Below, one piece after another: positions 1 to 32,021 of a stretch of 32,021 bases of DNA. The stretch is from a virus, in IMG/VR virus record IMGVR_UViG_3300025086_000130, positions 1-32,021 of that record; one strand, written 5' to 3'. The notes under the pieces are model-generated. The model did no database searches. It was not told where the DNA came from and saw only the letters and a list, made by a program, of their open reading frames with translations. The translations under genes were made by a program, and so were the position numbers. Numbering within the stretch: the first letter of the stretch is position 1; each line of letters starts with the position of its first letter.

Positions 1-547
1 CAAAACATAACTCCTTAAATGTAGTGCCAAAGGCATCAAGCTGTTTCAAGGCCACCTCTTCTGTGGCGAGTACGTCAGCTTTTCCGTACTCTTCTACTAT
101 CTCCCACGGTATGTCGTAAAAGGTCTTGCCATCCTTGAGGTACGGCGCAACGAGGTCTTTCTCTTTCTGGGTGACGTTATACTTTTCTGCAACAGCAGCA
201 AGTCCAAGAGACCAACGCTGGGCTTTTGCCAGAATATATTCTGCAACCATCGTATCATACACCTCTCCATTAAAAAAGAAACCACACTCTCTGATCCATG
301 ATAGATCAAACTTGATGTTATGTCCAACAATTGTGTCAGCCTCGTTAAGTGCTTCCTGAAACAACTCAGGTGCAAAGTCGTGGGGTTCCCTGTCTGCATG
401 GTAGTAGCAGTGGTAGTGTACGTGGGGGGATGACAAACGTTTGTACCCAATAGATACAAGGCGATTGCCAAAGTAGGGCAGGGCTGTTGTCCCACCTGTT
501 TCTTTCTTTATGTGAGTTGTTTCGACATCAAAGGTTAGTACATTCAT
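1..547 (-). CDS. DNA polymerase, family A type, N-terminal 3'-5' exonuclease part (cut by window edge)
   Basis: The first 182 residues are visible and the rest lies off the left edge. They show the three proofreading exonuclease motifs: ExoI FDVET (D7, E9), ExoII GHNIKFDL (D81) and ExoIII YGKADVLAT (Y154, D158). All metal-binding acidic residues are present, so proofreading activity is expected. Assignment to a family A replicative polymerase is inferred from the motif style and from the adjacent T7-like helicase and primase, because the polymerase domain itself is not visible. The ATG overlaps the stop codon of the upstream HNH gene (ATGA), which suggests translational coupling. A stand-alone exonuclease is the main alternative. 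Confidence 0.85.
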   Translation of the reverse strand, partial: MNVLTFDVETTHIKKETGGTTALPYFGNRLVSIGYKRLSSPHVHYHCYYHADREPHDFAPELFQEALNEADTIVGHNIKFDLSWIRECGFFFNGEVYDTMVAEYILAKAQRWSLGLAAVAEKYNVTQKEKDLVAPYLKDGKTFYDIPWEIVEEYGKADVLATEEVALKQLDAFGTTFKELCF

Positions 548-822
548 GTTTCGTTCCTTTGGTTCTTACTGTGAACTGAGTGGCAGTTGGCACATAGCAC
601 ACGACACTTTCTTATTTCGTTAAACAAAGTAGATAGGTTAAAGTGCCTCATATTAGATATAGAGCCTACCTTAGTGGTTCTGTCTATATGATCAAACTGT
701 AACGCTGTTGCATTACCCTTGTAACCACAAGACTCACACCCTTTGGATGTCTTGTAGATGTCTAGCCAGCGTCCCCTAGTTCTTCTTAGTCTGCGGTTGC
801 GCTCTGTATTTCTACCTGTCAT
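544..822 (-). CDS. Small HNH endonuclease
   Basis: This 92-residue protein has a very basic N-terminus and an HNH-type zinc-binding core: C29-x2-C32, a central FDHID (H45) and C77-x2-C80-H81. Family knowledge predicts a metal-dependent DNA nicking or cleaving enzyme. It sits between the helicase and polymerase genes and overlaps both by one to four bases (TAATG upstream, ATGA downstream). It is therefore translated as part of the replication operon, although it looks like a mobile free-standing HNH gene. Whether it is a homing enzyme or does useful work in replication or packaging cannot be told from sequence. Confidence 0.85.
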   Translation of the reverse strand: MTGRNTERNRRLRRTRGRWLDIYKTSKGCESCGYKGNATALQFDHIDRTTKVGSISNMRHFNLSTLFNEIRKCRVLCANCHSVHSKNQRNET

Positions 823-2051
823 TAGTAGTAGACTCCACTGTTAATGTCAATCTGTGCATTGATCATGCCATGCCATCCGTTGAGTTTGTTTTTGGATATA
901 CAGATATGTCTGACTGTGTTCTCTACCTCACTTGATCCTGTCTTGCCTATGCCTATAATAATATCAGCCTCACCAGCCTTACCAGTCCGTGAGTTGTCAA
1001 GCATTGAGTAGTCAATCCACTGTCTGTCGTGTGCATCGTAGCTTGCTTGACTAACAGCCCACAACAGTAGTCTGTTTCGCTTGGCTATTTCACGTGCAAC
1101 AACGTAAGTTTCCTTGAGTCGTTCATCCCCACGATTGTACTCGCCGGACACACGAAACTTGTCAAGCTGATCACAGAACATAACGTCTGGGGTGTTTAAC
1201 TTGGCATACTCATCTACCTCTTCAACAGATGTACCCACCGAATCCATGATAGTCAGCAGTGGTGCTATCTCTTCTTGGTAACGATGACCTAAAGAAACCC
1301 GCTGCTCTACCATCTGCTCTCGTGTCAACTCAAAGTAAGACTGAATGATACGCAGCTTAATCTTTGGGGCTGGCTCTTCGTTAGCCCAGTAGGTTACCTT
1401 AAATCCCTGCTTGACGTATGATGCTGCAAGGAAACAACAGAAGGTAGTCTTACCTACTTCTGGTCTAGCAAACAAGATACCCAAGTTGCCACGATCAAGA
1501 CCTGACACATTTTCTGCAATCAGGTCAAAGTTGAAAGGGAAGTCAGGATCACCTGCTTCCTCTTCTAACAGCATGTCCAAATCTTGCTCTACCTTAGTGT
1601 AGGTAGTTTTGTCACTGATGCGTCCGTCCTCTACTGTGTCAATCAGTCTGCGTAACTCACCAAACTCCTCACTGTCACCCGTGAAGATGTCAATTGCTTT
1701 CTCACCAATTAGCCGCGCACGATCCCGCAGCCAGAAGTTATGTACCAAGTCAAGATGTAAGTCAGCATTGTCAGCATTACCCACATCAAGTGTGGCTATC
1801 GTCTCATGCACCTTGTTGCGGGTTGCTTCCGGCATGGCAGGGTTGCGGTCATTAAACAAACTGCTAAGTTCTGACTTGGTTAAGTCCTTTGCGTACTTTG
1901 TGTGAGAGAATGTTAGTGTGTCAAATATGTCACGCATCTCTCTGTCAAACATAGACCTGTCAATAATGTTCTTTACCCGACCAAAGAAGTCGGCGTTAAG
2001 ACAGAAGCCTAGTATTTGTTTATCTATCGATACGGTTTCGTAAGAAGTCAT
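822..2051 (-). CDS. DnaB-like replicative helicase
   Basis: This 409-residue protein has a RecA-type ATPase core. Walker A is ARPEVGKTT (residues 195-203), an ANEEP segment (222-226) probably carries the catalytic glutamate, Walker B lies in DVMFCDQLDKF (289-299), and an AVSQ segment follows as the likely sensor motif. About 180 residues precede the ATPase core, as in DnaB and T7 gp4-type helicases. The predicted role is ring-shaped unwinding of DNA at the phage fork. It overlaps the primase gene by 32 bases, so primase and helicase are separate but adjacent proteins, unlike the fused T7 gp4. Confidence 0.9.
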   Translation of the reverse strand: MTSYETVSIDKQILGFCLNADFFGRVKNIIDRSMFDREMRDIFDTLTFSHTKYAKDLTKSELSSLFNDRNPAMPEATRNKVHETIATLDVGNADNADLHLDLVHNFWLRDRARLIGEKAIDIFTGDSEEFGELRRLIDTVEDGRISDKTTYTKVEQDLDMLLEEEAGDPDFPFNFDLIAENVSGLDRGNLGILFARPEVGKTTFCCFLAASYVKQGFKVTYWANEEPAPKIKLRIIQSYFELTREQMVEQRVSLGHRYQEEIAPLLTIMDSVGTSVEEVDEYAKLNTPDVMFCDQLDKFRVSGEYNRGDERLKETYVVAREIAKRNRLLLWAVSQASYDAHDRQWIDYSMLDNSRTGKAGEADIIIGIGKTGSSEVENTVRHICISKNKLNGWHGMINAQIDINSGVYY

Positions 2052-2823
2052 CTCGTTCGTCCTTTGTCATGTTCTTTAAATCACGGGGTAACACCATGAG
2101 TTTGGTTGGAACTACTCTACACAGGGTTTTTACCATGTCAATGGCTTTGTCAGTTGCATCTTTGTCAAGGGCAACGTAAATCTTCTGGTAATGGAGAAGT
2201 TGGGGTATGTACTCTTGTAGTAGTGAGGTTCCTAGTAGTGCAACTCCTGTTACCCTATCACTGATTGAGCAAGCACTTCCGCAATCTTCAACGATAATGG
2301 CTTGACTACTATCACCCACAATAAAAGGTTTTCTACTATCCCCATAACGATACCATTTTGAACCTCTTCCATCAATTGACCTACCTACCGCATCAACAAC
2401 TTTGTTGCCATCCTTAACAAGAAAAACGACACGGTTTCTTTTGAAATCATAACGAATGTCAACACGACCAGCCAAGTAGGCATCGTAAGCATGTACAGAT
2501 CGAACATAAAGTTCGGCATCTAAGTTACGGGAAAGACTAACAAAAGTGTCGGGCATCTCGTAAGTGTTACTAGTACGGGGAACAGACGCATTAGTCTGTG
2601 GCCTAGACAGGGCATGTTTCGCAAAGTCTTTGGTCAGGGTAATACCCGTGCGACCCGACACATTACAGTCAGCGTGGAAGCAAAACCACAGTCGTTGCAG
2701 TCCGTCATCACTTACGCTAAATGTATTCTTTCTTGCACACACGGGACAGTCAGATCGGTAACGACCCAGCGGTGGTATGTCCAGTGACTCTACATAGCCT
2801 TGTAACCAAGATGGTGATTTCAT
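2020..2823 (-). CDS. DNA primase (zinc finger plus TOPRIM)
   Basis: Translated from the ATG at 2823 (267 aa), the protein begins with a zinc finger (C26, C29, C48, C53). A TOPRIM domain follows with the invariant glutamate in IIVEDCGSA (E179) and the DxD pair in VALDKDAT (D220, D222). This is the layout of DnaG/T7 gp4-type primases, which make RNA primers for the lagging strand. A TTG at 2842-2844 would add seven residues, but neither start has a clear Shine-Dalgarno sequence. It is the first gene of the leftward replication operon and overlaps the helicase. Confidence 0.88.
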   Translation of the reverse strand: MKSPSWLQGYVESLDIPPLGRYRSDCPVCARKNTFSVSDDGLQRLWFCFHADCNVSGRTGITLTKDFAKHALSRPQTNASVPRTSNTYEMPDTFVSLSRNLDAELYVRSVHAYDAYLAGRVDIRYDFKRNRVVFLVKDGNKVVDAVGRSIDGRGSKWYRYGDSRKPFIVGDSSQAIIVEDCGSACSISDRVTGVALLGTSLLQEYIPQLLHYQKIYVALDKDATDKAIDMVKTLCRVVPTKLMVLPRDLKNMTKDERDDFLRNRIDR

Positions 2824-2936
2824 GCCATATCGATAACACGCCAAATAAAATCATGTCAACCCCTGTTTTTTGGTTGACGGCTATTGACAGGGTGTGTTAC
2901 CTATTACGTAACCTACCCCTTAAGGGATATCCTATT
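2824..2936. promoter_or_regulatory. Divergent control region between leftward replication genes and rightward early genes
   Basis: This short region separates the two divergent operons. On the minus strand a TTGACA at about 2853-2858 is followed, 18 bases on, by TATCGA, a moderate sigma70 match pointing at the primase gene. On the plus strand two -35-like boxes (TTGACG 2874-2879, TTGACA 2884-2889) have no convincing -10 at normal spacing. A CCCTTAAGGG palindrome lies at 2917-2926 and overlaps an AAGGGATA motif, which also serves as a plausible Shine-Dalgarno for the next gene. The region must contain promoters by position, but the exact elements are uncertain. Confidence 0.45.
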
Positions 2937-3086
2937 ATGAAAGTATATAATAAAATCAACCCCATAGCAAAGACCCTAAGGGATAAGAAGTATAGTAAAC
3001 AAGTTATCCCTAGTAAAAAGAAAACTAACTTAGATAAACTATCTGAAAAGGAAGCACGGGATGCCAAGACCAAACAAGATACTTGA
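2937..3086 (+). CDS. Small basic phage protein of unknown function (49 aa)
   Basis: The 49-residue product has the form NPIAKTLRDKKYSKQVIPSKKK followed by a charged tail. This resembles short conserved phage proteins that carry an NP-x-AK-x-LR signature and a basic block; I recall such proteins from other phages but cannot name a function. The ATG is preceded by AAGGGA at usable spacing. Its 3' end overlaps the next gene by 26 bases. The open frame extends further upstream, but that part covers the control region and lacks a better start. Confidence 0.6.
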   Translation: MKVYNKINPIAKTLRDKKYSKQVIPSKKKTNLDKLSEKEARDAKTKQDT

Positions 3087-3273
3087 ACCCACCAAGACTT
3101 ACAATCTGTTGATGAAGGAAGAACAGTTTGACAAGCTTGCTTACGTTGCACACCAAATGCAGAAGACATCACTTGAACAGGTTGCAGTCGCTGACCTAAT
3201 CAGGGAGTCACTAGACATATACGTTGAAGCTTACGAGGAAGAACATGGAATCATTGAAAACCCAAAAACTTGA
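3061..3273 (+). CDS. Small protein, possible ribbon-helix-helix DNA-binding protein
   Basis: The protein has 70 residues. An N-terminal strand-like segment (KTYNLLMKEEQFDKL) is followed by helices and VADLIRESLDIYVEAY, which fits a CopG/Arc-type ribbon-helix-helix ending. If so it would be a dimeric DNA binder, possibly acting on the adjacent control region. It starts at an ATG with AAGGA eight bases upstream and overlaps the preceding gene. The fold assignment rests on pattern only and needs structural comparison. Confidence 0.6.
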   Translation: MPRPNKILEPTKTYNLLMKEEQFDKLAYVAHQMQKTSLEQVAVADLIRESLDIYVEAYEEEHGIIENPKT

Positions 3274-3502
3274 ATTGGAAATTGTCAGGCGAGGCTATGA
3301 TGATCGATGGATTGTCAACACACCAGCATCGTCTGTCCGTATTGGTGAGACAAACAGGGACACGGTAAGGAAGAAAGACTGTGTAGATTACTTGCGGCTC
3401 GTCACAATCTTTATTGGAAAAAGTGAAAATGAATGTCGTTTGTGGGTTGACAGAAACAAACAAACACTGGTAAAACTAGGGACACCTTACGAGGTTGCCT
3501 AG
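3245..3502 (+). CDS. Hypothetical protein (85 aa)
   Basis: I chose the ATG at 3245 because GAGGAA stands just upstream; a longer frame from 3224 has no ribosome site. The product begins MESLKTQKLELEIV and is a mixed-charge soluble protein without a recognised motif. It overlaps the ribbon-helix-helix candidate by 29 bases, so the two are probably translated together. It is the last gene before the terminator at about 3604-3640. Confidence 0.6.
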   Translation: MESLKTQKLELEIVRRGYDDRWIVNTPASSVRIGETNRDTVRKKDCVDYLRLVTIFIGKSENECRLWVDRNKQTLVKLGTPYEVA

Positions 3503-3603
3503 ATTATGGAGCGTGACAGTAATGTCTGTACTTTAAATCTAGGTTCGTAGGGTTGAACAGGGGGAGTGGTTACCCCTTGTCCTTTCGTTGGTTGGTTGAA
3601 GAG

Positions 3604-3640
3604 CGGGGCTGGATTAATTTCTAGTCCCGTTTCTTTTTTG
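3604..3640 (+). terminator. Rho-independent terminator
   Basis: A 7-bp stem (CGGGGCT with AGTCCCG, including one G-T pair) and a 12-base loop are followed by TTTCTTTTTT. It ends the 2937-3502 transcript. A TTGACA immediately downstream (3641-3646), with a weak TATTGG 17 bases on, could restart transcription. Confidence 0.75.
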
Positions 3641-3669
3641 TTGACACCCCTGTTTGTTTCCGATATTGG
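3641..3669 (+). promoter_or_regulatory. Candidate sigma70 promoter
   Basis: TTGACA (3641-3646), a 17-base spacer and TATTGG (3664-3669). The -35 is perfect but the -10 matches only in its first three bases. Its position directly after a terminator and 33 bases before the next start codon makes it plausible. Confidence 0.4.
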
Positions 3670-3701
3670 TTACTAATCAACTGCCAGATAGGAGAAACCA
3701 A

Positions 3702-3980
3702 ATGGCGAAGAAACTACAAAACATGACACAAGACGAACGCATTGCTTACTGGGAAAACATTCGTGAAAAGGAGCGTATCAATCGTCGGAACCGGATAGCT
3801 AAGTTAACTATGGAGCAACGTGCGGCAGTCATTAACATAAACAAACTGTTAGACACAGTGCTTGACGTTGCACTATATCCTGACATGGGTGGCATCAAGG
3901 CTGTTACTGCCTACGACCTACAAGAACTGTCTGATGCAATGGACGCACTACAGTATCAATTCAATTTGCGGGGGGAGTGA
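3702..3980 (+). CDS. Hypothetical protein (92 aa)
   Basis: The start is the ATG at 3702 behind AGGAG, within the recurring leader GAGAAACCAA; an in-frame upstream start at 3654 would overlap the promoter. The product is helical and charged (MTQDERIAYWENIREKER near the N-terminus), with a basic arginine-rich stretch at about residues 28-34. I do not recognise it. It heads a run of five closely packed small genes. Confidence 0.6.
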   Translation: MAKKLQNMTQDERIAYWENIREKERINRRNRIAKLTMEQRAAVININKLLDTVLDVALYPDMGGIKAVTAYDLQELSDAMDALQYQFNLRGE

Positions 3981-3981
3981 C

Positions 3982-4152
3982 ATGGCTGAACGAACTTGGG
4001 AAGTTAAGGTGGAAGCGACGACAACTCGTGAAGTTATTGTCCACGCTGACACAGAGTATGAAGCACAGATACAAGCCCAGATAGAAATGGTGGGCTTAGT
4101 CGGTGGTGAAAATACCAAAGTATTAGCTACTAAGGAGATAATCGATGGGTAA
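3982..4152 (+). CDS. Hypothetical protein (56 aa)
   Basis: This small protein alternates strands (TWEVKVEATTTREVIVHADT) and has a C-terminal glycine-containing turn, suggesting a compact beta-rich domain. GGGGGAG lies directly upstream of the ATG. One base separates it from the preceding stop codon. I see no motif that gives a function. Confidence 0.6.
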   Translation: MAERTWEVKVEATTTREVIVHADTEYEAQIQAQIEMVGLVGGENTKVLATKEIIDG

Positions 4153-4348
4153 GATGAGCGACTGGGCAATCCAGCTAGAGGATGACTTCTGGGACACCGC
4201 AAACAAGGTGGTTGGTGGCTGCGAATACTTTGGACAATTTGTACAGGAGATGCAGCCCCACCGCGACTGGCTAGGCACACACAACGACCAAGAATATTGT
4301 GAAAGGTTGCGGGATGCGTGGGACAACTACTGGAGTGACAAACAATGA
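4145..4348 (+). CDS. Hypothetical protein (67 aa)
   Basis: An acidic, tryptophan-rich small protein (five Trp) with repeated W/D/E patterns such as WDTANKVV and DAWDNYW. It overlaps its neighbours by 8 bases upstream and 4 bases downstream (ATGA), so it belongs to a coupled operon. No family was recognised. Small acidic phage proteins can be host-takeover factors, but nothing here proves that. Confidence 0.55.
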   Translation: MGKMSDWAIQLEDDFWDTANKVVGGCEYFGQFVQEMQPHRDWLGTHNDQEYCERLRDAWDNYWSDKQ

Positions 4349-4545
4349 CAAGCGCAATCACACCACGCTATCCCAATGCGGCAAGTGATCCGCGCCTAAT
4401 TAATGTCAACGATCAACGAAAGAAACTCAGGGAAATTGTCACTGAGAAAGAATGGCAGGGCAAGAATGCTGACGCAGAAAAATGTCAGATAAAAATATTG
4501 TCAGCCGCATTACAAGAAGGCCGATCTTACTATCCTTCCTTCTAA
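4345..4545 (+). CDS. Hypothetical protein (66 aa)
   Basis: The ATG overlaps the previous stop codon. The product is soluble, with a helical central region (DQRKKLREIVTEKEWQGKNA). Its DNA carries several copies of a TGTCA motif in different reading frames (see 4404-4504), so the motif is not explained by the protein sequence. No function could be assigned. Confidence 0.55.
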   Translation: MTSAITPRYPNAASDPRLINVNDQRKKLREIVTEKEWQGKNADAEKCQIKILSAALQEGRSYYPSF

Positions 4546-4592
4546 CCAATGGAGATTTTGTCAGTGAATAATGTCAGCCCAAATATTGTCAG
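4404..4592 (+). repeat. Cluster of TGTCA-containing short direct repeats
   Basis: TGTCAG occurs at 4483-4488, 4499-4504, 4559-4564, 4572-4577 and 4587-4592, with related TGTCAA at 4404-4409 and TGTCAC at 4437-4442. All are in the same orientation and usually preceded by AAT or ATT (consensus about AWTGTCAG). Three of the gaps between starts are 13 to 16 bases. The copies fall in different codon frames. More copies lie at 3283-3288, 5404-5409 and 5437-5442. Function is unknown; protein-binding sites are one possibility. Confidence 0.55.
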
Positions 4593-4743
4593 CAATAAAC
4601 AGAAAACACCAGATTACCCCTGCGATGATTGCGGAAGACCAGCGATGGTCAAAGATCATGGGTTTCTTTCATGCCCTGATTGTTGGGTAAAAAGACACGG
4701 GGAACGAAAAAAAGAACTTGACTGCTTTATTGAGTATGGTTAG
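4549..4743 (+). CDS. Small zinc-ribbon-like protein (64 aa)
   Basis: Two CxxC pairs (PCDDCGRP at about 24-31 and SCPDCW at about 42-47) separated by roughly 15 residues form a likely zinc ribbon, with a basic and acidic tail. Such ribbons bind nucleic acid or protein partners. The N-terminal 20 residues are encoded by DNA with three TGTCAG repeats and look unlike a conserved domain. The true start might be the internal Met at about residue 33, but that would break the first CxxC. Confidence 0.6.
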   Translation: MEILSVNNVSPNIVSNKQKTPDYPCDDCGRPAMVKDHGFLSCPDCWVKRHGERKKELDCFIEYG

Positions 4744-4779
4744 GGATAGGTAACCAAAACCAACTAAGGAAACCAACTG

Positions 4780-5394
4780 ATGAAACGCGCAACAAAACTA
4801 GCTCACAAAAAATTAGTCAACAACATCACCCACTGCTATCTAGATGCCGACCCAGTACAAATAAAGGGTGGCATGGCTTGGTATGCTGCAGCCTATGACG
4901 CAGCCTATGATATAGGCAATAAATACGGGGTTGCTGTTTACCTAGTGGTGGCTGTTATTTCTGCCTTGTCGCCAAACAATAAATGGTCACGTAATGTTAG
5001 CAATGCCGATGCCTTAATAGGTGCTTTTCTAAAGGGTGATGGTATTGATTCGGTGAAGGTGTCAACCTACCACGCCATGAAAAACAAGGCTTGGGGAATA
5101 TTGGCAGAACGACCCACCTATGATAGAGCAAAGGGTATGCTAAAGGGGCAAAAGATTACCTCTTTCTTTTGTGACATTATGGGCGAGTTCAACGTAACTA
5201 TTGATGGTCACGCAAGGAATATAGCCTATAATGAACGAATCGGATTGACCGACGATAAAACCAACATAGGTAAGCGCGAATATAAAGCACTTCAAGAAGC
5301 ATACAAGGAAGCCGCGAACGATGCCGGAATAATGCCCTACCAATTACAGGCTATTACTTGGCGGGTTTGGCGGGATAGGTACGGGATAACTTAG
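4780..5394 (+). CDS. Phage protein resembling HhH-GPD DNA glycosylases (204 aa)
   Basis: Residues 58-70 (AVISALSPNNKWS) and 136-150 (EFNVTIDGHARNIAY, with D142 and H144) recall the order of motifs in endonuclease III-like glycosylases, where a helix-hairpin-helix is followed by VDTHV-R. Related uncharacterised proteins occur in many phages, to my recollection under a DUF label (DUF7178). The predicted role, at low certainty, is DNA binding or base recognition. No iron-sulfur cysteine cluster is present and the helix-hairpin-helix itself is not clear. The gene starts after a leader carrying AAACCAACT and AAGGAAA. Confidence 0.6.
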   Translation: MKRATKLAHKKLVNNITHCYLDADPVQIKGGMAWYAAAYDAAYDIGNKYGVAVYLVVAVISALSPNNKWSRNVSNADALIGAFLKGDGIDSVKVSTYHAMKNKAWGILAERPTYDRAKGMLKGQKITSFFCDIMGEFNVTIDGHARNIAYNERIGLTDDKTNIGKREYKALQEAYKEAANDAGIMPYQLQAITWRVWRDRYGIT

Positions 5395-5668
5395 GGGAAA
5401 TAATGTCAGGCCATGCTTTATCAGTTGGCAAATATTGTCAATCCATGCCTAAAAGTTTTGGGCTACCATGCCGGATTGGTTGTTGGTTTTCCACTGGCGG
5501 GGGTAGCGTCGGACAAGTTGAGTCGCGGGGCTTGTCCAAATGGGGCGGGGCGGGATTTTTCCCGCCTCGTTTTAACTTAGGTAAATTAGTTGTTGACCCA
5601 TCCGGCAGCGGGTGCAATAACAGTTGGGCGGGGTTGTCCCGCTAACCAATAGAAGGGAACATTTAACC
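5395..5668 (+). other. Structured, probably non-coding GC-rich interval
   Basis: A frame of 80 codons (5403-5645) is open here, but its product is low-complexity Gly/Ser/Trp-rich and the DNA is dominated by inverted repeats. GGACAAG 5511-5517 pairs with CTTGTCC 5531-5537. GGCGGGA 5549-5555 pairs with TCCCGCC 5560-5566. GCGGG 5628-5632 pairs with CCCGC 5638-5642. I read it as an RNA-structured intergenic region. Two TGTCA motifs lie at its left end. A short peptide from the ATG at 5403 behind GGGGA cannot be excluded. Confidence 0.5.
5549..5575 (+). terminator. Possible intrinsic terminator
   Basis: A 7-bp G/C stem (GGCGGGA with TCCCGCC, loop TTTT) is followed by TCGTTTT. The T-run is short, so termination may be partial. 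The stem could equally belong to a structured leader of the DUF932-like gene. Confidence 0.45.
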
Positions 5669-6679
5669 ATGTTTGATTTAATACCAAACGAAGATATAAG
5701 AGGATCTTTTACAGTAGAACACAACGACCCATCAAACATTGACTTGTTTGTTAATCGCGGTTCAGTCAGGCGGGTGCCAATTGATGCCATCACTGAAGAA
5801 GCCTATGACGATTATTCTCTGTGCAAGGCAGAACGTATGCCCGATTATTCAGCCCTACAGAATACGGCAACGGGTGCCATCCTGAACACTAGGCCAATAG
5901 GTAAGACTTACAATCTGGTTCCGCATGACCTCTTGTTTAGTCGTCAGGCTGAACTGCTAAATGAAACTGATCTACCAACCGGCAATGTGAAGGTGGTTGA
6001 TCGGGTGTATGATGACGGCTTGCGAGCGCATCGAACCATTCACTTTAACGACCTACAAACGACTGTCGGGGATTCGTCGGACTCGGTCAATTGCCGCATG
6101 GACGTATTCAATTCGGTTGATATGTCTTGGGCGTTTCAGGTGTTCAGCGGTGCATACCGTGATCTGTGCCGCAATACATTGGTATTTGGTGGCGAGAAGG
6201 CATATCACCAGAAAGCCAAACATACAAAGAACCTGTCACCGGAAGCATTAATAAGTAAGGCTGGCGGCTCTCTTGAAATGTGGACAGGCCAGCGCGAACA
6301 AATGAATTTGTGGGCGGGTGCCAAGTTGTCGGATGAGCAATTCGGCGAGATACTGGCGAACTCTATCTGCCATAAAAACACTAGGGCGGCAGAAGCCGGA
6401 CAAACCAAGCCGATTAATGAACGCCTGATGAATAACATTCTTTACCTGTTTGACAGAGAAAAGAAGGAACTAGGTCAAACCATGTGGGCGGCATACAATG
6501 CTTTGACCCACTGGTCTACTCATACTCAGGAAGGGTGGACAGACTTAACGACCGGCAAGGATTACCAGTCGGGCAAATCAACCCAGAATGTGGCTAACGT
6601 CCAGCGAACCCGTAATGACATGGTCAGGACTGTGCTTGCCAGCCCATCATGGACTTGGGCAGAAAGTGTGGCGGCATAA
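5669..6679 (+). CDS. DUF932-like phage/plasmid protein (336 aa)
   Basis: The ATG at 5669 follows AGAAGGGA; an upstream in-frame start at 5624 lies in the hairpin region. The protein matches my recollection of the DUF932 (phage/plasmid-like TIGR03299) family. An N-terminal segment with GKTYNLVPH is followed by HRTIHFNDL, CRMDVFNS and SGAYRDLCRNTLVF, and a helical C-terminal half ends in a threonine- and tryptophan-rich tail. The molecular function of this family is not established. It often lies among DNA-metabolism or early genes of phages and plasmids, as here. It is the largest gene of the early region. Confidence 0.75.
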   Translation: MFDLIPNEDIRGSFTVEHNDPSNIDLFVNRGSVRRVPIDAITEEAYDDYSLCKAERMPDYSALQNTATGAILNTRPIGKTYNLVPHDLLFSRQAELLNETDLPTGNVKVVDRVYDDGLRAHRTIHFNDLQTTVGDSSDSVNCRMDVFNSVDMSWAFQVFSGAYRDLCRNTLVFGGEKAYHQKAKHTKNLSPEALISKAGGSLEMWTGQREQMNLWAGAKLSDEQFGEILANSICHKNTRAAEAGQTKPINERLMNNILYLFDREKKELGQTMWAAYNALTHWSTHTQEGWTDLTTGKDYQSGKSTQNVANVQRTRNDMVRTVLASPSWTWAESVAA

Positions 6680-6680
6680 T

Positions 6681-6758
6681 ATGGGTGATTTTATAGCTAA
6701 TACTTACAAGCTAGTCTGGATCGTGCTGCTTGTGCTTATTATTTTAGCGATCCTTTAA
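6681..6758 (+). CDS. Predicted single-pass membrane mini-protein (25 aa)
   Basis: The frame starts one base after the DUF932 stop and encodes MGDFIANTYKLVW followed by an uninterrupted hydrophobic run (IVLLVLIILAIL). That is a full transmembrane helix with almost nothing else. There is no strong ribosome site of its own, but the tight stop-start spacing would allow reinitiation. It could be a regulatory micropeptide or a chance frame; the hydrophobicity makes chance less likely. Confidence 0.4.
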   Translation: MGDFIANTYKLVWIVLLVLIILAIL

Positions 6759-6790
6759 CCAACGGGCATTGCCCAGAAAGAAACCAACCA

Positions 6791-7207
6791 ATGACCAATA
6801 TTCCAGCAAAACTAGTCGCTGAATTTGCAACCATATCAGACCGGATCGAAGAGGCGATCAGGCAGGACGAACGTCACAAGGTGTTGACCCAGTTGGCAAC
6901 CGAACGCGAAGCCGGGGCGAGAGCCTTTCTTGATGCCGTATTCGCTGATCGGAACGGGGAACAAACCCACAAGGCGGCGCAATCCGTCCGGCAGCGGCGG
7001 GGGTTCCATTCCGGCAGCAAGCTTGGCAAGCTTTATCGTTGCCTTGCCAGTCGCACCTATGCCGTAACAAAAAACACTCTAGCCCGTGAATCTGGTATGA
7101 CCAACAAATCGGTTTATCAGGGCATCTCTACCCTGCGTGGAAAGGGTTATAAGATAGAGTCTGTTTTTGGTAAGGGATCAAAGGCACGTTATAAGCTTGC
7201 AAGTTAA
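6791..7207 (+). CDS. Winged-helix DNA-binding protein (138 aa)
   Basis: The C-terminal half (about residues 80-138) reads as a winged helix-turn-helix: LASRTYAVTKNTLARES, then GMTNKSVYQGISTLRGKGYKIES as the recognition helix and wing, ending SKARYKLAS. The N-terminal half is helical and may dimerise. A phage transcription regulator or replication-accessory protein is likely. The gene starts directly after AAACCAACCA, with a weak ribosome site. It is followed by a small gene and then a terminator. Confidence 0.65.
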   Translation: MTNIPAKLVAEFATISDRIEEAIRQDERHKVLTQLATEREAGARAFLDAVFADRNGEQTHKAAQSVRQRRGFHSGSKLGKLYRCLASRTYAVTKNTLARESGMTNKSVYQGISTLRGKGYKIESVFGKGSKARYKLAS

Positions 7208-7284
7208 CCGGCGGGCGGCTATAACTACGGGACTGGCAGCGCGGTTGTTGCCAGCCCGAAACCAACCAAGAAGGAAAGAAACCG

Positions 7285-7512
7285 ATGAGTAAATCAGTTT
7301 TGAACATTACCGAAGAGACTAAGGCGTCAGAGCTTATTGTACTGGATAGGGAAGCCTTGATAACTATTAACAAGCTCGTTGACAGCATCGACCAGCAGAT
7401 CGATTGCCTCAAGGCTCTAATGAAATCAACCGGCATTCCCTACTACTCTTGGGACAAAGAGAACTCGGTTCAGGTTTATGCCGAACAGTTGAAGATCATC
7501 AAGAAAGAATAG
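7285..7512 (+). CDS. Hypothetical protein (75 aa)
   Basis: A small helical protein (LDREALITINKLVDSIDQQIDCLKALMKSTG) with a central amphipathic heptad-like helix and a lysine-rich end. GAAGGAAAG precedes the ATG by a normal distance. It is the last gene of the early block and is followed within 31 bases by a strong terminator. No family was recognised. Confidence 0.6.
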   Translation: MSKSVLNITEETKASELIVLDREALITINKLVDSIDQQIDCLKALMKSTGIPYYSWDKENSVQVYAEQLKIIKKE

Positions 7513-7542
7513 CCAGAAACAAACCATTTCCTCCCTAGACTT

Positions 7543-7577
7543 AGCCCTGCTTGACTAGATCGGCAGGGTTCTTTTTT
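7543..7577 (+). terminator. Rho-independent terminator ending the early block
   Basis: CCCTGC (7545-7550) pairs with GCAGGG (7563-7568), extendable by weak flanking pairs, and is followed by TTCTTTTTT. It separates the early genes from the long non-coding interval. Confidence 0.8.
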
Positions 7578-8099
7578 GCCTGATGCCTGAATGTAACCAA
7601 GCGGGTTGATATGGCGGGATAAATTGCGGGTGGGGTGTGGTGGTATTTGTTAGGGAATGTGACCTTGATATCTGCATCACAGAATAACCGGCATGGATTA
7701 TTTGTCTGCCAAAAATCTATAAACGGGTGGCGCGGCGCGTATATAGGGGGGTAACGTGGCGGGGTGATTCCGGCGGGATTGCTCAACGGGTGGCATCCTT
7801 GGCATTGCCGAAGCGTAACCCCTTTTACGGGGTTGCAAGGGCCACCGGGGGGGTACCGGTACTTGCTAGCAATACCCCCAGCGATTTTATTTCTGTAGGG
7901 TTATCGATATGACTAAAAAACAACCCCTCTGGGGTATCCCAAAGGGGGTACAGGGGAGTTCCCCAGAAAGAAACCCCTACGCAGGGCAGCGAAGGGGGTG
8001 TGATATAGGTTTACCCGGCAGGACTTAGTCCTATCATACAGTCAGAATCCCATTCTGTCAAGAAAATTCCACAATACACACCCTTTTTTATTTTTATTA
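7578..8099. other. Gene-free interval with C-run/G-run hairpin array
   Basis: About 520 bases without a credible gene; the small frames on either strand have no ribosome sites or sensible products. Hairpins follow one another. GTAACCCC pairs with GGGGTTGC (7815-7836), GGGGGTA with TACCCCC (7849-7879, enclosing a GTACCGGTAC palindrome), ACCCC with GGGGT (7923-7935), and GGGGA with TCCCC (7953-7964). AACGGGTGGC is repeated at 7722-7731 and 7785-7794. Further inverted repeats at 8021-8031 and 8043-8057 (CAGAAT with ATTCTG) lie just upstream of the promoter. The position before the terminase genes suggests a packaging or regulatory locus. Confidence 0.6.
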
Positions 8100-8128
8100 T
8101 TGACTTATAGACATATAACGGCTATACT
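8100..8128 (+). promoter_or_regulatory. Strong sigma70-type promoter for the packaging/head operon
   Basis: TTGACT (8100-8105), a 17-base spacer and TATACT (8123-8128), with a T/A-rich stretch directly upstream that resembles an UP element. A 7-bp palindrome GCTAGAT-AA-ATCTAGC (8140-8155) begins about 12 bases after the -10. It could be an operator or a leader hairpin. The first gene starts at 8246, leaving a leader of roughly 110 bases. Confidence 0.75.
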
Positions 8129-8139
8129 TGTGTTGTGGG

Positions 8140-8155
8140 GCTAGATAAATCTAGC
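8140..8155. promoter_or_regulatory. Near-perfect palindrome at the expected transcription start (possible operator)
   Basis: GCTAGAT, two A residues, then ATCTAGC. This two-fold symmetric site sits just after the predicted start of the late transcript. That position suits a dimeric repressor or a 5' RNA hairpin. No binding protein can be named. Confidence 0.5.
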
Positions 8156-8245
8156 ACATCCCGACAGATTTCCTCTTGACTTGTAACAACAGGGCGATGT
8201 AGGCTAATAAATCGGTCCCACAACTCCTAAAAAAGAGCTAATCCC

Positions 8246-8530
8246 ATGTTTGAAGCATCCCTACTCGTTTGTTTAGTCGTTTCCCCCGAAACCTGTATGC
8301 AATTAGACGATACACAGGGGCCACACGCCTCGAAAAACGAGTGTGAACAGCGGGTAGACGAGATGGCAGAGTTTGCTATATCAGCTAATCTGTTTGAATT
8401 GAACATAAAGTGGAAATGCACACAAACATCAGGACTGAAAGTCAGGTTTTATGAACCTTCTACCTCAACAAAGACAAAAAGACCGTCAGCTTACCCCTCA
8501 ACAGAACCACTTCCTAGAACTTCTCTTTGA
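8246..8530 (+). CDS. Hypothetical protein, possibly secreted or membrane-anchored (94 aa)
   Basis: The protein starts with a short hydrophobic stretch (FEASLLVCLVVS) and contains spaced cysteines (C18, C29 and one in KWKCT) in an ECEQRVDEMAEF setting. This pattern is seen in small exported phage proteins. The last 27 codons overlap the small terminase gene in another frame, and that tail is Ser/Thr/Pro-rich and probably not conserved. It is the first gene after the late promoter. No function assigned. Confidence 0.5.
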   Translation: MFEASLLVCLVVSPETCMQLDDTQGPHASKNECEQRVDEMAEFAISANLFELNIKWKCTQTSGLKVRFYEPSTSTKTKRPSAYPSTEPLPRTSL

Positions 8531-8858
8531 AAATGGCGGTCAGGTAACTGCCGCCGCTGTAGATGCAGGGTATTCTCGTGGTTCAGCCGCATGGTTGAAG
8601 GCCAGCCTTGCTGATGAGATCATTGAACGCACCAAAACCATCCTAGCTACCAACGCAATGAAGGCAGCTAACCGCGTGATCTCGACTATAGACAACCCCG
8701 CCCCAGAAAGAGGTGATGAATTACGCCTCAAAGCCGCAGAGTCGCTCCTGAACCGCGTAGGAGTGGCAAAGCAGGAACAAATCAACCACAACGTAACCGC
8801 AATACACGGAGTAGTCCTGCTACCCCCTAAGAAAGAGGTAGTTATCGATGCGGAGTGA
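8451..8858 (+). CDS. Terminase small subunit
   Basis: A 135-residue protein with an N-terminal helix-turn-helix-like segment (QNHFLELLFENGGQVTAAAVDAGYSRGSA), a central helical region (DELRLKAAESLLNRVG) and a short C-terminal tail. This is the usual order in small terminases, which recognise the packaging site and pass DNA to the large subunit. The gene lies one small gene upstream of terL. The ribosome site is weak (AGG), and the start overlaps the preceding gene by 80 bases. Confidence 0.75.
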   Translation: MNLLPQQRQKDRQLTPQQNHFLELLFENGGQVTAAAVDAGYSRGSAAWLKASLADEIIERTKTILATNAMKAANRVISTIDNPAPERGDELRLKAAESLLNRVGVAKQEQINHNVTAIHGVVLLPPKKEVVIDAE

Positions 8859-9033
8859 CAAAGAGATATTAAAGATTGCAATGGAAAACGTCAGTAACCT
8901 AACGAACGAAGAATTTGATAGGTATCAGGTGATACAAAAGATGCCAGTCAAAGAGAGATTTGCTAGAAAAGCACAGGGCGGCAAGGTTTCTCGTGGACGC
9001 TCTGCACAGGGAAGTGCCGAAAAGAATGGCTGA
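8848..9033 (+). CDS. Small hypothetical protein between terminase subunits (61 aa)
   Basis: This small protein has an acidic, helical N-terminal half (DKEILKIAMENVSNLTNEEFDRYQ) and a basic Gly/Arg/Ser-rich tail. It overlaps the small terminase by 11 bases and the large terminase by 8 bases, so it is embedded in the packaging operon. A role beside the terminase is an inference from position only. Confidence 0.55.
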   Translation: MRSDKEILKIAMENVSNLTNEEFDRYQVIQKMPVKERFARKAQGGKVSRGRSAQGSAEKNG

Positions 9034-10678
9034 AGCCGCACCGAAGCGTACCTACCACCTATCCACCGCTGAACGTGCGCGAAGAGCAGCCCAAAAGAAA
9101 CTGCGTGGTGCAAAGAAGAAAGCCCAGCAAGCCACAAAGAAGGCAGAGACGCAAAGAAAGAAAGCCCGTGATCTTGAAAGCACTATTGGACGAGTTGAGA
9201 AAGCTATCACAGCAAGCGGCACTGCAACGATTGACGCTGCCGATCTCAACTCACTTCCCCCGGCTGTATCCGATCTCGTGGGAGATTCCGAAGTTGTCTT
9301 CCAAGCTAACCCCGGACCCCAAGAGGAGTTTCTTTCGGCGGGAGAGCGGGACGTTCTTTACGGTGGGGCTGCTGGTGGCGGTAAATCGTTTGCTTTACTT
9401 GCTGATCCCTTACGGTATTGCCATAACCCCCATCATCGGGGTCTTCTTCTCCGGCGTACCCTCGACGAACTAACAGAACTAATTGACAAGTCACGCCAGC
9501 TTTACACAAAGGCGTTTCCCGGAGCCAAGTTCCGCGAATCCAAATCAACGTGGGTCTTTCCGTCTGGGGCTACGATCTGGTTTACCTACCTCGACAGAGA
9601 TAAAGACGTTACCCGATTTCAGGGACAGGCGTTTAACTGGATAGGCATCGATGAGATTACCCAATACCCTACGCCGTATGTGTGGGACTATTTGCGTTCT
9701 AGGCTTCGTGCTACTGATCCTGAACTTCAAGAACACCTGTACATGCGCTGCACAGCCAACCCCGGAGGTGTGGGTGGCTGGTGGGTCAAGAAGATGTACA
9801 TCGAAGGTACCCCCGAAAACAAAGCATTCCCTGCTTTTGACATAGACACTCGCAAAACATTTGCTTGGCCTAGTGGTCACGAAAAGGCAGGTCAGCCGCT
9901 CTTCTTCCGAAAGTTTGTTCCAGCGCGGTTGACAGATAATCCCCACCTCATGGCTGACGGTCAATACGAGGCTATGTTGCGTTCGCTCCCAGATGTCGAA
10001 CGGAAGAGACTTCTCGAAGGGGATTGGGATGTGGCAGAGGGAGCAGCCTTTCCCGAGTTCTCACGAGTGAAACATGTGGTCGAACATTTTGACATTCCCA
10101 CGAACTGGCCCCGCATACGAGCAGCCGACTACGGGTACTCCGCGCCGTCTTGTGTCTTGTGGGGTGCGATTGACTGGGATAATAATATTTGGGTTTATCG
10201 TGAATTATACGCTAAACACTTGACAGCGGAGCAATTAGCTGATAGAATACTAGAAGCGGAACAACTTGACCCGTTACCTCACTACACCGTACTCGATTCC
10301 TCTTGCTGGAACAAGACCGGATTCGGGCCATCCATAGCAGAGGTGATGATGCGGCAGGGAGTTCGCTGGACTCCATCAGACCGCAACCGTGTTCAGGGCA
10401 AGATGGAAATACACCGTCGTCTAGCAGATGATCCCTACTCGAAGGAACCACGTATACGTTTCTTTTCATCCTGCCAGAACATCGTGAAACAAATAGCTGG
10501 TATACCCCTCTCCAAAACAAACAGCGAAGACGTAGATACCAAAGCTGAAGATCACGCATACGACGCACTTCGATACATGCTGATGACACGAATGAGCGGA
10601 TACGCTTCGATACACCAGCAACTAGGCGCAATCAAGAACCACGTACACAAGGTTCAAGATGAAGTATTTGGATATTAA
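9026..10678 (+). CDS. Terminase large subunit
   Basis: The chosen ATG at 9026 gives 550 residues. Walker A is GGAAGGGKS (113-121), Walker B is WIGIDEIT, and a TANPGGVGGWW segment is typical of terminases. The C-terminal RNase H-like nuclease keeps acidic residues in RAADYGYSAPS and AEDHAYDALRYM. It is the ATP-driven packaging motor and headful or site cutter. Unusually, residues 1-60 form an Ala/Lys/Arg-rich helical extension (RRAAQKKLRGAKKKAQQATK) before the motor. An upstream TTG in frame would make it longer still, but nothing supports that start. Confidence 0.93.
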   Translation: MAEAAPKRTYHLSTAERARRAAQKKLRGAKKKAQQATKKAETQRKKARDLESTIGRVEKAITASGTATIDAADLNSLPPAVSDLVGDSEVVFQANPGPQEEFLSAGERDVLYGGAAGGGKSFALLADPLRYCHNPHHRGLLLRRTLDELTELIDKSRQLYTKAFPGAKFRESKSTWVFPSGATIWFTYLDRDKDVTRFQGQAFNWIGIDEITQYPTPYVWDYLRSRLRATDPELQEHLYMRCTANPGGVGGWWVKKMYIEGTPENKAFPAFDIDTRKTFAWPSGHEKAGQPLFFRKFVPARLTDNPHLMADGQYEAMLRSLPDVERKRLLEGDWDVAEGAAFPEFSRVKHVVEHFDIPTNWPRIRAADYGYSAPSCVLWGAIDWDNNIWVYRELYAKHLTAEQLADRILEAEQLDPLPHYTVLDSSCWNKTGFGPSIAEVMMRQGVRWTPSDRNRVQGKMEIHRRLADDPYSKEPRIRFFSSCQNIVKQIAGIPLSKTNSEDVDTKAEDHAYDALRYMLMTRMSGYASIHQQLGAIKNHVHKVQDEVFGY

Positions 10679-10681
10679 TTT

Positions 10682-12532
10682 ATGGCACAGTTTATTAACG
10701 AATTTGAGGAAATGCTTGCTGCCAGTCCCGATGGTCGTCCTCAAACAATAAATAATACTATTATCGGTGAGTTGTTTAAAAATAGAAATCCTGCCGAAAC
10801 AAAGAGCATGTCGCAGTCAAAGATAAACTCTGCAACAAAATTCTTTGAAACATCTGGTATGTTGGATATGACTCCTGCAGAGATAACTGCAGACCCTGTT
10901 GCTTTTACAAAAATGATGCAGGGAGAAGGTTATCAACAACTAGGCAAAAGCCAAGCTACCAAAGCTCAAGCCTTTTTATCTGGTATTTTAGAGGATGCAG
11001 GACACGGTCAAAGTTGGCCTAGCAGAACATTAAAAACACAACTGGGTAGAGAAAAAGCATTAAACACTTTTGATTTTGAAGTCACTCGCGCAAAAGTAAA
11101 AGAATTTCCTGATGATGTCTTTTCTAAACTAAAGACTTCTGCAGCTAGGTTACAAAGTAAAGGAGACAAAGAAGCTGCAGCACAATTGCTTATGCACATG
11201 TTTGGCGGATATAGACCTGAAGACTTAAATGGTATTAGTATTGATGATATTAACTTTAAGACTGGTGTTGTTGAGAATGTAGAAATTAAAGCGGCAGGAG
11301 CAACAGTTTCTAAGTCTGCTATTTTTTCACCGCCAATTTTAGATGCAATTAAAATGCACATAGGGGATAGAAAAACAGGACTCCTGTTTGAAAGCACACA
11401 AGAAAATTCTAAGCGCATTAACAATGTTTTTGATGAAGTTTTTGGAAAAGACTACTTGACCGTAAGTAGTCCTAAAGGGGGAAAACGGCAAGAACCTATG
11501 CGAGTTAAAAAACTTCGTAATTTAAATGAAAGTATTCTTTCAGGTTACGATGTTTCAGAACAAGCTAGAAAAGTTGTTACTCTTCGCGCTCAATCTAATG
11601 TGGCAGAAGATTACGCAACATCTGCAGCTAGACGAAGACAAATAGAAAAGATTACAGCAAAAAATGTAGCGTTGTTTTCAGCCGGGTCCGAAAGTTCATC
11701 TGTTGCTCAATTTATGAGTGACGTAGGAGTTGTTTCTCCGTCAAACAGAACAGCTACGATTGCGGCTACAAAAGAAGTTTTAGAAGAACTGGGGTATGAG
11801 AACGCAGTTAACCCAGACTTTTATAATTCTCTTCCAGAGTCAGGTGAAGTAATAGGTGGAAAAATAGCGGGACAAGTTGATCCTGAAGTATCTGCCTCTT
11901 TAAATCAAAAACAAATACAGGCAAATTTAAAAAGTGCAGACCTTGATGAAACGGATAGGTTAGAAAACAGACAAAGATTAGAAGAGCTACGTGACCAAAC
12001 TTCCCAAGACACAAAAGTAAAAAAACAACAAAAGACTGTTGCATCAGGCGAAGACTTCATAGCCAAAGCCTTGAAGATGGCAAAGCCACTCAAGGTAGTT
12101 GTTCCCCCTCTTGCAATTGCTGCAGGTGTGCTTGCTGCAAAAGATACGTATGCTAGTACAAGGGAACAACTTGTTGAACTGGGAGTTCCAGACAAGTTAG
12201 CTACAGCAGGTGCAGGAATAGCAGGAGCCACAGAGTTTCTACCAGTTGCTCCTAGTGATGTTGTTTCAATTGCACGATCAATCCCAGAACAACCTAGCAT
12301 GATGCAGTCTATGCAAGCTAGAGGGCAACAGGTTCAAGACATAGGCGATGAGTTCGGTAACCTCGACCAACAGGGACAACCAACACCTTCTGCTCCTGTA
12401 AACATACCCGATCCCGTTCCGACCCAGCAGGGAATGCTGGCTGCAGGTGGAGCAAAACAAAGAGTTAACCAAGCAAGAAGTGCCGCGCTTGCTGGTGAAG
12501 AAACATCAATGAGCGGTTCCTTTCTAAATTAA
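10682..12532 (+). CDS. Tyrosine-recombinase-like protein with long C-terminal extension (616 aa)
   Basis: Residues 40-115 look like an integrase core-binding helical domain. Residues 125-330 follow the catalytic-domain order: Arg I in GYRPEDLNGISIDDI (R178), a LLFES segment (234-238), KKLRNLNES in place of HxxR (R279), and LRAQSNVAEDYAT ending in the possible nucleophile Y311. The two histidine positions are replaced, so activity is uncertain. Residues 330-616 are unlike integrases: a hydrophobic stretch (LKVVVPPLAIAAGVLAA, about 465-481), an Ala/Gly-rich segment and a Gln/Pro-rich tail. The gene lies four bases after terL and before the portal, is visibly AT-richer than its neighbours, and has no clear ribosome site. 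It may be a virion protein. Confidence 0.65.
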   Translation: MAQFINEFEEMLAASPDGRPQTINNTIIGELFKNRNPAETKSMSQSKINSATKFFETSGMLDMTPAEITADPVAFTKMMQGEGYQQLGKSQATKAQAFLSGILEDAGHGQSWPSRTLKTQLGREKALNTFDFEVTRAKVKEFPDDVFSKLKTSAARLQSKGDKEAAAQLLMHMFGGYRPEDLNGISIDDINFKTGVVENVEIKAAGATVSKSAIFSPPILDAIKMHIGDRKTGLLFESTQENSKRINNVFDEVFGKDYLTVSSPKGGKRQEPMRVKKLRNLNESILSGYDVSEQARKVVTLRAQSNVAEDYATSAARRRQIEKITAKNVALFSAGSESSSVAQFMSDVGVVSPSNRTATIAATKEVLEELGYENAVNPDFYNSLPESGEVIGGKIAGQVDPEVSASLNQKQIQANLKSADLDETDRLENRQRLEELRDQTSQDTKVKKQQKTVASGEDFIAKALKMAKPLKVVVPPLAIAAGVLAAKDTYASTREQLVELGVPDKLATAGAGIAGATEFLPVAPSDVVSIARSIPEQPSMMQSMQARGQQVQDIGDEFGNLDQQGQPTPSAPVNIPDPVPTQQGMLAAGGAKQRVNQARSAALAGEETSMSGSFLN

Positions 12533-12552
12533 CCCATAGGGGAGACAAACCT

Positions 12553-12777
12553 ATGCCTGACAATAATTACAACTACGGTGCAGCATATGTAATGAACTCT
12601 GACAAGGTCAGCGTCGATACAGATGAGGGTGCATCAAAGCTTTACCGTGAAGGTCTGGAGTTTCCAACTCGTGTACAGACAGGCCCAATCACAGAAGATA
12701 TGCCAAAGAAGCAAACTAAGCCAACAGTAGAAGCTTCATTGTTTAAGATGGCAGACGACAGAAACTACTTTAGCTAG
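12553..12777 (+). CDS. Hypothetical protein preceding the portal (74 aa)
   Basis: A small acidic protein with an Asn/Tyr-rich N-terminus (DNNYNYGAAYVMNS) and a Lys/Pro-containing middle (MPKKQTKPTVEASLF). GGGGAG lies seven bases before the ATG. It sits nine bases upstream of the portal gene, so a minor head role is possible but unproven. Confidence 0.6.
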   Translation: MPDNNYNYGAAYVMNSDKVSVDTDEGASKLYREGLEFPTRVQTGPITEDMPKKQTKPTVEASLFKMADDRNYFS

Positions 12778-12785
12778 GACTTCAA

Positions 12786-14891
12786 ATGTCTGATAATTTC
12801 CTACAACCCCCAGACGATAGTGAAGTTGTAGTCGTAGCCCCCGAAGAGGAGATGCCCGGTCTTGCCGCGCACATCCGAAAGAAGTTCCAAGACTCTGAAA
12901 ATGGTCGCTTTGCTTACGAGCAACGTTGGCTAAAAGCGTTTAAGAACTTTCGTGGCATTTACGACTCAACTACCCAGTATCGTGACAGTGAAAAGTCGAA
13001 GGTATTCATTAAGATTACCAAGACAAAGGTGCTTGCTGCTTACGGACAGATTATTGACATCCTGTTCGCAAACAAAAAGTTTCCGTTGGTTGTAGAGCCA
13101 ACTCCTGTCCCCGAAGGTATTGCAGAGTTTGCTCACATGCAAACCCCGCTTGATGAGATCATCGATCCCTACGGATTTGAGGGAGACGGAAGAACCCTAG
13201 AGCCGGGAGCATTAGAAGCTTCCCCACCTAGCGGTGACTTTTTAGGAGGATTAAAAGACAGGTACAGTGGTGCGCCTCTTGCAGAGGGACCAGCTTTAGC
13301 CGGAGAGCCACAAATTTCTCCCGCACAAAAAGCTGCCCTAAACATGGAGAAGGTCATTCACGATCAGCTTCTTGACACAAGTGCAGTCAATGTATTTAGA
13401 AGTGCTATCTTTGAAGCATCTCTCTTAGGAACAGGGGTCGTAAAAGGTCCGTTTAACTTTACTAAAAGAGTACACCAATGGGAGCGAGACGACGAGGGTT
13501 CTCGTGTGTATGCTCCCTACGAAAGAATTGTTCCGCGTATGGAACATGTTTCCGCTTGGGACTTTCACCCTGATCCAGCAGCAACGAGTATAGAAGATTG
13601 TGAGTACGTCATACAGCGACATCGTATGAACCGACTGCAGCTTCGTAATCTTATCAATCATCCGTACTTCTACAAGGATGCTATTGAAGAAGTTATTGCA
13701 AAGGGATCAAACTACGAAGACAAGTATTACGAAGATACTATTCGTGAAGATGAAACCGAAGCGTACTATCAAGAGAACAGGTTTGAGGTTCTTGAATACT
13801 GGGGTGTTCTTGATGCTAAGTTTGCACAAGAAGTAGGAATGGATATTCCCGACGGTTTGGACCCTATTGATCAACTGCAGGTGAATGTGTGGGTCTGTGG
13901 TAATTGCGTCCTTCGTTGTGTTTTAAATCCGTTTACACCAGCACGTATTCCCTACCAAGTTTTTCCATACGAAATCAATCCCTATCAAATATGGGGCGTT
14001 GGCGTAGCGGAAAACATGGAAGATGCACAAATGCTGATGAACGGTCACGTTCGTATGGCAATTGACAACCTAGCCCTAGCTGGCAACCTTGTCTTTGACG
14101 TAGATGAAGCAAGCTTGGTTCCCGGACAAAACATGGACATCTTCCCCGGAAAGATATTCCGTCGCCAGTCAGGAGTAACAGGAACAGCTATCAACGGCCT
14201 CAAGTTTCCTAACACAGCACCTGAAAACATTCAGATGTATCAGATTAGCCGACAGCTTGCAGATGAAGAGACAGGTCTTCCGTCAATCATGCACGGTCAA
14301 ACTGGAGTAACAGGAACAGGTCGTACAGCATCAGGACTGTCCATGCTATTAGGTGGAGCAAGTCTATCACTCAAGACTGTAATCAAGAACATCGATGACT
14401 CACTGTTAAAGCCTCTTGGAGAAGCGTACTTCCAGTGGAACATGCAGTTCAACGATGACGCTCCCGATATTGAGGGCGACTTAGAGATTAAACCACGCGG
14501 CGTAGCTGCCGTTATGCAAAAAGAAGTTCGTAGTCAAAGACTGACTACCCTGCTGCAGACTGTATCCAACCCAATGTTAGCACCATTTATCAAAATACCA
14601 AACCTCATGCGGGAGCTTGCTATTGCACAGGATATCGATCCTGACAGCTTAGTAAACGACGTAAACGAGGCACAGATATTTGCAGAGATGTTGAAAGGAT
14701 TAGCAGCTAATGCTCAACAAGGAACAGGCCCGGAAGGTCAGCCCACTGGTGACCAACAAGCAAGCATGGGACAGTCTGGAGACGTACCTGCAGGAGCAAA
14801 TCCAGATGACGCTTCGGGCGTTGGTGGGGGCCAGATCGGAACTGGAACTGTTCCGGCTGCAGGGGAAGATAACTTCACTGGAAATGCTTAA
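12786..14891 (+). CDS. Portal protein (podovirus-type, 701 aa)
   Basis: A large acidic portal with conserved-looking core segments: an N-terminal FAYEQRWLKAFKNFRGIYD, VFIKITKTKVLAAYGQIIDILF, VSAWDFHPDPAA, YEINPYQIWGVGVAENM, and TGRTASGLSMLLGGAS (a region typical of P22/T7-style portals). It forms the dodecameric vertex ring through which DNA is packaged and to which the tail adaptor binds. The final 60 residues are low-complexity Gly/Gln/Pro-rich, and the last 182 bases are overlapped out of frame by another gene. AGGA lies upstream of the start. Confidence 0.9.
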   Translation: MSDNFLQPPDDSEVVVVAPEEEMPGLAAHIRKKFQDSENGRFAYEQRWLKAFKNFRGIYDSTTQYRDSEKSKVFIKITKTKVLAAYGQIIDILFANKKFPLVVEPTPVPEGIAEFAHMQTPLDEIIDPYGFEGDGRTLEPGALEASPPSGDFLGGLKDRYSGAPLAEGPALAGEPQISPAQKAALNMEKVIHDQLLDTSAVNVFRSAIFEASLLGTGVVKGPFNFTKRVHQWERDDEGSRVYAPYERIVPRMEHVSAWDFHPDPAATSIEDCEYVIQRHRMNRLQLRNLINHPYFYKDAIEEVIAKGSNYEDKYYEDTIREDETEAYYQENRFEVLEYWGVLDAKFAQEVGMDIPDGLDPIDQLQVNVWVCGNCVLRCVLNPFTPARIPYQVFPYEINPYQIWGVGVAENMEDAQMLMNGHVRMAIDNLALAGNLVFDVDEASLVPGQNMDIFPGKIFRRQSGVTGTAINGLKFPNTAPENIQMYQISRQLADEETGLPSIMHGQTGVTGTGRTASGLSMLLGGASLSLKTVIKNIDDSLLKPLGEAYFQWNMQFNDDAPDIEGDLEIKPRGVAAVMQKEVRSQRLTTLLQTVSNPMLAPFIKIPNLMRELAIAQDIDPDSLVNDVNEAQIFAEMLKGLAANAQQGTGPEGQPTGDQQASMGQSGDVPAGANPDDASGVGGGQIGTGTVPAAGEDNFTGNA

Positions 14892-14940
14892 GGGATTAAA
14901 GTCTGATTACGAATCGTTCGTAAACTCGAAGGAAAACTAA
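14710..14940 (+). CDS. Overprinted small head-region protein (76 aa), overlaps portal gene out of frame
   Basis: This frame overlaps the portal 3' end by 182 bases in the +1 frame, then continues 49 bases past the portal stop to end just before the next gene. The product (WDSLETYLQEQIQMTLRA, then ELELFRLQGKITSLEMLKGL) resembles the short two-helix proteins that often follow phage portal genes and end in an RLQGKI-like segment. AAAGGA precedes the ATG. The portal residues encoded by the same DNA are low complexity, which fits the small gene being the constrained one. A later start at Met33 is possible. Confidence 0.65.
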   Translation: MLNKEQARKVSPLVTNKQAWDSLETYLQEQIQMTLRALVGARSELELFRLQGKITSLEMLKGLKSDYESFVNSKEN

Positions 14941-17145
14941 ATGAGCCTAAGTTCACTAGGAATGCGATTACTACCCGGAGTAGCTGTAAGAACAGTGGCG
15001 GGTGGGTTTGCGCCTAAACCTAGTGGAATTAGACAAGATCAAATAATTGGAACTGGAAGAGCGAGGGGTACAGGGCCAGTTGGATCGACAGTAAGTGGTG
15101 ATGACGGGGATGACAATCAAATAACTCCTGAAGAGTATCAAAGACAAGTAGATTACTTTGCAGACAACAAGTTTGCAGGATCGTACAGCCCGGATAAAGA
15201 ATATCCAGACACACTTTCAGGATACTTGCAAAAATCCCTAGACTACGCCCTAGCTCCTCACGTAGAGTTTAACAAACTAACTCAAACGTACCGTGCTACA
15301 GGTCCGGGGGGAGCAATAGAGTCTATGATGGGGCCACTTGGTCCACTCGCGGCTTTGGGTCAAAAAGCAAACATGGCAAACTTAGAAAGATTACAGAGTA
15401 AAGTTGATGCGGGAGAAAAAGGATACGGCGTAGGTTTACTAGACAATCAGATAGTTGGTACAAGTCCACTTCCTGAATTTATGCAGGGTACTATGTTTGA
15501 TCCCGGTTACGGTACATTTTCAGGAATGGTACCGGGAACTCCCAGAGGGATTAGCGAAGCTCAACACTTAAGAAATCTACAAACTGCTCTAACAAATGCC
15601 GCTACACCACTGGGGTATGATGCTGATGAGATTTTTGGTAAGTCAATACCCGATGTAACTTCTGCGTACAATTTGCTTACGTATGGTGATGTAAGAGGCG
15701 CAGACATGGGCTTAGAAAACATTGCAGAAGACGTTCGCAGTTCTGTTGTGACAAGTATGGTGCCTAACCCATTAGGATCACAGTATGGGTACGTAAAGGC
15801 TCCCGTAACAAGTGGGGGATACAGGGGTATACCTCAAGGTTACGTAACTACCACACTCTCTGGAGTTTCAGGAACAGAAGTTTTTGATCAATCACAATAT
15901 GAACAACAAAGACAGGCTAACTTTGATGCTACAGTAGCTGCCGGACAAGCTAGGTCTGCGCCAAAGTCTTATGCTCCTGATTACGGTAATGACGATTATG
16001 GTAATGAAGACGAAGGTCGAGATGATGGACCTAGTGCTAGTGATACCAGCGATGGCGGCGGCGGCGGTATGGGTGGCGGCTTTGGAAGTGTGAGTGATAA
16101 CTTTGGTGGCGGTGACGCTATGGGCGGTCGGATCGGTATGCGAAACGGCGGGGAAGCATCCCCACAGATGGGCTTCGTTAACAAAGACCCCCGTACCGTA
16201 TCTGACAGTCAGGGCATAGCAGACAACAGGTATACTTCTGTACCACAGGGTTCGTTTGTAATGAACCAACCTGCAAACGAAATGTACAAGGATGATTTAG
16301 ACGTAGTTCTTGGGGACGCTGAAAAACGAGCAGGATCACCCCAAAACGACGGAAACATGGTAGACGTAGCTCTATCCGACGGTGAACGCCTGATACGCCC
16401 TGAAGTTGTAGACTTTGTAGAGAAGAAATACGGCGGCGGGTTTCTTGACAACATAAACAATACAGGCAAGCCTGAAGTGCAACGCCGTCAAGTTAAGTAC
16501 GGAGCTAAGATAGGCGCAGCAGACGGTGGATTTTTAGCCGATCAAGGTATGGAAGCGAAAGATGTAGGTAAAGATGTTCCTCTGGAAGATTACCAACCTA
16601 TATCCGAAAAGTTAAGAGCAAAGCTAACTAAGTTTGCAGCTAAGAAACCTAAAAGAGGCGACATCAGGGACTTTATTAAGAGTTTACCCCCCGAAGAAAA
16701 ACTTACAGTTTTATTCTTAACTGAAACACAGTCTACTACAGACCCTATTGAAAGCATGGAAGCAATTGGCGAAGTAGTAAACAACCGTATAAACTCTAAT
16801 TATTATGATTTTAAAGGTATAAAGACTTTGGATGATGCCCTACTAAAACAAACTAAACGGGGAGCATTTCAGTTTTCAGGGTTAGAACCTTCTACGTTTT
16901 TTGAACGAGCTAAAGAAGTAAAGGGTGGTACAGCAAGTAAAGGTTTAGCTAAAGCATATGCTGCAGCCCAAAATGTCTTAGACCCCGAAACAGAGGGAGC
17001 TAACAGATTAGACCCTAACACATTATTCTACACACGCAAAGACGCTCCTAGTCAGTGGATGCGTGAGTCTAAAGATTTAGAATTTTCTACGGAACTGGGT
17101 GGACACGAGTTTTATCGTACGTTCGCATCACCAGAATTTCCGTAA
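14941..17145 (+). CDS. Structural protein with C-terminal SleB/Hydrolase_2-like cell-wall hydrolase domain (734 aa)
   Basis: Residues 1-340 are Gly/Pro/Asn-rich and contain no motif I recognise. An acidic and poly-Gly linker follows at about 348-400. Residues 455-520 carry DVALSDGERLIRPEVV and a GKPEV segment, a motif I recall from other marine phage virion proteins. Residues 587-734 match the SleB-type hydrolase order: a likely catalytic Glu in LTETQ (about E595), EAIGEVVNNRI, RGAFQFSGL, NTLFYTR and GGHEFYRTF. It is probably a virion-associated lysin that thins peptidoglycan during DNA entry. AAGGA precedes the ATG, one base after the preceding stop codon. Confidence 0.75.
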   Translation: MSLSSLGMRLLPGVAVRTVAGGFAPKPSGIRQDQIIGTGRARGTGPVGSTVSGDDGDDNQITPEEYQRQVDYFADNKFAGSYSPDKEYPDTLSGYLQKSLDYALAPHVEFNKLTQTYRATGPGGAIESMMGPLGPLAALGQKANMANLERLQSKVDAGEKGYGVGLLDNQIVGTSPLPEFMQGTMFDPGYGTFSGMVPGTPRGISEAQHLRNLQTALTNAATPLGYDADEIFGKSIPDVTSAYNLLTYGDVRGADMGLENIAEDVRSSVVTSMVPNPLGSQYGYVKAPVTSGGYRGIPQGYVTTTLSGVSGTEVFDQSQYEQQRQANFDATVAAGQARSAPKSYAPDYGNDDYGNEDEGRDDGPSASDTSDGGGGGMGGGFGSVSDNFGGGDAMGGRIGMRNGGEASPQMGFVNKDPRTVSDSQGIADNRYTSVPQGSFVMNQPANEMYKDDLDVVLGDAEKRAGSPQNDGNMVDVALSDGERLIRPEVVDFVEKKYGGGFLDNINNTGKPEVQRRQVKYGAKIGAADGGFLADQGMEAKDVGKDVPLEDYQPISEKLRAKLTKFAAKKPKRGDIRDFIKSLPPEEKLTVLFLTETQSTTDPIESMEAIGEVVNNRINSNYYDFKGIKTLDDALLKQTKRGAFQFSGLEPSTFFERAKEVKGGTASKGLAKAYAAAQNVLDPETEGANRLDPNTLFYTRKDAPSQWMRESKDLEFSTELGGHEFYRTFASPEFP

Positions 17146-17235
17146 GAAGAATCCGTCAGCTACCCGCACAGCGGCCCTGACACAACCGACGCGGCTACCC
17201 ACAGCCATGTGGCCCCGCAAGATGAGGTAAATACA
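17146..17235 (+). other. Short GC-rich spacer with an imperfect direct repeat
   Basis: Ninety bases separate the hydrolase-domain gene from the scaffold. GCTACCCGCACAGC near 17159 and GGCTACCCACAGCC near 17192 form an imperfect direct repeat. It has no terminator. It could be an mRNA processing or structural element, or a remnant of coding sequence. Confidence 0.35.
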
Positions 17236-18108
17236 ATGGCAAAACAAGTACGCGGCATTCGTGCCAACAAACCAAACGACTCTTTCGGAACCATAAATAG
17301 CGACAGCTTATACAAAGGCAACTATCGATCAGAAGTCTACGAAGACGAAGAAGATACCCCTGAAGTAGAAGCAAGCGAAGAACCCGAATCTACAGAAACA
17401 AAAGACCCAAGCTTTGTAGAGGCAAAACAAGAATCGCCAAATCACGACTACAAGAAACGGTACGACGATTTAAAGCGACACTACGATACAAAACTTGCAC
17501 AATTTGAATCTGAAAAGCAGCAACTGCAACAGGCATCACAGGCATCTAATGTCCCAATGCCCAAGACAGTTGAAGAGTTGGAAAAGTTTCGTGAAGAGTA
17601 CCCGGATGTATACGGAGTTGTTGAGACTGTAGCGGCTATGCAAGCCGAAGAAAGAACTAAACACCTACAGTCAGAACTACTTGAAATTCAGGAACGCGAA
17701 AAGGAAACTGTGGTTCAAAGTGCATACCGCGAACTAATGAACAATCATCCAGATTTTATGGAAATTAAAGAGGATGAAGCGTTCTTAACGTGGCTTGGCG
17801 AACAGCCTGAATCTATTTCAGATGGTATTTACAAAAACAATACCGATGCTCGTTGGGCTTCAAGAGTACTTGATCTGTACAAATCAGATGTTGGTATCTC
17901 TAAAAAGAAGAAGACCAAATCTAATGAAGCGGCAGCAGCCGTAGTAAAGTCCTCTAAAGCTAAAGACGTTGTGTCGGAAGCAGGGGGCGGTGAAAAGAAG
18001 ATTTGGAAAGCTTCACAAATCGCCAAGATGCGTCCGTGGGAGTTCGAGAAGATGGAAGCTGAACTCGACCTAGCACGGCAAGAAGGGCGAATCGAACTAA
18101 ACTCTTAA
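17236..18108 (+). CDS. Capsid scaffolding protein (290 aa)
   Basis: The ATG at 17236 follows GAGGT; a GTG at 17209 would add nine residues. The protein is highly charged. An acidic N-terminal third contains EDEEDTPEVEASEEPES, then comes a long coiled-coil-like helical middle rich in Lys, Glu and Gln, and a basic C-terminal region (KKKKTKSNEAAAAVVKSSKAK) suited to bind the coat. Its position immediately before the coat gene and its composition match phage scaffolds that guide procapsid assembly and then leave. Confidence 0.85.
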   Translation: MAKQVRGIRANKPNDSFGTINSDSLYKGNYRSEVYEDEEDTPEVEASEEPESTETKDPSFVEAKQESPNHDYKKRYDDLKRHYDTKLAQFESEKQQLQQASQASNVPMPKTVEELEKFREEYPDVYGVVETVAAMQAEERTKHLQSELLEIQEREKETVVQSAYRELMNNHPDFMEIKEDEAFLTWLGEQPESISDGIYKNNTDARWASRVLDLYKSDVGISKKKKTKSNEAAAAVVKSSKAKDVVSEAGGGEKKIWKASQIAKMRPWEFEKMEAELDLARQEGRIELNS

Positions 18109-18136
18109 AACCTCAAAAATAGAGAAGGAATGAACA

Positions 18137-19126
18137 ATGGCGTTCACTACTGCTTCTGGATATGGAAACTTACCCTCAGGTAATTTTGCACCAGAAATCT
18201 TTAGCCAAAAAGTTCTCAAATTCTTTCGTCGCGCTTCGGTTGTTGAAGACATCACGAACACTGATTACGCTGGCGAAATTGAAAACTTTGGCGACACAGT
18301 CCGTATCATTAAAGAGCCGACTGTTACAGTATCCGCTTACCAGCGGGGTTCTGTTGTAAACCCACAAGACTTGGCTGATGACCAGATTACTATGGTTGTT
18401 GATCAGGCTAATGCGTTTGCATTCAAAATCGACGACATTGAAGAGCGTCACTCGCACGTAAACTTCGAGGCACTTGCCACCTCTTCTGGTGCATTTGCTC
18501 TGAAGCGTAAGTACGACAAGACTGTTCTTCAGGCTATGTCTGACGGTGCTGGCATTGCAGCTTCTGCTGTATCCGGTACAACCCTGACTACTACTGCTGC
18601 TGCTGGTGCCATTGGTACTGCAAACGCACCAATCAACATTGAGACAGACGACGCTGGCATCAACATGATGCTTGCAATGGCCCGTCTCCTTGACGATGAG
18701 TCAGTGCCAGAAGAAAATCGCTGGTTTGTAGCACCACCAATCTTCTACGAGAAGGTGTTCCAAGCTGGGAATAAAATTGCTGAAGTACAGGTTACTGGCG
18801 ACGGTACCTCACCACTTCGCAACGGTCTTGCAACTGTCGGCACACTTGCTGGCTTCCGTTGCTACAAGTCAACTGCGCTTAACAGCACAGGTGGCACAGA
18901 CCAAGTTACTTTGACAGACGCATCTGCAACCCTCGCAACTGATGGTTCAGAGAACGTTGTTCTCGCAGGTCACATGTCATCCACCTCTACTGCTTCGCAC
19001 ATTGCGAAAACAGAAGTGGTTCGTTCAACTGAATCGTTCTCCGACGTTATTCGTGGACTACATGTTTTTGGGCAAAAAGTACTTCGCCAAGAAGCAATCG
19101 TTCGCGGCGTTGTAGACTTCGCATAA
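18137..19126 (+). CDS. Major capsid protein (329 aa)
   Basis: The N-terminal FAPEIFSQKVLKFFRRASVVEDITN, followed by GDTVRIIKEPTVTVSAYQRG and an extended DQANAFAFKIDDIEERHSH region, matches HK97-fold coat proteins of P22/T7-like phages. The gene follows the scaffold and starts behind GAAGGA. Codon use appears C-rich and regular, as expected for the most expressed protein. It forms the icosahedral shell with about the usual length for this group. No cleavage or accessory domain was seen. Confidence 0.9.
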   Translation: MAFTTASGYGNLPSGNFAPEIFSQKVLKFFRRASVVEDITNTDYAGEIENFGDTVRIIKEPTVTVSAYQRGSVVNPQDLADDQITMVVDQANAFAFKIDDIEERHSHVNFEALATSSGAFALKRKYDKTVLQAMSDGAGIAASAVSGTTLTTTAAAGAIGTANAPINIETDDAGINMMLAMARLLDDESVPEENRWFVAPPIFYEKVFQAGNKIAEVQVTGDGTSPLRNGLATVGTLAGFRCYKSTALNSTGGTDQVTLTDASATLATDGSENVVLAGHMSSTSTASHIAKTEVVRSTESFSDVIRGLHVFGQKVLRQEAIVRGVVDFA

Positions 19127-19140
19127 GGGGGGCTAGATAA

Positions 19141-19599
19141 ATGGCTACTTTTGACCATACCATCACTGGTGGTGGAACTGTAGGACATCCCGCTCATGCG
19201 ATTCGTCCTTACATTGTGCAGTCAAAAATCTTTGACGCTGCCGATGACAACCTCACAGCTAACGATGTCATCAAAGTGATTGACCTACCGGACAACTCGA
19301 TTGTTCTTGGTGGTTGCCTTGATGTCCTTGAAGCTGGCGGTTCTAGTGTGACTTTTGACGTTGGTATCAGCACCGACATTGATGCCTTCTGTGATGGTGT
19401 TGATGGTAACGCTGATGCTATCTACAACTTTCACCCTACAGCAGCAGGTATCAACACAGTAATTGCTACAGACGCTATTCAAGTTAAAATCTTGGGTGCA
19501 GACTCTGCTGTAGTTCGTTTCCGTGTTATTGCCTTGATTGCTGACATTGGTGACCCAACTGCAATGGTCCAGACTGCTGCAGTCCAGACTGGCGTATAA
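19141..19599 (+). CDS. Possible capsid decoration or minor head protein (152 aa)
   Basis: A beta-rich Val/Asp/Ala-heavy protein (SIVLGGCLDVLEAGGSSVTFDVGIS, then AVVRFRVIALIADIGD) immediately after the coat gene, with GGGGGG upstream of the ATG. The composition and position fit a head decoration or fibre-type protein. No family name is certain. It is the last gene before the terminator at 19606-19650. Confidence 0.65.
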   Translation: MATFDHTITGGGTVGHPAHAIRPYIVQSKIFDAADDNLTANDVIKVIDLPDNSIVLGGCLDVLEAGGSSVTFDVGISTDIDAFCDGVDGNADAIYNFHPTAAGINTVIATDAIQVKILGADSAVVRFRVIALIADIGDPTAMVQTAAVQTGV

Positions 19600-19605
19600 T
19601 ACTAA

Positions 19606-19650
19606 TCAAGGGGGCAGGGCAACTTGCCCTCTTGACTCTTTATTTATTTC
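19606..19650 (+). terminator. Rho-independent terminator after the head genes
   Basis: TCAAG-G-GGGCA pairs with TGCCC-T-CTTGA across an 8-base loop (19606-19635), followed by a T-rich tract (CTCTTTATTTATTTC). The stem is long with one G-T pair. It probably reduces expression downstream of the abundant coat transcript. Confidence 0.8.
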
Positions 19651-19688
19651 GTGATAAAAGCAATAACCTTTGCCGGGAGTAAATACAC

Positions 19689-19847
19689 ATGGCAGCTAAG
19701 AAATCAAAAAGCCCAAAGCCAAAGAACGCAGCACTGTATTCGCGGGTTAAGGCAGAAGCTAAAAAGAAATTTGATGTGTACCCAAGCGCATACGCAAATG
19801 CTTGGCTAGTTAGAACCTATAAAAAGCGTGGTGGAACTTACGCTTAA
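19689..19847 (+). CDS. Tiny basic conserved phage protein (52 aa)
   Basis: Starts at an ATG about ten bases after CCGGGAG. The product has a lysine-rich start, then ALYSRVKAEAKKKFDVYPSA and AYANAWLVRTYKKRGG, a sequence type I recognise from many marine phage genomes. It has no known function. It is the first of five consecutive very basic small genes and too short for ordinary gene calling. Confidence 0.7.
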   Translation: MAAKKSKSPKPKNAALYSRVKAEAKKKFDVYPSAYANAWLVRTYKKRGGTYA

Positions 19848-19861
19848 GTTGGAGAAAAGAT

Positions 19862-20158
19862 ATGCCTGTAACAATTAAAGCGTTACCCGGCGGGGAGTTT
19901 CGTGGTGAACAATCCGCTACTGCAGAGATAAACAAGAGTCAAAGAACTAAAATTGCAAACGCTATGAAAAAGGCAGCAAAAGCGGCTGCTCCTAGCGGAG
20001 CAAGACTTAGTGATCAAGATGTACTAAATTTTTTGAAACAGATGATGGTGCCAAAAAAGAGTGCGCCGCGTGGTGGACCAAAGAAAAAGATGATGGGCGG
20101 CGGTAAGGTCATGCCTAAGAAAAAGATGATGTACGGCGGTAAGGCTAAGAAGAAATAG
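19862..20158 (+). CDS. Basic Lys/Met/Gly-rich phage protein (98 aa)
   Basis: Residues 1-65 are an ordinary helical region (AEINKSQRTKIANAMKKAAKAA). The C-terminal third is a low-complexity run of GGPKKKMMGGG and MPKKKMMYGGKAKKK repeats. GGAGAAAAGAT precedes the ATG. The extreme basic charge suggests nucleic-acid binding or a packaged internal protein, but this is an inference from composition. Confidence 0.65.
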   Translation: MPVTIKALPGGEFRGEQSATAEINKSQRTKIANAMKKAAKAAAPSGARLSDQDVLNFLKQMMVPKKSAPRGGPKKKMMGGGKVMPKKKMMYGGKAKKK

Positions 20159-20160
20159 GC

Positions 20161-20409
20161 ATGGCTAAACCACAGGGCGGCTTAACGAAATGGTTCAAGG
20201 AAGATTGGCGGGACGTAAAGACCGGCAAGAAGTGTGGTCGCTCCGGTAAGGATAAAAAGAAACGCCCCTACCCAGCCTGTAGACCTGCCAAAGTCGCCAA
20301 GCGTATAACTAAAAAAGAAGCAGCTAAAAAAACAGGGTCACGTAGAGTAAACTGGTCTGTTACAGCTTCTGGTAAAAAACGAACTCCTGCAAAAAGAAAG
20401 AAAGCCTAA
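20161..20409 (+). CDS. Small basic Cys-containing protein (82 aa)
   Basis: The pattern LTKWFKEDWRDVKTG, then CGRSG, YPACRPAKVAKRITKKEAA and a lysine-rich tail belongs to a small protein type widespread in marine phages. The two cysteines are conserved-looking and could form a metal or redox site with a partner. Its function is unknown. It overlaps the next gene by one base. Confidence 0.65.
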   Translation: MAKPQGGLTKWFKEDWRDVKTGKKCGRSGKDKKKRPYPACRPAKVAKRITKKEAAKKTGSRRVNWSVTASGKKRTPAKRKKA

Positions 20410-20549
20410 TGAAAAAATCAGTACCCGCCCCAAAAGGGTTTCATTGGATGAGAGCAGGTAAAGGCTACAAACTTATGAAGGGTGACTACAAACCTCATAA
20501 GGGAGCAGTTAAAAATGCTTCATTTGAAGTACAGAAAGTTCATAAGTAA
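20409..20549 (+). CDS. Tiny basic protein (46 aa)
   Basis: An ATG at 20409 overlaps the previous stop codon (TAATG). The product is MKKSVPAPKGFHWMRAG then GYKLMKGDYKPHKGAV and a short tail. It is very basic, with aromatic residues. Its stop codon overlaps the next ATG, so it sits seamlessly in the translational chain, which is the main support for it. Confidence 0.6.
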   Translation: MKKSVPAPKGFHWMRAGKGYKLMKGDYKPHKGAVKNASFEVQKVHK

Positions 20550-20833
20550 TGCCTCGTAAACCTGACAACATGCCAGCCCGTAACAAGAAGAACTTTCGTT
20601 CTACCAAGTCTGGTGCGGGTATGACTAAGGCAGGAGTAGCTTCGTATCGTCGCAAGAACCCCGGCAGCAAGTTAAAGACTGCTGTTACTGGGAAGGTCAA
20701 GCCGGGAAGCACTGCAGCTAAACGCCGCAAGTCTTACTGTGCAAGGTCAGCCGGACAGATGAAGAAGTTTCCTAAAGCAGCCAAAGACCCTAACAGTCGC
20801 TTACGTCAAGCGCGGAAGAGGTGGAAATGTTAA
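20549..20833 (+). CDS. Small basic protein, DUF6321-like (94 aa)
   Basis: Contains KSGAGMTKAGVASYRRKNPGS, LKTAVTGKVKPGS and KRRKSYCARSAG, a signature I associate with the DUF6321 phage family, and ends in RQARKRWKC. Its function is unknown. It is strongly basic like its four upstream neighbours, and it overlaps the holin gene by seven bases. Confidence 0.7.
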   Translation: MPRKPDNMPARNKKNFRSTKSGAGMTKAGVASYRRKNPGSKLKTAVTGKVKPGSTAAKRRKSYCARSAGQMKKFPKAAKDPNSRLRQARKRWKC

Positions 20834-21210
20834 CAGCCCTTATTGGACCAATAGCAGACCTTGCTGGAACGTGGATGTCCGGCAAAGTAGAAGAGAAGAA
20901 AGCCCAATCCGCTACCAAAGTAGCAAAGGCACAAGCCGAAGCCATAGTTATGCAAAAGAAAGCTACGGGGGAAATTGATTGGGACTTAGAGATGGCGAAG
21001 GGTAGCCAGTCATCTTGGAAGGACGAATGGCTCACCATCTTATTTAGCATACCACTTATCTTAGCTTTCACTCCGGGGATGGAAGACCTTGTACGTAACG
21101 GATTTCAACAATTGGAGCAAATGCCTGAATGGTACCAGTACAGCTTGGGCGTTATTGTTGCTGCAAGCTTTGGAGTCCGGTCAGCGACAAAGTTCTTTGG
21201 TAAAAAGTGA
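20827..21210 (+). CDS. Holin, three-transmembrane type (127 aa)
   Basis: The ATG at 20827 follows GGAAGAGG, while a GTG at 20821 is less well placed. A short hydrophobic N-terminus is followed by an amphipathic Lys/Ala/Gln-rich helix (24-46). Then come hydrophobic segments at 69-84 (WLTILFSIPLILAF) and 103-120, with the characteristic PEWYQYSLGVIVAASFGVRS. This matches the Holin_3TM-type family that permeabilises the inner membrane so the lysozyme can reach peptidoglycan. It stands at the head of the lysis genes. Confidence 0.8.
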   Translation: MLTALIGPIADLAGTWMSGKVEEKKAQSATKVAKAQAEAIVMQKKATGEIDWDLEMAKGSQSSWKDEWLTILFSIPLILAFTPGMEDLVRNGFQQLEQMPEWYQYSLGVIVAASFGVRSATKFFGKK

Positions 21211-21446
21211 TGACTGTAGAAGCTTTTTTAAAATGGAAGATACTTCCTAGATTTATGATGTTAGCCAGCACAGTAATGTCTTGGCGGTGTGCAGAATGGT
21301 TCATGGATTTGTCTGACCCCACAGCCTCACAGTCAGCCTTCGTCAGTGTTGTAATGGGCGTGATGACAGGCGTATTTGGAATTTGGATGGGTCACGAACA
21401 CAAGGGGGATACCATAGTTGAAAAGCGTTCCCCTAGAAAAAATTAA
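21207..21446 (+). CDS. Small two-helix membrane protein, putative second holin or lysis accessory (79 aa)
   Basis: Two predicted membrane helices (about 16-33 and 44-62) carry Met/Gly-rich segments such as VVMGVMTGVFGIWMGHEHKG, and a short basic tail follows. The start overlaps the holin stop codon (GTGATGA). Proteins of this type commonly follow three-TM holins in marine phages. An antiholin or second holin role is inferred from position. Confidence 0.65.
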   Translation: MMTVEAFLKWKILPRFMMLASTVMSWRCAEWFMDLSDPTASQSAFVSVVMGVMTGVFGIWMGHEHKGDTIVEKRSPRKN

Positions 21447-21549
21447 AAGCCCATGCAAAGGAATTTGTGTATTAGATAAGGAGCGAGTTAAGTGTATCGG
21501 ATGTGGACGAACCATTGACGAAATAATTAGCTGGGGTAAAGCCAAATGA
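21418..21549 (+). CDS. DUF1289-like four-cysteine mini-protein with TTG start (43 aa)
   Basis: The frame contains SPCKGICVLDKERVK and CIGCGRTIDEIISW. This has the C-x3-C and C-x2-C spacing and the GCGRT-x-DEI-x-W ending of the DUF1289 family of small, probably zinc- or iron-binding proteobacterial proteins. The only start that gives the whole motif is TTG at 21418, which has AAGGGGG at good spacing. It overlaps the preceding gene by 29 bases and the lysozyme ATG by four bases. It is absent if only ATG starts over 60 codons are considered. Confidence 0.7.
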   Translation: MKSVPLEKIKSPCKGICVLDKERVKCIGCGRTIDEIISWGKAK

Positions 21550-22031
21550 AATACAGAACAGAACATTTTCTAGATAAGTTAATTCACCATGAGGGTATGG
21601 TGCTTACTGTGTATGAAGACAGTCTGGGCATCGAAACTATCGGCATTGGTCGAAACCTTAAAGACAGAGGCATCACCAAAGAAGAACTAGACTACATGGA
21701 CATCCCAAGTATGGATGTGGTCTACGAACACGGTATTACCGAAGCCGACGCTCGTTACCTTGCCATGAACGACATACGCATTGTTGAGAACGAACTGTGT
21801 CGAGTTCATCCTTGCGTTGAAGACCTAGATAGTGTAAGACAGTTGATACTGATGGACATGGCATTCAACATGGGGGTTCCCAGATTGTGCAAGTTTAAAA
21901 ACATGTGGGGTGCAATCTACGATGGTAACTACGAAATAGCATCCTTAGAGATGTTGGATTCTAGATGGGCAAAGCAAGTAGGTTCGAGGGCCGTTAAACT
22001 TTCGGACGCAATGAAAGCAGGGGAGTTCTAA
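21546..22031 (+). CDS. Endolysin, T4-type GH24 lysozyme (161 aa)
   Basis: E16 in HHEG, D25 in YEDSLG and T31 in ETIGIG reproduce the catalytic E-D-T triad of T4 lysozyme at identical spacing, and a helical body with DMAFNMGVPRL follows. It hydrolyses peptidoglycan glycan strands at lysis, with the holin opening the membrane. There is no signal peptide, so it depends on a holin. The length is typical of the family. Confidence 0.9.
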   Translation: MKYRTEHFLDKLIHHEGMVLTVYEDSLGIETIGIGRNLKDRGITKEELDYMDIPSMDVVYEHGITEADARYLAMNDIRIVENELCRVHPCVEDLDSVRQLILMDMAFNMGVPRLCKFKNMWGAIYDGNYEIASLEMLDSRWAKQVGSRAVKLSDAMKAGEF

Positions 22032-22228
22032 TGTCTGGATATGGAGAACAAGAAGGCAACTATATTGTGTACCGTAATAAAAAAGGTACTATAACAAGTA
22101 AGACTTGGAGTCCTATAGTAAAAAAAGATTCCATACGCAAACAGACATCTGGTCGTAAGGCATCAAGCAGCGCAGAAAAAAGTTATCTACAGCAGGGTAT
22201 GGAAATTGTAAAAGGGTTATTTGATTAA
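22031..22228 (+). CDS. Hypothetical protein (65 aa)
   Basis: The start overlaps the lysozyme stop codon (TAATG) and its own stop overlaps the next gene. The product opens with a Tyr/Gly-rich segment and carries a Lys/Ser-rich middle and a hydrophobic end (EIVKGLFD). No family was recognised. It belongs to the lysis and tail transition operon by position. Confidence 0.6.
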   Translation: MSGYGEQEGNYIVYRNKKGTITSKTWSPIVKKDSIRKQTSGRKASSSAEKSYLQQGMEIVKGLFD

Positions 22229-22428
22229 TGAGATACAGACAACCTAGACCTGCTGATGATTCTAAAGAAAAGCAAAAAGAACGAGAAACTAATATGCAGC
22301 CTTTTACTTTTCAAAATCCTGTTATTGAATTTGAAGAAGGTAAAAAAGGTGCATACAGGGGTAATGTTCCTCTGAATAAAGATATTCACAAAAAAATGAA
22401 ATCATATTTTGCTAGGAAAAAAGCTTAG
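22228..22428 (+). CDS. Hypothetical protein (66 aa)
   Basis: A very charged protein: an N-terminal Lys/Glu-rich stretch (KEKQKERETN), then FTFQNPVIEFEEGKKGAYRG and a basic end. No hydrophobic segment or motif is seen. It overlaps the upstream gene by one base and abuts the oxygenase-like gene with no gap. Confidence 0.55.
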   Translation: MRYRQPRPADDSKEKQKERETNMQPFTFQNPVIEFEEGKKGAYRGNVPLNKDIHKKMKSYFARKKA

Positions 22429-23511
22429 ATGCCCCCACGCAATCACAAGGATTGGATTAAGACTCCCAACGTAGAACACATCAGTTCGTCGATCTACTCT
22501 AGTCACGACATCTACAAACAGGAACTAGATAAGATATTCTCTAAAGTGTGGATACCCATGTGTCACTCCAGCGAACTACTATGCTTGGGGGATTACAGAA
22601 CTACACAGATAGCCTTGCAAAATGTGGTAGCGGTTCGTTTTGAGAACAACGTAATTAAAACATTCTTGACCGACAAAGTAAAATCCCCCGCTGGTAACAA
22701 TCTGTCTATGGTCTATCATTCTGGCGGCTGGCAGGAATTACCCTGCGAAGTAAAGCATGGGGGTATGGTCTGGACTACCCTAAACACTAACCCAGATCAA
22801 AGCGTAGATGAGTGGACAGGTGGTGCATTCGACTGTATCGCGGATGCTATCGACACTGAAGAGATGGAAGTCTTTCACTACCACAAGGCAGTAATAGATA
22901 CAAACTACAAGCTGTGGCACGATACCAACAGCGAGTTCTATCACGATTTCATGCACTACTTTAATCGTGTCTCAGGGTTTAACGATGAATACTTTGCTAG
23001 AAAAAACATACCATTCGATAACGGACATGTTAATGTTAGCAGCTTCACCGTTAACTACGAGGAGTACGATGGGTTTGAGGATAGAGGAGAGCTTAGTTTC
23101 CCTAACCTGCCACCCAATCAGTGGTACATGGTTGACCTGTTCCCCGGATTTAATTTTAATCTTCGGGGTAGTGCTTATCGAAGCGATAGCGTTACACCTC
23201 TTGGGCCAAACAAAGTTCTTATTGAGTTTCGCGGCTACGGTCTTAAGAAGGATACCCCAGAGGAACGGCAGACTCGTATCAAGCATCACAACTCTATCTG
23301 GGGTCCATTCGGGCGTAACCTACACGAAGACTTGATAGGCGTAGCTGGTCAGGGTACAACAATGCGCGAGGGAACCGAACCTCGTAATATCCTGCACGGA
23401 CGACATGAGAACAGCACCATCCACGACGAAGTTGGTATGCGTCACTACTACGCAGAGTGGAGCAAATGGATGGGCTTGGATGCAAGTAAGTCTTGGCAAT
23501 TAGCGGCGTAG
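22429..23511 (+). CDS. Rieske-oxygenase-like protein lacking the Rieske cluster ligands (360 aa)
   Basis: Residues 15-80 (SSSIYSSHDIYKQELDKIFSKVW, then GDYRTTQIALQNVVAVR) follow the start of Rieske non-haem iron oxygenase alpha subunits. Where CxH and CxxH ligands should stand (about 80-105), the protein reads FLTDKVKSPAGNN and MVYHSGGW, so no [2Fe-2S] site is possible and the domain is shortened. The catalytic domain keeps NYKLWHDTNSEFYHDFMH (H172, H176) and a later D301 in NLHEDLIGV, candidates for the 2-His-1-carboxylate iron site. The H-x3-H spacing is one residue shorter than is common. Substrate is unknown. It may be a structural scaffold or an enzyme with outside electrons. There is no clear ribosome site. 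Confidence 0.75.
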   Translation: MPPRNHKDWIKTPNVEHISSSIYSSHDIYKQELDKIFSKVWIPMCHSSELLCLGDYRTTQIALQNVVAVRFENNVIKTFLTDKVKSPAGNNLSMVYHSGGWQELPCEVKHGGMVWTTLNTNPDQSVDEWTGGAFDCIADAIDTEEMEVFHYHKAVIDTNYKLWHDTNSEFYHDFMHYFNRVSGFNDEYFARKNIPFDNGHVNVSSFTVNYEEYDGFEDRGELSFPNLPPNQWYMVDLFPGFNFNLRGSAYRSDSVTPLGPNKVLIEFRGYGLKKDTPEERQTRIKHHNSIWGPFGRNLHEDLIGVAGQGTTMREGTEPRNILHGRHENSTIHDEVGMRHYYAEWSKWMGLDASKSWQLAA

Positions 23512-23513
23512 CA

Positions 23514-23672
23514 ATGATTTGCATACTTTCAATCAATCCGATTGAAGTTAAGGCTGTGGTCCACGACACTCACAAATGGATGTCTAGCTGTCATGTAGCT
23601 TTAACCGAACACGGGTTTGACAATCCTGACGCAAACTGTTTCTGCGTTGCAATGGATAAAGAAGCTGAATAA
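23514..23672 (+). CDS. Small cysteine-rich protein (52 aa)
   Basis: The ATG lies two bases after the oxygenase-like stop codon and its stop overlaps the next ATG. Cysteines stand in MICIL, SSCHV and NCFCV. The product is hydrophobic at the N-terminus. The close link to the oxygenase-like gene makes it a candidate partner, though nothing in it identifies a redox protein such as a ferredoxin. Confidence 0.55.
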   Translation: MICILSINPIEVKAVVHDTHKWMSSCHVALTEHGFDNPDANCFCVAMDKEAE

Positions 23673-24070
23673 TGGCTACAAAGCTAAGTGAGAATACCGA
23701 AGTTGCGCTACCCCTACGTAACATAATAAGCATGGTGGCTGCTGCATCTGTAGCAACGTGGGCATACTTTGGTATCATAGAACGCCTAAATCAGATAGAA
23801 ACAAACATCACAATGATGGAGTCTGACTTAGACCAAAACACAGAGTTCCGTATTAAGTGGCCTCGTGGTGAAATGGGTAGTCTTCCAGCAGACAGTGAAC
23901 AGTTCATGCTAATAGAGCATCTGTCAAATCAGTTAGATGACTTGGCTACACAGATAGATGAAGGCAAAGCTCCCTACGACCAGCAGCAGAAGTTAACCCT
24001 AGAGTTCTACGAGAAGCGATTAAACGCCCTAGAAGAAAACTTAGAGAAACTAAGAAATGGAAATCATTAA
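23672..24070 (+). CDS. Membrane-anchored coiled-coil protein, spanin-like (132 aa)
   Basis: One N-terminal transmembrane helix (about 17-35) is followed by a coiled-coil-rich periplasmic-type segment with IERLNQIETNITMMESDL. A Pro/Gly motif (RIKWPRGEMGSLPADSEQ) follows, and then a second coiled coil rich in Glu and Leu. The topology resembles i-spanins that connect inner and outer membrane, and the phage context (downstream of holin and lysozyme) fits. No outer-membrane partner with a lipobox was seen. Confidence 0.6.
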   Translation: MATKLSENTEVALPLRNIISMVAAASVATWAYFGIIERLNQIETNITMMESDLDQNTEFRIKWPRGEMGSLPADSEQFMLIEHLSNQLDDLATQIDEGKAPYDQQQKLTLEFYEKRLNALEENLEKLRNGNH

Positions 24071-24278
24071 AACCATAACTCTTATCTTGTATATGGGCGG
24101 TGACGTTTCTGAACACACAGCATTTGAAAAGATATCAAAATGCCTAAAAGCTAAAAGAACCATAGAAAGGAACTTGTATAAGAAAAGCCAGACAGTACGG
24201 TACTCCTGTGAAAATAAAACTGTAGAAGTATCCAGAAATGCTGATGGTTCTAACTATATAGTTCGTATAGTAGAATAA
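24057..24278 (+). CDS. Small possibly exported protein (73 aa)
   Basis: A short hydrophobic N-terminus (MEIIKTITLILYMGG) and two cysteines (in SKCLKAKR and YSCENK) suggest an exported, disulfide-bonded domain with strand-rich C-terminus. It overlaps the spanin-like gene by 14 bases. It could be the partner of the preceding protein, which is an inference from arrangement. Confidence 0.5.
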   Translation: MEIIKTITLILYMGGDVSEHTAFEKISKCLKAKRTIERNLYKKSQTVRYSCENKTVEVSRNADGSNYIVRIVE

Positions 24279-24303
24279 CCACAACCAAAACGAAAGTAAC
24301 CTA

Positions 24304-24798
24304 ATGATTGCAGAAACACTCGCGGGTATAGCCCTTGTGAAGAGTGCCGTAGACGGTATCAAATCTGCAATAGGAACCGCCAACGACATCGGGGACATAG
24401 CAGGTTACATAGACAATCTGTTCGAAGGCGAAAAACAGGTACAACAAGTTCGCAACAAAAAAGCCGGTAACGTAAGTATTGGTGACCAGTTTGGTGTAGA
24501 TACTGTTGCCCGTGACGTAATTGATGCACGTATCGCTGCAGAAAAACTCCAAGAAGTAGCCACGATGGTTGACATGCGGTTTGGGCCGGGAACTTGGAAG
24601 GGTATAGTTATTGAACGGGCCAACCGTATCAAGGCTGCAAAAGAAGCTGCAGCAGCAGCCCGAAGAGCAGAAATTCTAAAGCAAGAAGAAATAATGGAGA
24701 ACATCAAAGTAGCGGCTCTGATAGTAATGGTTTTTGCAATCGGTATTGGACTCTTGATAGCGTTGATGGTTTCCACTGCATCTGCCCTTATTAATTAA
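24304..24798 (+). CDS. C-terminally membrane-anchored helical protein (164 aa)
   Basis: The protein has a long soluble helical region with KAAKEAAAAARRAEILKQEE ahead of a C-terminal hydrophobic helix (about 136-163, including FAIGIGLLIALM). Gly/Ala-rich N-terminal helices precede it. Such tail-anchored proteins occur among marine phage late genes. Ejection, lysis and membrane-contact roles are all possible. It is followed by the strong promoter at 24803-24831. Confidence 0.6.
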   Translation: MIAETLAGIALVKSAVDGIKSAIGTANDIGDIAGYIDNLFEGEKQVQQVRNKKAGNVSIGDQFGVDTVARDVIDARIAAEKLQEVATMVDMRFGPGTWKGIVIERANRIKAAKEAAAAARRAEILKQEEIMENIKVAALIVMVFAIGIGLLIALMVSTASALIN

Positions 24799-24802
24799 AT
24801 TC

Positions 24803-24831
24803 TTGACTAAACTTCAAAATTCGTATATAAT
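24803..24831 (+). promoter_or_regulatory. Strong sigma70 promoter for the tail operon
   Basis: TTGACT (24803-24808), a 17-base spacer and perfect TATAAT (24826-24831), with an AT-rich spacer. It shares the TTGACT box and 17-base spacing with the promoter at 8100-8128. It lies 19 bases upstream of a gene with GAAGGGA before its ATG. Confidence 0.8.
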
Positions 24832-24849
24832 ACTTTTGAAGGGAATACT

Positions 24850-25074
24850 ATGAAACAACTTGCAATAGACGCACTGCGTTACAGATATGAGGCACAGAAA
24901 AAAAGTGCAAAATATACTCTCACAAATTACTTCCAAAATCCAGCAGCTATTGGAGAGCATCCTGACCTTCTTGAAGAAATGGACAAAGCTATTGGAAGCT
25001 GGGAAGAAGCTAACAGTAGGCTTCAAGCGTTGGATGACATCACAGATGATGGGTATCCGTCCCTGTTTGACTAA
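24850..25074 (+). CDS. Hypothetical helical protein (74 aa)
   Basis: An all-helical, Ala/Glu/Lys-rich protein (AIDALRYRYEAQKKSAKYTLTNYF) with acidic C-terminus, expressed first from the strong internal promoter behind GAAGGGA. It resembles short chaperone-like phage tail genes in size and composition. No function is assigned. Confidence 0.65.
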   Translation: MKQLAIDALRYRYEAQKKSAKYTLTNYFQNPAAIGEHPDLLEEMDKAIGSWEEANSRLQALDDITDDGYPSLFD

Positions 25075-25177
25075 CTACCTTGCACTGGGTTTGCTAAATT
25101 GTGGCAAGCCCTTTACTCGTGTAGGCAACTGGTTTTGGAAAAAGCATCGTACAGTTCTAGACTGGAATAAAAAGTGA
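25046..25177 (+). CDS. Tiny membrane-associated protein (43 aa)
   Basis: From the ATG at 25046 the frame gives MMGIRPCLTNYLALGLLNCG followed by a Trp/Lys-rich tail (FWKKHRTVLDWNKK). It overlaps the upstream gene by 29 bases. The frame is open from 24887, but the upstream part only shadows the previous gene. It could be a short amphipathic membrane protein. Confidence 0.45.
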   Translation: MMGIRPCLTNYLALGLLNCGKPFTRVGNWFWKKHRTVLDWNKK

Positions 25178-25326
25178 TACGTCACCAATTCTTAAAGCCA
25201 GTGTATTTAAGAAGAACAAAGTTTCCCCCCGTATACAAAAGAGAAGACTTGAAGCTTATACGTACTTTACCCGGCGGGGTCAGGCACTACAAACTAAAAG
25301 AGAAGAAGAGTAAGGTAAATGGCTAG
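25174..25326 (+). CDS. Small basic protein with GTG start (50 aa)
   Basis: GTG at 25174 overlaps the upstream stop codon (GTGA) and its own stop overlaps the tail adaptor ATG by eight bases. The product is basic (VYLRRTKFPPVYKREDLKLI, then LPGGVRHYKLKEKKSKVNG). It has no known family. The chain of overlaps on both sides is the main support. Confidence 0.5.
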   Translation: MIRHQFLKPVYLRRTKFPPVYKREDLKLIRTLPGGVRHYKLKEKKSKVNG

Positions 25327-26383
25327 TAGTTATCTTGTGTTAGTAAACAATGTTCTTCGGGACATGAACGAAGTCGAGCTTACCAGTTCTACGTTTGCTA
25401 CTTCTCGTGGTGTGCAGACAACTGTAAAAGACTACATCAACCGTTCAATATCTGACATACTAAACTCTGAACTAAACTGGCCCTTTACTCACGCTGAAGG
25501 GTCAATTGACGTTATTGCAGGTAAGTCTCTTTATAGCTACCAGTCTATAGCATCTACTTTAAAATATGTAGACTATGACAACATGATCCTGCAGCCTAAG
25601 AACTTTATACAAAATGGGGACTTTGAAATAGCAGGGTCTGCAAGTATAACTAACTGGACAACAGTAGGAGGTAGCCCTGCTGCAAGTTCAAAGTTTGGTA
25701 ACACCCTTCTACTTACCAGTGCAGAAGCAAGCCAAGAAGTTAACGACTTAATTGTAGGAAGATCGTATACAGTACTCACCCAGACTAGCGGTGCAACTTT
25801 AACCCTAGAGATTGGCACGAGTTCTGGTGGGTCACAAACAAAGTCAGCAACTCTGACGATCAGTAGCGGAAACGAAATTCTGCTTACTGAAACAACGTTT
25901 ACTGCGACTGCAACAACTCACTATGTTAGCTTCACAGAAGCAGCAGGGGCTGCAGCGTTTGTAAAGTTAGTTGAGTTGAGCGAGTCTGCAACATCAATTG
26001 CTTTGAAATACTTGTCCTACGAGGAGTATACAGAGCGATACAGGGAAAGAGACTCTCGACCTGATGTAGATAAGTTTGGTGATCCAGAGTATGTCTACAC
26101 CACATACAACGACGAAATAGGTTTGACACCTATACCTGACACCAGCAATCGCAGTCTGAAGTTTGATTACTACGTTGCATCATCTGCGTTGTCGGCGGCA
26201 ACGGACACATCTATCATACCAGAACGTTTCGAGCCAGTTATCAATGCTCGTTCAAAATACTACACCTACATGTTCCGTTCTGACACCCAAACTGCTCAGT
26301 TTGCTTTGAAAGAATACGAAGATGGCCTGAAGCGTATGCGAGTCGAGTTGCTAAATAGAAAAAACTATATGAGAGCAGTTTAA
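25319..26383 (+). CDS. Tail adaptor/tubular protein with inserted carbohydrate-binding-like domain (354 aa)
   Basis: The N-terminus (VLRDMNEVELTS, then VQTTVKDYINRSISDILN) and the C-terminal part (YLSYEEYTERYRERDSRPDV to the KRMRVELLNRKNYM end) fit the short-tail adaptor (T7 gp11/P22 gp4-like) that joins portal to tail hub. Residues about 95-222 are an insert starting FIQNGDFEIAG, with a beta-rich Ser/Thr/Gly composition like CBM4/9-type carbohydrate-binding modules. It would stand out from the tail surface and could touch host sugars. AAGG precedes the ATG. The adaptor call is firmer than the CBM call. Confidence 0.75.
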   Translation: MASSYLVLVNNVLRDMNEVELTSSTFATSRGVQTTVKDYINRSISDILNSELNWPFTHAEGSIDVIAGKSLYSYQSIASTLKYVDYDNMILQPKNFIQNGDFEIAGSASITNWTTVGGSPAASSKFGNTLLLTSAEASQEVNDLIVGRSYTVLTQTSGATLTLEIGTSSGGSQTKSATLTISSGNEILLTETTFTATATTHYVSFTEAAGAAAFVKLVELSESATSIALKYLSYEEYTERYRERDSRPDVDKFGDPEYVYTTYNDEIGLTPIPDTSNRSLKFDYYVASSALSAATDTSIIPERFEPVINARSKYYTYMFRSDTQTAQFALKEYEDGLKRMRVELLNRKNYMRAV

Positions 26384-26384
26384 C

Positions 26385-28115
26385 ATGCCAGATTTAGAAC
26401 TGCAGGGGGTTAGCCCCCTTTCTTTCAACTGCGAGGGTGGCTTGGTATTGAACAGGTCTACCTTTATTATGCAGCCGGGACAAGCTCTTGAGTTAGAGAA
26501 CTTTGAACCTGATGTTGGTGGCGGTTACAAAAGAATACTGGGCTTTCGTCCTTTTGTAAATCAGATTGTACCTGAAACAAACACTTCTGGTGAAGCTGTC
26601 TTGATGTCCACACAGTTCAATAACTTTGTACTGGCTGCACGAGGCGAAAAGATATTTAGTTCTGCATCTAGTGAGTTATCACAGGGCATTGCTTCAGCTA
26701 CAGCTATGACAGGGGCTGGAACACTAAACCTTGACAGCACTGACGGGTTTAGTTCCAGTGGCACTGTCCAGATAAACTCTGAAATATTTACCTACACAGG
26801 TAAGACTGCACTGACCCTGACAGGTGTAACAAGAGCAACGAGCAGCACTACCGCTGCAGCACACGCAGTCGATGACGTTGTTTCTGAAACTTGGACTGTA
26901 AGAGACACCGGAAGAACAAGCGCAGCCCGTTACAATTTTGAGCGATACAACTTTGACGGCAACGAAAAAATCATAGTCGTTGACCAGACCAACGCTCCCA
27001 CAATATTTAATACGTCTCTTGCCGCAACAGATGTAAGCAACAGTGCGGTAGCTGGTGCCAAACACATTGCTGCTTTTAAGAACCACATGTTCTACTCCGG
27101 CATGTCTGCTACACCCCAAGAGATAGTCTTTAGCGAACCCTTCGATGAGGATGCGTTTGTTTCAGGGCAGGGTGCCGGAAGTATCAAGGTTGACGACACG
27201 ATTGTTGGCTTGAGGGCTTTCCGGGGTGACTTGTTTATCTTCTGTGAGAACAGGATATTTAAGTTGGGCGGCAGTTCGCTCAGTGACTTTGCAATTGTTC
27301 CTGTTACTAGAAACATTGGGTGTGTAAACGGCTTTACCATCTTGGAATTTGCTGGTGACTTGGTGTTCTTGGGGCCGGATGGCTTGCGTACTGTTGCTGG
27401 TACAGCCCGTATTGGTGACGTTGAGTTGGGTACTATCAGCACCAACGTTCAGCAGTTGTTTAGGGATAACCTGACTAATGCGGAAGCGTTTGTTTCCCTA
27501 GTCATACCCGACAAGACACAGTACCGTATCTTCTTTTCAAAAGAGGGACAGGCACAGACATCTTCACTAGGGGCTATCTGTGTTATGAAGGGACAGGCAT
27601 TTGAGTTTTCGACTATGAAGGGTATTCGTCCTGCTTGTGCGGATACGATAGTTGAGGCGGGAGATGTGGTAGCTATACATGGTGGCTTTGACGGCTTTAT
27701 ATACAGGCAGGAAAGAAGCAATACATTTGATGGTGCATTAATCAACGCCAAGTACAGAAGTCCTGACTTGAGCATGGGCGACCCCGGAGTTCGCAAACAC
27801 ATGCAGCGGGTCAACATCAACTATGCACCGGAGTCAACCCTAGACGCAGATTTGTTTGTAAGGTACGACTATGAATCCAGTAACTCTATTCGCCCTGCAC
27901 CGTACCCGCTAGACAGTACAAATGTTGCAGGTACATATGGTAGTTCGACTTACGGAAACGCAGTGTACGGTGGACCGTCACAGCCTATTGTTCGTAAAGC
28001 AGTAGAAGGTTCAGGATTTGCTGTAGCATTACGAGTAGAAGACGGGGCAACCGCTACTGCCCCTTACACCCTAAAAGGGTTTCAATTAGAATTTCAGGTG
28101 GGAGCAAGAAGGTAA
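26385..28115 (+). CDS. Tail hub / DNA-stabilisation protein (576 aa)
   Basis: The protein contains YKRILGFRPF, ENFEPDVGGGY, CENRIFKLGGSSLSDF and GDLVFLGPDGLRTV, characteristic of a propeller-like hub of short-tailed phages (P22 gp10/T7 gp12 type). An extra domain at about 100-170 (TLNLDSTDGFSSSGTVQIN, then EIFTYTGKTALTLTGVTRAT) is a beta module seen in other phage tail proteins. It lies one base after the adaptor gene and closes the tail tube around DNA. Confidence 0.75.
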   Translation: MPDLELQGVSPLSFNCEGGLVLNRSTFIMQPGQALELENFEPDVGGGYKRILGFRPFVNQIVPETNTSGEAVLMSTQFNNFVLAARGEKIFSSASSELSQGIASATAMTGAGTLNLDSTDGFSSSGTVQINSEIFTYTGKTALTLTGVTRATSSTTAAAHAVDDVVSETWTVRDTGRTSAARYNFERYNFDGNEKIIVVDQTNAPTIFNTSLAATDVSNSAVAGAKHIAAFKNHMFYSGMSATPQEIVFSEPFDEDAFVSGQGAGSIKVDDTIVGLRAFRGDLFIFCENRIFKLGGSSLSDFAIVPVTRNIGCVNGFTILEFAGDLVFLGPDGLRTVAGTARIGDVELGTISTNVQQLFRDNLTNAEAFVSLVIPDKTQYRIFFSKEGQAQTSSLGAICVMKGQAFEFSTMKGIRPACADTIVEAGDVVAIHGGFDGFIYRQERSNTFDGALINAKYRSPDLSMGDPGVRKHMQRVNINYAPESTLDADLFVRYDYESSNSIRPAPYPLDSTNVAGTYGSSTYGNAVYGGPSQPIVRKAVEGSGFAVALRVEDGATATAPYTLKGFQLEFQVGARR

Positions 28116-30419
28116 ATGGGCGCAACCTATACACGACAGTCCACGTATGCTGACGGCGATACAATTTCCGCTGCAGATACCAACGACGAGTTTAACCAAC
28201 TACTTGCGGCATTTGCTGCAAGCACGGGCCACACGCACGATGGAACTGCTGCAGAGGGGGGACCAATCTCTGCTCTGGCAAGTAACAGCATCACTTTTGG
28301 AACAGGTGCAGACACCGACATTGCGATTACCTTTGACGGTAATACCAGTGACGGCGTTCTCACATGGATGGAAGATGAGGATTACTTTCAATTCTCTGAC
28401 GACATACTCATGTCCACCACCGAAAAGATACAGTTCCGTGACACTGCAATATACATCAACTCCAGCACAGACGGTCAACTTGACCTTGTAGCTGACACAG
28501 AAATACAGATTGCAGCCACAACCATTGATGTAAACGGCAACCTAGATGTTAGCGGAACCGTTGTTGGAGCTAGTACAGTATCGGCAGGTACAGCGTTTGT
28601 CCCTGATGCAAGTGATGGTGCCGCACTAGGTACATCATCTCTAGAGTTTAGCGACCTGTTTCTTGCTGATGCAGCCGTAATTAACTTAGGCGCAGACCAA
28701 GACACAACTCTTACCCACGTTGCTGACACAGGCATTCTTCTGAACTCAACCCGACAGTTACAGTTTGGTGATAGCGGCACATACATACATCAGTCAGCCG
28801 ACGGTGTCCTCGACCTTGTGTCTGACACTGAAATAGAAATCAACGCTACCACAATCGACATAAACGGTGCGGCTGAACTGTCAGGTAACCTTACTCTTGG
28901 CGCACAACTCCGTATGCCGGATAATACAGCAAGTAAGATACTTGTTGCAGATGGTACTAGTTACGAAGAGAAGGCAGTCGGTGACCTTTCTGAAATATCC
29001 ACAGTAGCGAACGACGACGTATTTCTTGCTGTAGATACATCAGGCGGTGGACTAAAGAAGATTTCAAGAAGCACTATAGTTGCAGGTCTTGCCACATCCG
29101 GGGCTATATCTAACGTAGTTGAGGACACCACTCCCCAGCTAGGTGGCAACCTCGACATGAATGGTGCGGATATCATCACGACATCCAACGCCACAATAGA
29201 CTTGGCTCCTAATGGTACAGGTACGGTGGTTGTACGGGGAAACACCAACTCAGGTGCTATTGTATTCAACTGTGAATCAAACTCACACGGTCAAAAAGTA
29301 TACGGACAACCCCACTCTGCTGCTGTAACAAACACTCTAATGCTACCTGCAGGTGCTAACTCAACTCTTGTTTCCCTTGTATCAACAGACACACTAACAA
29401 ACAAGACGCTTACTAGCCCTGTCCTAAATACAGCCACTGTAGGCACATCCATTGTTCCTGCTAGTGCGGATGGGGCAACTCTTGGAACTGCATCTGCTGA
29501 GTTCAGTGACCTGTTCCTTGCGGATGCAGGTACCGTGCAATTTGGTAATGACCAAGATGTAACCCTGACCCACGTTGCTGATACGGGGTTGCTACTCAAC
29601 ACAGCAAGTGTAATTCAGTTCCGTGACTCTGCAATTAACATTGGCTCTCCGGCTGATGGTGACTTGGATATAAACGCTGACGATGAGATTGAGTTGAACT
29701 CAACCCTGATTGACATCAACGGTAACGTAGAGATTAGTGGCACTGCAGCAATAACTGGCATTGCAACTTTTACTGATGATATAGTAATAGGTGATGGAAA
29801 AACTATTGGCTCCACAAGTGATGTTGATGCAATTACAATTGCAGCTAACGGACAGCTTACCCTTACACAACAGTTGAACGGTACAGCAGGAGACTTTAGT
29901 GGTGATGTAGGTGCTGCAACTTTCCAGCCAGACGGTGACACTTCCGCCGGTGATAATGCTGCTATCGGCTACGCAGCCGCTGAAGGACTTATCCTAACAG
30001 GGCAAGGTTCCTCTACAGACGTTACAATCAAAAACGACGCGGATGCTACCGTTGCCTCAATCGCAACAGGCACAACCATATTCACTATGAATGATGATGT
30101 GGGAGTTAGCGGAAGAGCAGTTGGTCATGTTACCACAGACAACGATGGCAGCTTCGACTTAGCTGTGGGCAACGACTTTAAGTGTACTACCGCTGGGAAC
30201 CTAACGCTTACCTTTACCAACCCAGCAGCAGGACAAAGCGGCAACATCATGTTTATCAACGGCAGCAACCACACTATTTCTGCACATGCCAGTGTAGCAA
30301 TTAACGCTGATGTACTAACAGCCATCTCAGCCAGCGGCACATACCATCTTGCTTATTACTGTAGCGCAGCATCCGGGGACAATACTATCCTAGTCAGTGC
30401 TTCGGCTATCTTAACTTAG
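28116..30419 (+). CDS. Repetitive tail fibre protein (767 aa)
   Basis: The N-terminal region with GHTHDGTAAEGGPI is typical of tail-attached fibre proteins. Two repeat types alternate. A 43-residue unit (QFRDTAIYINSSTDGQLDLV and relatives) is present three times at 28428-28556, 28758-28886 and 29613-29741. A longer unit with EFSDLFLADAAVINLG and THVADTG is present twice at 28599-28757 and 29454-29612. The C-terminus is beta-rich (FTNPAAGQSGNIMFINGS). A shaft made of modular repeats, probably trimeric, is likely. AAGG precedes the ATG. Confidence 0.85.
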   Translation: MGATYTRQSTYADGDTISAADTNDEFNQLLAAFAASTGHTHDGTAAEGGPISALASNSITFGTGADTDIAITFDGNTSDGVLTWMEDEDYFQFSDDILMSTTEKIQFRDTAIYINSSTDGQLDLVADTEIQIAATTIDVNGNLDVSGTVVGASTVSAGTAFVPDASDGAALGTSSLEFSDLFLADAAVINLGADQDTTLTHVADTGILLNSTRQLQFGDSGTYIHQSADGVLDLVSDTEIEINATTIDINGAAELSGNLTLGAQLRMPDNTASKILVADGTSYEEKAVGDLSEISTVANDDVFLAVDTSGGGLKKISRSTIVAGLATSGAISNVVEDTTPQLGGNLDMNGADIITTSNATIDLAPNGTGTVVVRGNTNSGAIVFNCESNSHGQKVYGQPHSAAVTNTLMLPAGANSTLVSLVSTDTLTNKTLTSPVLNTATVGTSIVPASADGATLGTASAEFSDLFLADAGTVQFGNDQDVTLTHVADTGLLLNTASVIQFRDSAINIGSPADGDLDINADDEIELNSTLIDINGNVEISGTAAITGIATFTDDIVIGDGKTIGSTSDVDAITIAANGQLTLTQQLNGTAGDFSGDVGAATFQPDGDTSAGDNAAIGYAAAEGLILTGQGSSTDVTIKNDADATVASIATGTTIFTMNDDVGVSGRAVGHVTTDNDGSFDLAVGNDFKCTTAGNLTLTFTNPAAGQSGNIMFINGSNHTISAHASVAINADVLTAISASGTYHLAYYCSAASGDNTILVSASAILT
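28428..29741 (+). repeat. Protein-coding repeats in the tail fibre
   Basis: Three copies of a 129-base unit and two of a 159-base unit alternate in order A-B-A, spacer, B-A, with diverged sequence. They are conserved at protein level, with hallmark LDLVADTEIQIAATTIDVNG-like and EFSDLFLAD segments. This is fibre-shaft duplication and not a CRISPR or mobile element. Confidence 0.75.
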
Positions 30420-30428
30420 GGAATACGA

Positions 30429-32021
30429 ATGTCTTTAATTAAAGCAGCAGGTGCAGGTGAAGTAAGCACAGGCTTTTATGACCACCTACTTGACCAGTCG
30501 TTGAAGTTTGACGATGGCGATGCACAGTATCTAACCAGAACCCCTGCGTCTGCTAGTAATCAAAAAACGTGGACTTGGAGTAGTTGGGTCAAGCTGGGTA
30601 GAATTTCGGGAGACATGGGTTGGCTTTGGGGTGCGCAGGGTCAAACTGCAATTTATATTTCAGACGGTACAAATACTTCACTGCGGGTTAATGGCGTTGG
30701 CGGTGGTGATACAGCAACAACACTAAGATTGCGTGACCCTTCAGCTTGGTATCACTTTGTCGTGGCTGTTGATACTACAGATTCAACCGCTGGAGACAGA
30801 CTAAAAATATATGTTAATGGTGTAAGACAAACGGCTTTTGATTTTAACACAAACCCAACATTAAACGCAGATACAAATGTAAATAGTACAAACACACATA
30901 TAATCGGATACCGTTCTTTTAGTTCAGACCAAGCATTTGATGGCTACCTAGCTGAAGTAAACTTTATAGATGGGGCTGCATTAACTCCATCCAGCTTTGG
31001 CGAGACTAAGGACGGCATTTGGGTTCCAAAAGATACCAGCGGTCTAACATTCGGAACCAATGGTTTTCACCTTACTTTTAAAGATGATGTTGTTAGTGAG
31101 GGGTTCAATACTGTTACCTATACTGGGACATCCGCTGGGCAAAGCATAAGTGGCGTAGGTTTTTCTCCAGCTTTTGTTTGGGTTAAAAGCAGAGGTGGTA
31201 CTGAGTATCCCAAACACTTTGATGTTGTTCGTGGCGCAAATAAAGACCTAACATTTGCTGCTACAGGTGCAGAAGGCAGTCTATCAGATGCACTTATGTC
31301 GTTTGATGGTGATGGCTTTACGCTTGGGGATGACGGTAACGAAGTAGTTAACAAGCCTTCAGGTGCTATGGTTGCTTGGTGTTGGGAAGGTGGCGGCACA
31401 CCAACAGCGACTAACTCTGCTGGTGCAGGGGCGACCCCAACAGCAGGGTCAGTTAAAATAGATGGCAGCAATCTTGGTTCTGCTTTGGCTGGCACTATCC
31501 CTGCAACTAAAATATCAGCTAACACAGCTAGAGGTTTTTCGATTGTAGGTTATGAGGCAACAGGTTCGGCTGGCACTATTGCACACGGCTTATCTGCTGC
31601 GCCTGAGTTTATTATTGTCAAACATCGTGACCAATCAGGTACAAGTTATCCTGTTTATTACGGTGATAACACAGATGTCCTTTATCTCAACGATACTGCT
31701 GCAACAGCCGATGATGCGAATGCTTGGAACGACACTTCACCTACGTCTACTGTTTTTTCTGTAGGTCCGAATGGTGGTGATACCAATAATAGTTTAGGTG
31801 GCTCAACTGTAGCCTATTGTTTTCATTCGGTGACTGGCTACTCGTCCATTGGTTCATACACAGGAAATGGGTCTACAACAGGTCCAACAGTAACAACTGG
31901 CTTCCGTCCTGCTTGGGTTATGATAAAAAGCAGTGTTGGTACTATTGGTCACTGGCTTATATGGGATACTACCAGACATCCTTCTAATCCTAATGACAAT
32001 GTTCTTTACGCTAATTTGAAC
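30429..32021 (+). CDS. LamG-like tail fibre/receptor-binding protein (cut by window edge)
   Basis: All 531 codons to the right edge are open. Residues about 25-190 form a concanavalin A/LamG-like lectin fold candidate (LKFDDGDAQYLTRTPAS, WTWSSWVKLGRI, KIYVNGVRQ, DGYLAEVNFIDGAAL). Then a repeat follows with FSPAFVWVKSRGG, AAPEFIIVKHRD and FRPAWVMIKSS, which I recall as a marine-phage fibre domain (DUF7483-like). It is likely the receptor-binding fibre that recognises host surface sugars. GGGA precedes the ATG. Its C-terminus is not in this window. Confidence 0.8.
   Translation, partial: MSLIKAAGAGEVSTGFYDHLLDQSLKFDDGDAQYLTRTPASASNQKTWTWSSWVKLGRISGDMGWLWGAQGQTAIYISDGTNTSLRVNGVGGGDTATTLRLRDPSAWYHFVVAVDTTDSTAGDRLKIYVNGVRQTAFDFNTNPTLNADTNVNSTNTHIIGYRSFSSDQAFDGYLAEVNFIDGAALTPSSFGETKDGIWVPKDTSGLTFGTNGFHLTFKDDVVSEGFNTVTYTGTSAGQSISGVGFSPAFVWVKSRGGTEYPKHFDVVRGANKDLTFAATGAEGSLSDALMSFDGDGFTLGDDGNEVVNKPSGAMVAWCWEGGGTPTATNSAGAGATPTAGSVKIDGSNLGSALAGTIPATKISANTARGFSIVGYEATGSAGTIAHGLSAAPEFIIVKHRDQSGTSYPVYYGDNTDVLYLNDTAATADDANAWNDTSPTSTVFSVGPNGGDTNNSLGGSTVAYCFHSVTGYSSIGSYTGNGSTTGPTVTTGFRPAWVMIKSSVGTIGHWLIWDTTRHPSNPNDNVLYANLN

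Follow-up and report, generated by a model that had tools for sequence, protein, structure and literature searches.

Xer recombinases, archaeal XerA among them, and phage integrases such as those of lambda and Brujita (PF00589; 4a8e and 5hxy) combine a core-binding domain with a catalytic domain that carries Arg-I, Lys, Arg-II and Tyr. Cre of phage P1, which acts at loxP, closes or resolves the genome ends of that phage. Among phages of the HMO-2011 type, an integrase gene, where there is one, lies upstream of the replication genes, and many subgroups lack it (PMC9038755). The recombinase fold also serves phages outside integration, as in MrpR/YopR of SPbeta and SroF of phi3T; MrpR has lost Arg-I and most of the catalytic residues and kept Lys and Tyr (PMC10516654).

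A recombinase gene between terminase and portal

The window, a stretch of 32,021 nucleotides (IMG/VR record IMGVR_UViG_3300025086_000130), covers part of the genome of a podovirus-like marine phage of the HMO-2011 type, with a portal 46-52% identical to those of HTVC033P, CRP phages and HMO-2011. Its genes follow the order TerS, TerL, recombinase gene, small gene, portal, hydrolase-containing protein, conserved unknown and coat. The original prediction placed a tyrosine-recombinase-like reading frame between TerL and the portal. This frame is real: it lies at 10682-12532 on the + strand, encodes 616 aa, and is assigned by its fold, by the match of its family profile to Xer structures and by its presence at 102/102 loci. 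The flanking genes are TerL (8960-10678, +; PHROG terminase large subunit, 2.8e-59; Pfam Terminase_6N) and the portal gene (12786-14891, +; SU10_portal, 3.3e-26).

No intergenic space adjoins the recombinase gene, and its start codon falls -4 to +5 nt from the TerL stop codon in 86/87 homologues. This position suggests, at the level of sequence, that translation of the recombinase is coupled to that of TerL and that it is co-expressed with the terminase. The absence of a clear ribosome site, correctly noted in the original prediction, has an ordinary reading because the start codon sits at the TerL stop. The gene had also been described as AT-richer than its neighbours, which holds for the N-terminal recombinase part (the head; GC 0.38) and fails for the C-terminal extension (the tail; GC 0.48), with TerL at 0.51 and the portal at 0.47. 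Heads are AT-richer than portals in 81/87 homologues.

Some other genes of these phages deserve mention. Between recombinase and portal lies a small gene (12554-12778, +) with a good ribosome site, encoding about 74 aa that begin MPDNNYNYG; similar MPxNNYNYG proteins occupy the same position in genomes G002 and G004. The gene directly 3' of the portal (14941-17145 in the window; L104:1431-4007, L107:116-2650 and L003:7005-8978) has a common middle with GGR.G and VALSDGE-like motifs and differing end domains: a cell-wall hydrolase (PF07486) in the window and, judged by eye only, a lysozyme-like domain in L003 and a 'YRGEP' domain recalling ADP-ribosyltransferases in G006 and G007. The window also carries a gene for the alpha subunit of a ring-hydroxylating (Rieske-type) oxygenase (22429-23511, +; PF00848, E 1.3e-7), related to an HMO-2011 gene annotated as methanesulfonate monooxygenase.

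Fold and active-site residues

Direct sequence searches with the window protein alone returned nothing convincing in Pfam, PHROGs or PDB sequences; a tblastn search of 50,697 phage records recovered no relatives, either for it or for five other alleles, and plasmids yielded none for it. The family was gathered via the portal, the window protein alone having retrieved none. At family level, matches to the phage integrases appear: 30/70 homologues match PF00589 and 29/70 match the PHROG integrase family. The family profile matches XerC-like 4a8e with E 1e-10 and XerD with 2e-7, whereas the profile of the window type by itself gets no better than 0.005. A profile-profile comparison connects the two head types (hhalign, probability 92%, E 6e-7).

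An AlphaFold model run with 43 window-type heads reached a pLDDT of 88. Closest to it in the PDB are XerC-like, XerA, Cre, Brujita, Tn1549 and lambda integrases, and against 4a8e it gave a Foldseek probability of 1.00 (E 1.6e-4) and a Z score of 11.9 over 253 residues with an rmsd of 6.0. Residues 1 to ~139 (10682-11098, +) form a helical, core-binding-like domain with pLDDT mostly >84, as the original prediction proposed; when the structures are aligned over their whole length with Xer, Tn1549 Int and Cre, the match begins near residues 16-26. The catalytic domain (residues ~140-334; 11099-11683, +) aligns with Brujita integrase (Z 12.4), 4a8e (11.9) and the lambda Int core (9.5), with Cre at about 9.

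We computed conservation on 87 distinct homologues, in which the catalytic domain has a median identity of 18%. Of 112 well-occupied columns, invariance reaches 97% or more at only four: R178, F236, R279 and Y311. The three integrase-like positions named in the original prediction are placed as claimed: Arg-I is R178 (11213-11215, +), Arg-II is R279 (11516-11518, +) and the nucleophile position is Y311 (11612-11614, +), each kept in 87/87, although the loop before Y311 varies in length and the Tyr column leans on the aligner. Neither a fold without the recombinase core nor a homologue without these residues was found. The prediction had named neither the acidic residue D181, present in the window protein, nor K203 (11288-11290, +), which takes the place of the catalytic lysine where strand 2 ends; this residue is K in 43/43 window-type heads and in 46/87 members of the full family, whose alignment is loose. 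Across these homologues, given their divergence, the conservation of R178, R279 and Y311 is beyond what chance would produce.

Both histidine positions are replaced, again as predicted. The first His of the superfamily pattern (HxxR) is K276 in the window protein and is replaced in every family member seen; the second His/Trp position is R302 (11585-11587, +), and the 87 homologues divide there into 44 with R and 43 with H. Accepted tyrosine recombinases also vary somewhat at both positions, so membership of the superfamily is judged by the fold and the remaining residues. The spacing from Arg-II to the second His/Trp position, 22-25 residues in the family, matches that of Cre, XerH and lambda Int (Table 3, PMC10516654).

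The replaced histidines raise the alternative of a catalytically dead fold that works as a DNA-binding regulator, in the manner of MrpR/YopR of SPbeta and SroF of phi3T, and YopR and SroF are indeed among the fold matches (Z 7.0-8.3). However, Arg-I, Arg-II and Tyr are kept in 87/87 homologues, whereas MrpR lost Arg-I (PMC10516654), and the gene sits in a structural operon. We regard a dead regulator as very improbable. Taken as a claim of its own, that the protein is a catalytically active tyrosine recombinase is very probable.

The gene is universal in an uncultured marine clade

We fetched 102 loci that span the end of TerL to the start of the portal gene, a few contigs being fetched twice. 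All 102 hold one reading frame of 532-790 aa in this interval, for a total of 87 distinct proteins, so the expectation that related phages would carry the gene at the same locus held throughout the clade. By contrast, 62/62 loci of the sister HTVC033P-type lineage have only small reading frames in the interval and no recombinase, and the isolates HMO-2011, CRP-207, CHOED, HTVC033P and phiM6 lack it. A scan anchored on window-type heads only, the alignment of the other heads (A5) being too divergent for a collection scan, found 61 loci; 58 were new, each with TerL and/or portal adjoining, and none of the 61 placed a window-type head away from TerL or portal. The gene is thus fixed at one place and universal in its uncultured marine clade. 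Together with the fold and the conserved residues, this fixed place in all homologous phages upholds the original idea of a recombinase recruited into the packaging module.

Fifteen records carry one recombinase copy each and no other PF00589 match. In one of the records, G002 (56.8 kb), the two ends (L093 start, L095 end) share a 766-bp overlap with 85.5% identity, as though assembly had continued round the genome into another strain; because the record wraps on itself, its gene content is essentially complete.

A sole tyrosine recombinase with its active-site residues kept, whose closest predicted viral structures are annotated as integrases, could be the oddly placed integrase of temperate phages. 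Its heads would then differ because each allele uses another attachment site, integrase genes being often exchanged. However, the gene lies in the structural operon, whereas HMO-2011-type integrases lie upstream of the replication module (PMC9038755); it is universal in the clade rather than optional; and its C-terminal extension of ~230-300 residues is unusual for an integrase. A peptide-pattern scan for the portal in ~85,000 bacterial and archaeal species, among which the hosts may be unsampled, found no provirus of the clade; it gave two MAG contigs at 53% identity, without the recombinase gene. Among 385 alphaproteobacterial genomes there were one close portal match (the MAG already found in the species scan), three distant ones and no clade provirus. 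Nine records were free of HTH_3 and S24 repressors, six large records contained no tRNA gene, and the window showed no T-loop motif of a tRNA; an attP site is not recognisable from sequence alone. The provirus, repressor and location evidence lowers the integrase reading and does not remove it; we consider it rather unlikely, and the next in rank after the packaging- or virion-linked recombinase discussed below.

Heads and tails are exchanged separately

Close relatives differ in which recombinase they carry. In L001, L004 and L006 the portals are 98-99% identical and the tails 84-88% identical, yet the heads lack BLAST similarity; L217 and L222 likewise carry unlike heads on similar tails. 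Overall, portals are 98-100% identical among phages that have heads with no detectable similarity to one another on the same tail. The reverse exchange is seen in L009/L010 and L078/L080, where heads are held in common and tails differ. In the window, the tail common to L004 and L006, whose heads differ, spans 12023-12532 (+), with blastn identity resuming at 12023 and 12039 (95% and 90% identical).

In 13 head-exchange pairs the 5' border of the exchanged unit is the TerL stop codon: DNA identity breaks within 7 nt of the start codon in 12 pairs and at 23 nt in the remaining one. The 3' border varies, identity resuming ~1390-1450 nt into the gene or closer to the stop codon, and the exchanged unit is confined to the recombinase gene. 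Tail similarity follows portal similarity (Mantel r 0.53) more closely than head similarity does (0.26). As read from these alignments, close relatives swap the recombinase gene in parts, in some cases the head and in others the tail.

Such extreme allele diversity at a fixed locus, among phages with 98-100% identical portals and in a unit limited to one gene, could mark a conflict module: an allele-specific recombinase that attacks prophages, host elements or relatives infecting the same cell, or one that propagates by putting its own allele in place of that of a co-infecting phage. The variable 3' border fits homologous recombination rather than a site-specific cassette, and a self-spreading cassette of that kind is not favoured, since the 3' borders vary. 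We hold the conflict module to be quite improbable.

The C-terminal extension

The original prediction gave the protein an extension with a hydrophobic segment and a Gln/Pro-rich tail, and both are present. The extension contains a long predicted helix (residues 401-461; 11882-12064, +) that AlphaFold secondary structure gives with low confidence (pLDDT ~38-59), followed by a hydropathy peak at a hydrophobic, small-residue-rich (Ala/Pro-rich) segment (residues ~466-499; 12077-12178, +) and a Gln/Pro-rich, low-confidence, disordered end. Nearly every homologue has such a hydropathy peak 72-92% of the way along the protein, though the sequence differs. The tail has no significant match in Pfam, PHROGs or other reading frames of these phages. 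In G006 and G007 the tail and the downstream hydrolase protein have ends that look alike; homology between the two was considered and was not significant.

The protein ends in GSFLN (12515-12529, +), an example of a [GSN]F[LIVM] motif that occurs within the last 45 residues of 42/52 non-redundant tails against 3.1 in shuffles, a statistic that ignores relatedness. In four genomes a core protein of 175-189 aa encoded far from the recombinase (L093:17609-18148, L097:5286-5813, L106:15147-15716 and L108:12686-13249) has a recombinase-tail-like, acidic tail that contains SFL or NFM, as in NSFLRAEE and ENFMTMKK; its homologues in phages without the recombinase end GLMA, GFMA or PSLLS. The common end motif is a hint that recombinase and core protein may have a docking partner in common.

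Coupling to TerL, an Xer-like fold and universality in the clade would also suit a resolvase of concatemers or dimers of the replicating genome, which would work with the terminase in the producing cell and never be packaged. Such a resolvase would not need the conserved hydrophobic segment and end motif, and sister lineages with the same packaging module manage without a recombinase. Moreover, no dif-like site was found: lox/dif-like palindromes number 0-2 per genome, near the shuffled level, with no candidate among them. This resolvase is, in our estimate, unlikely. Inverted repeats in the window included no standout pair pointing to an invertase.

A proposed link to packaging or the virion

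The reading that we favour, tentatively, is that of a packaging- or virion-linked recombinase. The protein would be made late, together with TerL and the portal. Its N-terminal head would bind, cut and rejoin DNA, at a site that would differ between alleles. The C-terminal part, with its long helix, hydrophobic segment, disordered tail and F-L-type end motif, would attach the recombinase to the packaging machine, the portal or the interior of the phage head. Its likeliest job would be to act on the phage genome during packaging, or just after entry if carried in the virion, for example by closing or resolving genome ends, with Cre of P1 as the analogy. The original prediction had likewise suggested that the protein might work on genome ends or enter the cell with the DNA.

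We favour this reading because the recombinase fold and R178, R279 and Y311 persist in 87/87 very divergent proteins; the gene is in 102/102 clade loci and absent from 62/62 sister loci; the head-anchored scan finds it only beside TerL or portal; its start codon sits at the TerL stop in 86/87; each record has one copy and no other PF00589 match; the tail tracks the portal better than the head does (Mantel r 0.53 against 0.26); and the end motif is common to a second core protein in several genomes. Against it we count that the tail lacks significant homology elsewhere and is itself exchanged, that the window protein has other residues at both histidine positions and that no lox- or dif-like palindrome was found. 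The whole chain, of an active, late-made recombinase, attached by its tail to the packaging machine or virion and acting on the phage genome, is plausible, at somewhat short of an even chance.

In a more specific and more doubtful version, the phages would carry a virion-borne modular recombinase, with an exchangeable DNA-cutting head and a tail that targets capsid or portal; it would be delivered with the genome, and its allele would set the sites joined after entry. The literature searched offered nothing useful on the virion proteome of HMO-2011-type phages and nothing relevant on virion-packaged phage integrases. If true, phages would have their own equivalent of packaged integrases, fixed throughout a marine clade that is uncultured.

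Comparison with known systems

A recombinase that is universal, single-copy, coupled to TerL and far more variable than the flanking genes is unlike integrases as optional lysogeny genes. Its clade-wide place between TerL and portal suggests that recombination may be connected with the way the genome is packaged or delivered, not with ordinary dormancy. If the recombinase acts during packaging or entry, site-specific recombination would be linked to genome delivery. The exchange of heads and tails would also offer a natural series of swapped DNA-binding modules. More generally, an integrase-like match in a marine viral contig need not imply a temperate phage.

The family resembles Xer, XerA and phage integrases in its core-binding and catalytic domains, in Arg-I, Lys, Arg-II and Tyr and in the spacing from Arg-II to the second His/Trp. 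It differs from them in that no member seen keeps the first His and half have Arg for the second, and in its long C-terminal extension, its TerL-portal position and the apparent absence of a link to a lysogeny module. With Cre it has in common a phage tyrosine recombinase fold and a possible role in genome closure after entry; unlike Cre, which acts at loxP and has no tail of such a kind, it comes from phages in which no lox-like site was found. The integrases of HMO-2011-type phages, such as that of CRP-3, belong to the same wider phage type and the same enzyme superfamily, whereas the window recombinase is part of the packaging module and occurs throughout its clade. MrpR/YopR and SroF are likewise recombinase folds in phages, serving outside integration; unlike MrpR, which regulates lysogeny, the window family keeps both arginines and the tyrosine.

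Follow-up and report, generated by a model that had tools for sequence, protein, structure and literature searches.

A Rieske-less oxygenase alpha subunit in a marine phage as the probable catalytic half of a split MsmA-type monooxygenase

The window analysed here, 32,021 nucleotides covering positions 1 to 32,021 of the IMG/VR virus record IMGVR_UViG_3300025086_000130, has a terminase and a portal closest to those of HMO-2011-type podoviruses of Roseobacter, Pelagibacter and SAR116. An open reading frame on its plus strand (22429..23511) codes for a 360-aa homologue of MsmA, identified by a Pfam match, alignment and predicted fold as a catalytic-only alpha subunit lacking the Rieske centre and called alpha-C in the following. 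As the initial annotation had described, the gene lies between a phage lysozyme (21546..22031, plus strand; PF00959) and an SU10-type adaptor protein (25319..26383, plus strand; PF24175). Promoter and terminator scans around it gave signals no higher than in shuffled sequences. The Ring_hydroxyl_A family (PF00848) matched residues 144-349 above the cut-off (E 1.3e-7) and the Rieske family (PF00355) gave no match in the Pfam search of the window protein, bearing out both the Rieske-oxygenase ancestry and the cluster loss proposed at the outset. The claimed N-terminal likeness was also found, with residues 18-82 resembling the N-terminal end of the alpha subunits of biphenyl and phenylpropionate dioxygenases up to the point where the cluster-binding loops start. 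Upon alignment to one-piece MsmA, the C-x-H-x26-C-x2-H region proved to be deleted in alpha-C, and with it all columns of the general Rieske motif C-x-H-x(n)-C-x2-H; a shortened, hypervariable remnant of the subdomain is left at residues ~49-108 (22573..22752, plus strand), from which both cluster-binding loops are gone. A Rieske spacer of 26 residues is regarded as diagnostic of MsmA; it is missing from alpha-C and sits in a host protein, alpha-R, described below. The 2-His-1-carboxylate iron site within the PF00848 domain is present. Residues 169-177 (E-F-Y-H-D-F-M-H-Y; 22933..22959, plus strand) hold the bridging carboxylate E169, three residues ahead of the first iron-binding histidine, and the ligands H172 and H176, in the same columns as in one-piece MsmA, and D301 (codon 23329..23331, plus strand) is the third ligand; the three iron ligands were numbered correctly in the initial annotation.

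AlphaFold2 modelling of alpha-C with a 42-row alignment led to a pLDDT of 82 and a pTM of 0.85. The best VIA-align match of the model was 2b1x (Z 31.6, 320 residues, 2.9 A), its best structural neighbours were the alpha subunits of naphthalene, biphenyl and terephthalate dioxygenase together with CntA (Z 29.9), and Foldseek was concordant (E 1e-19). The fold is thus predicted to be that of a Rieske-oxygenase alpha subunit, which leaves the proposed ancestry intact. Because the catalytic helices were modelled with lower confidence (blocks of about 57-60), no conclusion on the metal geometry is drawn.

Among annotated genes, the closest is gp61 of Puniceispirillum phage HMO-2011 (YP_008320323.1; 74% identity), designated methanesulfonate monooxygenase alpha subunit. 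A scan of viral contigs yielded at least 598 relatives. In relatives the gene often lies near lysozyme and small late genes, and its position varies: it is 3' of the lysozyme in the window, and in HMO-2011 it has a block of small genes on one side and the lysozyme/terminase genes on the other. Relatives were also observed in large-genome phages (L160, L249, L250, L257 and the 221-kb record L248), which carry genes for ribonucleotide reductase, DNA ligase and radical SAM proteins, and alpha-C is hence not confined to HMO-2011-type podoviruses. The conservation alignment comprised 186 rows (173 distinct viral sequences before the length filter), among them three one-piece MsmA (L193, L195 and L221, the latter with an X at the second Rieske histidine) that leave the invariant ligand columns unchanged. 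In all 186 rows D165, E169, H172, H176 and D301 are constant, so the variation at the iron ligands that would speak against the initial annotation is not seen, and a full Rieske motif occurs in none of the aligned short alpha-C rows. The most variable part besides the C-terminal tail is residues ~51-108, in these rows as well as in an earlier set of 128.

Phage sequences paired at random differ by ~0.8 per synonymous site whichever segment is compared, and by 0.07 per non-synonymous site in residues 161-345 and 0.41 in residues 51-108; for the catalytic domain, pS is about 0.83 and pN 0.05. Having at least 598 viral relatives, near-saturated synonymous sites and few amino-acid changes in the catalytic part, alpha-C is a real gene and not a chance reading frame. 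Close pairs gave an omega of about 0.02 in the catalytic part and about 0.26 in the former Rieske segment; since these pairs were chosen on catalytic pS, the raised pS outside the catalytic domain is at least partly due to this selection. Purifying selection on the catalytic half of phage alpha-C is very strong, and in the former Rieske half it is relaxed or the sequence is diversifying. Among the relatives, the latter segment comes in about a dozen distinct allelic types. Copies in cellular operons share one type of their own, except for L159, which groups with phages. Between L076 and three other sequences (L077, L079 and L080) the segment is 45-46% identical and the flanks about 92-95%, a sign of cassette exchange; recombination thus exists, but with few clear cases, all involving L076, regular swapping is not supported as the rule.

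A genome scan revealed short alpha-C proteins in SAR116 genomes with 73-81% identity to the window protein; one-piece MsmA of about 416 aa in other proteobacteria share 50-59% with it. In SAR116 the gene belongs to an msm-like operon in the order ABC transporter, ~796-aa alpha-R, beta subunit, Rieske ferredoxin, 279-aa protein and alpha-C; next come a LysR regulator, a TauE-like exporter and, as judged by sequence, panB-, formate-THF ligase- and folD-like genes. Alpha-R carries a Rieske domain (residues 43-132) and a ferredoxin-reductase module (residues 387-786) and gave no PF00848 match; a model of its N-terminal part (pLDDT 74, pTM 0.76) also matches Rieske-oxygenase alpha subunits. The motif C-x-H-x26-C-x2-H is intact in all 11 alpha-R sequences, and the H-x3-H region is deleted or replaced: the column of the iron-binding aspartate is gapped and the first iron-binding histidine lost in 11 of 11, the second histidine in 10 of 11. 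In G029, a single contig of 2,753,527 bp which we take to be strain IMCC1322, the ligands of alpha-R can be aligned but are changed (H to Q and H to K), and the aspartate is gone. Although its own iron site has vanished, alpha-R keeps the Rieske half nearly invariant.

The loss in the two chains is mirror-image. In the Rieske core, alpha-R shares on average 0.79 of its residues with one-piece MsmA and alpha-C 0.09-0.10, and in the catalytic core the mean identities are 0.30 for alpha-R and 0.80 for alpha-C; in one-piece MsmA itself the catalytic motif is kept in 63 of 63 sequences and the Rieske motif in 62, the remaining one having an unreadable residue there. As far as motifs in the sequences go, alpha-R and alpha-C are reciprocally degenerate, and a partner chain with the cluster motif and without the iron site is thus present in cellular operons. 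Within the 61-genome family, alpha-C was detected in 12 genomes, alpha-R in 11 of the same 12 and neither in the other 49 (Fisher p 3e-11, shared ancestry not corrected for), and the twelfth alpha-C genome, G005, has alpha-R fragments, one of them at a contig end.

Several further observations concern these operons. The alpha-R gene of G012 (C5:71233-73571) is interrupted, with two pieces in different frames and an internal TGA in one, reflecting either a sequencing error or decay, and that of a Magnetovibrio MAG (L155:2911-5481) is longer, with a product of 857 aa whose degenerate catalytic region contains additional segments. SAR116 MED-G04 (L173) has a one-piece MsmA in place of the split pair. 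SAR116-type operons or phage sequence were found in MAGs named Planktomarina, Marinovum, Hellea and Rickettsiales (L152, L158, L159 and L160), whose contigs are probably misbinned. A protein of ~280 aa that matches no Pfam or NCBIfam family is regularly encoded near msm genes of both types, with the split type at L145:6953-7792 and in L146-L150, L152-L155, L157, L158 and L161 and with one-piece MsmA in L180-L183, L185, L188, L190, L191, L194, L195 and L198, and might be an accessory or assembly factor. In presumed IMCC1322 (L354:9912-14502), three dmsABC (DMSO-reductase)-like genes lie between the ferredoxin gene and the ~280-aa gene of the split operon; dmsABC has been mentioned near msmA (PMC8547437).

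The other half was not found in phages. In 22 phage records of up to 221 kb, PF00848 was detected in all 22 and PF00355 above the cut-off in none; three sub-threshold PF00355 matches turned out, by position, length and frame, to be alpha-C itself and cover profile positions 2-42 only. Viral-contig scans with alpha-R alone or with an alpha-R alignment, in which exact-peptide seeds limit sensitivity, revealed no phage-borne alpha-R and returned only alpha-C or unrelated reductases. Likewise, the beta subunit, the ferredoxin, the transporter protein and the 279-aa protein had no match in the viral loci (several kb on each side). The portal is shared by 38 records of the phage collection, and HMO-2011, present as two records of one phage, is the sole carrier of alpha-C in it; the portal-sharing Roseobacter and Pelagibacter phages are devoid of alpha-C, and no SAR116 host other than that of HMO-2011 is represented. 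This restriction, which rests on one SAR116 isolate, is consistent with the need for a host partner.

From the complementary motifs, the co-occurrence, the operon, the selection and the fold, all read from sequence, alpha-C is probably the catalytic half of a Rieske monooxygenase made of two pieces, and the phage would borrow the Rieske/reductase subunit of its host. The initial annotation had proposed either a repurposed catalytic domain using other electrons or a host-derived metabolic gene with new chemistry, and these two options merge into one because the best-supported electron source is a Rieske-bearing host partner subunit. We infer the physical assembly, the electron path, the substrate and the benefit to the phage as follows. 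An ancestral MsmA-type alpha subunit with Rieske and iron domains may have given rise to two reciprocally degenerate subunits, alpha-R, which kept the [2Fe-2S] Rieske centre, lost the iron site and was fused to a FAD/NAD ferredoxin reductase, and alpha-C, which kept the mononuclear iron site and lost the Rieske centre. Side by side, the two could work as complementary half-subunits, because ordinary Rieske oxygenases already pass electrons between neighbouring subunits, namely to the iron of the neighbour ~12 A away via a bridging Asp or Glu (PMC7948474; PMC12445004), an arrangement described as general (PMC12445004). In CntA, the distance between the Rieske centre and the iron is 44 A within the chain and 12.2 A across the subunit interface, the bridging E205 links the two centres, and E205 mutants are inactive (PMC7948474). 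A precedent for activity in a divided Rieske oxygenase is the chlorophyllide a oxygenase (CAO) of Micromonas, which is made up of two polypeptides (PMC9615114, citing Kunugi et al., 2013). The invariance of E169 and this active two-chain enzyme argue for phage alpha-C joining host alpha-R, and an invariant E169 would not be expected in a chain that is never fed by a neighbouring Rieske centre. Since a plain three-membered ring allows at most one productive alpha-R/alpha-C junction, the arrangement proposed for Micromonas CAO, a trimer of heterodimers, appears more plausible. In an infected SAR116-type host, phage alpha-C would associate with alpha-R, the beta subunit and the Rieske ferredoxin of the host and raise the amount of active iron sites. 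Methanesulfonate is the probable substrate, as suggested by homology and by the operon context (sulfonate-type transporter, TauE-like exporter and one-carbon genes), and its conversion to formaldehyde and sulfite would feed one-carbon, nucleotide and energy metabolism. Phages possibly carry alpha-C only because, of the subunits, the iron-oxygen one is the quickest to wear out, by analogy with cyanophages, which bring along just D1, the damage-prone subunit of the photosystem.

Among other explanations, alpha-C as a stand-alone non-haem iron enzyme, supplied with electrons by a ferredoxin, a flavoprotein, a small reductant or peroxide and having no Rieske partner, survives best and is nevertheless unlikely: the complete and conserved iron site, the 22 tested phage records without a Rieske protein and the free Rieske ferredoxin in the host operon agree with it, and strict purifying selection would also fit an alpha-C with another electron donor, but E169 never varies and corresponds to the E205 that in CntA links the neighbour's Rieske centre to the iron (PMC7948474), cellular alpha-C occurs only together with alpha-R in the 61-genome family, and the Rieske half of alpha-R stays nearly invariant despite the lost iron site. 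For a decoy or dominant-negative protein that displaces host alpha-C or ties up alpha-R, thereby blocking or redirecting sulfonate metabolism, an intact iron site would be needless, yet ligands and catalytic core evolve at an omega of about 0.02; this idea, to which the hypervariable former Rieske segment lends itself because phage types unlike the cellular one could alter assembly, we consider very improbable. Slimmer still are the chances of the third option of the initial annotation, a non-enzymatic virion or lysis protein reusing the oxygenase fold, as suggested by the location among lysozyme and tail/adaptor genes and by relatives often near lysozyme and small late genes; it found no support, as the catalytic ligands are invariant, the same protein is encoded in cellular msm-like operons and the gene place differs between the window phage and HMO-2011. 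Neutral decay of a host-derived oxygenase gene losing parts may explain the relaxed segment (omega about 0.26) but is practically dismissed, being refuted for the catalytic domain by its omega of about 0.02, with that domain almost unchanged at near-saturated synonymous divergence and at least 598 relatives present in viral contigs.

In a tree limited to this one Rieske-oxygenase family, phage and cellular alpha-C form one clade, sister to one-piece MsmA, and the cellular operon copies form one clade placed within the phage diversity. Since a single phage clade is compatible with the AU test (p 0.39), phage-to-host transfer is not claimed. Beyond the split itself, we see about even chances for a broader picture in which a bacterial Rieske monooxygenase was divided into reciprocally degenerate halves, marine phages spread the catalytic half alone as a plug-in reliant on the electron-delivering half of the host, and the hypervariable segment faces the equally variable ex-catalytic segment of alpha-R, diversified per host.

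Phages of the HMO-2011 type rank among the most abundant marine phages, and for a decade their 'MsmA' has been cited as an auxiliary gene of the sulfur cycle. The absence of CXH-Xn-CXXH from the HMO-2011 protein, from many 'MsmA' of GOS and viromes and from one of two 'MsmA' of the host IMCC1322 is already published and not new (PMC4433239, 2015). These phage and metagenomic proteins belong to the same family as alpha-C and share its missing motif; they were read plainly as MsmA, and in the literature searched, outside the scope of which Kang et al. (2013) lies, we found no reason for the missing motif and no partner, reciprocal loss or selection analysis. As far as could be searched, explaining the missing motif by a split enzyme is new, and so is the pattern of selection. 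A split enzyme would resolve the contradiction of an abundant phage 'MsmA' without the cluster such an enzyme needs, and it predicts that neither MsmA-like protein of IMCC1322 is a complete enzyme. If true, reciprocal loss would have split a Rieske oxygenase in bacteria, and a phage auxiliary gene would function solely as half of a complex of the host.

Compared with known systems, MsmA of methylotrophs (e.g. the Filomicrobium homologue L172) is 80% identical to alpha-C in the catalytic core, with the same columns for iron ligands and bridging glutamate, but has the Rieske motif with the 26-residue spacer in the region deleted in alpha-C. CntA carnitine monooxygenase, a fold match as mentioned above, likewise has its bridging glutamate three residues before the first iron-binding histidine and passes electrons between subunits, as the split pair would; unlike that pair, it is a homotrimer with both centres in each chain (PMC7948474). 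The caffeine N-demethylase NdmA/NdmB (alpha3alpha'3; PMC12445004) contains two different alpha subunits and is comparable as a hetero-assembly only. The Micromonas CAO is also a Rieske oxygenase distributed over two polypeptides, but it is eukaryotic, acts on another substrate, is not phage-borne and is described without a reductase fusion (PMC9615114).
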